Shown here: piece by piece, positions 1 through 57,978 of the stretch | Position numbering within the stretch: position 1 is the stretch's first letter | How the letters are laid out: every line of letters begins with the position of its first letter | NCBI GenBank assembly: GCA_001513045.1 | Contig: LFSB01000024.1 | Location: 69,549-127,526, forward strand | DNA length: 57,978 nucleotides | Direction: 5' to 3' | Source: Clostridiales bacterium DTU089 | Lineage (GTDB): Bacteria > Bacillota > Clostridia > Oscillospirales > Acutalibacteraceae | The notes under the pieces: model-generated | Told to the model about the DNA's origin: nothing | The model's database searches: none | What the model saw: only the letters and a program-made list of their open reading frames with translations | Translations under genes and position numbers: made by a program

Positions 1-72
1 AATCATTGATTTGTTTTTGTTGCGACAAAAAAGCGTTGCTTCGCACCGCACGCGCTTCGCGCAAGCGAATCA

Positions 73-81
73 TGATATAAT
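73..81 (+). promoter_or_regulatory. Extended -10 promoter for the PHP phosphatase gene
   Basis: TGATATAAT at 73-81 is an extended -10 element 30 bases before the first gene. No clear -35 is seen; the expected place falls in a GC-rich stretch (35-66) that may be the end of a hairpin from an upstream gene. Confidence 0.4.
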
Positions 82-110
82 TACTCTATATTTTCTCTGG
101 AGATGTTATT

Positions 111-926
111 TTGAAGTATAAAAAAATCACAGACACACATGTTCATACCGACAATTCGCCGGACGGAAATCACTCGGCAATGCTGCTTTGCGAAACCGCC
201 GAAAGCATGGGTATCCGGGCAATAGCCTTTTGCGACCACTGCGAAACAGATGTTTTTTATAAGGACAGCTACGACCGTCGGGTTACTCAGGCTTATTTTG
301 AAGTTGCCCGTGCTCGCAGCGCTTTTCTCGGAAAGCTGCTTGTGCTTGAAGGCATAGAGCTCGGCGAGCCCGCATACGACACCGAGCTTGCGGAAAAAAT
401 TATTACATCTCAGGAGTACGATTTTGTAATCGGCTCGCTTCACAATCTTCGTGAACGCGAGGACTTCTATTACATGACAAGCTTTGAGGGTATGGACATA
501 GACGCTCTCGTCAAGGAGTATTTCGATGAGCTGATTATCATGGCTCAGTGGGGTAAATTCGACACCATGGCGCATATAACCTATCCGTTCAGATATTTTT
601 TCAAGGTCGCCGGAATAACCGTAGATATTGACAAATACAAAAAGCAGACCGATGAGCTTTTCAAGCTGCTTGCCGAAAAGGACATAGCGCTTGAAATAAA
701 CACCGCCGGACTGCGTCAGCCGATAAATAAAACCTCCCCGGAGCTTGACAGCGTAAAGCGCTTCAAGCAGCTCGGCGGACGCATGATAACCCTCGGCTCG
801 GACGCACACTTCGCCGAGCATCTTGCGGCAGGAATCGAAACCGGCATGGATATGGCTCTTGAGGCAGGCTTCGGTGCGGTCACGATTTTCCAAAAGCGTG
901 TACCCATTGAGATACCGATTGAATGA
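111..926 (+). CDS. PHP-domain phosphoesterase, histidinol-phosphatase (HisK/HisJ) type
   Basis: The 271-residue product belongs to the PHP phosphoesterase superfamily and most resembles HisK-type histidinol-phosphatases, which remove phosphate from L-histidinol phosphate in histidine synthesis. Metal-binding motifs are visible in family order: HVHTDNSPDG near the N-terminus, FCDHCE around residue 40, GSLHN near 110, HITYP near 155 and GSDAHF near 225. Length is normal. The start is TTG at 111, chosen because a GGAG ribosome binding site lies at the right distance and the HVHTD motif begins soon after. No other his genes are near, so the substrate is inferred from family only; another phosphorylated metabolite is possible. 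The next gene starts 13 bases downstream on the same strand, suggesting one transcript. Confidence 0.85.
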   Translation: MKYKKITDTHVHTDNSPDGNHSAMLLCETAESMGIRAIAFCDHCETDVFYKDSYDRRVTQAYFEVARARSAFLGKLLVLEGIELGEPAYDTELAEKIITSQEYDFVIGSLHNLREREDFYYMTSFEGMDIDALVKEYFDELIIMAQWGKFDTMAHITYPFRYFFKVAGITVDIDKYKKQTDELFKLLAEKDIALEINTAGLRQPINKTSPELDSVKRFKQLGGRMITLGSDAHFAEHLAAGIETGMDMALEAGFGAVTIFQKRVPIEIPIE

Positions 927-939
927 GGATGTACCGCCT

Positions 940-1641
940 ATGACATATACTCCCGATATTGTTCGCGAAAAGCTCTTTTCTCTCGCAGATGAAAAATACA
1001 AAAAATTCTCCTCATCTCTGATACCCAACGGCGATGAAATGATAGGCGTACGCCTGCCGGAGCTTAAAAAGCTTGCGAAGGAAATCGCAGCTGACGACTG
1101 GCGTGAATATCTGAGCGAAGCACCTTCGGACTATTTTGAGGAGATTATGCTCTGCGGCTTCATCATAGGCTTTGTGAAATCGGATTTTGACACTGTTGAG
1201 CCGTACATACGCGCCTTCATCCCGAAAATAACCAACTGGTCCACCTGCGACAGCGTTTGCGCCGGTTTAAAAATCGCAAAAAAGCAGCCTGAGCGCGTAT
1301 TTGAATTTTTGCTGCCCTTTACCGCCTCGGAGCGTGAATTTGATGTGCGCTTCGCTCTCGCGATGCTGGATTTTCATTTTGTGAATGAGAAGTATATTGA
1401 AAAAATATTTGAAATTCTCGACGGCATAACGCACGAGGGATATTACGTCCGCATGGCTTCTGCATGGTGCCTTTCCACCTGTCTGATAAAATTTCCCGAC
1501 AAAGCCCTTGAATACCTCAGCTGTTGTAAGCTTGATGATTTCACCTTCAACAAGGCTCTGCAAAAAAGCATTGAATCCTACCGCGTCAAGCCTGAGATGA
1601 AGCAGGTGCTCAAGCAGATGAAGAGGAAGCGGGTCAACTGA
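940..1641 (+). CDS. DNA alkylation repair protein, AlkD-like HEAT-repeat glycosylase
   Basis: A 233-residue alpha-helical protein matching the AlkD/DNA alkylation repair family, whose HEAT-like repeats wrap around DNA and excise cationic alkylated bases such as 3- and 7-methylpurines. Visible family traits are the opening helix, the GVRLPELKKLAKEI segment after about 30 residues, the WSTCDSVC segment and the ASAWCLSTC segment near the end. A longer open frame begins at 823 inside the previous gene, but ATG 940 is preferred because GAGGAT precedes it and the family begins here. It probably shares a transcript with the PHP gene. Function is known for AlkD; specificity here is not tested. Confidence 0.85.
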   Translation: MTYTPDIVREKLFSLADEKYKKFSSSLIPNGDEMIGVRLPELKKLAKEIAADDWREYLSEAPSDYFEEIMLCGFIIGFVKSDFDTVEPYIRAFIPKITNWSTCDSVCAGLKIAKKQPERVFEFLLPFTASEREFDVRFALAMLDFHFVNEKYIEKIFEILDGITHEGYYVRMASAWCLSTCLIKFPDKALEYLSCCKLDDFTFNKALQKSIESYRVKPEMKQVLKQMKRKRVN

Positions 1642-1676
1642 CGAACCGCTTTTCAACAGGAAAAAATCATAAAATC

Positions 1677-1723
1677 AACCTCCGCAAGCATATCATTAGT
1701 GATAATGTTTTCGGAGGTTTTTT
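1677..1723 (+). promoter_or_regulatory. Long hairpin overlapping the yabP ribosome binding site, followed by a T-run
   Basis: AACCTCCG at 1677-1684 pairs with CGGAGGTT at 1712-1719. The inner arms GCATATCA and TGATAATGT extend the stem around a TTAG loop, with one small bulge. The 3' arm contains the GGAGGT ribosome binding site of yabP (1713-1718) and runs into TTTTTT. The element can therefore act as terminator of the upstream unit and as a structure that hides the yabP start. Confidence 0.6.
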
Positions 1724-1725
1724 AT

Positions 1726-2010
1726 ATGGCTGAAGATAAAAAAGCAACCTTTTCCGCACCGCACAATGTGATAATGGAGGACAGACGCAAAATAAATGTG
1801 TCGGGAGTATCCGATGTTGACAGCTTCGACGAGCAGACGGTAGTCGTATTCACCGACCTCGGAGAGCTAACCGTAAAAGGCTCCGACCTGCACATTTCTC
1901 AGTTCAGCATGGAGAGCGGAGAGCTTATAATCGAAGGCAAAATATCCTCTCTTGTATACACAGAATCGGCGCCAAAGGCATCGGGATTCTTCGGAAGGGT
2001 GTTCAGATGA
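1726..2010 (+). CDS. yabP: Sporulation protein YabP
   Basis: The 94-residue product has the YabP/YqfC fold: a short N-terminal tail, then IMEDRRKINVSGVSDVDSFD and a beta-rich body with VVFTDLGELTVKGSDLHI. In Bacillus subtilis YabP is needed for normal spore cortex formation, acts in the mother cell with YabQ, and is made under sigma-E. The start is ATG 1726 with GGAGGT seven bases upstream rather than the ATG at 1699, which lies inside the hairpin arm. yabQ overlaps its stop by four bases, so the two are coupled. The order yabP-yabQ-divIC-S1 protein matches the conserved Bacillus block, which strengthens the call and implies that the organism can sporulate. Confidence 0.92.
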   Translation: MAEDKKATFSAPHNVIMEDRRKINVSGVSDVDSFDEQTVVVFTDLGELTVKGSDLHISQFSMESGELIIEGKISSLVYTESAPKASGFFGRVFR

Positions 2011-2534
2011 GCTATATAATAAGCTCTCCCGAACAGCTCCGACAGCTTCTGCTGTCGGTGGGCTTCGGCTTTATTCTGGGCGTTGTTTATGACATCTTCC
2101 GCATCATCCGTCTGCTGCTGACCGAAAAGCGCTTCGGCATATATATTCAGGACATCCTCTACGCTCTGGTGTGCGCGGTAACATCATTTATTTTTTTACT
2201 CAGTGTAACCGGCGGAAGGTTGCGCTTTTACGTCCTTGCCGGATGTCTGACAGGCTGGGCGGTATATTATTTTTCACTCGGAATTGTCGCAATACGCGCA
2301 GGAAACGCTGTCGTACGCCTGATAAAAACCTGCATGCGATTTCTTTTTCGTATAATATCAGCACCCTTTAAGGTCACTTTTAATGTTTTATCTGCAATTT
2401 GCCGTAAAATATCCCGGTTTTGCGGTAAAAAACTTCGATTTTTCAGAAATTTTTTTAAAATACGCTTGCAACCTATACGTGGTTTGATATATAATCGTTT
2501 TGGTGTATTTTCAAATCGCAGTAAAAAGGAGTGA
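2007..2534 (+). CDS. yabQ: Spore cortex biosynthesis protein YabQ
   Basis: A 175-residue membrane protein of the YabQ family, required for cortex formation and located in the membranes around the forespore in Bacillus. The N-terminus (SPEQLRQLLLSVGFGFILGVVYDIFR) carries the family's first membrane segment and the G-x-x-YD-x-FR motif. Two more hydrophobic stretches follow near residues 50-65 and 72-95, and the tail is very basic. Its ATG overlaps the yabP stop codon (ATGA). The C-terminal 60 residues are rich in Arg, Lys and Phe and poorly conserved, as is usual for the family. Confidence 0.92.
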   Translation: MSYIISSPEQLRQLLLSVGFGFILGVVYDIFRIIRLLLTEKRFGIYIQDILYALVCAVTSFIFLLSVTGGRLRFYVLAGCLTGWAVYYFSLGIVAIRAGNAVVRLIKTCMRFLFRIISAPFKVTFNVLSAICRKISRFCGKKLRFFRNFFKIRLQPIRGLIYNRFGVFSNRSKKE

Positions 2535-2543
2535 AGCGGGACA

Positions 2544-2861
2544 ATGAAGAAAAAAGCCACGAAATCCGGAGCTGCCGGCAAGCAGTTTAACAGCTTTATT
2601 CTCACGGTTGCAATCATTGCGGTTTTCGGCTATTTCATCATGACCTTTATTCAGCTTCGCATCGACATAAAAGAGCGCAACTCTGAAATTTCCCGTCTTA
2701 CGGCGGAATACAACCGTAAGCTCGCCGAAAACGAACAAATTCAAGGCATAATTGACAACGGCAATGAGAGTGATTATTTTGAAATCATTGCCCGCGAACA
2801 ACACGGCTATATCATGCCGGATGAGCGTGTATATTACGACTCGACTCCGGGTGTATATTAA
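2544..2861 (+). CDS. Septum formation initiator family protein (DivIC/FtsB-like)
   Basis: This 105-residue protein has the DivIC/FtsB layout: a short basic cytoplasmic tail, one membrane segment (about residues 17-35, ILTVAIIAVFGYFIMTF), a coiled-coil extracellular stretch (about 40-70, KERNSEISRLTAEYNRKLAE) and a small C-terminal part with REQHGYIMPDERVY typical of the family. DivIC forms part of the FtsL/DivIB/DivIC divisome subcomplex. Position after yabPQ and before an S1-domain gene matches divIC in Bacillus. It starts 9 bases after yabQ behind an AAAAAGGAGTG ribosome binding site. Confidence 0.88.
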   Translation: MKKKATKSGAAGKQFNSFILTVAIIAVFGYFIMTFIQLRIDIKERNSEISRLTAEYNRKLAENEQIQGIIDNGNESDYFEIIAREQHGYIMPDERVYYDSTPGVY

Positions 2862-2889
2862 AAAACGAAAGGTAAGGTAACAGTCTTTT

Positions 2890-3345
2890 ATGCAAGTTGA
2901 AGTCGGCTCTATTCTTGAGGGTAAGGTTACAGGCATAACAAATTTCGGAGCGTTCGTCGAACTCCCCGGGGGTTCTACCGGTATGGTACATATCTCCGAG
3001 GTGTCCTCTACGTTTGTCAAGGACATTCACGAGAAGCTCACTGAAGGCCAGCAGGTCAAGGTTAAGGTTCTTGATGTCGGCGAAAACGGGAAAATAAGCC
3101 TTTCAATTAAGCGGGCGGAACCGGAGCAGCCTAAGCCGCAAAGAAGCAGCGGTCCCCGCCGCGGCTCTCCCAATGTATGGAACGGCACCCCCGACCAAGC
3201 CGCTCCCGCCAACCTCAGCTTTGAGGACATGATGGCAAAATTCAAGCAGGTCAGTGACGAAAAAATAAGCGACCTGAAAAAAGCCAGTGTCAGCAAACGC
3301 GGCGCGTCGCCCAAACGCGGCGGCGGAGGAAACAAACCTTTCTGA
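2890..3345 (+). CDS. S1 RNA-binding domain protein (YabR-like)
   Basis: The 151-residue product has one N-terminal S1 domain (about residues 3-72) with the usual VGSILEGKVTGITNFGAFVEL opening stretch and GMVHISEVS core, then a basic, Pro/Ser/Gly-rich tail ending in KRGGGGNKPF. This is the architecture of YabR, found right after divIC in Bacillus. S1 domains bind single-stranded RNA or the ribosome; the exact role of YabR is not settled. A GGTAAGG ribosome binding site precedes ATG 2890. A strong terminator follows at 3361, so this is the last gene of the yabPQ-divIC unit. Confidence 0.88.
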   Translation: MQVEVGSILEGKVTGITNFGAFVELPGGSTGMVHISEVSSTFVKDIHEKLTEGQQVKVKVLDVGENGKISLSIKRAEPEQPKPQRSSGPRRGSPNVWNGTPDQAAPANLSFEDMMAKFKQVSDEKISDLKKASVSKRGASPKRGGGGNKPF

Positions 3346-3360
3346 TACTTATTAAACCAA

Positions 3361-3396
3361 GGGGCGACAGTAATAATGTCGCCCCTGATATTTTTT
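3361..3396 (+). terminator. Rho-independent terminator after the S1 protein gene
   Basis: GGGGCGACA (3361-3369) and TGTCGCCCC (3377-3385) form a perfect 9-bp stem with a 7-base loop, followed by TTTTTT at 3391-3396. Confidence 0.9.
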
Positions 3397-3417
3397 GAAA
3401 GCCTTGAGGGAAGAAAA

Positions 3418-4260
3418 ATGAGAGAGATAGACGTAAAATCCATAAAAAACGCCGTAAGTAGGCTCTGCATAAAAGCAAATCGCGTTCTTCCGGCAGACCT
3501 TGCAAGCGAGATACGCGCCTCGTCCGAGCGCGAAAGCTCTCCGGCGGCACGCGGGGTATTCGGCGATATGCTTAAAAATCTCGACGCTGCCGAGCAGCTG
3601 AATCTTCCGATATGCCAGGACACGGGTATGGCTGTTGTCTTTGCCGAAATCGGACAGGATGTGCACCTCTCCGGAGGCAGCTTTGAAGCTGCCGTAAACA
3701 GCGGCGTGCGCAAGGGCTACACCGAAGGCCTTCTGCGTCTTTCCGTGGTTAAGGATCCTTTGAGACGCGAGAACACAAACGACAACACGCCCGCCGTTAT
3801 TCACACAAGAATTGTCCCGGGTGATAAGGTCAAGCTGACTGTTGCGCCAAAGGGCTTCGGCAGCGAAAACATGAGCGCACTGAAGATGTTCAACCCCTCG
3901 GCAAACGAGGAGGACATTATCCGCTTTGTAACGGAAACCGTTAAAAATGCCGGAGGAAACCCCTGTCCGCCCGTTGTACTCGGTGTCGGAATCGGCGGGG
4001 ATTTTGAGCAGTGCGCATATCTTGCCAAGAAGGCTTTGTGCCGTCCGGTAAGTGAAAGAAATTCCGACCCGTTCTACCGCGAGCTTGAAACGAAAATGCT
4101 CGACTCAATCAACGCCCTCGGTGTCGGAGCGCAGGGCTTCGGCGGAGATATAACCGCGCTTTCCGTGGCAATTGAAGCGGCCGCAACACATATAGCCGGG
4201 CTTCCGGTTGCGGTAAATGTCGGTTGCCATGTCACGCGTCACGCTGAGGAAATTATATAA
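3418..4260 (+). CDS. Class I fumarate hydratase / L-tartrate dehydratase, alpha subunit
   Basis: This 280-residue protein is the alpha (N-terminal) half of the iron-sulfur class I hydro-lyases (fumarase A-like, TtdA). These enzymes use a [4Fe-4S] cluster to interconvert fumarate and malate. Family motifs are PICQDTGMAVVF (with the first cluster Cys), NDNTPAVIHTRIVPGD, GGGNP-like NAGGNPCPPVVLGVGIGG, and the terminal GCHVTRHAEE. Start ATG 3418 follows GAGGGA; the ATG at 3376 lies inside the terminator hairpin and is rejected. In most bacteria the beta subunit gene follows directly or is fused. Here the next gene is hpf on its own promoter and no beta subunit occurs in the window, so the partner must be elsewhere or absent. 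Confidence 0.9.
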   Translation: MREIDVKSIKNAVSRLCIKANRVLPADLASEIRASSERESSPAARGVFGDMLKNLDAAEQLNLPICQDTGMAVVFAEIGQDVHLSGGSFEAAVNSGVRKGYTEGLLRLSVVKDPLRRENTNDNTPAVIHTRIVPGDKVKLTVAPKGFGSENMSALKMFNPSANEEDIIRFVTETVKNAGGNPCPPVVLGVGIGGDFEQCAYLAKKALCRPVSERNSDPFYRELETKMLDSINALGVGAQGFGGDITALSVAIEAAATHIAGLPVAVNVGCHVTRHAEEII

Positions 4261-4297
4261 TTTTTGTTAACTTTCTGTGCAATTTGTATAAAATATA

Positions 4298-4326
4298 TTT
4301 ACTTTCTCCCCTTCTTATGATACAAT
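4298..4326 (+). promoter_or_regulatory. Sigma-A-like promoter for hpf
   Basis: TTTACT at 4298-4303 and TACAAT at 4321-4326 are separated by 17 bases, with TGA just before the -10 (extended -10). It lies 48 bases upstream of the hpf start. Confidence 0.6.
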
Positions 4327-4373
4327 ATTCTCAAGAAATCACTTCACTTTATATATAAGAAAGGGATGTTTTT

Positions 4374-4904
4374 ATGGAAATCACCATTACCGGACGCAAG
4401 TGCTCAATTCGCGACTCCTTTAAAGAGAGAGCGGAAAAGAAGCTGCTCAAGGTCGAGCGCTTTTTCGGGGACGACGCCACCGCAAAGGTAACCGCCACGG
4501 TTGAAAAAACCAGGCAGAATGTCGAGGTCACGGTGATAAACAACGGCATGATATTCCGTGCTGAGGAAAGCGCCGAAAACATGAACGACGCCCTTGACCG
4601 CTGCGTGGATTCGCTCGTGCGCCAGATTCGCAAAAACAAGACGAAGCTTGAAAAAAGGCTTCGCTCCGGAGCGTTTGACAGCTTTACAGCGGCGGATGAG
4701 AGCGTAACCGAGGAAACCGAGTTTGACGTTGTAAGAACTAAAAGCGTCATTCTCAAGCCCCAGAGTGTTGAGGAGGCAATTCTTCAGATGAACATGCTCG
4801 GACATCAGTTTTACATGTTCATAAACTCTGAGGATTCGCTGGTGAATGTCGTTTACAAGCGCGCTGACGGAGGCTACGGCGTCCTCGTGCCTGATATGGA
4901 ATAA
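4374..4904 (+). CDS. hpf: Ribosome hibernation promoting factor, long form
   Basis: The 176-residue length and two-domain layout match long HPF. The N-terminal S30AE domain (about 1-100) opens with MEITITGRKCSIRDSFKERA. A linker (about 100-115) and the C-terminal dimerisation domain (about 117-176, with VRTKSVILKPQSVEEAILQM and GHQFYMFIN) follow. Long HPF binds the 30S subunit and pairs 70S ribosomes into inactive 100S dimers in stationary phase or stress. It stands alone between its own promoter and terminator. Confidence 0.95.
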   Translation: MEITITGRKCSIRDSFKERAEKKLLKVERFFGDDATAKVTATVEKTRQNVEVTVINNGMIFRAEESAENMNDALDRCVDSLVRQIRKNKTKLEKRLRSGAFDSFTAADESVTEETEFDVVRTKSVILKPQSVEEAILQMNMLGHQFYMFINSEDSLVNVVYKRADGGYGVLVPDME

Positions 4905-4920
4905 ACTTATAAAAGCTTTC

Positions 4921-4970
4921 AGGGGCTGCATCGGAACACCGGAAACGGTGATGTGATGCAGCCCCTTTTG
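4921..4970 (+). terminator. Terminator after hpf
   Basis: AGGGGCTGCATC (4921-4932) pairs with GATGCAGCCCCT (4955-4966) around a second small hairpin (CACCGGAAACGGTG), followed by TTTT. Confidence 0.88.
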
Positions 4971-5210
4971 CATTTTATTTGTATTTAAAGCCGTCTGTGA
5001 AGCGGAGTGAGGATTGATGAGAAGACAAGCCTTGCCGCAAAGCCTAAAATTAACCAAACCTAAAAACCAATCAAGAAACAGTCCTCCGTCAGTGCCTACG
5101 CAGCGCCCGAAATTATGCATTGTGAATTATGAATTCTTCATTTGAATTCCTCCACCGCCGCGTTGCTACCTTTAACAAGGGAGGCTTCCGATAGCCGCAA
5201 GCGCCACGGG
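4971..5210. other. Non-coding stretch between convergent hpf and the M5-type nuclease gene
   Basis: No open frame with a ribosome binding site is seen on either strand. The stretch contains runs such as TTATGCATTGTGAATTATGAATT near 5114 and a CCTTTAACAAGGGAGG segment near 5170 that look like debris of a dispersed repeat, but no second full copy occurs in the window. Confidence 0.4.
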
Positions 5211-5804
5211 CTACAAGCTCCTCTTTATCGACTCGGCTGCCGCCTTATAGTCGTCATAGGTCATAAAGGTATTGACCATTTGAAGCAGGGCATTTGATGA
5301 AAGCCTTGCCGGAAGTCCTATTTTACTTGAGAGCTTGCGTCTGAGCTCACTGCTGTCCGCACGTCCGCTGAAGCCATCCTCGTAAAAATCCGTCTTCGTA
5401 ACCTCTTTTTTCGGCTCTGCGGTCTCCTCACACAGCACCCCGGCTTTAACAAGGGCGGCGGCTATAATATTCTGCGGTACACCCTCAACACCGAGCTTGC
5501 CCTCCTTTGAAGGGGAGGTTTTTCTTCGTTCCTTGCCCTGAATATCCGGTATATACGCGTGCTTTATTCTGTCAGCCGGAACCATAGAGCCTATAAACGA
5601 ACGTATTTTAAAGCCTGCCGCATCGCTGTCCGTAAGGATAACAAGTCCCCTTGTTTCCGCCAGACGGCGTATCAGGCGCTGCTTCTCCTTATCGGAAAAT
5701 ATCCCGAAGCCCTCAGTCTCGATTATAACTGCGTCGAGAATTGACGAGAGCTTTATTTTATCGTATTTTCCTTCAACTATTACAACTCTGTCGGTTTTAA
5801 GCAT
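5211..5804 (-). CDS. rnmV: Ribonuclease M5-type TOPRIM protein (DUF4093 C-terminus)
   Basis: The 197-residue product opens with a TOPRIM domain: the catalytic Glu is in VVIVEGKYDKIKL, followed by ETEGFGIF and ILTDSDAAGFKIR with the DxD motif. IPDIQGKERRKTSPSKEG follows, then a C-terminal region typical of the clostridial M5 relatives. RNase M5 matures 5S rRNA in Bacillus together with L18. The label rests on motifs and length. The start (ATG 5804) is 20 bases downstream of the holA stop, so it is probably co-transcribed with holA and comEC. Confidence 0.82.
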   Translation of the reverse strand: MLKTDRVVIVEGKYDKIKLSSILDAVIIETEGFGIFSDKEKQRLIRRLAETRGLVILTDSDAAGFKIRSFIGSMVPADRIKHAYIPDIQGKERRKTSPSKEGKLGVEGVPQNIIAAALVKAGVLCEETAEPKKEVTKTDFYEDGFSGRADSSELRRKLSSKIGLPARLSSNALLQMVNTFMTYDDYKAAAESIKRSL

Positions 5805-5823
5805 ATTGACTGCCCTTTGCGTT

Positions 5824-6852
5824 TTATATTCTCAGAAGTCCGAGCACAAGCTCCTCAAGCACGATTTTCGGGTCCACAGACGTGCTTTTCAGCTTGCAAT
5901 CCGCTTCGTCAAGCTCATCCAGTGCCGTGCGAAGCTGCTCAATCGTATATTTTGCACCGTCGCGTGAGGCGTTTGCCAGCCTGAACTCTTTGTTTTTATA
6001 ATTAAAATAATTTGCCGGGTCCCGGGCGTTTATCACGCTCTGCGACGCAAGCTTTGCGCGGTACATGTCCGCGTAGGCGCTCACGAGCACACCGAGTATC
6101 ATAACCGGCTCCTCACGCGCGGTAAAAAGCGTATGAAGATTTTTATATGCGCTGTCGGCGCGTCCCGAAACAATCGCCCTTGAAAGCTCAAAGACCTTTG
6201 CCTCGGTGGATTTTATTACAAGCTCGTCTATATCCTTCACGGTTATCGCTCTGCCGGCGGCATAGGCACACAGCTTGTCAAGCTCAGCCGAAAGCGTATC
6301 CATTGAATCCCCGGCCTGCATTATCAGATAATCCGCCTCACGGCGTTCGAGCGCAGCACCCTTCTTCGATGCTGTTCCCATCAGCAGCTTTGCAAGCGCC
6401 GCCTGTGAACGCTTATCTATACATGCGCAGACCCCCGAGGCCGAGGCGTGTTTAAGCCAGGTATTCCATTTTGCATCCTTTTTCGGATTTACAACAACCT
6501 CGTCAAAAAGGAATATCACAACCGCGCTGTCGGGAGGCTCCTTGAAAAAGCTGCGAAGAGTCTCCGTGTCCTCTTTTGACAGAGAATTGAGCTGCATATC
6601 CTTAACAAAGACACATATTTTTCCGCCGCCGAGAGACATTGTGTTCGCGGCATCAATTATCTCCCCTACACGCGAGGAGGAGTCAAACCTGTGCAGTCCA
6701 AAGGTTTCAAAGCCGGCAGGCACAATCTTTTTTACAAGCTCATCGGCATAAAAGCGCTTCAGAAAGCCCTCCTCGCCGTATATCAAATACAGCGGCTGAA
6801 AATCCTCCGATTTTATTTGTTTTTTCAACTGCTCCTCGTCAAAAAACGGCAT
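5824..6852 (-). CDS. holA: DNA polymerase III subunit delta
   Basis: A 342-residue protein of the HolA family, the clamp-loader subunit that opens the sliding clamp. The N-terminal AAA-like domain shows QPLYLIYGEEGFLKRFYADEL (a Walker A-like GEE motif without a functional P-loop, as usual), FDEVVVNPKK, then KRSQAALAKLL. The C-terminal collar domain holds MLVSAYADMYRAKLA-type helices. ATG 6852 is preferred over the upstream GTG 6870 because GGAGGTGG sits six bases before it. The gene begins inside the last codons of comEC, an overlap of 14 bases. The comEC-holA order is common in Bacillota. Confidence 0.92.
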   Translation of the reverse strand: MPFFDEEQLKKQIKSEDFQPLYLIYGEEGFLKRFYADELVKKIVPAGFETFGLHRFDSSSRVGEIIDAANTMSLGGGKICVFVKDMQLNSLSKEDTETLRSFFKEPPDSAVVIFLFDEVVVNPKKDAKWNTWLKHASASGVCACIDKRSQAALAKLLMGTASKKGAALERREADYLIMQAGDSMDTLSAELDKLCAYAAGRAITVKDIDELVIKSTEAKVFELSRAIVSGRADSAYKNLHTLFTAREEPVMILGVLVSAYADMYRAKLASQSVINARDPANYFNYKNKEFRLANASRDGAKYTIEQLRTALDELDEADCKLKSTSVDPKIVLEELVLGLLRI

Positions 6853-9067
6853 TAAAACCACCTCCGGCACTTATTTTTAAAGCTTCCTCGCTGAAGCCTG
6901 TAAGACTTATATCGCCGTGCTCCGCGGTAAGATACACCTCATCAAATCCCGTCTCAAGGCAGCCCTTATATGATAAAAGACCCTTTTCCCCGTCACCGGA
7001 TATTATCACTGCGGAAAAGCCGTACGCCCCGGCGTTTACCGGAAGCGCCTGACGGCAGATAAGCACTGCCGCATTCCGCCATTTCTCCGGCATGAGAGAA
7101 ACATCATTAGCCGGACGGAAGGACACCGTCACACCGCAGCCGTTTATCATGACATATGCGGCACTCAGGGAATCCGAGTTAATATATTCAATATCCGCAG
7201 CATCCCACAGACGCACCGATGCATAATCCGCGGCAATCTCGTCCCCGCTGTGAAGCAGCGTAATGTAAAAATCACTCGACACAAAGGTCTTCTCCGCCTT
7301 GAGTGTCGCGGACAATTCAACATACGCCGAGGCTTCCGTGGGCTCGTTTCTCGGCACTATAATCAAATCGGTTTTTGCGTAAGACTCCTCAAGCTGAGCG
7401 CGGATATTGCCGGCGGCAAAATAATCGCCTCCGCAGCCTATAAGCGCCGTATGCATACCTTTTTTCAGCATAACAGCGGTTCCGTTGCCGACATCGGTAA
7501 CGCACAGCTTTACTTTTGAACCGCTTACAGTATAAAACAAACACGAGGACAAAAGCAAGACAAAAACCGACGAAAGAGCGCAAATACGCATCGTTACCTT
7601 TGAACGTTTTTTTAATATCACCGCCGCAACCGCAAGCATTGTGAGCGCAAGCCAGATTTTTATATATGTGTAATTGACCGGAATACTCGCAAGCGGAAGC
7701 GATGCGAAAAATATCGTCGTTTGATTGACAAGCTTTATAAGAAGTCCGCAAACGAGAAACAAGGGTCTGGATATAAAGCTCAACGGTGCAAGCACCGCTG
7801 CAACTCCTCCGAAAAGCATCGCCTTTGAAGCGAGATACAACACCGCTGTATTGACCACGGGCGAAGCAACCGAAATCCTTCCGATAAACAAAATGAGCAC
7901 AGGAAGCGTAAATACCGTGGCGGCACCTGTCATAACAAGGGTTTCTTTAATGTAATTCACGGCTGCTCTCACAGGCGCGTATTTCGTGATTCCGCCCTCC
8001 GGCGAAGCCCGATGATAAAAGCGGGATGAAGCAACAAGTATCCCTGCCGTTGAAAGCGCGGAAAGCATCAGCGAAAGCCCCATCACAGAATACGGGTTAA
8101 ATAATGCAATAGCTGTAAGACTCAGCCCTAACGAATTCAACGCGTCCGCCTCTCGCCTGAACAGCTCGCCGACATACACCGTCCCGAGCATTATCGAGGC
8201 GCGGCAAACGGACGGCGAAAAGCCCGTAAGAGCCGCGAAAAATACAAGAAATACCGCAGACACCGCTGCGGAAAGTCTGCGCCTTTTGAACAGTGTCAAA
8301 AGGAATCTGTAAATGAGCATGGACCACAGCGAGGTATGCAAGCCCGAAACCGCAAGCAGATGCACGACTCCGCAGCTTTTATACGCCGAGTAAAGCTCGT
8401 CCGACACATAGTCGCGCACTCCGAGCAGCATCGCAACGGATATTGCGCCCTCATCCCCAGGAAGCACAGAAAGTATTTTTTCGCACAGCGCTCTGCGAAG
8501 CGCCGGGACATAATACGCAAGAGGTCTTTTCTCGGCATGTGAAACACTCGCGGAATAAAATGAATACGCCCTTAAAAACACGCCCTCGGACTTGTAGAAC
8601 AGCAGCTGCCCGGCGGAGGCCTCCTCCGCGGCGTAAACTGTTGCCCGCTCAAGCGTGATTGTGTCGTAAAAATCGACATCCAGCTTGATTCTCGATGAGA
8701 AAACGAGTTTTGTTTTAACCGGCTTTCCTACGATTTCCGAGGTTTTTATCGTATAAAAAATTTTACCGTCGCGCTCCTGCGGAATATCAATAAGCACACC
8801 CTTGACGCTCTGCTCCTGTGCGCATGCGTCAAGTGCGGGAGCATACTTAAACCGCTCCGCACACAAAAACACCGTGCATGCGAGAGCAACCGCAAGAAAC
8901 GCCGTGGGAAACACGCGCGTCGAACGTGTGCTTTTTATTGCCGTTGTCACGCATAAGCCCGCAACAGCCACGGGCAAAGCGACTGCAGCAGCAGCCTTGC
9001 CGTAGAAGCCTGTCAAAAACAGGAAAAATGCGAAAACGAATCCGAAAATCAACATCGGTCGCCGCAT
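6839..9067 (-). CDS. comEC: ComEC/Rec2-family DNA internalisation protein with degenerate hydrolase domain
   Basis: The 742-residue protein carries two N-terminal membrane segments, a DUF4131-like extracellular domain (about 70-170), and the Competence domain with the hallmark HLLAVSGLHTSL near residue 235 followed by many membrane segments. A C-terminal metallo-beta-lactamase-like region starts near residue 520 (VTDVGNGTAVML). ComEC forms the inner membrane channel for single-stranded DNA uptake. In active family members the C-terminal domain has an HxHxDH zinc motif. Here the equivalent place reads IIVPRNEPTEAS with no His cluster, so hydrolase activity is probably lost. Start ATG 9067 has GGGAGGG upstream. 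It leads a comEC-holA-M5 unit. Confidence 0.9.
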   Translation of the reverse strand: MRRPMLIFGFVFAFFLFLTGFYGKAAAAVALPVAVAGLCVTTAIKSTRSTRVFPTAFLAVALACTVFLCAERFKYAPALDACAQEQSVKGVLIDIPQERDGKIFYTIKTSEIVGKPVKTKLVFSSRIKLDVDFYDTITLERATVYAAEEASAGQLLFYKSEGVFLRAYSFYSASVSHAEKRPLAYYVPALRRALCEKILSVLPGDEGAISVAMLLGVRDYVSDELYSAYKSCGVVHLLAVSGLHTSLWSMLIYRFLLTLFKRRRLSAAVSAVFLVFFAALTGFSPSVCRASIMLGTVYVGELFRREADALNSLGLSLTAIALFNPYSVMGLSLMLSALSTAGILVASSRFYHRASPEGGITKYAPVRAAVNYIKETLVMTGAATVFTLPVLILFIGRISVASPVVNTAVLYLASKAMLFGGVAAVLAPLSFISRPLFLVCGLLIKLVNQTTIFFASLPLASIPVNYTYIKIWLALTMLAVAAVILKKRSKVTMRICALSSVFVLLLSSCLFYTVSGSKVKLCVTDVGNGTAVMLKKGMHTALIGCGGDYFAAGNIRAQLEESYAKTDLIIVPRNEPTEASAYVELSATLKAEKTFVSSDFYITLLHSGDEIAADYASVRLWDAADIEYINSDSLSAAYVMINGCGVTVSFRPANDVSLMPEKWRNAAVLICRQALPVNAGAYGFSAVIISGDGEKGLLSYKGCLETGFDEVYLTAEHGDISLTGFSEEALKISAGGGFNAVF

Positions 9068-9091
9068 GTAAACCCTCCCGTCGGAGAATTA

Positions 9092-9433
9092 TCAGCCCGG
9101 AGGCCAGGTGAAATCGCGTCCGCCGAGCAAGTGATAATGCAGATGCTTAACGCTCTGCCCCGCGCTGTCCCCGATGTTTGTCACTACGCGGAAGCCGTCA
9201 TTCAGCCCGAGCTGCTTTGTAAGAGAGGCTATAACCTCAAAGATATGTGCAACAACCGCGCTGTTATCCCCGGTTATATCCGCAGCCGAGGTTATATGAG
9301 CCTTAGGAATCACGAGAATATGCACGGGAGCCTGAGGACTCAAATCGTAAAACGCAAGAACGGTATCGTCCTCATAGGCTTTTTTCGACGGTATTTCACC
9401 GGCGATTATTTTACAAAAAATGCAATCATTCAT
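9092..9433 (-). CDS. HIT-family nucleotide hydrolase (HinT-like)
   Basis: The 113-residue product starts MNDCIFCKIIAGEIPSKK, the standard HinT opening with a CxxC zinc pair, and ends with the histidine triad HLHYHLLGGRDF; the middle His of the triad forms the nucleotidyl intermediate. HinT proteins hydrolyse AMP-lysine and other nucleoside phosphoramidates. ATG 9433 is used because AGGAGGT lies 7 bases before it; the longer frame to 9454 contains that site. It sits 47 bases after alaS and before comEC on the same strand. Confidence 0.93.
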   Translation of the reverse strand: MNDCIFCKIIAGEIPSKKAYEDDTVLAFYDLSPQAPVHILVIPKAHITSAADITGDNSAVVAHIFEVIASLTKQLGLNDGFRVVTNIGDSAGQSVKHLHYHLLGGRDFTWPPG

Positions 9434-9480
9434 GCCCTTGACCTCCTGTTTCAAAAATATAAATAATGAAAAATCATGAA

Positions 9481-12117
9481 TTACTTTATCATTTCTTCGA
9501 TTATGCCGTAGGCGGACTCAAGCGCTTCGCCGAGCTTGGAGATGTCCTTTGCTCCCGCCATTGCACTGTCTGGACGTCCTCCGCCCGAGCCTCCGGCTAT
9601 CTGCGCAACGGCGCGGACGATATTTCCGGCGTGTGCACCCTTTTTAAGCGCCTCGGCACCCACAGAGCACGCAAATGAGGCGGTTCCCTTTTCCTTCTGC
9701 ACGGCACAAACAAGGGTTATCAAATCCTCGCTGCTCTTTGCGGAATCGCACATGGAGCGTGCACTGTCCGCCGTACCCTCGCCGATGTTTGCAATCACCG
9801 CTCTTACGCCCTTGATTTCTCTGGCATTTGCAAACAAATCCTTGAGTGCTGCGGATGCTATTTCAGATTTCAGACCTTCGATTTCGCGCTCATTTTGCTT
9901 GAGTTCACCGACAAGCGCCGCCGCACGATGCTCGATATCTGCTGGATTGTTGACCTTCATTGCCGCGGCAGTGTTGTATATGAGCTGTTCGTTGCGCTTG
10001 ATGTAATCAAGCACACCGGAGCCTGTAACGCCCTCAATTCTGCGGACACCCGCAGCAACGGAGGATTCGGAAAGAATCTTGAAAAGTCCGAGCTTCGCGG
10101 TGTTGTCGGTATGCGTGCCTCCGCAAAATTCAACCGAAAAATCACCCGCCCTGACGACACGTACGCGGTTGCCGTATTTCTCTCCGAAAAGAGCCATTGC
10201 GCCGAGCTTCTTTGCCTCCTCGATGGGCATTTCCACGCTTGTAACCGGAATTCCGGAAAGAATCACGTTGTTTATTTCGTTTTCAACTGCCTGTATTTCC
10301 TCGCCTGTCATTGCCGAAAAATGTGTGAAGTCAAAGCGTACCGAATCGGCACATACGAGCTGACCTGCCTGCTCGACATGGGTGCCGAGCACCTTGCGCA
10401 GCGCCGCCTGAAGCAGATGTGCCGAGGTATGGTTACGCATGGTTGCAAGACGCACCGCGGTATCGACATGAGCAGCAACCGCATCGCCCTTTGCAAGGCT
10501 TTCACCCTGTATAAGCTCGCCGTGATGAAGAAATACACCATCGTGAGTCTTTGTGGTGTTTTCGACCCTGAAGGTGTAATCCTTGCCGCTTATAACGCCG
10601 ACATCGCCGACCTGTCCGCCGCTCTCGGCGTAAAACGAGGTCGAGTCAAGTATGAGCGTCGCCTTTTTGCCGCTCTCAAGATACTCGCAAAGGCCGTCAT
10701 CGGTCACTATTGCGATTATCTGTGCATCACAGTCAAAGCCCTCATAGCCGGCAAAGGCTGTCGCAGCTATACCCTTGGTGGCAACTCCGGAGTTTTTCCA
10801 TGCGTCTGCGCCCGCATCGGCACGGGCATTCCTTGAGCGCTCACGCTGCTCAAGCACAAGCGCGCTCCACGCCTGCTCGTCAACCTCCATACCTCTCTCC
10901 TCAGCTATCTCGCGGGTGAGGTCTATGGGGAAGCCGTAGGTGTCCGAAAGCAGGAAGGCATCAGCTCCGCTGAGCACCTCGCCCTCGGTGCCGTCGAGCT
11001 TCTCGGTAAGGATGGACAGTCCGGTGTCGATGGTCTTGGCAAACTTGTCCTCCTCTATGGAGATTATCTTTGTTATATAATCGCGCTTCTCAACAAGGTT
11101 CGGGTAAGCCGAGGCGTTCTCCTTTATAACGGTCTGCGCAACCTCCGCGAGGAAGGGACGCTCGATTCCCATGAGCCTGCCGTGACGCGCAGCGCGGCGC
11201 AGAAGACGTCTGAGCACATAGCCTCTGCCCTCGTTTGAGGGAAGCACGCCGTCGCCTATCATGAATGTTGTGCTCCGGATATGGTCGGTTATAACGCGCA
11301 GCGAAACATCGGTCTTTTCGCTCTCGTGGTAGCCCACTCCGGCGATTGAAACGATATGCTTCATGATGTTCTGAACGGTGTCAACCTCAAAAAGGTTGTC
11401 AACGCCCTGCGATATACACGCCAGACGCTCAAGACCCATTCCGGTATCGATATTTTTCTGTTTGAGAGGAGTGTAATTGTTGTTGCCGTCGTTGGAGAAC
11501 TGCGAGAAAACGATGTTCCAGAACTCGACATAGCGGTCGCAGTCGCAGCCGACCTTGCAGTCCGGCTTGCCGCAGCCGTACTTTTCACCGCGGTCATAGT
11601 AAAGCTCCGAGCAAGGTCCGCACGGACCCGCTCCGTGCTCCCAGAAGTTGTCCTCCTTGCCGAGATGCACTATATGTGAGGGGTCAACGCCGATAACATT
11701 TGCCCACACGTCATAGGATTCATCATCCTCTTCATAGACACTGACATAGATGTTCTCCACAGGCATCTTCATAACCTGAGTGCAGAACTCCCAGCCCCAT
11801 GCAATAGCCTCATTTTTGAAATAATCGCCGAATGAGAAATTGCCGAGCATTTCAAAATAAGTGCCGTGGCGCGCGGTTTTTCCCACACGCTCGATATCGG
11901 GTGTGCGTATGCACTTCTGGCAGCTCGTCACGCGGGTTCTGGGCGGAGTAATTTCACCCGTGAAATACTTTTTCATGGGTGCCATGCCCGAGTTTATCAG
12001 CAGAAGGCTCTTGTCGTTTTGCGGGATAAGCGGAAAGCTTTCCAGCCGCAGATGCCCCTTGCTTTCAAAAAAGCTCAGATATTTTTCACGAAGCTCGTTT
12101 AATGATGTCCATTCCAT
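9481..12117 (-). CDS. alaS: Alanyl-tRNA synthetase
   Basis: At 878 residues this is a full-length class II AlaRS. The aminoacylation domain opens with LREKYLSFFESKGHLRLESF and PLIPQNDKSLLLINSGM. The editing domain carries the zinc-binding HTSAHLLQAALRKVLG and later CGGTHTDNT. The C-terminal DHHA1 domain ends GGSGGGRPDSAMAG. The enzyme charges tRNA-Ala and clears mischarged Ser and Gly. AAGGAG precedes ATG 12117. Expression is very likely controlled by the T-box leader directly upstream. Confidence 0.98.
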   Translation of the reverse strand: MEWTSLNELREKYLSFFESKGHLRLESFPLIPQNDKSLLLINSGMAPMKKYFTGEITPPRTRVTSCQKCIRTPDIERVGKTARHGTYFEMLGNFSFGDYFKNEAIAWGWEFCTQVMKMPVENIYVSVYEEDDESYDVWANVIGVDPSHIVHLGKEDNFWEHGAGPCGPCSELYYDRGEKYGCGKPDCKVGCDCDRYVEFWNIVFSQFSNDGNNNYTPLKQKNIDTGMGLERLACISQGVDNLFEVDTVQNIMKHIVSIAGVGYHESEKTDVSLRVITDHIRSTTFMIGDGVLPSNEGRGYVLRRLLRRAARHGRLMGIERPFLAEVAQTVIKENASAYPNLVEKRDYITKIISIEEDKFAKTIDTGLSILTEKLDGTEGEVLSGADAFLLSDTYGFPIDLTREIAEERGMEVDEQAWSALVLEQRERSRNARADAGADAWKNSGVATKGIAATAFAGYEGFDCDAQIIAIVTDDGLCEYLESGKKATLILDSTSFYAESGGQVGDVGVISGKDYTFRVENTTKTHDGVFLHHGELIQGESLAKGDAVAAHVDTAVRLATMRNHTSAHLLQAALRKVLGTHVEQAGQLVCADSVRFDFTHFSAMTGEEIQAVENEINNVILSGIPVTSVEMPIEEAKKLGAMALFGEKYGNRVRVVRAGDFSVEFCGGTHTDNTAKLGLFKILSESSVAAGVRRIEGVTGSGVLDYIKRNEQLIYNTAAAMKVNNPADIEHRAAALVGELKQNEREIEGLKSEIASAALKDLFANAREIKGVRAVIANIGEGTADSARSMCDSAKSSEDLITLVCAVQKEKGTASFACSVGAEALKKGAHAGNIVRAVAQIAGGSGGGRPDSAMAGAKDISKLGEALESAYGIIEEMIK

Positions 12118-12127
12118 TCTTATCAGT

Positions 12128-12377
12128 CTCCTTTATAAAATAAAAAACGCCTCTGCAACCAACACGGGACGGCTTTAAGCCGCGGTACCACCCGAATTGT
12201 GCAAAAGCACCACTCTTTTTCTCTTAACGCGAGAATCACGCTCTGCTCTGCGCAAAGGCGCTCCGAAGACGGCGTTTTCCGTTTGCGGTAAAGGCGGCTT
12301 TCAGCCGGAAAATCCGACCGCCCATCTCTGATGCCGTGTGTTAGGGAAATAATCTTCATCTGCACGCTTGAAATATT
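12128..12377 (-). ncRNA. T-box leader riboswitch of alaS
   Basis: The minus-strand transcript between promoter and alaS contains the invariant T-box sequence GGGTGGTACCGCGG (near 12180-12193) followed by GCCGTCCC, which can form the antiterminator. A stem I-like region with GGCGG...CCGCC arms lies at about 12285-12325. An imperfect hairpin ending in GAGGCG and TTTTTT (about 12143-12172) can serve as the competing terminator. T-boxes read the charging state of a cognate tRNA; the downstream gene implies tRNA-Ala. The specifier codon was not assigned with confidence. Confidence 0.93.
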
Positions 12378-12383
12378 GTGTTG

Positions 12384-12412
12384 AGTATACACCGGACGTT
12401 CAAAAAAGTCAA
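12384..12412 (-). promoter_or_regulatory. Sigma-A promoter of the alaS T-box transcript
   Basis: On the minus strand, TTGACT (12407-12412) and TATACT (12384-12389) are 17 bases apart, with TG directly before the -10. Transcription should begin near 12377. Confidence 0.85.
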
Positions 12413-12477
12413 GCAAATGTATATTATATCCCGTAATATCATATAAATTACTCAGAAAATATATGGGGGATGAGCTT

Positions 12478-12990
12478 ATGAACAACAGCTGCGAGCTGAA
12501 CTTACCGTATCCCGAAATAGCTGTCGGCGAACGGAACAATCAATACGCGAGACTTCTTACCGGAGATTATGCCGGAACCGGGAGCGAGCTTACGGCAATA
12601 ACACAGTATTTTTATCAGCACATAATCCTCAAAGAGAGGATGCCGGAGCTTTCCGATTCGCTTGAATGTATCTCAATAACCGAAATGAGACACATGGAGT
12701 TTCTTGCAGAAATGATAGCACAGTTCGGTGCAGACCCTCAGATACGCGCCGTAACCAATAACGGGATATATTACTGGAGCGGAAAATATCCGTCATACAA
12801 CAAAAATCCCCGTCAGATTTTGCTGAATAATATCTCCGGCGAACGCAGTGCCATAAAGGCTTACCGCTACGCCATTGAAATAATCAACAATGAGAATGCC
12901 CGTGAGGTAATCAGGCGGATAATACTTGATGAGGAGCACCATATAGAGATATTTGAAAAATATCTCAGACAATTGAGCGAGCTGGAGTGA
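12478..12990 (+). CDS. Ferritin-like di-iron domain protein
   Basis: This 170-residue all-helical protein resembles ferritin-like/rubrerythrin-type carboxylate di-iron proteins. Candidate metal ligands are Glu in GTGSELTAITQYFYQH, the EMRHMEF motif about 40 residues later, Glu in SGERSAIKAY, and DEEHHIEIFEKYL near the end, which fits the spacing of a four-helix bundle with two ExxH pairs. No rubredoxin domain is present. Likely roles are iron handling or peroxide defence; I cannot choose between them. ATG 12478 has GGGGGA upstream; the ATG at 12463 lies within that site. Confidence 0.8.
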   Translation: MNNSCELNLPYPEIAVGERNNQYARLLTGDYAGTGSELTAITQYFYQHIILKERMPELSDSLECISITEMRHMEFLAEMIAQFGADPQIRAVTNNGIYYWSGKYPSYNKNPRQILLNNISGERSAIKAYRYAIEIINNENAREVIRRIILDEEHHIEIFEKYLRQLSELE

Positions 12991-13016
12991 TATAAATAAA
13001 TCGGGAGCCTTTCCCG

Positions 13017-13054
13017 AATAAATCCCGACGATGAGTTGACCGTCGGGATTTATT
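13017..13054 (+). terminator. Perfect 14-bp hairpin after the ferritin-like gene
   Basis: AATAAATCCCGACG (13017-13030) and CGTCGGGATTTATT (13041-13054) pair perfectly around a 10-base loop. There is no long T-run beyond the arm's own TTTATT, so termination is probable but not certain. The downstream promoter's -35 box lies in its loop and 3' arm. Confidence 0.6.
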
Positions 13055-13064
13055 ATGTTATAAT
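13036..13064 (+). promoter_or_regulatory. Sigma-A promoter of the corrinoid protein gene
   Basis: TTGACC (13036-13041) and TATAAT (13059-13064) are 17 bases apart. No cobalamin riboswitch is seen in the 45-base leader that follows. Confidence 0.8.
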
Positions 13065-13109
13065 TCGACGGATATCGGATAAATTTTTTATATGAACGGG
13101 GGAAATACC

Positions 13110-13742
13110 ATGTCAATTACATCTGAAATTTCCGAATTCCTGCAAAAGGGAAGAATGAACAACGTAAAAGAGCTGGTTAAAAAAGCTCTTGAGGACGGAG
13201 TATCGGCTAAGGAAATACTCAATGAAGGGCTTATCTCCGGAATGATGGTTGTAGGTGAAAAGTTTAAGAATAATCAGGTGTATGTACCCGAGGTGCTCAT
13301 TGCTGCAAGAGCCATGAACGCCGGAGTGGAACTGCTCAAGCCCGCCCTCGTCAGCGAAGGCGTAGAGCCGGTAGGCAAGGCTGTGGTTTGCACGGTAAAG
13401 GGTGACTTACACGACATAGGCAAAAACCTTGTAAAAATGATGCTTGAGGGTGTCGGCATAGAATGCATCGACCTCGGTGTCGATGTCTCCGGCGAGCAGG
13501 TTGTTGAGGCGGTAAAGCAAAGCGGAGCAAAGGTTATATGCCTGTCCGCGCTGCTTACAACCACAATGACCTCTCAGAAGGAAATCATAGACGCGCTTAC
13601 CGCTGCCGGAATACGCGACAGCGTCAGAGTAATGGTCGGCGGAGCGCCGGTAACGCAGGCATATGCCGATGAAATCGGAGCCGACGCATACACTCCCGAT
13701 GCTGCAAGCGCGGCACAGAAGGCTTTGGAATTTTTCGCATAA
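13110..13742 (+). CDS. Corrinoid (cobalamin-binding) methyltransferase protein, MtbC/MttC type
   Basis: The 210-residue product has the two domains of methylamine/methanol-type corrinoid proteins. An N-terminal helical cap (about 1-85) contains GEKF and YVPEVLIAARAM. A Rossmann-like B12 domain carries the DxHxxG cobalt-ligand motif as GDLHDIGKN (Asp99, His101, Gly104), then LGVDV, LSALLTTTM and VGGAPVT. Such proteins carry methyl groups between a substrate-specific methyltransferase and a second methyltransferase. Neither partner nor a reductive activator is encoded nearby, so the methyl donor is unknown. ATG 13110 follows GGGGGAAA. The sigma factor gene begins 25 bases downstream. Confidence 0.9.
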   Translation: MSITSEISEFLQKGRMNNVKELVKKALEDGVSAKEILNEGLISGMMVVGEKFKNNQVYVPEVLIAARAMNAGVELLKPALVSEGVEPVGKAVVCTVKGDLHDIGKNLVKMMLEGVGIECIDLGVDVSGEQVVEAVKQSGAKVICLSALLTTTMTSQKEIIDALTAAGIRDSVRVMVGGAPVTQAYADEIGADAYTPDAASAAQKALEFFA

Positions 13743-13767
13743 ATTCGCAGAACACAGGTGTACGGTT

Positions 13768-14319
13768 TTGATTAATAAGGCTGATGCGCAGCGCATTGCG
13801 CTTAAATACTACAGCGACATTTACAGCTTCTGTATCTCAAAACTCAATAACACGGACGTCGCTTCCGATGTCACGCAGGATGTCTTCCTTTTCTTCCAGG
13901 AGAAGGGGGACGTCCTTGAGGATTATAATATCCGCGCATGGCTTTATTCGGTTGCCGAAAAGAAACTGCATGAAAAGATTCGTGAAATGTACACAAAGGC
14001 TCCTTTAAGCTATGATGATGAATTGTGCCCGATGATACCTCCGGTTCCCTTTGAGGAGCTTTACGAGGAAATGGCGCTTTCCGACACCGATGTTGAAACC
14101 GTCAAGCATAAGCTGCTGAAAAAGCTCACCCCCGAGGAGCAGGAGCTGTTCAATATGCTTTACAAAAAGCACCTGTCCAACACCCATATTTCACAGAAGC
14201 TCGGCATAAGCGAGGGAGCACTGTCGGTACGCTCCGCAAGGCTCAGAATAAAAATAAAAAATTTAGCGAAAATCGCTTTTTTATTAATTTTTTTCGTCGC
14301 CGCAAGGCTTGATACATAA
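13768..14319 (+). CDS. ECF-type RNA polymerase sigma factor
   Basis: This 183-residue protein has a sigma-70 region 2 (about 5-70, with SDVTQDVFLFFQEKG and NIRAWLYSVAEKKLHE) and a region 4 helix-turn-helix (about 120-165, LTPEEQELFNMLY ... HISQKLGISEGALSVRSARLR). That is the ECF layout. The start is inferred as TTG 13768, with AGGTG seven bases upstream; the open frame extends further back without a good site. The last 17 residues form a hydrophobic stretch (IAFLLIFFVAA) unusual for a sigma factor. A membrane protein that may be its anti-sigma partner follows. Confidence 0.85.
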   Translation: MINKADAQRIALKYYSDIYSFCISKLNNTDVASDVTQDVFLFFQEKGDVLEDYNIRAWLYSVAEKKLHEKIREMYTKAPLSYDDELCPMIPPVPFEELYEEMALSDTDVETVKHKLLKKLTPEEQELFNMLYKKHLSNTHISQKLGISEGALSVRSARLRIKIKNLAKIAFLLIFFVAARLDT

Positions 14320-14481
14320 GGGTTTGCGGGTTTTGTGAATTTTTTTCACAAAAAAAGTTTTGTAGTAAATCGCGTTTTTTGTCATATATATGTGGGAGGT
14401 GAGAAGAAAGGCTGTTCCGAACACATAAAAAAACGGCAAAAAACGACACTTGTAATTTTGAAAAAAGGAGATGATTTAACC

Positions 14482-15339
14482 GTGAAAAGCAACGACATAT
14501 CCGAAAAGAAAAAAGCTCTGATTGAAAAGATAGAAATCATCCGCGATACAGAGGTAAAAAAACCGTATTCTCAAATCGATGCCCCGCTGGTGGCGGAATG
14601 CGTTGACTTTGTCGCGGAAATGAAATTCGGATTTTCAAAGCTATCCGACGATGAAATAAAAAATCACGTAAATGTGATACCATTTGCTCAGAACCGTAAT
14701 CGCCCGCACGGCAAAAATTTCACTCCTATGCTCATTGCCGCGGCGTGTGTGGCTGCTCTGCTTGTTTCAATGATGGTTTACGGCACAACCGTAAAATACG
14801 ACCCGCTGCTCTCCGACAAATCCTTTGCTGAGTTTGCAAAAAGCCTTGTCCCCGGACAAAGCGGATTTTTCAAGGGCGAAAAGTATTATTCGGTACCTAA
14901 AGACAGCAGCCGTCAATACAAATCAACAGAACAGCTTCTCCGGAAAGAAAAGAATCTCGACGGAGTTCTCTTCCCTTCATATATCCCCGAACAGGTCAAG
15001 CTTTCGCACATAGATGTGAGCCTCCCCTATGAGGGCGACTGCCCCATAACAAAAGAAAAGATTTGCTATGTTCTGGAAATTGACCCTTACAATTATCAGC
15101 CGGGAGATATTTCCTTCAGCTTTACAATCACACTCGGCGGAGATGCCTCGGATGTCATTCAGAGTGAATATTACACCCGGAGCGATGAATTTGAGGGTCT
15201 CGAATGCTATGTATGGGAGACCGAAAGCATGATTCAGGGCTATATTCTTAACAACGGAAATCTTTACAATTTCCAGTTTGACACTCAATATCTGAGCAGA
15301 GACGATTTTGTAAAAACAATTGAAAGCTTAAAGAAGTAA
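14482..15339 (+). CDS. Single-pass membrane protein, probable anti-sigma or sigma-linked sensor (DUF4367-like)
   Basis: A 285-residue protein with a soluble N-terminal part (about 1-80), one membrane segment (about 84-104, PMLIAAACVAALLVSMMVYG) and an outward C-terminal domain of about 175 residues. The C-terminal domain contains FPSYIPEQVKLSHIDV and GYILNNGNLYNFQF and is reminiscent of DUF4367-type domains in clostridial sigma-linked proteins. Start GTG 14482 is preferred because AAGGAGATGAT can pair in extended form with 16S rRNA; longer frames lack a site. Position after an ECF sigma factor is the main reason to call it anti-sigma. No zinc HxxxCxxC anti-sigma motif is seen, so the role is inference. 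Confidence 0.6.
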   Translation: MKSNDISEKKKALIEKIEIIRDTEVKKPYSQIDAPLVAECVDFVAEMKFGFSKLSDDEIKNHVNVIPFAQNRNRPHGKNFTPMLIAAACVAALLVSMMVYGTTVKYDPLLSDKSFAEFAKSLVPGQSGFFKGEKYYSVPKDSSRQYKSTEQLLRKEKNLDGVLFPSYIPEQVKLSHIDVSLPYEGDCPITKEKICYVLEIDPYNYQPGDISFSFTITLGGDASDVIQSEYYTRSDEFEGLECYVWETESMIQGYILNNGNLYNFQFDTQYLSRDDFVKTIESLKK

Positions 15340-15342
15340 AAA

Positions 15343-15460
15343 GTTTGAAAGATAAATCTTTCAAACGGCAACTTTGTGCCTTGACGGTCAACAACCGTCA
15401 TTTCATAACGAAGCAGGGCTTCGTTTGCCGAATACCGCCGCAAAATTTGCGGCTCGGCGG
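15343..15460 (+). repeat. Four consecutive perfect hairpins in the leader of the Cys-rich secreted protein gene
   Basis: Four unrelated inverted repeats follow one another: GTTTGAAAGAT/ATCTTTCAAAC (15343-15366), TGACGGT/ACCGTCA (15382-15400), AACGAAGC/GCTTCGTT (15407-15425) and GCCGCA/TGCGGC (15437-15453, with outer CCG/CGG pairing to 15460). None is followed by a T-run. The pattern suggests a folded RNA leader rather than a terminator. Confidence 0.6.
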
Positions 15461-15478
15461 AAAGGAATGGTCATAATA

Positions 15479-15904
15479 ATGAAAAAAAGATTTTTTGCGG
15501 CAACTCTTGCCCTCGCACTTATATTCTGCTGTCTTCCGCTCTCCGCGGCTGCAACAGATGAAGCAAAATCCACAGACCGCTTTGTTCCCTGCCATTGCAC
15601 CGGCTGCTGCGAGCACACCGACGGAGAAATAGAACTTGTCGGCGGAGCGGATGATAAGGCATCCTCAATAATTCTCGCTTACCTCAACGGCGAAGAGGCG
15701 CCTGAGTCAAAGGGCGCCATGTGCGACCTTTTCGGTCACAAAAACGACATTGTTGTACGCGATGTTATCACTCACAAATACAAGGCTGATTCCCCGCGCT
15801 GCATCGTAGAAAACAGAAAATTCTACATATGCCAGAGATGCAGCAATGTTTCGTTCGATGTTTTGAGTTATTACTATGTTGTGTGCTGCCCCGTGGGAGC
15901 ATAA
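15479..15904 (+). CDS. Secreted cysteine-rich small protein of unknown function
   Basis: The 141-residue product has a clear Sec signal peptide (MKKRFFAATLALALIFCCLP, cleavage probably after SAAA near residue 24). The mature part has Cys clusters: CHCTGCCEH soon after cleavage, a single Cys in the MCDLFGHK segment, and CIVENRKFYICQRCSN with CC near the C-terminus. The spacing suggests metal binding or disulfides. I do not recognise a family. ATG 15479 follows the signal peptide logic; AAAGGA lies 12 bases upstream, and ATG 15467 (adding MVII) is a less likely alternative. It sits downstream of the sigma/membrane-protein pair and may belong to that regulon. Confidence 0.65.
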   Translation: MKKRFFAATLALALIFCCLPLSAAATDEAKSTDRFVPCHCTGCCEHTDGEIELVGGADDKASSIILAYLNGEEAPESKGAMCDLFGHKNDIVVRDVITHKYKADSPRCIVENRKFYICQRCSNVSFDVLSYYYVVCCPVGA

Positions 15905-15920
15905 TAATGTCCTAAGGTGA

Positions 15921-15960
15921 AAAAATTGCGCCGGATGAACACTCATCCGGCGCGTTTTTT
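15921..15960. terminator. Bidirectional terminator between convergent genes
   Basis: GCGCCGGATGA (15928-15938) and TCATCCGGCGC (15943-15953) form an 11-bp stem with ACAC loop. TTTTTT follows at 15955-15960 and AAAAA precedes at 15921-15925, so it can work in both directions. Confidence 0.92.
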
Positions 15961-16291
15961 ATTGTCTTTTCACAAGCTCATCGTACTGCCGATACAGCCT
16001 CTGCACCTCGTTTTCAAGCAGGTAATAATGGCGTATATAGGGTATCAGAAGCACCGCTATCGCACCGCAGAGCGCAAGCGTTCCGGCACACGGCATAAGT
16101 GCGGCAAGAATAACCGCCAGAAACTCAAGCACCGCAAAGGTAACCGTCACAATAAGGTGAATCAGTCTCTCATGCTGAAAAAATGATATCTGCACAAGAT
16201 GCTCAGCTGTAACAGCGGCGCGGTCAAAGTCCTCTCCGCCCTCAAGCAAAGCGTCTATTCTTTTTCTGTATTCGAGAAGACGTCTTTTCAT
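15959..16291 (-). CDS. Small two-segment membrane protein, last gene of the antiporter operon
   Basis: The 110-residue product has a basic N-terminal helix, two adjacent membrane segments (about 46-66 and 68-86; VTVTFAVLEFLAVILAALM and TLALCGAIAVLLIPYI) and a charged C-terminal helix (LLENEVQRLYRQYDELVKRQ) that could form a coiled coil. I do not recognise a named family. It starts five bases after the antiporter stop, so it is in the same operon and may be an accessory subunit; that is inference from position. Confidence 0.7.
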   Translation of the reverse strand: MKRRLLEYRKRIDALLEGGEDFDRAAVTAEHLVQISFFQHERLIHLIVTVTFAVLEFLAVILAALMPCAGTLALCGAIAVLLIPYIRHYYLLENEVQRLYRQYDELVKRQ

Positions 16292-16296
16292 TGATG

Positions 16297-17523
16297 TTAC
16301 GCTCCGGCCTTTTTAGCCCTGCGTTCCGTCTTTTCAATTTCGCCCGCCTTCATGAGGGCGAGCTTTGTAAGCACAGGACCGACAAGCTCATAAATGAGGG
16401 TTGCGCTGAGCACCACCGTCATAATCTGTGCGGAATAATCCGCAAGCTCCGGCGAGGCGGCAACCATCTGCGCCATACCTATTGCGACACCCGCCTGCGG
16501 CAGCAGTGCAAGACCGAGATAGTTACGCACGTTTTTGTCCGATTTCATCACAAGCGCACCTGCGAAGGCTCCCGAATACTTTCCGAATGAGCGGCAAATC
16601 AAGTATACTATTCCGATTATTCCGACATTCGGAATGACCGACAAATCCAAATCCGCACCCGAAATAACGAAGAACAGCATAAACAGCGGCGGCGTCCAGC
16701 GCTCACAGCCCTCAAGTATCTTGATTGAATCCGCTCTCGCGTTCGCAAACACCGCTCCTACCATCATGCAGGTCAGCAGGGACGAAAGCGAAAGCATATC
16801 CGCAAGCGACACACCGAGTATTACCGAAAGAGCCATAAGGCACAGGCGGTTTGCTCTGGATTTGAAAAATTTCATGCACAGCGTGAGCAAAAATCCGATT
16901 ACAGCACCGACAAGCAACGAAAGCACGATTTCCTTAATTGGCTCAACAACCGTTGCGTTAAAGGTAAGCTTTTCGTGCGCGGCAAACACCTTTGAAAGCG
17001 AAAAGCAGATTGAAAATATCATAAGACCTATCGCGTCATCGCCCGCAACCACGGGCAAAAGGGTATCCGTAACGATTCCGTTTGCCTTATACTGCTTGAC
17101 AACCATGAGCGTCGCCGCGGGCGCGGTGGCGGTAGCTATTGCGGACAACAGCAATATCACCGGAACGGAGGCTTTGTCCGGAGCAATCGCTCTCACGGCA
17201 AAAAGTCCCGCCGCAACAAAAATAACGGCAAACACCGCCTGAGTAACGGTTATTACAAGCACCCTTGTGCCGAGCTTTTTGAGGCTGTCGAGCTTGAACT
17301 CGCCGCCTATGGAAAATGCAATAAAGCCGAGTGCGACCTCGGTTATAACGGAAAAGCCTGCGAGGTGCTCCTCGGTCATGAGGTTGAGACAGCACGGACC
17401 GGCAATGAGCCCGGCGATGAGATATCCCGTGACGTTCGGCAGGCGCAGGTATTTGACCACGCGTGACATTGCAAGTCCGCCTATCATTGCAAAAGACAGA
17501 CTCAATAATGAACTTATAGCCAT
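16297..17523 (-). CDS. Cation:proton antiporter (CPA2/KefB-type membrane domain)
   Basis: This 408-residue protein has the usual set of about 12 membrane segments of monovalent cation:proton antiporters. RLPNVTGYLIAGLIAGP is the typical segment 2-3 stretch. LSAIATATAPAATLMVVKQY and VVAGDDAIGLMIFS hold the TAPA and DD ion-site motifs. The protein ends in the membrane domain and carries no RCK/TrkA-N domain, so control must come from elsewhere. The gene upstream encodes a PII-like protein five bases away and is a natural candidate regulator. Ion specificity (Na+ or K+) cannot be read from the sequence. Confidence 0.9.
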   Translation of the reverse strand: MAISSLLSLSFAMIGGLAMSRVVKYLRLPNVTGYLIAGLIAGPCCLNLMTEEHLAGFSVITEVALGFIAFSIGGEFKLDSLKKLGTRVLVITVTQAVFAVIFVAAGLFAVRAIAPDKASVPVILLLSAIATATAPAATLMVVKQYKANGIVTDTLLPVVAGDDAIGLMIFSICFSLSKVFAAHEKLTFNATVVEPIKEIVLSLLVGAVIGFLLTLCMKFFKSRANRLCLMALSVILGVSLADMLSLSSLLTCMMVGAVFANARADSIKILEGCERWTPPLFMLFFVISGADLDLSVIPNVGIIGIVYLICRSFGKYSGAFAGALVMKSDKNVRNYLGLALLPQAGVAIGMAQMVAASPELADYSAQIMTVVLSATLIYELVGPVLTKLALMKAGEIEKTERRAKKAGA

Positions 17524-17527
17524 GATG

Positions 17528-17857
17528 TTATGATATTCCCTCCCAGAACGAAACGGGCATTGCGAACATGATGCCTTTTTTACCGAGACCCTTGGTTATT
17601 TCGCGGACATCGTTTTTAACGGTTTCTATTTCATCGGAGTGAACAAGCATGAGCACCGTGTGACTCGCCTCGAAATCATGGTCGACGATTTTGCTCAGAC
17701 CGCCGAATATCGGCGCGGCGTCAACCTTTGACTCAAGCAGCGCATGTTTAAGGCTCGTTGTCGGAAAAACTATACCGTTCATTCCGTGGTCCTTGAGCTT
17801 TGCAAGCGTACGCAAAAAGTCCTCGGAGTTGTCGAGTGTTATCACCAGAAGCTGCAT
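17528..17857 (-). CDS. PII-like small regulatory protein
   Basis: The 109-residue product has the size and beta-alpha-beta pattern of PII-like proteins: MQLLVITLDNSEDFLRTLAKL (strand and helix), GMNGIVFPTTSLKHALL, then HTVLMLVHSDEIETVKNDVREI and a terminal FAMPVSFWEG. PII-like proteins usually bind nucleotides or metals and dock onto membrane transporters. It is the first gene of a three-gene unit with an antiporter lacking its own regulatory domain. Family assignment rests on length, pattern and context, and no PII signature motif is fully clear. Confidence 0.65.
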   Translation of the reverse strand: MQLLVITLDNSEDFLRTLAKLKDHGMNGIVFPTTSLKHALLESKVDAAPIFGGLSKIVDHDFEASHTVLMLVHSDEIETVKNDVREITKGLGKKGIMFAMPVSFWEGIS

Positions 17858-17887
17858 TACAAAAACCTCCTTGTTGTTTTTCGCTAC

Positions 17888-17915
17888 ATTTTAGTACATT
17901 TTCCGGTAAAGTCAA
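17888..17915 (-). promoter_or_regulatory. Probable promoter of the PII-like/antiporter operon
   Basis: On the minus strand TTGACT (17910-17915) and TAAAAT (17888-17893) are 16 bases apart. An 8-base direct repeat TACATTTT (plus strand) overlaps the -10. Confidence 0.5.
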
Positions 17916-18049
17916 GGGGTAAAACGCATAAAGGAAAATATTTGAAAGCTTTGTACAAAATTAACGGTTTATTGACGAAAAACTCCTCCAATATTGGGAT
18001 ATATTTGAGTAAAAAAGTTAAAAAAATTGTAGAATATTATGTATCTTTC

Positions 18050-18058
18050 TGTTATAAT
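18050..18058 (+). promoter_or_regulatory. Extended -10 promoter of the hydrogenase operon
   Basis: TGTTATAAT at 18050-18058 is an extended -10 with a perfect TATAAT. The region upstream is AT-rich; no consensus -35 is at 17 bases. Transcription should start near 18065, just before the Rex operator. Confidence 0.65.
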
Positions 18059-18073
18059 AGGTAAGTGCGAATC

Positions 18074-18091
18074 TTGTTAAATTTTTAACAG
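18074..18091 (+). promoter_or_regulatory. Rex operator in front of the hydrogenase operon
   Basis: TTGTTAA-ATTT-TTAACAG differs at one base from the clostridial Rex consensus TTGTTAA-N4-TTAACAA. It lies about 10-25 bases downstream of the predicted transcription start, where a bound repressor would block transcription. Rex releases DNA when the NADH/NAD+ ratio rises, which would switch on an NADH-oxidising hydrogenase. The rex gene itself is not in the window. Confidence 0.85.
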
Positions 18092-18127
18092 CGGCTAAAT
18101 TTATTTCTTACAGGAGGTCAACCCGAA

Positions 18128-18625
18128 ATGAAAAACAAGCTTGAAATTCTCCCCTTTGTCGATTCCCCCGAAAAGCACGCGAAGTTCGATGAGGTGGTAG
18201 CGGAGTACAAGGGCGTGGAAGGCGCGCTCGTACAGGTTCTTAAAAAAACACAGGAAATCTACGGATATCTTCCCCTCGAGGTTCAGACGATGGTCGCGGA
18301 GGCTCTCAACGTTCCGCTTGAAGAGGTTTACGGCGTGGTAACATTCTATTCCTTCTTCACAATCAAGCCCAAGGGAAAATACAATATTTCCGTATGCCTC
18401 GGCACAGCCTGCTATGTCAAGGGCGCTTCCGCCGTGCTTGAGGAGGTCAAAAATCAGCTCGGCATTGATGTCGGCGAAACCACTAAGGACGGTCTGTTCT
18501 CCATTCAGGACACCCGCTGCCTCGGCTGCTGCGGTCTTGCTCCGGTTATGACCGTCAACGACGATGTTTACGGAAAGCTCACCCCGAAAGAGGTTGCAGG
18601 CATACTCAATAAGTACAAAGCATAA
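18128..18625 (+). CDS. hydC: NuoE-like [2Fe-2S] subunit of the NADH-linked [FeFe]-hydrogenase (HydC)
   Basis: A 165-residue thioredoxin-fold [2Fe-2S] protein of the NuoE/HydC family. It shows VLKKTQEIYGYLPLEV and EVYGVVTFYSFFTIKPKGKY, then the four cluster cysteines in VCLGTACYVKGA and TRCLGCCGLAP. In trimeric group A3 hydrogenases HydC passes electrons near the FMN of HydB. AGGAGGT lies 9 bases before ATG 18128. Unlike compact hydCBA operons, seven genes separate it from hydB here, but all ten genes are closely spaced on one strand. Confidence 0.93.
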   Translation: MKNKLEILPFVDSPEKHAKFDEVVAEYKGVEGALVQVLKKTQEIYGYLPLEVQTMVAEALNVPLEEVYGVVTFYSFFTIKPKGKYNISVCLGTACYVKGASAVLEEVKNQLGIDVGETTKDGLFSIQDTRCLGCCGLAPVMTVNDDVYGKLTPKEVAGILNKYKA

Positions 18626-18667
18626 TCCACTCCCCGTTTGTTATGAGTTATAAGGAGCAATTATTAT

Positions 18668-19039
18668 ATGAAAATCAGTGAAATTCAGCAGCTGCTCAAC
18701 GCAGATATCATCTGCGGCGGAGACTTTCTCGACCGCGATGTATATTCCGCCTGCGGCAGCGATATGATGAGCGACGTGCTCGCTTATGTAAAAGACCAGG
18801 GCGTTCTTCTGACCGGGCTTGTCAACCCTCAGGTTGTCCGCACAGCGGAAATGATGGACATGCGCTGCATAGTCTTTGTCCGCAACAAGCTGCCCAATGA
18901 AGAAATGGTCAAGCTCGCCGAGGACAACGCCATGGTGCTCATGGCAACCTCAAAAAGAATGTACGAAGCGTGCGGAAAGCTTTACTGTGCAGGCCTTGTC
19001 GGTAAGGCGACCGCAAAAAGCGGTGCCGGAAATGAATGA
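18668..19039 (+). CDS. DRTGG-domain protein (first copy)
   Basis: The 123-residue product is a stand-alone DRTGG domain: MKISEIQQLLNADIICGGDFLDRDVYSACGSDMMSDVLAY, then VLLTGLVNPQVVRTAEMMDMRCIVFVRNK and a final MVLMATSKRMYEACGKLY helix. DRTGG domains are found beside CBS domains and phosphotransacetylase-like enzymes and are thought to bind small ligands or nucleotides. Stand-alone versions recur next to HydS-type hydrogenases in clostridia. The next gene overlaps its last eight bases. Precise role unknown. Confidence 0.85.
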   Translation: MKISEIQQLLNADIICGGDFLDRDVYSACGSDMMSDVLAYVKDQGVLLTGLVNPQVVRTAEMMDMRCIVFVRNKLPNEEMVKLAEDNAMVLMATSKRMYEACGKLYCAGLVGKATAKSGAGNE

Positions 19040-19463
19040 GGTATTAAAGCTTCATTACGATGTTGACGGGGAGAACTTCACCTCAGCGGGGGATGCCTCT
19101 GTTAACGTAAAAAAGAAGCTCAGACAAATGGGATTCTCTCCCGACGTTATAAGACGCGTGTCAATCGCGATGTACGAGGGCGAGATAAATATGGTCATTC
19201 ACGCCTGCGGAGGCGAGGTCGATGTGTTCATATATCCCGAGGAGATTGACATAATCCTTGCGGATAAGGGCCCCGGCATTGCCGACGTGGAGCTTGCGAT
19301 GAAAGAGGGCTATTCCACAGCGCCGGACAACATCCGTTCGCTCGGCTTCGGTGCGGGAATGGGACTGCCCAATATGAAAAGATACTCCGATGAAATGAAG
19401 ATTGAATCCAAAGTCGGAGCAGGTACAAAAATCACCATGAAGGTTAAGGTGGCAGGAGAATAA
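19032..19463 (+). CDS. Anti-sigma-factor-like HATPase (RsbW/SpoIIAB type)
   Basis: The 143-residue protein has a GHKL-ATPase fold without a phosphoacceptor or receiver domain. RRVSIAMYEGEINMVIHA holds the N-box (Glu and Asn for Mg-ATP), DIILADKGPGI the G1 box, and GFGAGMGLPNMKRY the G2 box. The length matches RsbW/SpoIIAB switch kinases, which phosphorylate an antagonist or bind a sigma factor. No partner STAS protein is nearby, so it may instead signal with the DRTGG protein and HydS-like hydrogenase encoded next to it. ATG 19032 overlaps the DRTGG gene; the longer frame from 18876 lies within that gene. Confidence 0.85.
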   Translation: MNEVLKLHYDVDGENFTSAGDASVNVKKKLRQMGFSPDVIRRVSIAMYEGEINMVIHACGGEVDVFIYPEEIDIILADKGPGIADVELAMKEGYSTAPDNIRSLGFGAGMGLPNMKRYSDEMKIESKVGAGTKITMKVKVAGE

Positions 19464-19465
19464 GC

Positions 19466-20758
19466 ATGTCGGACTACAAGCATTCCGTCTCACTTGACAT
19501 CGAAAAATGCAAGGGCTGTACGAACTGCCTGAAACGCTGTCCCACGGAGGCTATCCGTATAAGGGACGGGCATGCCGCGATTAATTCCGCAAGGTGCATC
19601 GACTGCGGCATGTGCATAAGCGTTTGCCCCTATCAGGCAAAAAAGGCGGTTTATGACAAGCTCGATGAAATGAAGGGCTATAAGCTCAAAATTGCTCTGC
19701 CCGCACCCTCGTTGTACGGTCAGTTCGACAATCTCGATGATATCGACTACGTCGTTCAGGGTCTTCTCGATATGGGCTTTGACGAGGTTTACGAGGTTGC
19801 GCGCGCCGCAGAGCTTATATCCGACTATACAAGAAAATATCTGCTTGACGCAAATATAAAGCGTCCGGTAATCAGCTCCGCATGTCCTGCCGTTGTAAGG
19901 CTCATCAGTCTTCGCTTCCCCTTCCTGTGCGACAACATCATGCCCATTCTCCCCCCGGTGGAGCTTGCCGCCATGCTCGCGCGACAGGAGGCTGAAAAGA
20001 ATCACCCGGAGCTGAAGCCGGAGGAAATCTGCACCTGCTTCATTTCGCCGTGCCCCGCAAAGGTAAGCTACATCAAAAACGGAATTGACGGAGAAAAAAG
20101 TCAGGTCGATTTTGTGGTGTCGATGAGCGATGTATATTTTGCTCTGCTTGACGCGATGAACAAAAAGCGCGACCTGCCCCCCGCCGCATCCACGCAAACC
20201 GGCATGATAGGCGTAAGCTGGGCGGCAACCGGCGGAGAGGCAACAGCAATATTCAACGACAAATACCTTGCCGCGGACGGAATAGAAAATGTTATCCGTG
20301 TGCTTGAGCAAATCGACAACTCCGACTTCCCGAACCTCGAATTTATCGAGCTCAACGCCTGTCACGGCGGCTGTGTCGGCGGAGTTATGACGGTTGCCAA
20401 CCCGTATATCGCAAAGGCAAGGCTTCAGACTCTCAAAAGATATATGCCCGTGTCCCAGAGCTTCCGCTACGGCGAGTTCAAGGCGGTTCCCGATTACGTA
20501 TTCTCCGGCAAGGTTGAATACATACCTTACTCCGCCTTCGGAAACGACAGGAACGAAGCCATAAAAAAGATGGGACAGGTTCAGCAAATCTGCGACTCGC
20601 TTCCGAATCTTGACTGCGGCTCGTGCGGAGCACCCACATGCCTTGCGTTTGCAGAGGATATTGTCCGGGGCGAATGCTCTCAGGATGACTGCATAGTGAG
20701 CATGAGAAAGAAAATTCATGAGTACTTCAAAAACGCCGAGGAGCAAGATGAAAAATGA
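19466..20758 (+). CDS. hydS: HydS-like [FeFe]-hydrogenase (putative sensory, group C/D type)
   Basis: The 430-residue product has two N-terminal [4Fe-4S] sites (CKGCTNCLKRCP at 15-26 and CIDCGMCISVCP at about 44-55), an H-cluster domain, and a C-terminal extra [4Fe-4S] motif (LDCGSCGAPTCLAFAEDI). H-cluster motifs are altered compared with catalytic enzymes: L1 is SSACPAV instead of TSCCPGW, L2 is SPCPAKVSY instead of MPCTAKKFE, and L3 is ELNACHGGCVGGV. L2 and L3 cysteines are kept. Replacement in L1 and the lack of a PAS domain fit the putative sensory HydS-type enzymes, closest to what is called group D. Such genes are known to accompany group A3 hydrogenases. It may bind H2 and signal via the neighbouring HATPase. 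Confidence 0.88.
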   Translation: MSDYKHSVSLDIEKCKGCTNCLKRCPTEAIRIRDGHAAINSARCIDCGMCISVCPYQAKKAVYDKLDEMKGYKLKIALPAPSLYGQFDNLDDIDYVVQGLLDMGFDEVYEVARAAELISDYTRKYLLDANIKRPVISSACPAVVRLISLRFPFLCDNIMPILPPVELAAMLARQEAEKNHPELKPEEICTCFISPCPAKVSYIKNGIDGEKSQVDFVVSMSDVYFALLDAMNKKRDLPPAASTQTGMIGVSWAATGGEATAIFNDKYLAADGIENVIRVLEQIDNSDFPNLEFIELNACHGGCVGGVMTVANPYIAKARLQTLKRYMPVSQSFRYGEFKAVPDYVFSGKVEYIPYSAFGNDRNEAIKKMGQVQQICDSLPNLDCGSCGAPTCLAFAEDIVRGECSQDDCIVSMRKKIHEYFKNAEEQDEK

Positions 20759-21075
20759 AGGTTAACGATATCGTCACGAAGCTCTCGCTCGAAGTTCTCT
20801 GCGGCGACACCTCACGTGAGGCGGGCGGCTGCTACATCGGCGACCTGCTCAGCTGGGTAATGTCACATGCAAAATGCGACGACGTGTGGATAACCATAAT
20901 GTCAAACTCAAATGTCGTGGCGGTCGCGTCACTCGTTGACGCAGCGTGTGTAATAATCGCAGAGGGCGTAAAGCCCGACCCGGAGATTATCGCCCTCGCA
21001 CAGAGCAAGGATATCTGCCTTCTCGGCAGTGAAAAAACAGCGTTTGAGCTTGCGGCGCTGATGCCGGAGCTCTAA
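20755..21075 (+). CDS. DRTGG-like domain protein (second copy)
   Basis: The 106-residue protein parallels the first DRTGG protein in size and pattern: MKVNDIVTKLSLEVLCGDTSREAGGCYIGDLLSWVM, then VWITIMSNSNVVAVASLVDAACVIIAEG and a final CLLGSEKTAFELAALM. The two copies share the opening fold, the LLSWVM/VLAYVK helix and the terminal helix but are clearly diverged. It overlaps the hydS stop by four bases (ATGA), so it is coupled to hydS. No catalytic residues can be assigned. Confidence 0.78.
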   Translation: MKVNDIVTKLSLEVLCGDTSREAGGCYIGDLLSWVMSHAKCDDVWITIMSNSNVVAVASLVDAACVIIAEGVKPDPEIIALAQSKDICLLGSEKTAFELAALMPEL

Positions 21076-21102
21076 CTCAAGTAAGCATCGGAGGGGTGCA
21101 TA

Positions 21103-21831
21103 ATGCGGAAATACTTTTATGATATGCATATACACTCCTGTCTGTCCCCCTGCGGTGATGATGACATGACCCCTGCGAATATTGCAGGCATGGCGGCAAT
21201 TAACGGTTTGAATATTGTCGCGCTGTGCGACCACAACACCGTGAAAAACTGCCCGGCATTCTTTCACGCCTGCAAGGCAAACGGCATAATTCCCATTGCC
21301 GGAATGGAGCTTACCACCGCTGAGGACATTCACATTATATGCCTTTTCAAATCGCTTGATGCTGCCGTCGGTTTCGGTGAACAGGTTGATAAGAACAGAA
21401 ATCTTATTCCCAACCGCACAGACATCTTCGGCAATCAATATATAATCGACAGCGACGACAACATCGCCGGAACGGACGAAAACCTGTTGCCGAATGCGAC
21501 AAATCTTACACTTGAGCAAGGCGTTTGCCTCTGCCGCAGCCTCGGAGGCGTGTGCTATCCGGCACATGTCGACAGGCAGGCAAACGGTATAATCGCAACG
21601 CTCGGAACATTCCCCGATGAGCCGCATTTCTCCTGTGTCGAGTTCAATTGCGCGGAAAATATTGAGCCGTATCTGCAAAAATATCCGAATCTGCGCGACA
21701 AAAAAATTATTGTTTCGTCCGACGCGCACTACCTTTGGAACATAAACGAGGCGGACAACAGCTTTGAGCTTGACGATGAGCCGTACAGCAGCACGCTTGT
21801 GCGCGAAAGATTGTTTGAGGTGATAGGTTGA
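21103..21831 (+). CDS. PHP-domain phosphoesterase in the hydrogenase operon
   Basis: A 242-residue PHP-superfamily protein with its metal motifs: DMHIHSCLSPCGDDDMTP at the start, ALCDHNTVKNCP, GMELTTAEDIHI, CYPAHVDRQ and SSDAHYLW. It is a relative of trpH-type phosphoesterases, which cleave phosphate esters of nucleotides. Its fixed place between signalling ATPases and hydrogenase subunits is known in other clostridial A3/HydS loci, though its substrate is not. It could remove a nucleotide signal or a phosphate from a partner; this is inference. GGAGGGG precedes ATG 21103. Confidence 0.88.
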   Translation: MRKYFYDMHIHSCLSPCGDDDMTPANIAGMAAINGLNIVALCDHNTVKNCPAFFHACKANGIIPIAGMELTTAEDIHIICLFKSLDAAVGFGEQVDKNRNLIPNRTDIFGNQYIIDSDDNIAGTDENLLPNATNLTLEQGVCLCRSLGGVCYPAHVDRQANGIIATLGTFPDEPHFSCVEFNCAENIEPYLQKYPNLRDKKIIVSSDAHYLWNINEADNSFELDDEPYSSTLVRERLFEVIG

Positions 21832-22376
21832 AGGAATTATCACTTTATATCCTGGACATCACCGAAAACTCCACGAGAGCCGGTGCGAAAAACATTTCGC
21901 TCGAAATCACCGAGGAGGGTTCGCGGTTTTCCTTCAGCGTAAGCGATGACGGCTGCGGAATGAGTGAGGAAACCGTAAAAAAGCTTTCCGACCCGTTCTA
22001 CACCACGCGAACAACCAGAAAAGTCGGTCTGGGAATACCCTTTCTCCGGCTTGCAGCGGAGCAGACGGGCGGTCACATCGAAATAAGCTCCCGCTCGGCG
22101 GAGCAGTTTCCGGACACACACGGCACTAAAACCTCTGCGTTTTTCGATTCCTCGCACATAGATTTTGTTCCGCTCGGCGATATAATCTCAACTGTTGTAA
22201 CCCTGATTCAGGGCAATCCCGACACGGACTTTGTCTTCACTCATACTAAGGACGGCAAGCTTGTATCGCTCGATACAAAAGAGCTGCGAGCCGTGCTCGA
22301 AGGTGTGCCGCTTGACAGCTTTCCGGTGCTTGAATGGATACGCGAAAGCCTCAGCGAGCAATACAGTCAAATGTAA
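21828..22376 (+). CDS. Histidine kinase-like HATPase protein (second GHKL protein)
   Basis: The 182-residue product has a GHKL ATPase domain in its first 110 residues: LSLYILDITENSTRAGA (N-box), VSDDGCGM (G1), DPFYTTRTTRKVGLGIPFLR (G2-like, with the F-box style phenylalanine) and THGTKTSAFF near the end of the domain. About 70 residues of an unassigned C-terminal domain follow. No DHp helix or His phosphosite is present. It starts at TTG 21828 with a strong GAGGTGAT site and overlaps the PHP stop codon. Together with the RsbW-like gene it forms a duplicated kinase-like set around hydS. Confidence 0.85.
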   Translation: MKELSLYILDITENSTRAGAKNISLEITEEGSRFSFSVSDDGCGMSEETVKKLSDPFYTTRTTRKVGLGIPFLRLAAEQTGGHIEISSRSAEQFPDTHGTKTSAFFDSSHIDFVPLGDIISTVVTLIQGNPDTDFVFTHTKDGKLVSLDTKELRAVLEGVPLDSFPVLEWIRESLSEQYSQM

Positions 22377-22435
22377 AAAGCGTATAATTTTTTAAAAATT
22401 ATTATATATCCAACTATATGAAGGGAGTACTAATC

Positions 22436-22807
22436 ATGAAATCATTGGAAGAACTCGCCGCAATCAGAGACAAAATGAAGGGCAAGGTTTCACTGCGTGA
22501 GGGCGAAAACGCAATACGCGTTGTCGTGGGTATGGCTACCTGCGGTATCTCCGCCGGAGCGCGTCCCGTGCTCAACGCCTTTGTTGAGGAGGTCTCAAAC
22601 GCCGGCCTTTCCGACAGCGTAACCGTCACCCAGACGGGCTGCATCGGTATCTGCCAGTTTGAGCCCGTTGTAGAGGTCTTTGAAACGGGTAAGGAAAAGG
22701 TAACCTATGTAAAAATGACCGCCGAAAAGGCAAAGCGTATTGTTGATGAGCACATCAAGGGCGGCAAGGTCGTTGCCGAATACACCATCGGTAACACGAA
22801 GCTTTAA
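22436..22807 (+). CDS. Thioredoxin-fold [2Fe-2S] ferredoxin
   Basis: The 123-residue protein is a stand-alone [2Fe-2S] ferredoxin of the type fused to the N-terminus of HydB/NuoF. Cluster cysteines are in GMATCGISAGA and TQTGCIGICQFEP. The first pair is less complete than in the HydB N-terminal domain, with a GISAGA stretch where a second Cys is often found, so four ligands should be checked by alignment. It likely relays electrons to the HydABC complex. AAGGGAG lies 8 bases before ATG 22436. It is followed after 16 bases by hydB. Confidence 0.88.
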   Translation: MKSLEELAAIRDKMKGKVSLREGENAIRVVVGMATCGISAGARPVLNAFVEEVSNAGLSDSVTVTQTGCIGICQFEPVVEVFETGKEKVTYVKMTAEKAKRIVDEHIKGGKVVAEYTIGNTKL

Positions 22808-22823
22808 TTTTGGAGGGTTAAAA

Positions 22824-24617
22824 ATGATACGTTCACATGTTTTAATCTGCGGCGGAACCGGCTGCACCTCATCGGGCAGCGCTTCTCTGCAGAAGGCTCT
22901 TGCAAACGAGCTTACACTCAAGGGACTTGAAGATGAAATCAAAATCGTCCAGACGGGCTGCTTCGGCCTTTGCGCGCTCGGTCCGATAATGATTGTCTAT
23001 CCTGAGGGAACCTTCTATTGCAAGGTAAAGGAATCCGATATCCCCGAAATCGTCGAGGAGCATCTGCTCAAGGGCAGAATTGTCTCCCGCCTTGTATATG
23101 ACGAGGCAGCGGAGGGTCACAAGGACGGCCCTGCATCACTCAGCGAAACCGCTTTCTACAAAAAGCAAATGCGTCTTGCGCTTCGCAACTGCGGCGTTAT
23201 CAATCCCGAGGTCATTGACGAGTACATCGCCATGGACGGCTATGCCGCACTCGGAAAGGTTCTTACCGAGATGAAGCCCGAGGATGTCATCAAAATCATC
23301 AGCGACAGCGGACTTCGCGGCAGAGGCGGCGGAGGATTCCCCACCGGACGCAAATGGAGCTTTGCGGCTGCAAACGCTTCGGATAAGAAGTATGTTGTAT
23401 GTAACGCAGACGAGGGCGACCCCGGTGCGTTCATGGACCGCTCCGTGCTTGAGGGCGACCCTCACGCGGTGCTTGAGGCAATGGCAATAGCCGGTTATGC
23501 TATCGGCGCGGATGAGGGCTACATATATGTCCGTGCGGAGTATCCCATCGCAATAAAGCGTCTTCAGATAGCCATTGAGCAGGCAAGAGAATACAACCTT
23601 CTCGGCAAGGATATATTCGGAACAGGCTTTAACTTCGATATAAAAATCCGCCTCGGCGCCGGCGCATTCGTATGCGGCGAGGAAACCGCCCTTCTTGCAT
23701 CCATAGAAGGCCGCAGAGGTGAGCCCCGTCCGCGTCCTCCGTTCCCGGCTGTAAAGGGACTTTTCGGAAAGCCCACCATAATCAACAACGTTGAAACATA
23801 CGCAAACGTATGCCAGATAATCCTCAAGGGTGCTGACTGGTTCAGCTCCATCGGTACGGAAAAGAGCAAGGGCACAAAGGTGTTTGCTCTCGGCGGAAAA
23901 ATCAAGCACACCGGACTTGTTGAGGTTCCCATGGGCACAACGCTGCGCGAGATAATCGAAGAAATCGGCGGCGGCATTCCCAACGGCAAGAAGTTCAAGG
24001 CAGCTCAGACGGGCGGCCCCTCCGGCGGCTGCATTCCCGCAAGCCTTATAGACACCCCCATCGACTACGACAACCTTATAGCCATCGGCTCAATGATGGG
24101 CTCCGGCGGACTCATAGTCATGGATGAGGACAACTGCATGGTCGATATCGCCAAGTTCTTCCTCGACTTTACAGTCGGCGAGTCCTGCGGTAAATGTACT
24201 GCCTGCCGCGTAGGCACAAAGCGTCTTTATGAGATGCTTGAAAAAATCACAAGCGGCAACGGAACCCTTGAGGACCTCGACAAGATGGAGGAGCTTTGCT
24301 ACTACATCAAGAACAACTCTCTGTGCGGACTCGGCCAGACCGCTCCCAACCCCGTGCTCTCCACGCTCAACCGCTTCCGCGATGAATACATCGCCCATGT
24401 GGTTGACAAGAAGTGCCCGGCAGGCGTCTGCAAGGGACTGCTCGCCTACGAGATACTCGCCGACAAGTGCAAGAGCTGCTCGCTTTGTGCAAAAAATTGC
24501 CCCGTCGGTGCAATTTCAGGCGAAAAAGGCGTACCCTATGTAATAGACAAATCAAAATGCATCAAGTGCGGCGTATGTATGGAAAAATGTAAATTCGGCG
24601 CAGTTGTAAAGAAGTAA
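22824..24617 (+). CDS. hydB: NADH- and FMN-binding subunit of the [FeFe]-hydrogenase (HydB, NuoF-like)
   Basis: The 597-residue subunit has the full HydB layout. An N-terminal thioredoxin-like [2Fe-2S] domain (ICGGTGCTSSGS ... TGCFGLCALGP) comes first. The NuoF core follows, with the FMN/NADH glycine loop RGRGGGGFPTGRKW and CNADEGDPGAFMDR. An SLBB-type stretch is next, then the [4Fe-4S] motif ESCGKCTACRVGTKRLYEML. The C-terminal 2[4Fe-4S] ferredoxin domain has CKSCSLCAKNCP and CIKCGVCMEKC. HydB binds NAD(H) and is the proposed bifurcation site in trimeric A3 enzymes. ATG 22824 follows GGAGGGT; the longer frame from 22740 is within the ferredoxin gene. Confidence 0.96.
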   Translation: MIRSHVLICGGTGCTSSGSASLQKALANELTLKGLEDEIKIVQTGCFGLCALGPIMIVYPEGTFYCKVKESDIPEIVEEHLLKGRIVSRLVYDEAAEGHKDGPASLSETAFYKKQMRLALRNCGVINPEVIDEYIAMDGYAALGKVLTEMKPEDVIKIISDSGLRGRGGGGFPTGRKWSFAAANASDKKYVVCNADEGDPGAFMDRSVLEGDPHAVLEAMAIAGYAIGADEGYIYVRAEYPIAIKRLQIAIEQAREYNLLGKDIFGTGFNFDIKIRLGAGAFVCGEETALLASIEGRRGEPRPRPPFPAVKGLFGKPTIINNVETYANVCQIILKGADWFSSIGTEKSKGTKVFALGGKIKHTGLVEVPMGTTLREIIEEIGGGIPNGKKFKAAQTGGPSGGCIPASLIDTPIDYDNLIAIGSMMGSGGLIVMDEDNCMVDIAKFFLDFTVGESCGKCTACRVGTKRLYEMLEKITSGNGTLEDLDKMEELCYYIKNNSLCGLGQTAPNPVLSTLNRFRDEYIAHVVDKKCPAGVCKGLLAYEILADKCKSCSLCAKNCPVGAISGEKGVPYVIDKSKCIKCGVCMEKCKFGAVVKK

Positions 24618-24632
24618 GGAGGAGCGGAAACA

Positions 24633-26381
24633 ATGGCAAACGTAAATATAAAAATCAACGGCAAGGATTATTCCGTACCCGCCGGCGTAACGATTCTCGA
24701 GGCAGCAAAAATGGCGGGAATTGAAATTCCCACCCTGTGCTACCTCAAGGACATAAATGAAATAGGCGCATGCCGCATGTGCGTTGTAGAGGTAAAGGGC
24801 GCAAGAAGCCTTGTCGCCTCCTGCGTATATCCGGTAAACGAGGGTCTTGAGGTTGTAACCAACAGCCCCGCCGTCGTAAAATCCAGAAAAACCACCCTTG
24901 AGCTTATTCTTTCCACACATAACAAGCGTTGCCTTTCTTGCGTGCGCTCCGAAACCTGCGAGCTTCAGAGACTCTGCAAGGACTACGGCGTTGAGGATGA
25001 AAACCGCTATCGCGGTGAGATGCCCGAGTCTGAAATCGACCGCTCGGCTGCTCACATGTACCGCGACAACAGCAAGTGCATACTCTGCCGCCGCTGCGTG
25101 GCAGCCTGCAACAAGGTTCAGTCCGTATCCGTCATAGGCGCCAACGAAAGAGGCTTCAAGACTCACATCGGCTGTGCTTTCGAGGCAGACCTCGCAGAGG
25201 TTGCCTGCGTATCCTGCGGCCAGTGCATAGCTGCCTGCCCGACAGGCGCACTCTCGGAGAGAGACGACACCCAGAAGGTGTTCGACGCTATCAGCGACCC
25301 CGACAAGTTTGTTATCGTACAGACCGCTCCCGCGACGAGAGTCGGACTCGGTGACGAGTTCGGATTCCCCGAGGGCGAGATAGTCACCGGAAAGATGGTC
25401 GCCGCGCTGAAAATGCTCGGCTTCGACAAGGTGTTTGATACCAACTTCACTGCCGACCTCACAATCATGGAGGAGGCAACCGAGTTCCTCGGAAGATATG
25501 CTTCAAAGCAGAATCTTCCTCTCATCACCTCCTGCTCACCCGGATGGATAAAGTTCTGCGAGCACAACTATCCCGAATTCATAGACAACCTCTCCTCCTG
25601 CAAATCCCCGCAAGGCATGTTCGGCTCGGTTGCAAAAACCTATTATGCCGAGAAGCTCGGAATTGACCCCAAGAACATGTTTGTTGTCAGCATCATGCCC
25701 TGCACAGCCAAGAAGTTTGAGGCTGAGCGCCTTGACTACACCGCGGTAAAGGGACTTGCGGACATTGATGCAGCGCTCACCACAAGAGAGCTTGCCAGAA
25801 TGATAAAGAAGACCGGAATCTCCTTTAAGGAGCTTGCGGACGAGCAGTACGACAAGCCCTTCGGACTCGGCAGCGGCGCCGGCACAATCTTCGGAGCCAC
25901 CGGCGGTGTTATGGAGGCTGCACTTCGTACCGCTTATGAAGTGCTCACCGGCGAAACTCTTGAAGCGCTTGACTTCACCGATGTCAGAGGCACAGACGGC
26001 ATCAAGGAAGCCACCTACACCATCGCAGGCAACGAAATCCGCGTAGCAGTGGCGTCCGGACTCGGCAATGCAAGGGCACTCCTCGATATGGTTAAGAGCG
26101 GCGAGAAGAAGTATGATTTCATTGAAATTATGGCATGCCCCGGCGGCTGCGTAAACGGCGGCGGACAGCCCATAAAGAATGCTTCCTACCGTAACTTCGC
26201 CAAGGATATCAGAGAGGTTCGCGCAGCGGGACTTTACAAGGATGACAAGGCGTTGCCCGTAAGAAAATCACATGAAAATGAGGATGTCAAGGCTGTATAT
26301 GCCGAGTACTTCGACAAGCCCGGCAGCCACAAGGCTCATGAGATTCTTCACACCGGCTACACCGTAAGACCGAAATATTAA
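24633..26381 (+). CDS. hydA: Catalytic subunit of NADH-linked [FeFe]-hydrogenase, group A3 (HydA)
   Basis: The 582-residue protein carries, in order: an N-terminal ubiquitin-like [2Fe-2S] domain (Cys36, 47, 50, 64), a His/Cys [4Fe-4S] site (HNKRCLSCVRSETCELQRLC), a 2[4Fe-4S] domain (CILCRRCVAACN, CVSCGQCIAACP), the H-cluster domain and the small-subunit-like C-terminus. H-cluster motifs are TSCSPGW (L1), MPCTAKKFE (L2) and MACPGGCVNGGGQ (L3). L1 has Ser in place of the second Cys, which I recall as frequent in A3 relatives. It lacks the C-terminal [2Fe-2S] extension present in some HydA proteins. With HydB and HydC it should produce H2 from NADH plus reduced ferredoxin. Confidence 0.96.
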   Translation: MANVNIKINGKDYSVPAGVTILEAAKMAGIEIPTLCYLKDINEIGACRMCVVEVKGARSLVASCVYPVNEGLEVVTNSPAVVKSRKTTLELILSTHNKRCLSCVRSETCELQRLCKDYGVEDENRYRGEMPESEIDRSAAHMYRDNSKCILCRRCVAACNKVQSVSVIGANERGFKTHIGCAFEADLAEVACVSCGQCIAACPTGALSERDDTQKVFDAISDPDKFVIVQTAPATRVGLGDEFGFPEGEIVTGKMVAALKMLGFDKVFDTNFTADLTIMEEATEFLGRYASKQNLPLITSCSPGWIKFCEHNYPEFIDNLSSCKSPQGMFGSVAKTYYAEKLGIDPKNMFVVSIMPCTAKKFEAERLDYTAVKGLADIDAALTTRELARMIKKTGISFKELADEQYDKPFGLGSGAGTIFGATGGVMEAALRTAYEVLTGETLEALDFTDVRGTDGIKEATYTIAGNEIRVAVASGLGNARALLDMVKSGEKKYDFIEIMACPGGCVNGGGQPIKNASYRNFAKDIREVRAAGLYKDDKALPVRKSHENEDVKAVYAEYFDKPGSHKAHEILHTGYTVRPKY

Positions 26382-26390
26382 GCATAAAAG

Positions 26391-26427
26391 AAACCGGACT
26401 GTTCACGATTGAACAGTCCGGTTTTTG
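26391..26427 (+). terminator. Terminator of the hydrogenase operon
   Basis: AAACCGGACTGTTCA (26391-26405) and TGAACAGTCCGGTTT (26410-26424) form a perfect 15-bp stem with a CGAT loop, ending in TTTTT. It also separates the operon from the convergent MATE gene. Confidence 0.95.
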
Positions 26428-26437
26428 TCAGCCTTGT

Positions 26438-27844
26438 TTATATTTTTATCTTCTTCCACTTGCCCTTTTCAAAGCGTGAAAAGCTGAACGCAAGACGCAT
26501 ATACTGGTCAATTATCAGACTTGCCCAGGCTCCGATTACGCCCCAGCTCGCCGTATAGCAAAACAGATATGTTACAACCGGACGCACCAGCGCTATGCAC
26601 ACAAGTGACGTAACCGCAACATATTTTGTATCTCCCGCACCGCGCAGACAGCCTGAAAATATTACCTGAGACACCTGAGCTATCGATGAAAACGCAACTA
26701 TGTAGAGTATTTTCACACCCGTTGAGATTATCGGCTGCTCATCGGTAAAAAGTCCCATCAGCTGCCGCCCGAAGCAGGAAAACAGCACAAACAGCATCAT
26801 GGATATAACAAAGCCCACCCTCTGCCCCGCCTTACCGTAAACCGAGGACAAATCAGGCCGCTTTCTTCCGAGATTCTGCCCCACAAGCGACGACGCGGCA
26901 ATGCCCAGACCGTCGCCGAAGGTGAACGAAAGATTTATTATGCTCATGCATATCTGATGCGTGGCGAATGCCTGTGTGCCGAGCGAGGCGACTATTTTCG
27001 CATACAGGAAAAAGCCTATCCGCATAAACACCTGCTCAACTGCCGCAGAGGACGCAATTTTTGTTATAAGCGCAAGGTTTTCACGGTCAAAGGTGAAGCA
27101 GTACTTCAGCCTGAGCTTCAAAAAGCGCCCTTGACGGCTTACGGATATAATCGACATCACACACGCAACAATATTCCCCATAAGCGTGGCAATCGCCGCA
27201 CCTCGCACCTCAAGCCGCGGAAAGCCGAAATTACCGCCTATAAGCAGATAATTTAACACTATGTTGATTATGTTTGCGGTGAGGTTTGTGGTCATTGATA
27301 TGCGGGTGTTGCCGCTGCCGCGCTGTGCGGCATTTATCACCATACCAAGAGCGGTAAACGACATGCCGACCATGGTTATTCTGAAATATGAAACGCTGTC
27401 CTCTATTGTGTCCTCGTTAGCTCCGGCAAAATATAAAAACGGACGCGAAAATACCACAGCGACAGCACAAAGTATAACGCTGATTATTATCACGAGCATA
27501 ACCGCCTGCCCGAGGCAACGGTTCGCACTGCGCGAATCCTCCTGTCCTCGGCGGCGGCTCACAACAGCCGTAACTCCGACATTCAGGGCAAAAAACACAG
27601 CAAAAAAGACCAGCCGCGGCTGGTTGGTAAGTCCTACGGCGGCAATTGCCGAGGAACCGACCGTACCGACCATGACTGTGTCAAAAAAAGCAATGAGTCC
27701 AACGAGCACGCTCTCAAGGGCTGACGGCCACGCCACACGCCAAAGCGTAGAGTAAACCTCACGCGTGCCCGGCTTCTCCCCCACCCAATCAGACGCTTTT
27801 ATAAGCTTGTCCGGCTCAAAAAGTTTTTTCACAAATGCTGTCAT
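26438..27844 (-). CDS. MATE-family multidrug/metabolite exporter
   Basis: The 468-residue protein has the 12-segment MATE layout with two related halves. The first opens with YSTLWRVAWPSALESVLVGLIAFFDTVMVG and GLTNQPRLVFFAVFFALNVG; the second has FMRIGFFLYAKIVASLGTQAFATHQI. MATE proteins expel drugs or metabolites in exchange for Na+ or H+. Its ATG overlaps the nadC stop codon by four bases, so it is translated with the NAD biosynthesis genes. That coupling suggests, but does not prove, transport of a pyridine compound. Confidence 0.93.
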   Translation of the reverse strand: MTAFVKKLFEPDKLIKASDWVGEKPGTREVYSTLWRVAWPSALESVLVGLIAFFDTVMVGTVGSSAIAAVGLTNQPRLVFFAVFFALNVGVTAVVSRRRGQEDSRSANRCLGQAVMLVIIISVILCAVAVVFSRPFLYFAGANEDTIEDSVSYFRITMVGMSFTALGMVINAAQRGSGNTRISMTTNLTANIINIVLNYLLIGGNFGFPRLEVRGAAIATLMGNIVACVMSIISVSRQGRFLKLRLKYCFTFDRENLALITKIASSAAVEQVFMRIGFFLYAKIVASLGTQAFATHQICMSIINLSFTFGDGLGIAASSLVGQNLGRKRPDLSSVYGKAGQRVGFVISMMLFVLFSCFGRQLMGLFTDEQPIISTGVKILYIVAFSSIAQVSQVIFSGCLRGAGDTKYVAVTSLVCIALVRPVVTYLFCYTASWGVIGAWASLIIDQYMRLAFSFSRFEKGKWKKIKI

Positions 27845-28680
27845 TTATCAATTTTCATCGAGATGTCGAACGCCTGAACCGAGTGTGTAAGCGAGCCGAG
27901 TGAAATAATATCCACTCCTGTCGCCGCAACACCGGGAAGCCTTTCGAGCGTCATGTTACCGGATGCCTCGGTAAGCGCGCGCGAGGCTATAAGCTTCACC
28001 GCGCACGCCATATCGGCATCGCTCATATTGTCGAGCATTATTATGTCTGCGTGAGCCTCGACAGCCTGCTTCACTTCATCGAGATTCCTTGTTTCAACCT
28101 CGATTTTTACTGTATGACCCACTTTTTCGCGCACAAGCTCCACCGCCTTGGATATTGAGCCTGCCGCGTCAATGTGATTGTCCTTGAGCATCGCGCAATC
28201 CGAAAGATTAAAGCGATGGTTCTTACCGCCGGCGCACGTAACGGCGTATTTTTGCAGTGCCCTGAGCCCCGGAAGCGTCTTACGCGTATCGGCTATTGAC
28301 GCGGAGGTGCCCTCAACCGCTCTGACTGCAAGTGCCGTAGCGGTGGCTATGCCGGAAAGATGCTGTAAAAGATTGAGCGCCGTACGCTCACCCTTGAGAA
28401 GCATTGCCGTTTTGCCGGAAAGCTCAGCTATGATGTCGCCTTTTTTTATCTCATCGCCGTCTTTTTTGTATTTGACGCACTTGAAATCGGAGTCAAGAAG
28501 CTCAAACACCCTCAACGCAATCTCAAGTCCGCACAACACGCCGTCCGCCTTTGCAAGAAAGCATGCGCTGCCGTGTGTCTCAGGCGCTATGAGGTTGTCC
28601 GTCGCAACATCAATATAGTTTATATCCTCCGCAATGGCACGGCGGATGATGTCATCGACATAGAATTCGGGCAATATCAT
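27841..28680 (-). CDS. nadC: Nicotinate-nucleotide pyrophosphorylase (quinolinate phosphoribosyltransferase)
   Basis: At 279 residues this is a standard NadC, converting quinolinate and PRPP into nicotinate mononucleotide. Seen motifs: AEDINYIDVATDNLIAP near the start, ERTALNLLQHLSGIAT, DTRKTLPGLRALQKYAV with the binding Arg/Lys residues, GGKNHRFNLSD, MLKDNHI and VEVETRNLDEV-like KIEVETRNLDEV. The start overlaps the nadB stop by one base (TAATG). Confidence 0.97.
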   Translation of the reverse strand: MILPEFYVDDIIRRAIAEDINYIDVATDNLIAPETHGSACFLAKADGVLCGLEIALRVFELLDSDFKCVKYKKDGDEIKKGDIIAELSGKTAMLLKGERTALNLLQHLSGIATATALAVRAVEGTSASIADTRKTLPGLRALQKYAVTCAGGKNHRFNLSDCAMLKDNHIDAAGSISKAVELVREKVGHTVKIEVETRNLDEVKQAVEAHADIIMLDNMSDADMACAVKLIASRALTEASGNMTLERLPGVAATGVDIISLGSLTHSVQAFDISMKIDK

Positions 28681-30155
28681 TATTTATCCACTTCCTTGAG
28701 TATTATATAGGCGACCGTAGCAAGACTGAGCGCCTCGCAATAGTCATGTGTGACGGCAAATTTTCCGCTTTTAAGCCTTTGAAGGATTGCCTCCACACGC
28801 TTTTTCCCTTCATGTATCGCGCCCTCATCGGGTATGACGAAATACGCCCGCTGCATTATTGAGCGTATTTCGGTGCGAAGTCCCTTAGGCATGGGAGCAC
28901 CCGAAAAATCCTTCTGCGTATCCTGGGCGGATACCTCTGCGAAGCCTGTGTCGATGCACCTTTTTATGTCAAGAGCCGCACGTCTTCCGAAGACCAGAGC
29001 CTCAAGCAAAGAGTTGCTTGCAAGCCTGTTATGGCCGTGAACTCCGGTACATGAGCATTCACCCGCCGCATAAAGACGCGGCACCGTGGTGCGGGAGTTC
29101 AAATCGACCTCTATTCCGCCCATGAGATAATGCTGACATGGGAATATTGGTATCAAATCCTTCGTTATATCAACCCCGTGTGTAAGACAGCCGGCATAGA
29201 TTCCGGGAAATCTGTTTTTAACAAACTCCGCCGGCTTGTAGGTTATATCAAGATAGAAATTATTGCTTCCCGTTCTGCGCGATTCCATTATTATAGCTCG
29301 CGAAACCACATCCCGCGGGGCAAGCTCAAGGCGCTCATCATATCTGCTCATGAAGCGCTCATGTGCATTGTTGAGAAGGTAAGCCCCCTCGCCTCTCACA
29401 GCCTCGCTTATGAGAAACTGCTCCCTGCCCTGCGCGTCATTGAAGGCGGTCGGGTGGAACTGCACATAGCTGAGATTTTTTATGGATGCGCCCATATCGT
29501 AGGCTATGCGTATGCCGTCGCCGGTTGCAACAGCCGGATTTGTGGTATAGCGGTAAACTCGTCCGATTCCGCCGGATGCCATAAGCATATAGCTGCAATA
29601 TACGGTTTTGTAGCCGTTGTCAGTAAGCAAATCCACTGAAAATCCGCTTTTTGCGCGCGAAGCGGAGCACACCATGGTATTCTCCGAAAACGTAACATTT
29701 TCGAGAGTGTCAACAGCGCGTATGAGCTTATCTACAATTTCCGCACCTGTTGTGTCCTTGTAATGAACTATTCTGCGGCGGCAATGACCGCCCTCAAGAG
29801 TTTTCACAAGCTCGCCGTTTTCATCCCGGTCAAACTCCACACCGTATTCAATTATTCTGCGCACATCCTCCGGACCCTCGTGAACCAGCACGTCAACCGC
29901 CTCAAGGTCGTTCTCGCGTCTTCCGGCAATAAGTGTGTCCTCTGTGTGAAGCTCGTAGCTGTCATTTTCGAATGACAGCACAGCCGCAACTCCGCCCTGA
30001 GCGAGAGAGCTGTTTGAAAGCTTTTTCTCACGCTTGCAAACCATCAGAATTTTTATATCGCGCGGCAAGTTAAGCGCCGCATACAGTCCGGCGACTCCGC
30101 TGCCGACTATTACAACGTCGTATTTATTTTCAAGCATTCTTTCGGCGTCCGCCAT
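28680..30155 (-). CDS. nadB: L-aspartate oxidase
   Basis: This 491-residue flavoprotein oxidises L-aspartate to iminoaspartate. The FAD Rossmann motif VVIVGSGVAGLYAALNL begins at about residue 12, followed by KLSNSSLAQGGVAAVL, HRRR-type GHCRRRIVHYKDTTG, PTAFNDAQGREQFLISEAVRGEGA and GECSCTGVHGHNRLASNSLLEALVFG. The C-terminal helical domain is shorter than in E. coli. Under anaerobic conditions fumarate is the likely acceptor. Two starts are possible: ATG 30155 (MADAERM) and ATG 30167 (MVIN); AAAGGA at 30168-30173 fits the first better. Confidence 0.96.
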   Translation of the reverse strand: MADAERMLENKYDVVIVGSGVAGLYAALNLPRDIKILMVCKREKKLSNSSLAQGGVAAVLSFENDSYELHTEDTLIAGRRENDLEAVDVLVHEGPEDVRRIIEYGVEFDRDENGELVKTLEGGHCRRRIVHYKDTTGAEIVDKLIRAVDTLENVTFSENTMVCSASRAKSGFSVDLLTDNGYKTVYCSYMLMASGGIGRVYRYTTNPAVATGDGIRIAYDMGASIKNLSYVQFHPTAFNDAQGREQFLISEAVRGEGAYLLNNAHERFMSRYDERLELAPRDVVSRAIIMESRRTGSNNFYLDITYKPAEFVKNRFPGIYAGCLTHGVDITKDLIPIFPCQHYLMGGIEVDLNSRTTVPRLYAAGECSCTGVHGHNRLASNSLLEALVFGRRAALDIKRCIDTGFAEVSAQDTQKDFSGAPMPKGLRTEIRSIMQRAYFVIPDEGAIHEGKKRVEAILQRLKSGKFAVTHDYCEALSLATVAYIILKEVDK

Positions 30156-30220
30156 ATTTATGACCATTCCTTTCGTAGGGCACAAATTTGCCGTTTAAAA
30201 GGTTTATTCTTCAAGCCTTT

Positions 30221-31129
30221 TCAACCCAATGCAAGCATGTTGTCTATGCTTTTCTTTGCACGCACACGCAGTGTCTCGTCTATTTCAAGCACCTCTCCGC
30301 ACTCGCCTCTGAGCGCACCGTATACATTTTCAAGCGTAGTCATTTTCATGTCACGGCACACAAGCTTTTCGGGAGCAAGCTGTATGAAACGCCCCGGATA
30401 CTCCCTGTTGAGGAAGTCCGCAACACCGCGCTCTGTGCCTATTATTACCTGCCCCTCGCGAGCAAGAGCATACTTGATTATTTCGCTTGTCGAGCCTGTC
30501 ATATCTGCATATTCAAGCACATCCGGAGGGCATTCGGGATGCACCGCAAGCGGTACGCCGGGATGCTCCGCCTTGATTTTTGCCGCATCCGCACCGGTAA
30601 GAGAATTGTGTACGGGGCAGTAACCGTCCCAGAGTATTATATTTTTTTCGGGCAGGCGCGAAGCGATAAACGCACCGAGGTTTTTATCCGGTATGAAAAG
30701 AATATCCTTCTGCGGCAGCTTTGAGACTATTGAAAGAGCACTCGATGAGGTCACGCACACATCACATTCCGCCTTGAGCGCGGCGGTGGTGTTGATGTAG
30801 GCAACGACAGCGATATCGGGATTTTCACGCCTGAAATCGGCAACACGCTGAGGGCTTATCTGCTCCGCCATAGGGCAGGTAGCTTCGGGCGCGGGCATCA
30901 CGACCTCGGTGGAGGGGGAAAGAATCTTCACCGTCTCCCCCATAAAGCGTACTCCGCACATTATAACGCGACGCGCCCTGAGCTCGGCGGCTTTTTTTGA
31001 AAGGAAAAAGCTGTCGCCCGTAACATCGGCTATATCGATTATGTCGGGAACCTGATATGTGTGTGCAAGTATAAGCGTATCGCTGCGCTTTTTTTCTTCA
31101 ATAATTTTTGCTTTAATTGCCGAATTCAT
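30221..31129 (-). CDS. nadA: Quinolinate synthase
   Basis: The 302-residue enzyme condenses iminoaspartate with dihydroxyacetone phosphate on a [4Fe-4S] cluster. Three cluster cysteines are seen in VIMCGVRFMGETVK, PEATCPMAEQ-like APEATCPMAEQ and HPECPPDVLEYAD. Further motifs are ILAHTYQVPDIIDIADVTGDS, VTSSSA and FIPDKNLG. It is the first gene of nadA-nadB-nadC-MATE. The promoter region upstream contains an inverted repeat that may be an operator. Confidence 0.97.
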   Translation of the reverse strand: MNSAIKAKIIEEKKRSDTLILAHTYQVPDIIDIADVTGDSFFLSKKAAELRARRVIMCGVRFMGETVKILSPSTEVVMPAPEATCPMAEQISPQRVADFRRENPDIAVVAYINTTAALKAECDVCVTSSSALSIVSKLPQKDILFIPDKNLGAFIASRLPEKNIILWDGYCPVHNSLTGADAAKIKAEHPGVPLAVHPECPPDVLEYADMTGSTSEIIKYALAREGQVIIGTERGVADFLNREYPGRFIQLAPEKLVCRDMKMTTLENVYGALRGECGEVLEIDETLRVRAKKSIDNMLALG

Positions 31130-31151
31130 ATATACCTCCGTAATTACCGGA

Positions 31152-31208
31152 AATCAGTCCATTATAGTCTATTACTGATTATTATAACACCAAATCCGAT
31201 TATATCAA
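31152..31208 (-). promoter_or_regulatory. nadA promoter region with inverted repeat
   Basis: On the minus strand TTGATA (31203-31208) and TATAAT (31181-31186) are 16 bases apart. A second TATAAT lies at 31161-31166. The arms AATCAGT (31152-31158) and ACTGATT (31174-31180) form an inverted repeat with 15 bases between, just downstream of the first -10 and spanning the second. This would suit a repressor that senses NAD precursors, but it does not match a motif I can name. Confidence 0.5.
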
Positions 31209-31210
31209 GT

Positions 31211-31251
31211 AAAAAAACAATGCGTTTTCGCACGTTGTGCAAAAACGCATT
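31211..31251 (-). terminator. Terminator of rplJ-rplL
   Basis: AATGCGTTTT (31219-31228) and AAAACGCATT (31242-31251) pair, extended inside by GCAC/GTGC around a GTT loop. On the minus strand the stem is followed by a seven-base T-run (31211-31217). Confidence 0.9.
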
Positions 31252-31281
31252 ACTTCTTTGGTTTTTCGGATTGCAAAAAGC

Positions 31282-31665
31282 TTACTTAAGCTCAACCTTT
31301 GCGCCGGCTTCTTCAAGCTTTGCCTTTGCAGCTTCAGCGTCATCCTTGGAGACAGCTTCCTTGACAGCCTTGGGTGCGCCGTCAACAACAGCCTTCGCCT
31401 CTGCAAGGCCGAGACCGGTGATTTCACGGACAGCCTTGATGACCTTAATCTTCTCTGCGCCGACTTCTGCGAGGATGACGTCGAACTCAGTCTTCTCCTC
31501 AACAGCAGCATCTGCTGCACCGCCGTCTGCGGGAGCCGCAACTGCGACTGCCGCTGCTGCGGATACGCCGAACTCTTCCTCAACAGCCTTTACAAGCTCG
31601 GAGAGCTCGAGGACAGTGAGAACCTTTAATTCTTCAATGATAGCAGTAATTTTTTCTGATGCCAT
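31282..31665 (-). CDS. rplL: 50S ribosomal protein L7/L12
   Basis: The 127-residue protein has the N-terminal dimer domain ([31 protein letters not shown] opening), an Ala-rich hinge (about 35-50) and the conserved C-terminal factor-binding domain with [28 protein letters not shown] and [10 protein letters not shown]. It forms the stalk that recruits translation factors. It follows rplJ by 51 bases and has GGAGG upstream. Confidence 0.98.
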
Positions 31666-31716
31666 TTCAATTTACCTCCTGTAAGTAAATTCTACCGTTT
31701 TACGGTGTTTTTTTGA

Positions 31717-32346
31717 TTATTCCGCCGCTTCTTCTGCGGGGGCTGCTGCTTCCTCTGCGGGAGCCGCTTCTTCTACGGGAGCCGCCGCCTCTACGGGCGC
31801 TGCTTCCTCTGCGGGAGCTGCTTCCTCGACGGGAGCTGCTGCCTCAACCGCTTCGCCGCTCTTGTCAACTATTGCCTGCACCGCACGGGCGAAGGAAGCA
31901 ATAGGAGCATTGAACACGCTGCAAACGGTAGCAAGCAAGACCTCTCTTGAGGGAAGCTTGGAAAGACTTATGACCTTCGCTGCATCAATGACAGAAGAGT
32001 CAATGAAACCGCTTTTGACCGTAAAGTCCTTATGGGTATCGGCAAACTTGCAAAGAATCTTTGCTGCTGCGACATAATCATCGTTGCTTGTGGCAACTGC
32101 GGTTGTGCCGGCGAGAGCCGATGTGAGGTCAGCGAGGGGAGAATCCTTAACAGCAAGCTCAATCATGGTGTTTTTTGTAACACTGTATTCGACGCCGGCC
32201 TTTCTCAGATCTGCACGAAGCTTGGTATCGTCCGCGACGTTGATGCCCTTATAATCAACAAGAACACCTGCGCACGCGCCCTCAAACCTTGCAACGAGAT
32301 TCGCAACCTCCTGCTTTTTTTGTTCAAGAACTTTTGCACTTGGCAA
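31717..32346 (-). CDS. rplJ: 50S ribosomal protein L10 with long Ala/Pro/Glu tail
   Basis: Residues 1-164 form a normal L10: RNA-binding N-terminal domain (VLVDYKGINVADDTKLRADLRKAGVEYSVTKNTM) and the L12-binding helix. About 45 further residues (165-209) consist almost only of Ala, Pro, Glu and Val in repeats such as EEAAPAEEAAPV. Bacterial L10 is usually 160-180 residues, so this is a lineage-specific acidic extension; similar tails occur in some clostridia. The start is TTG 32346 behind GGAGGTGA. Expression should be autogenously controlled through the L10 leader upstream. Confidence 0.95.
   Translation of the reverse strand: MPSAKVLEQKKQEVANLVARFEGACAGVLVDYKGINVADDTKLRADLRKAGVEYSVTKNTMIELAVKDSPLADLTSALAGTTAVATSNDDYVAAAKILCKFADTHKDFTVKSGFIDSSVIDAAKVISLSKLPSREVLLATVCSVFNAPIASFARAVQAIVDKSGEAVEAAAPVEEAAPAEEAAPVEAAAPVEEAAPAEEAAAPAEEAAE
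31727..31850 (-). repeat. Tandem repeat encoding the L10 tail
   Basis: Imperfect direct repeats of about 15-30 bases, built from GCTCCCGCAGAGGAAGCA-like units on the minus strand, encode the EEAAPAEEAAPV pattern inside rplJ. Such repeats are expected to vary in copy number between strains. Confidence 0.75.
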
Positions 32347-32390
32347 ATCAATTCACCTCCGTTAAATTACTTTGCCGTATAAATATCAAA

Positions 32391-32512
32391 CGCCCTTTCC
32401 GCACATACCGGAAAGGGCGCAAACACACATAAAGAGCATTTGAATCCATTCCTCGGCAGGCGGTCTTTTGACCGTTAGACACATAACATGCACCTGCTGT
32501 CTTTAGAACAGC
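32391..32512 (-). ncRNA. L10 ribosomal protein leader
   Basis: The minus-strand leader of rplJ contains the L10 leader signature: AGACAGCAGGTG near 32490-32501, then CCTGCCGAGG near 32453-32462 pairing with the GCAGG. It ends in a strong hairpin, CGCCCTTTCC (32391-32400) with GGAAAGGGCG (32410-32419), followed by TTTGATATTT. L10 or L10(L12)4 binding to such leaders reduces rplJL expression. Confidence 0.85.
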
Positions 32513-32518
32513 ATTGAT

Positions 32519-32547
32519 ATATTATCACACGGGTACTCCCGTGTCAA
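32519..32547 (-). promoter_or_regulatory. rplJ promoter with palindrome inside the spacer
   Basis: On the minus strand TTGACA (32542-32547) and TAATAT (32519-32524) are 17 bases apart. The spacer is almost filled by an inverted repeat, ACACGGG (32527-32533) and CCCGTGT (32538-32544), with a four-base centre, overlapping the end of the -35. Confidence 0.8.
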
Positions 32548-32590
32548 GCATTTTTTATTGTTTTGCTCTTATTTTTTTACTGTTAGTCTT

Positions 32591-33955
32591 TTATTGTTTA
32601 TTTTCATCCCTTTTTACCAGCAGCGCAACGTTTTCAACATGCGCCGTTCTGGGAAATAGGTCCACCGGAGTGCATTCCGTTATATCGTAGCCGAGCCGTG
32701 AAAGTATTTCGCAGTCGCGTGCAAGGGTTGCCGGGTCACAGGAAACATATATTATTTTCCCGGGATTCATTTCACAGAGAGTTTCAAGCACCTGCTCCTC
32801 GCAGCCCTTTCGGGGAGGGTCGATTATTACCACCTCCGGCTTTATGCCGCGTTGCCTGAGTTCAAGCGCGGCGCCTGAGGCATCCGCACATATAAATTCG
32901 GAATTGCTTATTCCGTTTATCCGGGCGTTTATTCTTGCATCGGCAACCGCCTCCGGAACGATTTCGGCGCCTATCACGTTTGCGGCGCGTCCGGCAAGCG
33001 AAAGACCTATCGTACCGGCTCCGCAGTACATATCAAGCACAGTCTCAGTTCCGCTCAGCGCGGCATATTCCGCCGCTTTTTCATAAAGCCTCTGCGCCTG
33101 TGCGCGGTTGACCTGATAAAACGAAAGCGGGGATATGCGGACACGGATGCCGCACAGCTCGTCCTCTATATAATCACTGCCCCACAGCGTAACGCACCTT
33201 CCGCCGAGCACCGCATTTGTGTCGCGGCGATTTATATTCAGCACTATGCTCTTTACTCCCGCCGTCTTCAAAAGCTCCGATACAAGCATATCCGCAAGCG
33301 GTACGGACTCGCCGTTGATTACCGCTGCCGCCATTATTTCGCCTGTGGCAAACGCTTTTCTTATATATATATGGCGCAGCAGTCCTTTGCCGGTAAGTTC
33401 ATTGTAAACACTTGCCCCAGAGGCTGATATCCAGCGCTCAAACGCTGCGAGTATTTCCGAAAACTCCGGCGGCTGCAGCAGACATTCACGGCAATTTATT
33501 ACCCTGTGACTCGAATGTGCATAAAAGCCTATTTTAAGTTCTCCGTTGACAAGCTGCACGGGATACTGAGCCTTGTTTCTGTAACCGTTTATCTCCTCCG
33601 CCCGGATTATCGGACGCAGTACCGGCTCAAGATGACCTATTCTTCTGAAGGTCTCCCTGACACGCTCGTATTTTACGGCAAGCTCGCTGTCATAACCGAT
33701 ATGCCGGAAGACGCAGCCGCCGCACTGCATGAACACTCCGCAATCCGATTCAACTCGCATCGGGGAAGCACAGAGGATTTCAACCGCCTTACCTATACAG
33801 TAGGTTTTTTTCGCCTTAATGATGTGGCACAGAATTTTATCGCCTATTGACGTGTTGGGCACGAAAACAGCTATACCGCCGCAGTGCCCCACTCCGAAGC
33901 CCTCGGCGGTAAATCCCGATATATCAAGTTCTATGCGCTGGTTTTTTTCAAGCAT
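32591..33955 (-). CDS. rlmD: 23S rRNA (uracil-5-)-methyltransferase, RlmD/RlmCD type
   Basis: The 454-residue protein has the TrmA/RlmD layout. A TRAM domain comes first (IELDISGFTAEGFGVGHCGGIAVFVP). A [4Fe-4S] binding set follows (CGVFMQCGGCVFRH, plus CRECLLQP later). The SAM-dependent Rossmann domain has LDMYCGAGTIGLSLA, VIIDPPRKGC and the catalytic YVSCDPATLARD, and the protein ends VDLFPRTAHVENVALL. These enzymes methylate U1939 and/or U747 of 23S rRNA; which one cannot be told from sequence alone. It starts at ATG 33955 with AAAGGATG upstream. Confidence 0.93.
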   Translation of the reverse strand: MLEKNQRIELDISGFTAEGFGVGHCGGIAVFVPNTSIGDKILCHIIKAKKTYCIGKAVEILCASPMRVESDCGVFMQCGGCVFRHIGYDSELAVKYERVRETFRRIGHLEPVLRPIIRAEEINGYRNKAQYPVQLVNGELKIGFYAHSSHRVINCRECLLQPPEFSEILAAFERWISASGASVYNELTGKGLLRHIYIRKAFATGEIMAAAVINGESVPLADMLVSELLKTAGVKSIVLNINRRDTNAVLGGRCVTLWGSDYIEDELCGIRVRISPLSFYQVNRAQAQRLYEKAAEYAALSGTETVLDMYCGAGTIGLSLAGRAANVIGAEIVPEAVADARINARINGISNSEFICADASGAALELRQRGIKPEVVIIDPPRKGCEEQVLETLCEMNPGKIIYVSCDPATLARDCEILSRLGYDITECTPVDLFPRTAHVENVALLVKRDENKQ

Positions 33956-33975
33956 CGGAACACATCCTTTGCTCT

Positions 33976-34004
33976 ACTTTAACACAAAGTCATTTACTTG
34001 TCAA
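33976..34004 (-). promoter_or_regulatory. Probable promoter of the rRNA methyltransferase gene
   Basis: On the minus strand TTGACA (33999-34004) and TAAAGT (33976-33981) are 17 bases apart. It overlaps the end of the upstream ATPase gene's intergenic gap. Confidence 0.5.
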
Positions 34005-34016
34005 AGCCATTGAGCC

Positions 34017-35096
34017 TCAGCTCATCCTGCGAAGCAACGCGCCGGTCAGCTCGTCGCACTTGAGCGATACCGAATCGAAATCCATTGCGCTTTTGTAATA
34101 TTCCTCCGCCATGTCGTGCACCGCCTTTGCCGCAGAGAGGATATTTACCGCCTCTCCCAGCAAATCCTTCTGAGCCTTCTGGTTAAACGCAAGCCTGTGA
34201 CGGTATTCACGCAAATCCGAGGTGTTGATAAATCTCGACGCGTGTATGCGCCTTTCCGGCTCATACGGCAGGGTGTGAAAGGAGTTGCTCGTTGTGAAGG
34301 CAAGAGACAGCTCCGGTATTATCAGATGCTCATCGCCGTCATACGGATGGAGAGGACAACGACACACCGTACAGTCATACCCCGCATCAAGCGCGCTTTC
34401 GGCAAGCTTGCGGATTATCAGACCCGCACATACCGAATACTCATCCTCAATGCTTATAATACGTCTGCACTGAAGGGCGATTGTATCATAATGAATTATA
34501 AGTCCGTCGGGCGTTATGCCGCTTAAAAAGCGTTCCGAAAGAACACCCTTTTTTTTGCAGGCGGCTCTGAACTCCCGCCCTGCGGTGCGTACTGCAAAAT
34601 TCAAAATTTTGCTTTCATCCGCGCAGAAGCTCGCTATACGTCTGCTGTCCTGTTCTATTCCCGCCGCGGCGGATATGAATCTCGCCGCCCGCTTGTGCAT
34701 AGCGGAATTTTCGCGGCACAGCATACGGATTTGTACGGCATCGGGAGAGATAATATCCGGATTACGGAAATCCCCCAGATTGATTATTTCCTCATCAAGT
34801 CCGGGAAGCCTCGGCTCCATGATATGCGGTGCCGTACCGTCAACCACACATGCGTGAAGCTCCGGAAATATCACCGCGTCAAGAGACGAGGGGTCGGCTG
34901 TACACACTATACGCTCAACTCCGACTCCCCTGAGCTTGAGATTTTCTGCAATTTTTTTCATCAAAGAGGATTTTCCCGTACCGGGTCCGCCTTTCAATAT
35001 GTATACAAACCTCTCACCTTCATCGGCATACAGCGTATCAAATAACGAAACAAAGCCCTCCTGTGTATTTGCCCCCATAAAATACGTGATATCCAT
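34017..35096 (-). CDS. P-loop ATPase of the PRK06851 type, function unknown
   Basis: The 359-residue protein has a Walker A motif GGPGTGKSS (residues 36-44) after FVYILK, a VVDGTAPHIMEP segment about 65 residues later, and YDCTVCRCPLHPYDGDEHLIIPE in the second half. It resembles conserved clostridial P-loop ATPases annotated only as ATP-binding proteins, apparently built of two related halves where the second has lost its P-loop. No enzyme activity is established for the family to my knowledge. It starts at ATG 35096 with GGGGAGG upstream and stands alone. Confidence 0.75.
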   Translation of the reverse strand: MDITYFMGANTQEGFVSLFDTLYADEGERFVYILKGGPGTGKSSLMKKIAENLKLRGVGVERIVCTADPSSLDAVIFPELHACVVDGTAPHIMEPRLPGLDEEIINLGDFRNPDIISPDAVQIRMLCRENSAMHKRAARFISAAAGIEQDSRRIASFCADESKILNFAVRTAGREFRAACKKKGVLSERFLSGITPDGLIIHYDTIALQCRRIISIEDEYSVCAGLIIRKLAESALDAGYDCTVCRCPLHPYDGDEHLIIPELSLAFTTSNSFHTLPYEPERRIHASRFINTSDLREYRHRLAFNQKAQKDLLGEAVNILSAAKAVHDMAEEYYKSAMDFDSVSLKCDELTGALLRRMS

Positions 35097-35564
35097 GTAA
35101 ACGCCTCCCCGAATCCTTCAGATATCCCATAATATTCCGTGCTGCACGTCTGTGTTACCGGATTCTGCCTGACTTTTACAGCTGATTTTTTCTCATTTGC
35201 GCTTATAAACCAAAGCGTAGTGTTATGTTCATAAAATGTTAACAATTATTGCATATTCACTTCAAAGTACGCTCAAAGGCTTTGACATCAATGGATGCAT
35301 GTTTTTTAACACACGCCCGGAATGGTTTTGTTCGAGAATATTAAAACATATATTTCTCCTTTTTGTATCTTTTTTCGACATAATGCTTTTTATGATGTCT
35401 TTATGACATTGACGAATCAAAAAAATAATGTTATTTTTGTTTTGCGATATTTTAATGGCGGTCTTCCTATTGTACCACGATTCATTTATTGCATCATTCG
35501 CAGGTGTACGGCATAATACGGCCACGCACCGAAATATACACGAGTAACATTAAGGAGCGTAGAT
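35097..35564. other. Long AT-rich intergenic region between divergent genes
   Basis: No gene is supported in these 468 bases. They hold a Rex-like site TTCATAA-AATG-TTAACAA at 35228-35245 (one half perfect, the other with two mismatches) and an imperfect palindrome GACATAATGC...GATGTC near 35378-35400. AAGGAG at 35552-35557 is the ribosome binding site of the next gene. Promoters for both flanking genes should lie here but none is a clear consensus match. Confidence 0.5.
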
Positions 35565-38500
35565 TTGAAAATGAAACAGCACTGTACAAGAAAATTAGTT
35601 TCGGTTTTGCTTGCAGTATGCCTCATTCTCCCGCTTGCAATATCCCCTCTCGGAGTGAGTGCATCAGCCGCTGACCTCGGCACCTTCCGCTACAACGGTC
35701 TTCAGATTACTCCCGTTGAGGGCGGAACCGCTGTGCTGAATGTGGCGGACAAAACGATATGCGGCATCAAAACCGGAATGACCGCAGCACAATTAAAAGC
35801 TATTTTCACACCCGATACCGAAAATGATGTAACCATCATACCGTCAAACGGAAATCTTTGCGGAAACGGAACGCTTGTAGAGGTCAGAAACTCTCTCGGC
35901 GCTCTCAAAGAGACCTTTAAAATCATTATTTTCGGAGACCTTAACGGTGACAGCGTTACCGACGCGCTCGACAGCGCAACGGTTGAGCTTGTCGTCTCGG
36001 GTCATGTCCCTGTAGAGGAAATCCCCATTGAAGCTGCCGATATTGACGGTGACGGAAATGTCAGCATCAACGATTTTTCCGCCTCCTCCAACGACGCTGT
36101 AGGAAATGTAGTTATAGACCAGAAGGCAGAGGAGCCTGAGGTTGCAAACACAGGAACCGCGCCCGATATATTGGCACAGCTGTTCACCGGCAACGAGGTT
36201 GCCCCCGAAATCGACCCGACCTTCAACGGTGTGCCTCTTTCAAACGATGATTTTGATATTGTATACGAAAACAATACCGAGCTCGGCACCGCCACAATTA
36301 CCATTACCGGCAAGGGTAACTTTACCGGAAGCATAACAAAAACCTTTAAAATTACCGGACCGGTTGAAAACGCCGTATGCAAAGCAAATGATATTCTTGA
36401 CAAACTCGGTATTAATGAAATTGCATACCTCAATTATACCGATGCGGGAAATGTTGAGGCAATATTTGATGCCACCGCAGCCCTTGCCGCTCAGGATATC
36501 AATATAAACAGCACAGCGCTTACCGGGCTGCTCGGAGACCTCGGAACATATTTCACATCCACCTTCGCAGATGCTGAGGAAATTCTTCTCGGCGGTGAGG
36601 CGGTGTATGTAAACGGTGAATTCCGCAACTCAGCGCTCAAGTCCGCACTTTACAATCTCTGCGGCGGAGCCTTTGAGCTTCTTGCAAACATGGGCGATGA
36701 CAATATCCTCAAAACCGTTGATGTATCCATTGTAAGAGCAAGCGGACCCGAAAACTTCACACTCAGCGCAAAGCTTGCCGGACTTGACACCGACATCGAC
36801 AAATTCCAGTCCCTTTCGGCAACTCTTGCGGCGCATCTTGCAATGTATCAGCGCGTCAACGGCACAACCTTCGACACTGTTGTTGAGCTTGAAATGCCCG
36901 ACGCACTCATGAACGCACTTATAGAGCAGTTTGAAACAGAGGCTCAGCTCAAATCATCGTTTGACAACCTTTCCGTTTCGCATTGCTTCTCACTGTTTGA
37001 AACAATGACTGCAGCCGACGTATTCGGCTCAAACGCCTCCAAGGTTGACCGCGTCCTCAAAACCCTCTGCGGTATGGAAGCGCTCATCAACAAGGTTTAT
37101 TCAAAATTCAGTGATGTAACGGTTGCTACGGTTGCCGGAGACTCTTACGATTTCTTTGCTGACGATGCTAACTTTGCACCCGAAGATACCGACAACGCGT
37201 TTGCGGATTTCGCAGCGGGCTTTGCCGGCATGATGTCCGATGATGTCAGCGCGCTTAAAACCGGAGCCTTCTATGTCGGTGACGGCTATTACGAAGTCCC
37301 CGTAACATTTTCAGTCAACCTCGGCTCGCTCGGCCTTATGCAGAGCGATGTTATAACCGAAACCGTTATAGTACGTATGCATCTGTTTGATGCGGCAAAT
37401 ATCAACGATGCTCCCTCAGTCGGAGCACAGCAGATTATCACAGCAAATACGCCCGTTACCGCCATTGGCGGTAACGGCGTTTCCTTAGGAAATTCTTTTT
37501 CTGCGTATGCCTCGGGGGGGGATCTCGCACCGGCGACATTATCTTGGGAAACAACGGCGCTTGTGTTCACCGAGGACGCTCAGCATAAAACGCCTGTAAT
37601 AGATTTTGAAAATAATATAATAACCGGCTTCCCCTCAGAGCTTACATCCCTTGAAGGTCTTGTGTCCGCGAAGGACGGCAAAAGCCTTAATATAATCAAC
37701 AAAGCATCATATCCGGGCACCGGCACACGTATTCAGGTGCTTGAAAACAGCGAAATTACAGAAGAATATACCCTTGCGATTCTCGGCGACCTTAACGGCG
37801 ACGGAACCGTAGACGGCATTGATTACGCGACTCTCGACCTTATAAGCAACAATTTTCATATTCCGAGTGTTGTGGAGTCAGCGGCAAGCGACACTAACTG
37901 CGACGGCAAGGTTGATATCAATGATATCGCTCCGGTTGAACAGGAAAGTGTTGAAATAGCCAGAATTGAGCCTCCGCGCAAAATAGTTCTCAACGGCAGA
38001 ACAACAGTTTCGCAGCCGTCCGATGTAACCTATACCGGCTCTGCATTTACTCCCGGAGTATCCGTGGATTTTTCGGGCAGTGCCCTTGACCCGGCAAATT
38101 ACACCGTCAGTTATTCCTCCAACATAAACGCCGGCACCGCGAGCGTAACAGTCAGCGGCAAGGGCGACTATGTAGGCTCGATAACAAAAACCTTTAACAT
38201 CGCCAAGGCGGACAGAGCCGCCGGAGCACTCACCTATATAAACCAGATGCTTAAAAAGACCGGCAGCGCACTCACAGCTGCCGTTTCCAAGGTTTCCAAC
38301 GATGATTTTACCTATACCGTAAAATATAACGGCTCTGAAACAAAGCCCACAGATGTCGGCGTTTATTTCATAACAGCCGATATCGCGGAAAGCGAAAATT
38401 ACAACGCTCTCAACGACATAGCTCTCGGCTCTATGATTGTTGCTCCCGCAAACGGAACAGGCTATACGGTAAATGTTGACTCCGCATCCCGCAAAATCAG

Positions 38501-39605
38501 CGTTGCCATAAGCAAGCCCAACAGCCCCAACGCCACCTTGCTTGCGGATGTTCTCAAGTATTACAACTCGGCTGCTGCCTCGCTGAAGGTCGGCACCGTG
38601 GATATTTCCTCCGGCGATGCGTTAAAATCCGCACTTGACTTCCGCGCGTTAGATATGTACACGTATTCTTCAAATACTGTCAGCATAGCTCAGAGCACGG
38701 ACAATCTCGGCTCCTTCCTTGTTGCCGACAACGCGCTTTGGAACGACAATCTTGCAGCAAATCAGAAGAATCTTTCGTTTACAAGCGCGACCACCCCGGC
38801 GCTGTCAGCCTCCTTCAAGATAGAATTCCTTCAGAATAGCGCAACAGTTGAAAGCTTAAAGGAATCTCACTTTATGACTCAGGCTCAGGCCGTCAGAGGG
38901 CAGCGCACGACCGAAGCATCTCCTTCCGTCTGGAATTATGCAAAGATAGTAAACGGAGAAAAGGTCATGCGCTGTGCGGTGAAGGATTCATCTGCAACCG
39001 TTTACAATGCATTGAGCGGCTCAGGGCTTAAAACACTCATTATCGGTAACAACAAGCTGATGTGGATAAATCCGTCCAAAACCAATAATTTTTCATCCTC
39101 AACACCCGTAAGCATGTTCGATAGTGACAATGTGCGTATAAGCAGCTACAGCGGTTTGAGTATGCTCAGCGCTCTTGATGTAATGAAATCCGTAACAAAA
39201 AGCATGGGCATAAGCCTTCCCAGTGCATTCGGCAAAATAAGCACCTGTGTAGGTCAGTCCGGCTACGGTCAGTTCCGTTCGGTTGATTACGCCTCAAGCG
39301 GCATAAGATACAGTGACGTATACAAGGTTGAATTCACCAACTACAATGCCACACAGGACGACCACCATACAGCAACAATAAACGCTGATGCCGCCAAGGG
39401 TAAGGTTACACTCAGCGGAATAACTCAGGCAGACAGATTGTCTTACGGCGAATACGTTGTCATGGCTCCCACCGCTGTAAGCGGCTACAAGCTTGACTCC
39501 ATAACCGTAACCGATGCAAGCGGAAACATTGTACCGGTCACAAACAACCGCTTCGTGATGCCGGCAAGCAACGTAACAATAAATGCAGTGTTCTCTGCAA
39601 AATAA
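35565..39605 (+). CDS. Large secreted surface protein with two internal dockerin-like modules
   Basis: The 1346-residue protein has a signal peptide (about 1-35, LVSVLLAVCLILPLAISPLG). A beta-domain plus dockerin-like module follows (about 40-175; DLNGDSVTDALDSATVELV and DIDGDGNVSINDF are the paired calcium loops). An MBG/Ig-like domain (about 204-264) ends GKGNFTGSITKTFKITG, and a long region resembles no domain I can name. A second beta-domain plus dockerin-like module lies at about 665-790 (DLNGDGTVDGIDYATLDLI, TNCDGKVDINDI). A second MBG-like domain (about 820-880), another long region, and a C-terminal InlB-type repeat (about 1263-1346) complete it. No catalytic domain or sortase motif is seen. 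TTG 35565 fits the AAGGAG spacing best; ATG 35571 is possible. Confidence 0.8.
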   Translation: MKMKQHCTRKLVSVLLAVCLILPLAISPLGVSASAADLGTFRYNGLQITPVEGGTAVLNVADKTICGIKTGMTAAQLKAIFTPDTENDVTIIPSNGNLCGNGTLVEVRNSLGALKETFKIIIFGDLNGDSVTDALDSATVELVVSGHVPVEEIPIEAADIDGDGNVSINDFSASSNDAVGNVVIDQKAEEPEVANTGTAPDILAQLFTGNEVAPEIDPTFNGVPLSNDDFDIVYENNTELGTATITITGKGNFTGSITKTFKITGPVENAVCKANDILDKLGINEIAYLNYTDAGNVEAIFDATAALAAQDININSTALTGLLGDLGTYFTSTFADAEEILLGGEAVYVNGEFRNSALKSALYNLCGGAFELLANMGDDNILKTVDVSIVRASGPENFTLSAKLAGLDTDIDKFQSLSATLAAHLAMYQRVNGTTFDTVVELEMPDALMNALIEQFETEAQLKSSFDNLSVSHCFSLFETMTAADVFGSNASKVDRVLKTLCGMEALINKVYSKFSDVTVATVAGDSYDFFADDANFAPEDTDNAFADFAAGFAGMMSDDVSALKTGAFYVGDGYYEVPVTFSVNLGSLGLMQSDVITETVIVRMHLFDAANINDAPSVGAQQIITANTPVTAIGGNGVSLGNSFSAYASGGDLAPATLSWETTALVFTEDAQHKTPVIDFENNIITGFPSELTSLEGLVSAKDGKSLNIINKASYPGTGTRIQVLENSEITEEYTLAILGDLNGDGTVDGIDYATLDLISNNFHIPSVVESAASDTNCDGKVDINDIAPVEQESVEIARIEPPRKIVLNGRTTVSQPSDVTYTGSAFTPGVSVDFSGSALDPANYTVSYSSNINAGTASVTVSGKGDYVGSITKTFNIAKADRAAGALTYINQMLKKTGSALTAAVSKVSNDDFTYTVKYNGSETKPTDVGVYFITADIAESENYNALNDIALGSMIVAPANGTGYTVNVDSASRKISVAISKPNSPNATLLADVLKYYNSAAASLKVGTVDISSGDALKSALDFRALDMYTYSSNTVSIAQSTDNLGSFLVADNALWNDNLAANQKNLSFTSATTPALSASFKIEFLQNSATVESLKESHFMTQAQAVRGQRTTEASPSVWNYAKIVNGEKVMRCAVKDSSATVYNALSGSGLKTLIIGNNKLMWINPSKTNNFSSSTPVSMFDSDNVRISSYSGLSMLSALDVMKSVTKSMGISLPSAFGKISTCVGQSGYGQFRSVDYASSGIRYSDVYKVEFTNYNATQDDHHTATINADAAKGKVTLSGITQADRLSYGEYVVMAPTAVSGYKLDSITVTDASGNIVPVTNNRFVMPASNVTINAVFSAK

Positions 39606-39641
39606 ACGCCCCGCATTGACGGGCTGTAAAACTCATAAGCC

Positions 39642-39688
39642 ATAAAAAACTCCGCCTGAAACGGATATCCGTTTCAGGCGGAGCTTTT
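39642..39688. terminator. Bidirectional terminator, perfect 34-base palindrome
   Basis: The stretch 39650-39683 is its own reverse complement (CTCCGCCTGAAACGGAT and its mirror), flanked by AAAAA and TTTTT. It ends both the surface protein gene and the convergent fucose isomerase gene. Confidence 0.93.
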
Positions 39689-39697
39689 TAATGTTGA

Positions 39698-41503
39698 TTA
39701 TTTATACAGCGGGCCGTAAGTCTCGCAGGCTCTGTAATCGGCGCTTTCAAGCTCCTTGGTGCCGAATGCAGACCATGCATGCGGACGATAAATATCGTCA
39801 TCATCGACATTGTGAAGCGATACGGGAATACGAAGCATGCTGCACATTGCGATGAGGTCCTTGCCTATGTGTCCGTATGTGAGCGAGCCGTGGTTTGCGC
39901 CCCAGTTAGCCATTACCGAATACACATCCTTGAATGCGCCCTTACCGGTAAGTCTGGGAGCGAACCATGTGGTCGGCCATGTCGGGTCGGTTCTCTGGTC
40001 GAGTACATTATGTATCTCATCGGGGAGGGTTACGGTGTAGCCCTCAGCAAGCTGAAGCACAGGGCCGAGACCGTCGATATAGTTCATTCTTATCATGGTT
40101 ACGGGCATCTCCGCACGGGTCTTGAAATGTGAGGAGAATCCGCCGCCTCTGAAATATCCCTTGTCGGCGGGGCACCAGTCGGTAGCCGAAAGCATACCCT
40201 TGATGTCCTTATCGTCAACATTCCACCACTTTTTGATAACGGCGGTTCCGTCGCTTGCCTTGCTCATTCCCGTTGCGTCAAGCGCGGCTGCACCGGAATT
40301 TATAAGATGAATAAATCCGCCGGCTGCCTTGCCCTCAGGAGCCTTGCCCGACACACGCTTTACGGCCTCGGGACTCCAATAGGTACGAACATCGGCAAAG
40401 ATGCTCGCAGTACCTGTAAGAAGCTTTCCGAACAGCATTGCAACGCCGTTAAGGCCGTCGTTTTCGGTTGCGAAGGTAAGCGGCTCTTTCTTTCCGTTCC
40501 AGTCAAATGAGGTATTCATGAGAGCCTCGGTGAAGTCGGCATTGGGCATATAGTCCGTCCACTGCCTCTGACCCTGGAAGCCGCCCATGATTGCGTTCTT
40601 GCCGAGAGCCTCCTCGTGCCAGCCTGTGTCGAGAGCGCCGTTAAGCTTCGCTTCGTCGCCGACGGGCTTTATATCGTCAAGCTTTTTGTTGCCGAGCATG
40701 ATGTCGCGGCAGATAAGATACATTTTTACCGAGAATTCCCACTCCCAGTCCTTGCGCTCACGCGAGCTTGCTTTTTCGTTCTTGTCAAAGCCCTCCGGGC
40801 AGTTTGCTCTGACCCACTTGATGGCCTTTTCAAATTCCTCATGGTCGTAGATTCCGAGCTCAACCCTGCGGCGCACCTCGGACATATCCATCCATTCGGG
40901 ACGAATTCCGAGATAGTCCTGGAAGAACGATGCCGTGCAGTATGAACCGCCGATACCCATGGCTACCGAGCCGATGCCGACATAGGATTTACCCTTCATC
41001 TGACCGACTGCAAGTGCCGCACGGGCAAATGTGAGCAGCTTTTCGGAAACATCCTCCGGAATGGTGTTGTCGGAAACGTCCTGAACATCATGACCGTAGA
41101 TTGAAAATGCCGGAAGACCTCTCTGCGCGTGAGCTGCCATAACAGCGGCAAGATAAACCGCGCCGGGACGCTCGGTTCCGTTGAAGCCCCAGACAGCCTT
41201 AATTGTGAGGGGGTCAAGATCCATAGTTTCACTGCCGTAGCACCAGCACGGTGTTACGGAAAGCGTTGCACAGACGTTCTGTGTCGAGAAGAAATCAGCA
41301 CACTTGGCAGCCTCTGCGCCTCCGCCTATTGTGCAGGGAGAGATTACCACCTGAGCCGGTGTGCCGTCGGAATAGAATACATTCGCTTCGATAAGCGCCT
41401 TTGCCGCCTTAGCCATGCCCATGGTCTTTTCCTCAAGACCCTCGCGCACTCCGCCCCAGCGGCCGTCAATGATTGGTCTTATGCCTATTTTCGGGTATGC
41501 CAT
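39698..41503 (-). CDS. fucI: L-fucose isomerase
   Basis: The 601-residue protein is a full-length FucI, which converts L-fucose to L-fuculose (also D-arabinose to D-ribulose). It opens with the family's [23 protein letters not shown] region and shows [30 protein letters not shown], the [15 protein letters not shown] stretch and [27 protein letters not shown] with metal-binding Glu/Asp. No fucK, fucA or transporter is adjacent. It follows a phosphoribosyltransferase and a GH3 gene and fits a fucose-from-mucin pathway. Confidence 0.96.
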
Positions 41504-41535
41504 AACATTATCATCCTTTCATATGTAAATATATT

Positions 41536-42090
41536 TTATTCTTTTATGCTTCCGTCTGAATTGAACAGCGGCAGCTTTTCAAGATATACAATATCACCGC
41601 GCTGTTGAGCATCACCCTCAGCAAGAATTGCCATCCTGCCGATTATTTTGCCGCCTGTGCGTTCAACAAGCTGCTCTATCGCGTGGAGCGACTCACCTGT
41701 TGAGATAACGTCATCAACAATAAGAATACGCTTGCCTGCCATCATTTCGGCATCCGCGGTATCAAGATAGAGCTTCTGCTTCTTTTCGGTTGTTATTGAA
41801 TTGACCTCTACCTCAAGAACGCCTGTCATATACAGCTTGGGAGCCTTACGGGCGAGGAAATACTTTTTATCGCCGTGCTGACGCGCCATCTCATGTATAA
41901 GAGGTATTCCCTTTGCCTCGGCTGTAATGAGATAGTCGTACTCAGGAGCTTTTTCAAGCAAATCTCTCGCACATGCGACAGTGAGCTCGGCATCCCCGAA
42001 TATGACAAAAGCGCCGATATAAAGGTCATCCGTAACGCGGCATATCGGAAGCTGTCTGTCAAGTCCCGCTATGTTCATTTCATAATACAT
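41536..42090 (-). CDS. Adenine phosphoribosyltransferase-like PRTase
   Basis: The 184-residue protein has the type I PRTase fold with the PRPP-binding motif ILIVDDVISTGES near residue 128 and ITAEAKGIPLIHEMA near 58. It resembles Apt/Xpt-like enzymes but the flexible loop (LARKAPKLYMTG) differs from classic Apt. Clostridia often carry such extra copies. It lies between GH3 and fucI with 37 and 32 bases of spacing, likely one transcript; a metabolic link to sugar use is not evident. Substrate not assigned. Confidence 0.82.
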   Translation of the reverse strand: MYYEMNIAGLDRQLPICRVTDDLYIGAFVIFGDAELTVACARDLLEKAPEYDYLITAEAKGIPLIHEMARQHGDKKYFLARKAPKLYMTGVLEVEVNSITTEKKQKLYLDTADAEMMAGKRILIVDDVISTGESLHAIEQLVERTGGKIIGRMAILAEGDAQQRGDIVYLEKLPLFNSDGSIKE

Positions 42091-42127
42091 TTGCTTTTAC
42101 CTTCCTTTGGTTTCGCACTGCGAAATT

Positions 42128-44575
42128 TTATATTGCCTTCATGAGCGCTCCGATATTCTTTATTGCGGAGCCGAGGCCGCCGAGAATCTTGCCGATACCC
42201 TTTACCATGCTCTTTCCGTTGAGTATATCCACAAGTCCCTGTGCCATATCCTCAGTGAAAACTCCGAAGCTCATTGTCACGAAGCAGCGAATCGGTATCT
42301 GGGTTGCGGATTTTTTCATCATTTCCTCGTTGACTCCGCCTCCGCCAATCATGTGAATAACCTTTTCGATTATTGCATTGACCTTTTTACCTCTGCCGGT
42401 ATTCGCAGCATCCTCAAGGGTGTTGTTTATGTTTATGGGTGAATTCGCCTCAAAGAATGCCGGAGGAAGCTCTCTGCCGAGAACGGCTTCAAACTCCTCT
42501 GCGGGTATCGCTTTTGCATCGCCGGTGTAATAAGCAGGAGCACTTGAACGGTAATCCGGAACCTCAGCCTCAAGAGTGGATTCCACCTTCACCTTGGCTT
42601 CAAGAAGGATATCACGCGAGGAAGCACCCACAAGAATGTTGTACTCTCCGCTCTCAACATGCCAATCATGTATGTTTATGTTGTAATATGCAAATGAACG
42701 TTTATTGAGAGTAATTGAAATTTCCTTCTCCTCTCCCGCCTTCAAAAAGACCTTGGAGAAGCCCTTCAGCTCCTTGGGAGCTTTATATATCGTGCTCTCC
42801 GGGGACGCAACATACAGCTGCGCAATCTCAGCACCGTCAACCGCTCCGGTATTTTTGACCTTAAAGCTGACCACAAGCTCATCTGTGTCCTTTATTGACT
42901 TCTTGGAAAGCTTGAGTGCGGAATATTTGAAGGTTGTGTATGACAGACCGTAACCGAACGGGAAGCACACAGCCTTATTCATCTTATCATAATAGCGGTA
43001 TCCCACAAATATGCTTTCGCGGTATTCAACACTCAGCGGATTGCCGGGGAAGAAGTCAACGCTCGAATTGTCCTCAAGAGCATAGGGATAGGTTTCCGAA
43101 AGCTTGCCGGAGGGATTGACATCTCCCGTAAGCACGTCGGCAACAGCCGCGCCGCCCGCCTGACCGCCGAGGAAGGCATGAAGCACGCCGTTAACCCTGT
43201 CAAGCCACGGCATAGCCACAGCCGCACCGCCCATGAGCACCACAACAACATTGTCGCACACGTCGCATACAGCGTCTATGAGTGCGTTGTGCGCGGGAGG
43301 AAGCTGCATGTGAGTGCGGTCGAAGCCCTCTGATTCATAGACCTCTGTAAGTCCGACGAAAATCACGGATATATCCGATTTTTTCGCTTCCTTTACGGCA
43401 TCCGCAATGAGTCCCGTATCCGGCACATCGGTGGTTTTGTCATAGCCGGCGGAATAAACAACTCTCGTGCCCTTCTGAATGAGGGCATCAAAGGCACATT
43501 CCATCTTAGTCGGATTTATAAGTGAGCTGCCGGCACCCTGATAACGCGGCGAACGCGCCATTTCGCCGAGCACGGCAACGGTCTTGCCCTTCTCAAGAGG
43601 AAGAATATTTTTATCGTTTTTCAGCAGCACCATGGACTGACCGGCAATTTTTCTTGCGAGCTCATGGTGTGCGTTCATGTTGCAGGAATAATCCTTGCGC
43701 GAGGCGGCGCTGCGGAAAATGAGGTCAAGCACGCTGTCAACCATTTCGTCAACAACATCCTCTGAGAGCGAGCCGCTTTTAACTGCGTTCACTATCGCCT
43801 TTGTGCCTATTCCTCCTGAGGAAGGCATTTCAAGCTCCTGACCGGCAAGCAGACCGGCAACGCGGTCATTTTCAGCACCCCAGTCGGTAACCACAAGGCC
43901 GTCATAGCCCCATTCCTTGCGAAGTACATCGGTAAGCAGCCATTTGTTTTCGGCACAATAGGTGCCGTTGAGCTTGTTATAGGCATTCATAACCGTCCAC
44001 GGCTTACCCTTTTTCACAGCCGTTTCAAAGCCGGAAAGATATATCTCACGAAGCGCGCGCTCATCTATTACGGAATCAACCGTCATTCTGCGTGTCTCCT
44101 GATTGTTTCCGGCAAAGTGCTTGAGTGAGGTGCCCACGCCCTTTGACTGCACGCCGTTTATATATGAGGCGGCAAGCTCACCGGCAAGATACGGGTCCTC
44201 GGAAAAGTACTCAAAGTTTCTTCCGCAAAGCGGTGAACGCTTTATGTTCATTCCGGGGCCGAGCAGCACCGAAACCTTCTCCTTCAGGCATTCCTCACCG
44301 AGAGCCTCGCCCATTTCTCTGAGCAAAGCTACATCCCACGAGCAGGAGGTGGTCACTGAGGTCGGGAAGCAGGTTGCAGGGAAGCTTCCGCCGAGAACGC
44401 CCTCCTTCTTATCCTTATCCGGGTTCTGTTTACGAAGTCCGTGAGGTCCGTCCGTAACCATTATTTCAGGAATATTCAGCCTTTCAAGCGAGGCGAGATG
44501 CCAAAAATCCTTGCCGGAGCAGAACGATGCCTTTTCCTCAAGCGTCATCTGCGCCAAAAGCTCCTTGTATTTCAT
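42128..44575 (-). CDS. Glycoside hydrolase family 3 (beta-glucosidase-like)
   Basis: The 815-residue protein has the GH3 N-terminal barrel with the nucleophile in LVVTDWGAEN (Asp231), the substrate residues KHFAGNNQETRR (152-163), and KINDS-like stretches replaced by MVTDGPHGLRK (39-49). A GH3 C-terminal domain with AVLGEMARSPRYQGAGSS and a fibronectin-III-like domain (about 590-680) follow. There is no signal peptide, so it is probably cytoplasmic and acts on imported sugars. The last ~80 residues form an additional Gly/Lys-rich helical tail beyond the usual end of the family. Exact linkage specificity cannot be read. Confidence 0.93.
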   Translation of the reverse strand: MKYKELLAQMTLEEKASFCSGKDFWHLASLERLNIPEIMVTDGPHGLRKQNPDKDKKEGVLGGSFPATCFPTSVTTSCSWDVALLREMGEALGEECLKEKVSVLLGPGMNIKRSPLCGRNFEYFSEDPYLAGELAASYINGVQSKGVGTSLKHFAGNNQETRRMTVDSVIDERALREIYLSGFETAVKKGKPWTVMNAYNKLNGTYCAENKWLLTDVLRKEWGYDGLVVTDWGAENDRVAGLLAGQELEMPSSGGIGTKAIVNAVKSGSLSEDVVDEMVDSVLDLIFRSAASRKDYSCNMNAHHELARKIAGQSMVLLKNDKNILPLEKGKTVAVLGEMARSPRYQGAGSSLINPTKMECAFDALIQKGTRVVYSAGYDKTTDVPDTGLIADAVKEAKKSDISVIFVGLTEVYESEGFDRTHMQLPPAHNALIDAVCDVCDNVVVVLMGGAAVAMPWLDRVNGVLHAFLGGQAGGAAVADVLTGDVNPSGKLSETYPYALEDNSSVDFFPGNPLSVEYRESIFVGYRYYDKMNKAVCFPFGYGLSYTTFKYSALKLSKKSIKDTDELVVSFKVKNTGAVDGAEIAQLYVASPESTIYKAPKELKGFSKVFLKAGEEKEISITLNKRSFAYYNINIHDWHVESGEYNILVGASSRDILLEAKVKVESTLEAEVPDYRSSAPAYYTGDAKAIPAEEFEAVLGRELPPAFFEANSPININNTLEDAANTGRGKKVNAIIEKVIHMIGGGGVNEEMMKKSATQIPIRCFVTMSFGVFTEDMAQGLVDILNGKSMVKGIGKILGGLGSAIKNIGALMKAI

Positions 44576-44610
44576 AATGAGCCCTCCTTTACAGTTTGGA
44601 AATTAAAAAC

Positions 44611-44649
44611 ATACATATGTATTATAGGTTTTTAAAGGGAAGATGTCAA
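44611..44649 (-). promoter_or_regulatory. Consensus promoter of the GH3-PRTase-fucI unit with overlapping palindrome
   Basis: On the minus strand TTGACA (44644-44649) and TATAAT (44621-44626) are 17 bases apart, a perfect sigma-A promoter. The 12-base palindrome ATACATATGTAT (44611-44622) overlaps the end of the -10 and could be an operator. Confidence 0.85.
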
Positions 44650-44674
44650 CATAAAAAAGCATCCGCCGTATCAT

Positions 44675-44704
44675 AAAAAACTGCCGGAGCTTTCACTCCG
44701 GCAG
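44675..44704 (-). terminator. Terminator after the acyltransferase-like gene
   Basis: CTGCCGGAG (44681-44689) and CTCCGGCAG (44696-44704) form a 9-bp stem; on the minus strand TTTTTT follows (44675-44680). Confidence 0.92.
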
Positions 44705-44714
44705 GGTCAATATT

Positions 44715-45635
44715 TCACCTGATTATATTCTCTCCGTCAAACAGAAATACTCCGAAGCCGTTCCCTGTCGGCTCTCCTCTGACGAGTCGGTCGGCATAGG
44801 CTCTGCGCAGCGATGTATCACGCGGCAATTCGGCAGGCGGTAATTCGGCGTATTTCCCGAACACGCGCCATGCGTTTGAAAAGCTTTCGCCGTCCTCACG
44901 GGTTATTATGTCAAAATCCGTCATGAAATCAAGTATGTTTGAACCCTTGGGCAAAAATTCGGTTTGAGGCTTGTAAAGCAGCCAGGAGTGGCACACAAAA
45001 ACAGCCGGAGTTGAGGTATCCTTATGAAAGAATTTATATGCGCGCCTATAAGCGTCCAGACGCGCCTCCCGGTCAAACGGCTTGCCGGAGGACGGGATAT
45101 GCATATTGATTACAATGTCGTCGTTGTTGACGATGAAGCCGTTTTTCTCATAAGTCCCATGACCGAAATCGGTAAGCTCAAACTGCATTCTGCCGAGTGC
45201 AAAACGCGTCATTGCAAAAAATCCCCTGTACCACGGCGCATGGAAGATTCCCCATATTTCCTTAACCTGCTTACATTCAAGCACCTTACAGCGCAGGTCG
45301 TCCGCCGTGTCCCAGAATATTTCCTCTGAGATTCCCTCTTTCACATAGTTATCTTTGAGCACATCCATGCAGTTCATCACAAAAACGAAATGCAGTGTGT
45401 ACTCGTGTATTCCGCAGCTTTCCGATATTGCCGTAAGCTCATCAAGCGCGCAGCTAAGCGGAATTTCATTTTCAATGACGAACTGTCTTTTAAGCCTTAA
45501 AAATAAATTATTAAGGTCGTCATCTGCAATTATAGCATCCTCGGCGTTCATGAAGACCTCTTTAGCCTCATGCGGAAAGCCCACGGTATTCATAAATTCC
45601 GCCGCAAAGGGACGTATGTCGTTTGTGCAATCCAT
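44715..45635 (-). CDS. Acyltransferase-like protein (NAT_N/GNAT_C type), linked to GH84
   Basis: The 306-residue protein resembles the two-domain clostridial acyltransferases with an N-terminal helical domain (about 1-120) and a GNAT-like C-terminal domain (about 125-280). The C-terminal domain contains APWYRGFFAMTRFALGRMQFEL and VFVCHSWLLYKPQTEFLPKGSNIL. These proteins often lie beside glycosidases of host glycan loci, but their substrate is not established to my knowledge. ATG 45635 is chosen over ATG 45644 because GGAGG is only one base before the latter. The frame overlaps or abuts the GH84 stop, so translation is coupled. Confidence 0.7.
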   Translation of the reverse strand: MDCTNDIRPFAAEFMNTVGFPHEAKEVFMNAEDAIIADDDLNNLFLRLKRQFVIENEIPLSCALDELTAISESCGIHEYTLHFVFVMNCMDVLKDNYVKEGISEEIFWDTADDLRCKVLECKQVKEIWGIFHAPWYRGFFAMTRFALGRMQFELTDFGHGTYEKNGFIVNNDDIVINMHIPSSGKPFDREARLDAYRRAYKFFHKDTSTPAVFVCHSWLLYKPQTEFLPKGSNILDFMTDFDIITREDGESFSNAWRVFGKYAELPPAELPRDTSLRRAYADRLVRGEPTGNGFGVFLFDGENIIR

Positions 45636-45640
45636 AAAAA

Positions 45641-47305
45641 TCATTCCTCCGTACCGAGAATTGAATTCACAGCCTCCTGAAGGCAGAAATCCGTAAGCCT
45701 TGCGGGAAGCGAATCATAAATTTCAATGAGATTTGCAAGCCGCTCGCGTTGCTCCGGCTCTCCCGACCCAAGAACCTCAAACAGGCAATTCAGAATATCA
45801 ACACATATTGAAAATTTATCGGACCATTTTTTCAGCTCTCCGAACAAGGGTGTGCAATCCCACAGCAGCTCGCGGCAGGCGTTCATACCGTCGATATATT
45901 CCGTCACACAGCCGAAGGCGCCGGGAATATCTCCGTTGCTCATACAGGCCGATGCCGAAGAAAATACGCTGTTCATAATACGCGAATTTTCATCCTTGAG
46001 GCAGGAGGTAAACAGATGGTCCGCAAAATATGTAAAGGTTTCTGAGGCTTCTGAGCCGACAACACACGCAAGTGCGTTTTTCCATGATGCCTGCGGAGAA
46101 TAAGCCGTGCTGTTCCACAGGTAATCCGCTATTGTAAGCAGAGGGATTTTTGAGCACTCAAAATACTCCATACAGTTGGCAATAATGCCATCTGAAAACC
46201 TGTATAAATCGGCATCTCTTCCGATTATCGGACCGAGATGCATCTCATTGAACATCTCCGCGTCATTCACGGGATAATTATCCCAGTAGCGAGGCCTTCT
46301 CAGGGTGCTGTTTTCAAAGATTATCGCCTCACGTGAGGTAAGCTCCCGCGAACAGATGTCTCGACCCGTCCAGAAAAGCGACACGCCTCCCGGTATGCTT
46401 CTGCTGAGCTTTGAAATATAGTACTCACTGCCGGTGCCATGGTACTGCATGGGGCACACGGTAAGCTTGATGCCGTTGTCTAAAGCCATGAGAGCATCAT
46501 AATATTTATTTATGATATGTATATGCGCGTTTACCGTTTCCGAAAACCGCTGTTCATCCTCCGGGAAAAACAGCTTTTCGGGAATATCATCCAGCAGCAA
46601 GCCGAAAAAGCGCACTCCGGCGGAATACAGCTGACGCGTTTTCTTCATAAGAGCTTCAAAATCTTCCTGCGAGCAGTATTTCATTGAAAGTCCCGGTGCT
46701 ATGCAATAGTGAAAATCCACACACCTTCCGCGGGCACAGCTTACGAGAGAACGCAGCCCGGCAAGCTGCTCCTCCGGATACTCCTCGCGCCATTTTCTGC
46801 GGTGGTATTCATCATCCTTGGGCGCATAATAATATGTGTTCATGTGGTTGGCAGCCATAAGCAGGAGCATCTCTCTGCGCTGTGCAAAGCTCCAGGGCTT
46901 TCCGTAAAAGCCCTCTATATAGCCGCGTGTTTCAAAGCAGGGATAGTCCACAACGCTGCATTCGCAAAGTCCGCCGCGAAGCATTCTTCCTGCGGTGAAC
47001 ATACCGCGGAATATGCCGCGCTCGCCTCCGGCGACTATTGATATTTCGGCTCCGTCCCCTGTCTTAATTATATTGAGAGTATATTTCTCATCACTCAGAC
47101 GGGAAAGCTGCTCAATATAACAGAATTCCTCGGTGTCGCGCACCTCGGCATTTATCCGTACGGCTGCTCCCGGCGCAACGCATATCCCGAAAAAATCAGA
47201 AAACGCCGCCAGCGTGTCCGGAATTACCCCGTTCACGCTCACGGCGCTGATTTCAGCAAGCTGTATTTCCTTACCGGTGTTTAATTTTTGAACAGATGGA
47301 AACAT
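45641..47305 (-). CDS. Glycoside hydrolase family 84, beta-N-acetylglucosaminidase
   Basis: The 554-residue protein has an N-terminal GH20b-like domain (about 1-120) and the GH84 catalytic barrel beginning RGYIEGFYGKPWSFAQRREML. The catalytic Asp pair is in FFGLLLDDIPE (Asp239, Asp240), in line with substrate-assisted hydrolysis of terminal beta-GlcNAc. NHMNTYYYAPKDDEYHRRKW is the typical active-site stretch. No signal peptide is present, so it may act on imported glycans or be exported by another route. It is flanked by a BadF-type sugar kinase upstream and the acyltransferase-like gene downstream in one operon. Confidence 0.94.
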   Translation of the reverse strand: MFPSVQKLNTGKEIQLAEISAVSVNGVIPDTLAAFSDFFGICVAPGAAVRINAEVRDTEEFCYIEQLSRLSDEKYTLNIIKTGDGAEISIVAGGERGIFRGMFTAGRMLRGGLCECSVVDYPCFETRGYIEGFYGKPWSFAQRREMLLLMAANHMNTYYYAPKDDEYHRRKWREEYPEEQLAGLRSLVSCARGRCVDFHYCIAPGLSMKYCSQEDFEALMKKTRQLYSAGVRFFGLLLDDIPEKLFFPEDEQRFSETVNAHIHIINKYYDALMALDNGIKLTVCPMQYHGTGSEYYISKLSRSIPGGVSLFWTGRDICSRELTSREAIIFENSTLRRPRYWDNYPVNDAEMFNEMHLGPIIGRDADLYRFSDGIIANCMEYFECSKIPLLTIADYLWNSTAYSPQASWKNALACVVGSEASETFTYFADHLFTSCLKDENSRIMNSVFSSASACMSNGDIPGAFGCVTEYIDGMNACRELLWDCTPLFGELKKWSDKFSICVDILNCLFEVLGSGEPEQRERLANLIEIYDSLPARLTDFCLQEAVNSILGTEE

Positions 47306-47316
47306 GTTATCAGTAA

Positions 47317-47339
47317 AAACGGCAGTTCCGTTTCTCCTT
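47317..47339 (-). promoter_or_regulatory. Ribosome binding site and hairpin before the GH84 start
   Basis: AAGGAG (47334-47339) overlaps the kinase stop codon and lies 28 bases before ATG 47305, too far for normal initiation. AAACGG and CCGTTT (47328-47333 and 47317-47322 on the minus strand) form a hairpin between them. If it folds, the working distance falls to about 11 bases. Confidence 0.5.
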
Positions 47340-48306
47340 AATTAAATTTTGTGTAGGTCTTGCGTATATTGCTTTTAAGAGCGTCTGTAAGCTGAATTCC
47401 CGACTCACGGTAAGCGGTGTAAAGCGCACCGACCTGAGGAGGCGTGGTCAGAAGGAAGACTTCAATATCCTTATACGAAAGACGCAAAAATTTCTCAAAC
47501 TCCTCTAAGAACATCTCGTTATTTTCAAAAACTCCGCCGTATACCCCCACCGGAACCGTACCGCCTATCTCGCTGAGCTGAGCAATGCAAGTTCCCGCAA
47601 ACAGCTTAGCTTCGTCACGCGTGAGCTTTTGAGCAACCTCATCGCCGTTCTTGGCGGCAAGATAGACGTGTCTTGCAAACGCAGCTATTTTTTGACGCTC
47701 CATGGGCGGGTCGTAAAAAACATCAAGGATTTTCGGCAATGTATCAATTTCCGCAAAGTCCAGAAGGAGGTCGGAAAGCACCGTCTTCTTACCTGCGCCG
47801 TCAAAACCGCGTATTGCCGCTTTAATTCCGCTGATTGCTATTGAATATCCGCTTCCCTCATCGCCGAGGATATAGCCCCAGCCGCCTTTAGTGGATATTT
47901 TTCCGAACATATCCCGTGCGATAATCATTGAACCTGTACCGCTTATTGCCACCGCACATGCTCCGGGCATATCCATAGCCTCAAGAGCAATGAAAAGGTC
48001 GCTGTCCATAATTATACGCTTTGAACGCAGTATACCGCCGAAGAAACGCTTTACATCATATTCATCGGCACGCCCGAAAAGTGCGGAGACCCCTACCGCG
48101 GCAGATTCAAATTCGCTTATTCCAAGCTTTGTTTCAATGGTCCGGACAAGCTGTGCCATATTTTGCTGTGCGCGTTCATAGCCTACGGAATAAAAGTTTA
48201 TGGACTCTCCGACCTCGTGCGCGCACACGCGACCGTTTTCGTCGGAAACAACGGCAATTGTTTTTGAACCGCCGCCGTCAACGCCCAGAAAGAAGCTCTC
48301 ACTCAA
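47338..48306 (-). CDS. BadF/BadG/GlcNAc kinase-family ATPase
   Basis: The 322-residue protein has the ASKHA fold: phosphate-1 motif FFLGVDGGGSKTIAVV at the N-terminus, then MDSDLFIALEAM, AISGTGSMIIARD, GWGYILGDEGSGYSIA and VYGGVFENN near the C-terminus. This matches N-acetylglucosamine kinase and related BadF-type proteins. Position directly before GH84 suggests phosphorylation of released GlcNAc, an inference from context. The start is TTG 48306 with GGGGGAG upstream. Confidence 0.88.
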   Translation of the reverse strand: MSESFFLGVDGGGSKTIAVVSDENGRVCAHEVGESINFYSVGYERAQQNMAQLVRTIETKLGISEFESAAVGVSALFGRADEYDVKRFFGGILRSKRIIMDSDLFIALEAMDMPGACAVAISGTGSMIIARDMFGKISTKGGWGYILGDEGSGYSIAISGIKAAIRGFDGAGKKTVLSDLLLDFAEIDTLPKILDVFYDPPMERQKIAAFARHVYLAAKNGDEVAQKLTRDEAKLFAGTCIAQLSEIGGTVPVGVYGGVFENNEMFLEEFEKFLRLSYKDIEVFLLTTPPQVGALYTAYRESGIQLTDALKSNIRKTYTKFN

Positions 48307-48343
48307 GGTTACTCCCCCTTTCGGTAATCAGGATTCAATATGA

Positions 48344-49807
48344 TTAAAAGCTCTCAAGCTTTGTGGCTACTCTGAGTATAATTCTTGCATCTGCGGCGGA
48401 TACTCCCGCATGTCCGTCAACATTTGCAACGACAAGCTGCTCCTCGGAGAGCGATTCAAGCTTCGTCGCTGCTCTGAGTGCAATCCTCGCATCTGCAGCA
48501 GTTACATTTCCGTCACCGTCAACATCGCCTTTTTTATCAAAGACGGCGTTTTGAATTATTGCAAAAAGTCCTGTATCAACGGAGTTAAAGTAGAATTTAC
48601 CGCCGCTGTTGCCCGTTACCATGGCAAGAGGAGCACTTCCTCCCGCATAATAGATTTTCCCTGCGGCAGGTGCAAAGCCGGACGGAACAGGTATGCCTAT
48701 TTTCAGCATTCCGTCAAAGCCGACCTTACTGCCATCCTTTTCAAAATAGACCTCGGCACATGCGAACTTTCGGAACGCAACCGACGACATATTACTTAAC
48801 GCCTCGTTGTATTTTTCGGTTCCGTCGGCATGAAGCTTCACCGTAAGACGCGCCCCCAGCGGAAGCGTACCGGTTAAAACCTCAACGCTTATGCCGGTTT
48901 TCTCATCGCATCGGATATCCTTGCAATATTCAAGAGGATAGCTGCCGAGGCTTCTTGCAAACGCACTTCCCGGTGCCGTGGCGGAGTTGCCCTCAACACA
49001 GATTATTTTTATCTTATACCACAGCGTGTCATCGGAATTCTGTTGGAACAGGAAGGCGCAGCCGCCGATGCTTGTAACATTGCGCGGAATTGTAACGCTT
49101 GTAAGCTCGCCGCAGCCGCGGAAAGCATTCGCGCCGATAGAGTTTAAATTGTCACTCAATACGATTTTTTTAAGCGCTCCGCAGTAGGCAAACGCCTTAT
49201 CGGATATAACCTTTACATTGTCATACATATTAACCTGAGTGAGCTTGAAGCACTGTTCAAATGCTGAAACGCCAACGGTATCAACGCTTTCCGGTATAGT
49301 GTAAACGCCGGATATGCCCGAAGGACATACGACTATTCTCGTCATAGACTTGTTAAAAACCACTCCGTCAACTGAAGTGAATACCGGGTTCGCCGAATCT
49401 ATGTTTATGGTCGTAAGCTTTTCACACAACACAAAGCTGCCCGGCACAATTTCCTGAACACTCGCAGGCACGTTTACGGTTATGATGTGAAATTTTTTCT
49501 CAAACGCGCGGTTATCGGACGCATTGCCGACCGCCTTGACCGCAAGTCCTCCTATGGAGGAAGGGATATCGACTATTTCAGCGGTTCCCGTATAGTCGGT
49601 TATTGCCACTCCTCCGTTATACGGCGCGGTCACAAAATCAGACACACTCGAACGGGAAAGCGCCGCGACCTGCGCTGAAACCTCCTTGGGAGAAAAATGC
49701 TTTTTCAGTGCGGAGGTTCCGCCCAGCGCTCCGGTAACAATAACGGCAGCACCGAGTATTATGCATGTAAACGCCGTAACAGCGCGTAAAACTTTTCTGT
49801 CTTTCAA
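48344..49807 (-). CDS. Secreted leucine-rich repeat (BspA-like) protein with C-terminal dockerin
   Basis: The 487-residue protein has an N-terminal membrane segment or signal anchor (about 9-30, AVTAFTCIILGAAVIVTGALG). About seven LRR_5/BspA-type repeats follow (about 70-265; units such as VDTVGVSAFEQCFKLTQVNMYDN), then a beta-rich middle part. A C-terminal type I dockerin (about 425-487) has two calcium loops, DVDGDGNVTAADARIALRAA and NVDGHAGVSAADARIILRVA, with near-identical flanking KLES. Dockerins bind cohesins, so this protein is likely displayed on a scaffold. It starts at TTG 49807 with GGAGG upstream. It may be co-transcribed with the kinase 37 bases downstream. Confidence 0.88.
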   Translation of the reverse strand: MKDRKVLRAVTAFTCIILGAAVIVTGALGGTSALKKHFSPKEVSAQVAALSRSSVSDFVTAPYNGGVAITDYTGTAEIVDIPSSIGGLAVKAVGNASDNRAFEKKFHIITVNVPASVQEIVPGSFVLCEKLTTINIDSANPVFTSVDGVVFNKSMTRIVVCPSGISGVYTIPESVDTVGVSAFEQCFKLTQVNMYDNVKVISDKAFAYCGALKKIVLSDNLNSIGANAFRGCGELTSVTIPRNVTSIGGCAFLFQQNSDDTLWYKIKIICVEGNSATAPGSAFARSLGSYPLEYCKDIRCDEKTGISVEVLTGTLPLGARLTVKLHADGTEKYNEALSNMSSVAFRKFACAEVYFEKDGSKVGFDGMLKIGIPVPSGFAPAAGKIYYAGGSAPLAMVTGNSGGKFYFNSVDTGLFAIIQNAVFDKKGDVDGDGNVTAADARIALRAATKLESLSEEQLVVANVDGHAGVSAADARIILRVATKLESF

Positions 49808-49840
49808 TTTTGTTTCCTCCGATTTTGCTTTATATTATAA

Positions 49841-49881
49841 CTATACATTTTACAGTATAGCATACTTTATAATTTTTTCAA
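49841..49881 (-). promoter_or_regulatory. Promoter of the LRR-dockerin gene
   Basis: On the minus strand TTGAAA (49876-49881) and TATACT (49854-49859) are 16 bases apart. CTATAC (49841-49846) and GTATAG (49855-49860) form an inverted repeat that overlaps the -10. Confidence 0.55.
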
Positions 49882-49920
49882 CCGAAAAAATCAAAGACTC
49901 ACAGTAAAAAAACGGAAAAC

Positions 49921-49946
49921 AAAAATCCTCCCCGAAAGAAGGATTT
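49921..49946 (-). terminator. Terminator after the nitroreductase gene
   Basis: AAATCCT (49923-49929) and AGGATTT (49940-49946) pair; on the minus strand TTTTT follows. Confidence 0.75.
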
Positions 49947-49951
49947 AAATA

Positions 49952-50533
49952 TCATTTGTTCAGAATTATTTCCTCAAGACTGCGCTTGGGAACACAGTGT
50001 ACATCATTTTCATCACGATAATACGCGGTGCTTCCGCCCTGAGGAATATCTGTCAGACGTGCCGTTTCATCTGCCCTTCCGAGTGCAAGCACAAGCACCG
50101 GAAGCAAGGAGGCTTCCGTACCGGTCGCCTGCTGCATAAGAGCTGTGTCAAACGAGCCTATCATACAACCCGCCAGACCCATCTCCGCCGCACCGAGATA
50201 CATAACCTCGGCGACAATTCCTGCATCCTTTAAAAAAGCCGGAGTTGCCGGGGTTATTGAGGTGTCGTGGAAAATAACAATATATGCCGTCGGACGGTGC
50301 CCCTCATACGGAAGCTTCTTTTCCTTGAGCATACCCGCCCAATGAGTAAGCACAAAGATTTTTTCGTTGCTTTCTGCGGTGCATGAGATATAGTACTTGA
50401 GCGGCTGCAGATTGACGCTTGACGGCGACAATCTCGCAAGCTCGACGAGCGCTTCAAGCTGCTCACGCGACAGCTTTACATTTTCATCGAAGCCCCTGCA
50501 TGAGCGTGCGGACTTTACAAGCTCATAAAGCAT
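49952..50533 (-). CDS. Nitroreductase-family FMN oxidoreductase
   Basis: The 193-residue protein has the nitroreductase fold: ELVKSARSCRGFDENVKLSREQL with the FMN-binding Arg/Ser near the N-terminus, LARLSPSSVNLQPLKYYI, KDAGIVAEVMYLGAAEMGLAGCMIG and LPVLVLALGRADE. Such enzymes transfer electrons from NAD(P)H to nitro compounds, quinones or flavins; the natural substrate here is unknown. It follows the DUF2804 gene by 12 bases and shares its transcript. Confidence 0.92.
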   Translation of the reverse strand: MLYELVKSARSCRGFDENVKLSREQLEALVELARLSPSSVNLQPLKYYISCTAESNEKIFVLTHWAGMLKEKKLPYEGHRPTAYIVIFHDTSITPATPAFLKDAGIVAEVMYLGAAEMGLAGCMIGSFDTALMQQATGTEASLLPVLVLALGRADETARLTDIPQGGSTAYYRDENDVHCVPKRSLEEIILNK

Positions 50534-50545
50534 AAACGAAACCTC

Positions 50546-51604
50546 CTATATTCTTGTGGTCTTATCCTCACCCACACCGTACATCCCGTCGAGCTGATAT
50601 TTTTCTCCGTCATAGCCGCAAAGATATCCCGAAAGCTTACCGAACGGGAGCTTATAATCTATGCATATTCCGCCCACCGGAACTCTCATGACATAGGTGT
50701 CGATAATTTCAAAATATACGTCCACCTTACCGTGCGCATCGCTGATATGCCATTTCGGACCGTTTTTCTCAAACTCCACCGGCGGAAGCAGAAACTGTCT
50801 GTCACCGAGCCAGATAAGGTTTTCATTGTAATCATCCTGATTTATTGACTGGTTGTGGGTGAGGTTGAAGCCGAAATATTCCTGCTTGCCCCCGTGATTT
50901 ATTTTACCCATTGTGGTGAGCCAGTCATAATGAGCTATAAAAGGATAAAAGCCCTTGTGGTCATCTATTATAGCTGCGCTGTCGGCATCGGCAACGAATT
51001 TTTCGCCGTTCACGGTGATATAACCCTCTGCGGAAAAAAGCTCCTTCTGCGAATACAGCGATTTGTTTTCATCAAACGGAATATTTACAACCGAAGGAGA
51101 GGAAACGCTGGTGATTTTCATGTCTATTTCAAATTTGCCGCTTTTTTTATCGGTTCCGAAGCCCTTTGCGGTTGCGTAGCCGTCTTTGAAGCAATTGGTT
51201 ATAGTAAAATCAAAGTCCGGATTTTTTATTTCGGTTTTGCTGTCGAGCAGATTTTCCGCAACTATGCACTTTTTACCCGGTTCAAGCTGAAACCAGCGTC
51301 TGACCTTGCCCGAACGCTTGTCAAAAAATACAAATATTCCGAAACCTATGGCATTCATGTTGTAGACCGCGGAGATTATTGTCCCCTCTTTAAACGAGAC
51401 CTCGAACGCCTCCCACACGGTAAGCCTGGACTTATTCATAAACGCCGGCATGCGCTTTCCGCAGGGCTTCACGGAGTCGAGAAGATTTATTTCGGGCAGC
51501 GGTCCCGAAAATGTTCCGAACGTTGCTTTTCCACCGGTTACAAGCTTTTCCGGTGCCGGAACGAGATGCCTTTTTTCAGAAATATACTCCGGATAATCAG
51601 CCAT
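50546..51604 (-). CDS. DUF2804 family protein
   Basis: The 352-residue protein matches the DUF2804 family by length and pattern: SEKRHLVPAPEKLVTGGKATFGTFSG, WEAFEVSFKEGTIISAVYNM, IDDHKGFYPFIAHYDWLT and FGFNLTHNQSINQDDYNEN-type stretches. The function is unknown. Some related beta-barrel proteins bind lipids or resemble hydratases, but I assign none. ATG 51604 has GGAGGT upstream; the longer frame to 51688 would add a hydrophobic stretch without a ribosome binding site and is rejected. Confidence 0.88.
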   Translation of the reverse strand: MADYPEYISEKRHLVPAPEKLVTGGKATFGTFSGPLPEINLLDSVKPCGKRMPAFMNKSRLTVWEAFEVSFKEGTIISAVYNMNAIGFGIFVFFDKRSGKVRRWFQLEPGKKCIVAENLLDSKTEIKNPDFDFTITNCFKDGYATAKGFGTDKKSGKFEIDMKITSVSSPSVVNIPFDENKSLYSQKELFSAEGYITVNGEKFVADADSAAIIDDHKGFYPFIAHYDWLTTMGKINHGGKQEYFGFNLTHNQSINQDDYNENLIWLGDRQFLLPPVEFEKNGPKWHISDAHGKVDVYFEIIDTYVMRVPVGGICIDYKLPFGKLSGYLCGYDGEKYQLDGMYGVGEDKTTRI

Positions 51605-51960
51605 ATTCCAAACCTCCAAGGTACTCTTGCGAGCTGCAAAATATGAAAAAACTGTTAACAGTATACAATAAATCAAAAAAACTTTCAATCCTTTAAGGAT
51701 AAAAACCGCAAATAAAATAAAGGAGAAATATAAACCTCGTTATTTTTGCCGTCGGCATATGCGCCCGTGTGAAATATCGCAAACCTGACAAGAGGCGGAG
51801 TAACTCATTATTTATATTGCCCGAATTTGCTCTTTGCCGCACATCCATATTAAACAAATAAATCGCCCGTTTTCATCCCGCCGGTATGTGCTGCCGCTTG
51901 TGAAATCAGAATTTCATATGCTGTTTCTCAAAATTATGCGAACCGCTTCTCAATTTTTTC
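51605..51960. other. Intergenic region before tRNA-Leu
   Basis: An open frame at 51834-52061 runs into the tRNA and lacks a ribosome binding site. No gene, hairpin or repeat is convincing in this stretch. Confidence 0.5.
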
Positions 51961-51989
51961 TTGATTTTCCTCGTGCGGTGTTATATAAT
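51961..51989 (+). promoter_or_regulatory. Promoter of tRNA-Leu
   Basis: TTGATT (51961-51966) and TATAAT (51984-51989) are 17 bases apart, 22 bases before the mature tRNA end. Confidence 0.8.
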
Positions 51990-52011
51990 ACAAAAGCTGT
52001 CACAACACCCT

Positions 52012-52098
52012 GCCGGTGTGATGGAATTGGCAGACGTGCCGGACTCAAAATCCGGTGGTAGCGATACCGTGCGGGTTCGACCCCCGCCACCGGCACCA
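52012..52098 (+). tRNA. tRNA-Leu (anticodon CAA)
   Basis: The acceptor arms GCCGGTG (52012-52018) and CACCGGC (52088-52094) pair fully, followed by the discriminator A and an encoded CCA. The anticodon stem CCGGA/TCCGG holds the loop CTCAAAA with anticodon CAA. A long variable arm (TGGTAGCGATACCG) and the T-arm GCGGGTTCGACCCCCGC are typical of a class II tRNA. It borders the integrated element. Confidence 0.97.
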
Positions 52099-52101
52099 AC
52101 T

Positions 52102-52154
52102 ATATCGCAGAAGATTGATACAATAAATGTATTCGTCTTCTGCGATATGTTTTT
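52102..52154 (+). terminator. Terminator of tRNA-Leu
   Basis: ATATCGCAGAAGA (52102-52114) and TCTTCTGCGATAT (52136-52148) form a 13-bp stem, with an inner TACA/TGTA pair, followed by GTTTTT. Confidence 0.92.
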
Positions 52155-52306
52155 GCCCTAAAATGCCCATATTTACAGACTTTTGGGTGCTTTTTGTTTT
52201 GGAATACATACGCCGACGACTGCGTGGAGCCGTGATATTTGCCCTTGAAACACCGATTTTTAGCCCCACCGACGCTTTGCCTCGGACAAATCGTTAACGA
52301 GCAACA

Positions 52307-52348
52307 TTTTGGTGCATTTTTTGGACTTTGGTGCATTTTGGTGCAAAT
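52307..52348. repeat. Three direct copies of TTTGGTGCA near the element's left end
   Basis: TTTTGGTGCATTTT (52307-52320), CTTTGGTGCATTTT (52326-52339) and TTTTGGTGCAAAT (52336-52348) are direct repeats at 19- and 10-base steps between the tRNA and the recombinase genes. They could be recombinase or regulator binding sites or part of the attachment region. The remaining sequence from 52155 to 52415 shows no gene. Confidence 0.6.
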
Positions 52349-52365
52349 ATGAAAGTCGCAGTATA

Positions 52366-52400
52366 AAAACGTTCCCCACACCGTGCTTGGCGTGGGGAAC
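52366..52400 (-). terminator. Terminator of the recombinase operon
   Basis: GTTCCCCAC (52371-52379) pairs with GTGGGGAAC (52392-52400). On the minus strand GTTTTTAT follows. Confidence 0.88.
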
Positions 52401-52415
52401 TAATGTGTTCTGGGC

Positions 52416-53993
52416 TTATTTGATTTCAGTGCCGTTCATCAGCATGAACACTATCCGTCCGTCGTTGTAGACCATTGCCTTCTTGACGACCGCCGACCAC
52501 AGGCTCACGCTGAATTCGGTCAGCGACCCGCGTTGCCGTTCCATTGTGTCCACAAACGCTGTGAGCACCGTGCGCTGCCGTTTTCGTGCTTCCTTCTCAG
52601 TCTTGAGTTCGTCTACCCGTTTTGCCACGGCATTGTACTTTGCCACCAACTCATCCTGCCGCTTTTTGTATGCCGTCTGGTCTTGTGCCGCCGATGCGTT
52701 CTCGGTGATGTGCTTGCGATTCATTTCGACAAGTACCTCGGCTTCACTGTTCTTCGCGAAGATTTCCTCGTCGATGGCGTCGCTGTCGAAAAGCTCCGCA
52801 ATCGCCAACCGGCAGTCGATAATCACTTCATCGGTCATATCCTGCATACTGTTCCACGCGGCAATAAACCGTTCCTTTATCTCATTCTCGGTCAAATGCG
52901 GCGTAGTACACTTTTCACCGGTCTTGAATTTGCTGTTGCATTGCCATATCACACGGCGATATTTATCAGTCGAGTGCCAGACCTTCGAGCCGAAGAAACC
53001 GCCGCAGTCGCCGCATACCAGCTTTGCTGAAAAGCAGCTTTTGCAGTTATAACTGCGCCCCAGCGCCTTGCGCCGGGCAAACTCTGCCTGAACATAATCG
53101 AACATCTCCGCGTCGATGATACTGTCGTGGCTATCCGTGACATAGAATTGCGGAACCTCGCCTTCGTTGGGCTTCATCTTTTTCGTCAGAAAATCCGTCG
53201 TGAAGGTCTTCTGCAGCAGCGCGTCGCCCTTGTATTTTTCATTTGTGAGAATGCTTTCAACCACATTGCACTGCCATTTTTCCTTGCCGCCGGGTGTTGG
53301 TATGCTCTGTGCTGTAAGGTACTTCGCAATTGCTGTGGGCGTTTTACCCTGTAGGAACAGCGTGTAAATTAGACGCACGATTTCTGCCTCCTCCTCAACA
53401 ATCTGCGGCGTACCGTCCGCGCCCTTTTCGTAGCCGAGGAATTGACCGTATGACATGGACACCTTGCCATCGGCGATGCGCTTACGCCAGCCCCATGTGA
53501 CGTTCTCCGAAATGCTCCGGCTTTCCTCCTGCGCGAGGCTGGACATTATCGTGATGAGCAGTTCACCCTTGGCATCAAACGTCCAGATATTCTCTTTCTC
53601 GAAGTAAATTTCAATGTTCGCCGCCTTGAGCTTTCGCACCGCCGTTAGGCTATCGACCGTATTTCTCGCAAACCGGCTGACCGATTTCGTGATGATAAGG
53701 TCAATTTTTCCATCAAGCGCATCATGAATCATCTGATTGAAGCCATCGCGCTTTTTCGTGTTGGTCGCGGAAATACCCTCGTCCGTATACACAGCGATGA
53801 AGTTCCAGTCAGGTCGCTCCTTGATGTACTTGGTATAATAATCGATCTGCGCCTCGTAGCTGGATTGCTGCTCTTCCTTTTCCGTTGATACTCGGGCGTA
53901 ACCGGCGACGTTGCGCTGTTTTGGTACGGATACGGCAAGGTTGGAAAAACGCGATGTGACCGACGCCGGTATCATTGTAACTGTTCGCGCCAT
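52416..53993 (-). CDS. Large serine recombinase (second of a tandem pair)
   Basis: The 525-residue protein has an N-terminal resolvase catalytic domain with the nucleophilic Ser in AGYARVSTEKEEQ, TKSVSRFARNTVDSL and EEQQSSYEAQ. A Recombinase domain (about 200-300; NVVESILTNEKYKGDALLQKT) follows, then a zinc ribbon (SAKLVCGDCGGFFGSK ... WQCNSKFKTGEKC) and a coiled-coil-prone region (about 420-490, YKKRQDELVAKYNAVAKRVDELKTEK). Such enzymes integrate or excise phages and transposons. The start overlaps the previous gene's stop by one base (TAATG), so translation is coupled. It ends before a terminator near the tRNA. Confidence 0.95.
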   Translation of the reverse strand: MARTVTMIPASVTSRFSNLAVSVPKQRNVAGYARVSTEKEEQQSSYEAQIDYYTKYIKERPDWNFIAVYTDEGISATNTKKRDGFNQMIHDALDGKIDLIITKSVSRFARNTVDSLTAVRKLKAANIEIYFEKENIWTFDAKGELLITIMSSLAQEESRSISENVTWGWRKRIADGKVSMSYGQFLGYEKGADGTPQIVEEEAEIVRLIYTLFLQGKTPTAIAKYLTAQSIPTPGGKEKWQCNVVESILTNEKYKGDALLQKTFTTDFLTKKMKPNEGEVPQFYVTDSHDSIIDAEMFDYVQAEFARRKALGRSYNCKSCFSAKLVCGDCGGFFGSKVWHSTDKYRRVIWQCNSKFKTGEKCTTPHLTENEIKERFIAAWNSMQDMTDEVIIDCRLAIAELFDSDAIDEEIFAKNSEAEVLVEMNRKHITENASAAQDQTAYKKRQDELVAKYNAVAKRVDELKTEKEARKRQRTVLTAFVDTMERQRGSLTEFSVSLWSAVVKKAMVYNDGRIVFMLMNGTEIK

Positions 53994-55285
53994 TAGTCGT
54001 TCCTCCTTGTCGCTTTTTCCCGTGCTGCCTGTCGCTTATCATCCGTCCAGCTTTCCCGTCGTGAGCGGTCTTGCCATCCGACCGCTGTCGTTTGACCGTC
54101 TTTGAAGTGAAACTCCAAAACGTTGTCCGGCAGCGCGGTAATGAAATCTATATGCGCTGCAAAGGTGTCATCGTCAAAACTTCCGGTACCAAGAGCTTCA
54201 GCACATACGGCCTTGAGTGTTTCTTCGGGTACTTGTTTTGATGCGCAGAATTTCTTGCCCTTGGTATTGAATGTGGCACATATCCACACAAAGCCGGTTT
54301 TTGTGGTTTTGCGTCGATAATTCTTTCCGCAAACACCGCACCGGATTTTTCCCGTGAATAACGTTGCGGCGCCTTTTTTCACAGTGGTTTTGTTTGCCCT
54401 GCGCTCAATTTCTGCCTGTACCGTGTCAAACGTAGCACGGTCGATAATCGGCTCATGCGCTTCCTGCACAAGATACTGCGGGAGTTCGCCGTGATTGATG
54501 CGTGTTTGCTTTGACAAGTGGTCGGTGCGGAAGGTCTTTTGCAGCAGTAAATCTCCGGCGTACTTCTCATTGCGGAGCATTTTGCTGATGGTGGCTTGAC
54601 ACCACGATTTGTTCATGCGCGTGGGTATTCCCAGTGCGTTAAGCCTGTTAGCTATGGCTTGTTTTCCATAGCCCTCAAGAAAAAGCGAGAATATGAGGCG
54701 TACCGTCTTCGCTTCCTCCGGCACGATCTGGAAAACTCCGTCTTTTACCCGATAGCCAAGCATCGTGCAATCCCACGGCTTGCCTTCTTCAAAATTCTTG
54801 CGTACCCGCCACTTCTGATTTTCGGAAACCGATAAGCTTTCCTCCTGCGCATAGGACGCAAGAATTGTCAGCATCAACTCGCCGTCGGCGCTTATGCTGT
54901 GAATATTCTGCTCTTCGAAAAACACATCGATACCAAGCATTTTTAGTTCTCTAACCGTAGATAGCAGCGTGACGGTGTTCCGAGCAAAGCGTGATATGGA
55001 CTTTGTGATAACCATATCAACCTTCCCGGCGCGGCAATCCGCCAGTAAGCGTTGAAAGCTCTCGCGGCTGTCCTTTGTGCCAGTTTTCGCTTCATCCGCA
55101 TATACGCCGACGTACTCCCAGCCGCAGTGCTTTTGAATCAGGTCGCTGTAATAGCAGACCTGTGATGCCAGCGACTGAAGCATTGCGTCCTTGCCTGACG
55201 AAACGCGGGCGTATGCCGCCACGCGCTTTCCATCAAAGGGAACTCGCGGCGCAAACTCTATCTGTGTAATTCGGCTGTTTGCCAT
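53993..55285 (-). CDS. Large serine recombinase (first of a tandem pair)
   Basis: The 430-residue protein has the catalytic motif VAAYARVSSGKDAML, TKSISRFARNTVTLL, a Recombinase domain (QATISKMLRNEKYAGDLLLQKT) and a zinc ribbon (FTGKIRCGVCGKNYRRK ... CASKQ). It is about 95 residues shorter than its partner because the C-terminal coiled-coil region is missing; a different tail follows. The two proteins share the opening and the LRNEKYAGD-type stretch and are clear paralogues. AAAGGAGGTG precedes ATG 55285. Paired recombinases of unequal length occur in some clostridial elements, where both can be needed. Confidence 0.95.
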   Translation of the reverse strand: MANSRITQIEFAPRVPFDGKRVAAYARVSSGKDAMLQSLASQVCYYSDLIQKHCGWEYVGVYADEAKTGTKDSRESFQRLLADCRAGKVDMVITKSISRFARNTVTLLSTVRELKMLGIDVFFEEQNIHSISADGELMLTILASYAQEESLSVSENQKWRVRKNFEEGKPWDCTMLGYRVKDGVFQIVPEEAKTVRLIFSLFLEGYGKQAIANRLNALGIPTRMNKSWCQATISKMLRNEKYAGDLLLQKTFRTDHLSKQTRINHGELPQYLVQEAHEPIIDRATFDTVQAEIERRANKTTVKKGAATLFTGKIRCGVCGKNYRRKTTKTGFVWICATFNTKGKKFCASKQVPEETLKAVCAEALGTGSFDDDTFAAHIDFITALPDNVLEFHFKDGQTTAVGWQDRSRRESWTDDKRQAAREKATRRND

Positions 55286-55339
55286 TGATACTCCACCTCC
55301 TTTCAGGGGGGTACATATTCGCTCTAAAGGGCGATAAAG

Positions 55340-55510
55340 TCAAGGCAACTCGCGCCATATACTGCACAAAGATACGCGATATTTAACCGCGAGCTTTTCT
55401 TCAAGCTTGGCATAATCATGAATGGTAATGTGCCCATCGGACAGCCATCTCCTCAACACAGCGACGACGGCTTTGTATTTCATCAGCTCCGTTTTTCTGT
55501 CCTGTGTCAT
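55340..55510 (-). CDS. Small element-encoded protein (SHOCT-like), 56 residues
   Basis: This short frame encodes MTQDRKTELMKYKAVVAVLR, then RWLSDGHITIHDYAKLEEKL and AVKYRVSLCSIWRELP. The DGHITIHDYAKLEEKL stretch resembles the SHOCT-type small proteins that precede serine recombinases in clostridial elements. GGAGG lies eight bases before ATG 55510, and its ATG overlaps the stop of the upstream HTH gene (ATGA). Position and overlap make a real gene likely. Function is unknown; it may help regulate recombination. Confidence 0.75.
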   Translation of the reverse strand: MTQDRKTELMKYKAVVAVLRRWLSDGHITIHDYAKLEEKLAVKYRVSLCSIWRELP

Positions 55511-55923
55511 ATGTCAGCCTCCGCCATTTTCGTGCGGTGCTGTGCAGAACACGTATGGCAGCAAAACTTGCTGTTTGGTCTGCCGTAGACCGTGTATGAT
55601 TTCCCACAGTGAGCACATATCTTGCTGTAATACGCCTTTCTGTTCTCGGCATTTGGATGTGTTTTCCACCATGCGTTACGGCATTTATCAGAGCAGAATT
55701 TTTTCGGCTTGCTCCCGGGCTTAGTCACAAGCGCCTGTCCGCATTGCTTGCAGAGAGAAGCGTCATCAATGACAGATGATTTTTCAGCCGCCAAGGCTAA
55801 ACCCTGTCTGCGGCAATAGCTCTTCACTGTGTTTATCGAGAGTCCGACCGTTTCGGCGATTGATACATACTTACAACCCGCAGATCGCAGGTGAAGTATG
55901 GTTGATTTCTGTTCGTTGGTCAT
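55507..55923 (-). CDS. Helix-turn-helix and zinc-ribbon DNA-binding protein of the element
   Basis: The 138-residue product starts with a sigma-70 region 4/resolvase-type HTH (about 1-45: MTNEQKSTILHLRSAGCKYVSIAETVGL and NTVKSYCRRQGL). Two zinc-ribbon-like Cys sets follow: CKQCGQALV ... KKFCSDKCRNAWW and CAHCGKSYTVY ... SKFCCHTCSAQH. It is typical of the small genes directly upstream of recombinase operons in clostridial prophages and transposons. ATG 55923 has GGAGGTGG upstream. It heads the HTH-SHOCT-recombinase-recombinase transcript. Confidence 0.85.
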   Translation of the reverse strand: MTNEQKSTILHLRSAGCKYVSIAETVGLSINTVKSYCRRQGLALAAEKSSVIDDASLCKQCGQALVTKPGSKPKKFCSDKCRNAWWKTHPNAENRKAYYSKICAHCGKSYTVYGRPNSKFCCHTCSAQHRTKMAEADI

Positions 55924-55985
55924 CAAAACCACCTCCTCGCCATACGGAGAAAATGGAGCAATTTTGGGGAGGTGTTTCGACATAA

Positions 55986-56021
55986 AAATACTGCCCAGCA
56001 GAGAAAAATCTCCGCTGGGCA
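55986..56021 (-). terminator. Terminator after the amidase remnant
   Basis: TGCCCAGCAGAGA (55992-56004) pairs with TCTCCGCTGGGCA (56009-56021) with one mismatch. On the minus strand TATTTTTATG follows. Confidence 0.88.
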
Positions 56022-56084
56022 ATAACTGTAGGTCAACAACTTGACCTGTGGTATATGGACTTGTAAGCTAAAGCGGTGTATCCT

Positions 56085-56555
56085 TTACTCGCTGTATTTG
56101 ATAAAAACGTCCGTGAAGCCAGCATCCTTGACCTTTTTGAGCATGGCATCGGCGTTTGCCTTGACCGAGAACGCGCCGAGCTGGACGCGGTAATACTTCT
56201 TCGGTGTGGTCGGCGTTTCCGGCGAAGCCGCATCAAGCAGCTTCTTCACATCGGCGCGGAAGGTGTCCATGCTCTTGCCGTGCTTCGGGAACCAGTGCAT
56301 CACATCGCCGTGATTGCTGGCAATGCCGAGCTTGTGACCCTCCGAGTGGCAGATGAGCGTCGGCGACTCCGGCTTGATGCCGTACTGCTTGCAGAGGTAG
56401 GCGCACAGCTCGACCGCTTCCTTGTAAACGGCAGAAAAATATGCGGGGTCAGAAAGTCCGTCCTCGCATATCTCAAAACCGATGTGTGTATCGTTAGAGC
56501 TGCCGCCGCCATGCCAGCCACGCATATTCCACGGCAGCGTCTGGTAGGTAGCAAT
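56085..56555 (-). pseudogene. 5'-truncated phage N-acetylmuramoyl-L-alanine amidase with SPOR-like end
   Basis: The recognisable part begins near TYQTLPWNMRGWHGGG and continues with NDTHIGFEICED and ICHSEGHKLGIASNHGDVMHW, the amidase-2-type lysin core of clostridial phages, followed by a linker and a SPOR-like repeat (YYRVQLGAFSVKANADAML). The N-terminal part, with the first zinc-binding His, is missing. Upstream of about 56550 the same frame reads through head-fiber DNA in a foreign frame (to 56630), so no native start exists. It probably lacks lytic activity. Confidence 0.82.
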
Positions 56556-56769
56556 AGAGGTTTCCGTCCGTACCAATTTTCGCTGCGACGGTATACGTTT
56601 CAGTTTTGGTGGTTGCCTTAACTCCTCCAAGTGTGGTTTCCGTAGCGACGGGTACTTGAGAAGAAGGAAGACCCGTTACCGAGGCTCCCTCCTGGATTTC
56701 CAACGTTCCGCCGATGACGGTTTTCTCGCCGCCCTGTTCGGTGTAGTTCTTTGCGTTATATTCGCTCAT
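56494..56769 (-). pseudogene. Phage head-fiber protein gene, 3' part replaced
   Basis: The first ~75 residues (MSEYNAKNYTEQGGEKTVIG ... TKTETYTVAAKIGTDGNLY) match the pattern of head-fiber/decoration proteins encoded right after the capsid gene in clostridial siphophages. The last ~17 residues (YLPDAAVEYAWLAWRRQL) are the amidase gene read in another frame. The native part therefore ends near 56555. A GGAGGTAGC site precedes ATG 56769. A slightly altered but still stable protein may be made. Confidence 0.75.
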
Positions 56770-56781
56770 ATCGCTACCTCC

Positions 56782-57963
56782 TTAGGCGTGCTGCTTGAGT
56801 AGCTTGATGCCTTCAGGCAGTACTGTCTTAGCGTCAACACGCTGGAAAGCGTAGAAGCCGGTCTGAAGGTTGGCGATGTGGAGCTCATCTGCACGGCGAA
56901 CGGTTCTGCCAGTACGGTCTGCAATCCAGTAGTTCTGGAAATCGCCGAAAGCGACTGTGTAGGCACCTGCCGCGATGGTAGGAGCATACTGAGAAACATA
57001 TACAGGGAAACCGAGCAGACGATCAGGCTGACCAGCCTGCAGAGAGGGTTGCCACATATATGCACCGTTACCGTCCTTGAGCTTGCGGACGCTTGCGAGA
57101 GTGCCACTGCCAAGCACAAACACAGCATTTTTCTTGTAGCCGTCCTTGAGCGCGTAGGTCAGGTCGATAAGCTCGTCCGCCTTAATGTCTCCGGCAGTAG
57201 CGGTAGTCACGCCGAGATCGCCGCCGTTTGCGGTGAAGATGCCGGTAGGCTGACCGCTGCCGGTGCCGATGCAGAAAGCCTGTTCCTCTTTCGCCGCAAA
57301 AGCGCGGGCAAAGTTGTCGATGAGGTAGGCCTGAAGGTCGAACATGGAGTCCTCAAGCAGTTCCTCGGAGACCAGTGCTGCCGCACGAAGCGTGAATGCA
57401 TCGAGAGAGAGCTGGTTGAAGGTAGGAGTGGAGGGCGTAAACACGCCGGACTCAGCTACCCAATCGGCAGAAACATCAGTAAGCGCCACATTAATTCTGT
57501 GAGGTGCGGCAGTTGTGATGACCTTTGCAAGAGAACGGATTACGTTCTCGCGGGCAAGTGCCTTAACGAGAGTGTCGTCGAACTCCAGCGGAACAAGATA
57601 ACCACCGGTGGAAGAAGTGCCTTCCTCCATGACATTGTGGACAGGGCGCTTGCCGCGAATGAGATTATAGAAATCCTCACGGTATTCGGCGGTCGCTCTG
57701 GGAATGAGAGGCTTGCCGTTCTGTGCTACAGGCTTTTCAGTGATTGGAGAACTGGTGGGCTGCGCCATTGCAGCATCCCTTGCCACACGATCTTCCTCAA
57801 TGGCAATCTGACGAGCCATTGCGTCTACGTCCGCGAGCATTTTGTCATAGGTGGCGTTGTCTTCTGCAGACAAAACGCCATCCTTGGCGCGAGTGTCGAG
57901 GAACGCCTTTGCAGCATCCCACGCCTTTGCGCGTTTTTCACGCATTTCGAGTACCTTTTTCAT
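56782..57963 (-). CDS. Phage major capsid protein, HK97 family
   Basis: The 393-residue protein has an N-terminal scaffold-like coiled coil (about 1-75, MREKRAKAWDAAKAFLDTRA) followed by the HK97 capsid fold: EGTSSTGGYLVPLEFDDTL, ENVIRSLAKVITT, VSEELLEDSMFDLQAYL, FCIGTGSGQPTGIF and the C-terminal FYAFQRVDAKTVLPEGIKLL. Length is normal and no break is seen, so the gene looks intact. ATG 57963 is used; GGAGGT lies eight bases upstream. Protease and portal genes would be expected just beyond the window edge. Confidence 0.95.
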   Translation of the reverse strand: MKKVLEMREKRAKAWDAAKAFLDTRAKDGVLSAEDNATYDKMLADVDAMARQIAIEEDRVARDAAMAQPTSSPITEKPVAQNGKPLIPRATAEYREDFYNLIRGKRPVHNVMEEGTSSTGGYLVPLEFDDTLVKALARENVIRSLAKVITTAAPHRINVALTDVSADWVAESGVFTPSTPTFNQLSLDAFTLRAAALVSEELLEDSMFDLQAYLIDNFARAFAAKEEQAFCIGTGSGQPTGIFTANGGDLGVTTATAGDIKADELIDLTYALKDGYKKNAVFVLGSGTLASVRKLKDGNGAYMWQPSLQAGQPDRLLGFPVYVSQYAPTIAAGAYTVAFGDFQNYWIADRTGRTVRRADELHIANLQTGFYAFQRVDAKTVLPEGIKLLKQHA

Positions 57964-57978
57964 AATCAAATACCTCCG

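Follow-up and report, generated by a model that had tools for sequence, protein, structure and literature searches.

The window, i.e., the whole 57,978-nucleotide stretch of DNA analysed here, carries a group D (M2e) [FeFe]-hydrogenase, HydS, in a conserved, fusion-linked gene cassette. We propose that HydS senses H2 (or H2/redox) as a subunit of a DRTGG1–HAT1–HydS–DRTGG2 complex that, with PHP and HAT2, tunes the HydABC hydrogenase, and we put the probability of this reading at about one half. The group D class and its C-terminal cluster have already been published, and the HydS protein taken alone is of an ordinary, known kind. The newness lies in the genomic setting: the conserved cassette linked by fusions, a DRTGG domain where group C has PAS, and an alternative input through CBS. 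No description of a DRTGG–GHKL–HydS cassette was found in the open-access literature, most subscription papers and preprints being outside that scope. In the accessible text of that literature, DRTGG appears with hydrogenase only in a Desulfovibrio mutant library study.

The operon is arranged as follows.

18074..18091, + strand: Rex-like operator TTGTTAAATTTTTAACAG, one mismatch to TTGTTAANNNNTTAACAA, 36 bases before the hydC start codon
18128..18625, + strand: hydC, NuoE-like [2Fe-2S] thioredoxin-like subunit (PF01257, E 3.1e-54)
18668..19039, + strand: DRTGG protein 1 (DRTGG1), 123 aa (PF07085, E 5.3e-5)
19032..19463, + strand: HAT1, SpoIIAB/RsbW-like GHKL ATPase (ATP-site motifs, sequence and fold comparison)
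19466..20758, + strand: HydS, group D [FeFe]-hydrogenase, 430 aa, ATG to stop
20755..21075, + strand: DRTGG protein 2 (DRTGG2), 106 aa (PF07085, E 4.3e-8)
21103..21831, + strand: PHP-family metal phosphoesterase, 242 aa (PF02811, E 1e-9)
21828..22376, + strand: HAT2, histidine-kinase-type GHKL ATPase without a phosphoacceptor domain
22418..22807, + strand: thioredoxin-like [2Fe-2S] protein in a HydD/HndB-like position (PF01257, E 6.4e-5, just under the cut-off)
22824..24617, + strand: hydB, NuoF-like flavin subunit (the ORF opens at 22740; 22824 is the likely start)
24633..26381, + strand: hydA, catalytic [FeFe]-hydrogenase, NCBIfam group A6 (NF040763, 901 bits; cut-off 765)

The HydABC genes, the two DRTGG genes, the two HATPase genes and the PHP gene share one strand and are separated by gaps of 2–42 bases or overlap by 4–8 bases; the start of DRTGG2 overlaps the hydS stop by 4 bases. 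The earlier note had placed a second hydrogenase within a HydABC operon. This is the case: hydS is on the operon's strand, and the genome (95.64% complete) has two Fe_hyd_lg_C matches, HydS and the HydA of the same operon.

Within HydS, the following elements are recognized.

19508..19627, + strand: N-terminal 2x[4Fe-4S] ferredoxin cysteines, C15–C54 (Pfam and alignment)
19874..19888, + strand: L1 motif SSACP, residues 137–141, with Ala at the proton-transfer Cys position
20045..20062, + strand: L2 motif SPCPAK, residues 194–199
20354..20374, + strand: L3 motif NACHGGC, residues 297–303
20615..20692, + strand: C-terminal Cx2Cx4Cx16C [4Fe-4S] motif, C384/C387/C392/C409 (PF04060)

The Pfam domains are a Fer4 pair (residues 9–58), Fe_hyd_lg_C (76–306, E 1.7e-28) and the FeS domain (379–410, E 5.9e-13). 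No PAS domain is present among the Pfam families at E ≤ 0.01, which agrees with the earlier note, as does the retention of the L2 and L3 cysteines. Residues C140, C196, C299 and C303 are invariant in 26 of 26 and 40 of 40 alignment rows, the window protein being counted in both; the 26-row alignment, A1, combines the window protein with 25 of the 57 other HydS loci among L004–L060. We take these four cysteines to be the [4Fe-4S]H ligands, a role carried over from CpI with which the alignments agree. The AlphaFold model (430 aa, mean pLDDT 86.8) matches [FeFe]-hydrogenases in the PDB, the best at E 5.9e-18 and TM 0.65 by query length. Because the ligand cysteines are invariant (40 of 40) and the model matches hydrogenase folds, a degenerate H-cluster site is not favored, and neither result speaks against the site holding its [4Fe-4S] part.

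In the SSACP of L1, the cubane-binding cysteine is kept and alanine replaces the proton-transfer cysteine, an exchange reported for groups C and D (PMC10407848). The earlier note had contrasted SSACP with a TSCCP of catalytic enzymes. The HydS half of that contrast stands, but TSCCP is not universal among catalytic enzymes: the operon's own HydA (24633–26381) carries TSCSP, as do all 106 HydAs found beside HydS. Reading this TSCSP as a defect was rejected, as A. woodii HydA1 has TSCSP too. Similarly, the C-terminal Fe–S motif is present, with the Cx2Cx4Cx16C spacing reported for TamHydS, yet it was not gained by this protein, the cluster being described as common to groups C and D (PMC13104023).

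A quick IQ-TREE phylogeny of 77 rows included the window protein and 36 of the 160 non-window D loci; groups A and B were labelled from NCBIfam and gene context, and group C from PAS (Pfam). A single branch (SH-aLRT 100) divides the 37 group D rows, among them the window protein and the protein of locus L146, from all others. Another 16 rows, those with PAS and the remaining C-type ones, group separately (SH-aLRT 99). HydS thus lies inside the group D clade, and not outside the HydS-type clades. Membership in group C is ruled out by the tree, and no PAS or other signalling domain is on the chain; membership in group B is ruled out by the tree and domains.

TamHydS, the group D/M2e enzyme of Thermoanaerobacter mathranii, is represented in the tree by L146. 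At all 16 of the published TamHydS residues, the L146 protein has the same amino acid under the same residue number, against 10 for the runner-up; therefore, L146 is treated as TamHydS or a near relative, a probable identity drawn from these residues. TamHydS residues A137, E252, E289, D265, C379, D378 and D403 correspond to A139, E258, E295, D271, C384, D383 and D408 in the window protein. These include the proton-path glutamates and the aspartates next to the C-terminal cluster. Ala in place of CpI C299, a Glu found only in group D at E252 and a Glu at E289 (TamHydS numbering) are reported as group D features (PMC10407848), and in the alignment HydS has all three, A139, E258 and E295. Tree, residues and domain order together assign HydS to group D, so the earlier suggestion of a putative sensory, group D-type enzyme is borne out. 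The same note's view that such enzymes are little studied is not, TamHydS having been characterized in several papers (PMC8163306, PMC10407848, PMC13104023).

The likeness of window HydS to TamHydS extends over the domain order, the Ala for the proton-transfer Cys, the Glu pair of the proposed proton path and the Cx2Cx4Cx16C cluster. The gene neighbors of L146 HydS are also those of the window, with a HATPase gene upstream and DRTGG and HydABC genes downstream. Differences are found at the start of L3 (NAC in the window, LAC in L146) and in the position of HydC, which precedes the cassette in the window but follows PHP in L146. A gene beside TamHydS has been reported as an AraC-type regulator. 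The six genes around L146 HydS include DRTGG, HATPase and PHP genes, and Pfam finds no AraC-type domain in any of the six at E ≤ 1. Provided that L146 is TamHydS, the reported AraC-type neighbor is likely a mislabelled DRTGG protein.

The neighboring clade holds the group C sensory hydrogenases (TmHydS, R. albus HydS, HfsB; PAS, PAS-HK and MCP forms), which share with window HydS the Fer4 pair, the H-domain and the C-terminal FeS cluster. In group C, the PAS or other signalling domain is on the chain, whereas the cassette encodes its outputs as proteins of their own, DRTGG being fused to HydS at that position in two loci. Several other domain combinations were seen in passing. Directly after HydS in L149 (5932–7842, − strand), Pfam finds a 637-aa protein with H-domain, FeS and MCP parts, absent from the tree rows, which resembles the chemotaxis-linked group C2 type as reported (PMC9431212); L174 has a neighbor of the same length, and CheW beside HAT1. 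At L232 (1453–3693, + strand), and as the same gene in L271, H-domain and FeS are fused to a sigma-54 activator with a Fis-type HTH, the gene lying between a CBS-DRTGG pyrophosphatase-type gene and HydC-HydB-HydA genes. At L233 (1357–3861, + strand), H-domain and FeS are fused to GAF domains beside HydABC-like genes, and L277 has a longer ORF of this type with a HATPase-like match. HydS also occurs in five actinobacteria-titled contigs (L093, L095, L114, L116 and L122; Coriobacteriales, Atopobiaceae), at 57–61% identity to window HydS. In the tree, two of these, L093 and L116, are embedded in a set of Clostridia sequences; either transfer between phyla or mis-binned contigs would account for such loci.

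The cassette was compared across 161 loci (two sets of 80 and the window; at least one contig, judged by length and place, is counted twice, as L061 and L207), with only those loci counted that have enough flank. The order DRTGG1–HAT1–HydS–DRTGG2–PHP recurs. HAT1 lies beside HydS at 147 of 150 loci, all but L180, L181 and L183. DRTGG genes are found upstream of HydS at 138 of 150 and downstream at 141 of 147, and PHP is present at 134 of 147. Six loci (L149, L151, L152, L155, L174, L203) lack both the downstream DRTGG and PHP. The coupling of HydS to DRTGG, HATPase and PHP genes pointed out in the earlier note is therefore conserved across many genomes of the phylum. Among the 115 wide-flank loci, HAT2 is nearby at 104, and HydA is on the same strand at 86, on the opposite strand at 4 and not seen at 25. 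The last figure is an upper bound owing to the score limit, since L193, L194 and L197, which are among these 25, have a HydA labelled on the opposite strand. At many loci phylum-wide, PHP is followed by HydC–HAT2–TrxF–HydB–HydA. HydC takes the first position in the window and in many near relatives, which puts the cassette within the HydABC genes. Because some copies are divergent or unlinked, the cassette seems to be an independent unit.

Natural fusions, each a single ORF, connect members of the cassette. DRTGG1–HAT1 fusions occur at seven loci in three families (L157, L159, L160, L162, L165, L167, L189), HAT1–HydS at one locus (L200), HydS–DRTGG2 at two loci of one family (L166, L179), and PHP–HAT2 at four loci of one family (L191, L193, L194, L197). 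Pfam confirms the L166 fusion as Fer4–H-domain–FeS–DRTGG, and L166 additionally encodes a C-type protein with FeS–PAS–HisKA–HATPase. Thus, past the FeS cluster, one class has PAS and a kinase, and the other has DRTGG, with its kinase-like ATPase encoded by the adjoining gene. Judged by domain order, the fused DRTGG occupies the position of the group C PAS. Distance matrices of 44 loci correlate HydS with HydA (0.76), HAT1 (0.71) and PHP (0.78); as HydA correlates equally well, this measure is non-discriminating and was set aside as proof of the cassette by co-evolution.

Of 398 genomes sampled from the phylum, 161 have HydS (E ≤ 1e-40) and 169 have HAT1, the latter count following removal of eight weak matches (about 1e-15 to 1e-23) from 177. 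Both are present in 159 genomes, HydS alone in 2, HAT1 alone in 10 and neither in 227 (Fisher p 6e-96, uncorrected for genome relatedness). HAT2 matches at E ≤ 1e-30 in 169 of the 398.

A further 16 HAT1 loci, mostly outside known HydS cassettes (L259–L270, L273–L276), show what else HAT1 keeps company with. HydS is beside HAT1 in four (L267–L270). Of the 12 without HydS there, seven have a CBS pair (L261–L266, L274) and five have neither (L259, L260, L273, L275, L276). HAT1–CBS pair fusions number ten ORFs, five of them run against Pfam, and seven of the ten are in the HydS-less cassettes. L264 also has a 399-aa match to the HydS profile several kilobases from HAT1. The CBS-bearing cassette of L274 adjoins HydABC, those of L261 and L263 adjoin an Rnf-type set (in L261, RnfC and RnfB-like by Pfam, the rest by size and order), L268 has CBS, HydS and a gene set of similar size to that one, and L259 is near RnfC-like, formate–THF ligase, NfnB-like and cytochrome genes. 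L265 adjoins cell-shape genes; therefore, the link to redox enzymes is not universal. CBS and DRTGG also come together in CBS-pyrophosphatases (Pfam of the L271 protein; 3l31 and 3l2b matches), the CBS domains of which are reported to bind adenine nucleotides (PMC10742508, PMC11172384). Unlike those enzymes, the cassettes have CBS fused to the GHKL ATPase and DRTGG mostly on separate chains.

These loci allow a broader and more tentative proposal, one that we would sooner expect to fail than to hold: the repeated unit DRTGG–GHKL–DRTGG–PHP–GHKL may be a general controller, with exchangeable sensors, of the ferredoxin/NAD energy enzymes of anaerobic Bacillota. Its inputs would be HydS for H2 or the CBS pair for adenine nucleotides, and its targets HydABC, Rnf and RnfC/Nfn-like sets. 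In A. woodii, HydE is reported beside hydC (PMC3315566), and in C. aceticum a 'sensor histidine kinase' is reported at rnf and an 'HPr kinase' at the fdh cluster (PMC7911925); going by these descriptions, all could possibly be cassette parts. The A. woodii HydE is an ATPase whose gene lies between hydC and hydD, as HAT2 does at many loci (PMC3315566, PMC10472528). The likeness is one of position and description, and the five-gene hyd operon, as reported, differs in having no HydS or DRTGG gene.

The individual proteins suggest how a signal might be passed on. HAT1 has a GHKL fold with N, G1 and G2 boxes, including the catalytic Glu-Asn, and its ATP-site motifs YExExN, DxGPGI and GFGAGMGL are complete. 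SpoIIAB is its nearest relative both by sequence (E 9.6e-11) and by fold (E 1.6e-12, TM 0.79/0.81). Fold and ATP-site motifs are those of the SpoIIAB/RsbW anti-sigma serine kinases, but against the curated NCBIfam families HAT1 scores below the cut-offs for anti-sigma F (TIGR01925, 62.1 vs 135) and RsbW (29.6 vs 145), and its invariant GFGAGMGL is not seen in the aligned SpoIIAB. STAS proteins and sigma factors are the usual partners of SpoIIAB/RsbW-type ATPases, and Pfam finds neither among the ten operon genes. DRTGG1 scores 23.4 bits for PF07085, just under the Pfam cut-off of 25.2, while its aligned orthologue in L146 passes. The PHP metal-site motifs, the ligands of which are assigned on our assumption, are conserved in alignment. 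Alignments A6 and A7 took every second usable locus of L061–L140 (39 and 38; L113 was omitted from A7), and A3 (21 rows, L185 omitted) and A5 (22 rows, L144 omitted) were chosen for spread.

For TamHydS, slow H2 turnover (PMC10407848, PMC8163306) and an H2-induced structural change have been reported. By analogy, binding of H2, or reduction, at the slow H-cluster site with its Cys-to-Ala exchange would alter the conformation of HydS, and the change would be relayed through the C-terminal region to DRTGG2, standing in for the group C PAS domain, and to HAT1. HAT1 would act as a SpoIIAB-like serine/threonine protein kinase and PHP as the opposing phosphatase, and HAT2, a companion of HydC-HydB-HydA, would be the point of contact with the bifurcating hydrogenase. 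We infer the physical complex, these two activities, the target and the direction of control. The output is likely an adjusted activity or assembly of HydABC rather than transcription of the operon, the latter bearing a Rex-type operator. The operator, TTGTTAAATTTTTAACAG, is the only match in the window with at most one mismatch to TTGTTAANNNNTTAACAA, which we take as the Rex consensus. At up to three mismatches, the window has 2 Rex-like sites against 3.06 expected by chance. Since this is no excess, the case for the operator draws on its position, on there being one mismatch only, and on enrichment upstream of first genes, where 41 of 153 regions have such sites against 9.6 expected from mononucleotide shuffles, a simple control. 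The genome also encodes a protein with a Rex-type N-terminal domain. With operator and gene both present, operon transcription may respond to NADH/NAD, and H2 sensing would then be left to regulate the enzyme itself. A scan for promoters and terminators added nothing to this picture.

In favor of HydS as the sensing subunit we count the group D branch, the conservation of the cassette, the fusions, the co-occurrence, the likeness of HAT1 to SpoIIAB, the swap to CBS, and outputs carried on the same scaffold by C-type relatives, i.e., PAS-HisKA-HATPase and a sigma-54 activator (Pfam), both of which fall in the C-type clade of the tree, and also an MCP domain. Against it we count the lack of a STAS or sigma partner in the operon, the distance correlation, the absence of HydE, HydF and HydG matches over cut-off in the window genome, the small number of fusion families, the 29 of 115 wide-flank loci without a same-strand HydA, and the loci missing DRTGG2 and PHP or HAT1. 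A. woodii HydE is moreover reported outside the active enzyme (PMC3315566).

The affinity of HAT1, in fold and sequence, to anti-sigma F could instead mean that it controls a sigma factor or regulator elsewhere by partner switching in the RsbW/SpoIIAB style, in response to H2. The fusion of a group C-type relative to a sigma-54 activator fits such an output, and in one family (L149, L152, L155, L174) HAT1-HydS adjoins a response regulator-like gene and a large HATPase-bearing gene; Pfam identifies an OmpR-type regulator in L149 and L155, a sensor kinase in L149 and CheW in L174. We nevertheless consider a transcriptional switch unlikely. The operon has neither a STAS antagonist nor a sigma factor, HAT1 falls well below the anti-sigma F cut-off, and at most loci the recurring neighbors of the cassette are hydrogenase genes, not regulators. 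It is slightly more doubtful that the ATPases, DRTGG proteins and PHP assemble, mature or disassemble HydABC (or Rnf), with HydS checking redox state or donating electrons. The A. woodii authors proposed assembly or signalling for HydE (PMC3315566), and no match over cut-off to the known maturases HydE, HydF and HydG was seen in the window genome (95.6% complete), the only one searched for HydF. Group D HydS is present in 27 of 40 relatives searched for HydG, the window genome included, and seven of these 27 lack HydG over cut-off: the window genome (G000), G401, G413, G420, G436, G445 and G446. The HydE search covered 12 deliberately picked genomes, i.e., these seven and five others. HydE over cut-off is missing from the same seven (G446 has a weaker match, 161 vs 254.6 bits), six of which are at least 93% complete, and is present in all five others. 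Either a shared assembly gap, a different maturation in this branch or no maturation would explain the absence. Yet HydG is over cut-off in 20 of the 27 HydS-bearing genomes, and G404, G419, G442 and G443 have HydE as well; cassettes also adjoin Rnf-type or unrelated genes, and the CBS swap resembles ligand sensing. Least probable, to our minds, is that HydS is merely a slow hydrogenase moving electrons for HydABC as a metabolic bleed valve, its neighbors being unrelated. The slow turnover of TamHydS and the HydS–HydA correlation would suit such a valve, but the fusions of HydS to HAT1 and DRTGG and the presence of HAT1 in 159 of 161 HydS genomes are hard to explain by it, and HydS is retained at loci without a visible nearby HydA.

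A group D paper of April 2026 describes finding the interaction partners of HydS as critical for the signalling mechanism (PMC13104023). The cassette proteins are testable candidate partners for H2 signalling by group D HydS, with natural fusions already identified, and the regulator reported next to TamHydS was perhaps mislabelled. If the absence of HydE and HydG is real, the [FeFe]-hydrogenases of these genomes would be without known maturases. HydS-bearing genomes make up 161 of the 398 sampled, and the titles of the named loci are largely of gut and rumen samples, where the H2 level steers fermentation. Should the proposal of a sensor-swappable controller be true, the cassette would represent a signalling system still without a name, with group D hydrogenases as one of its exchangeable inputs.
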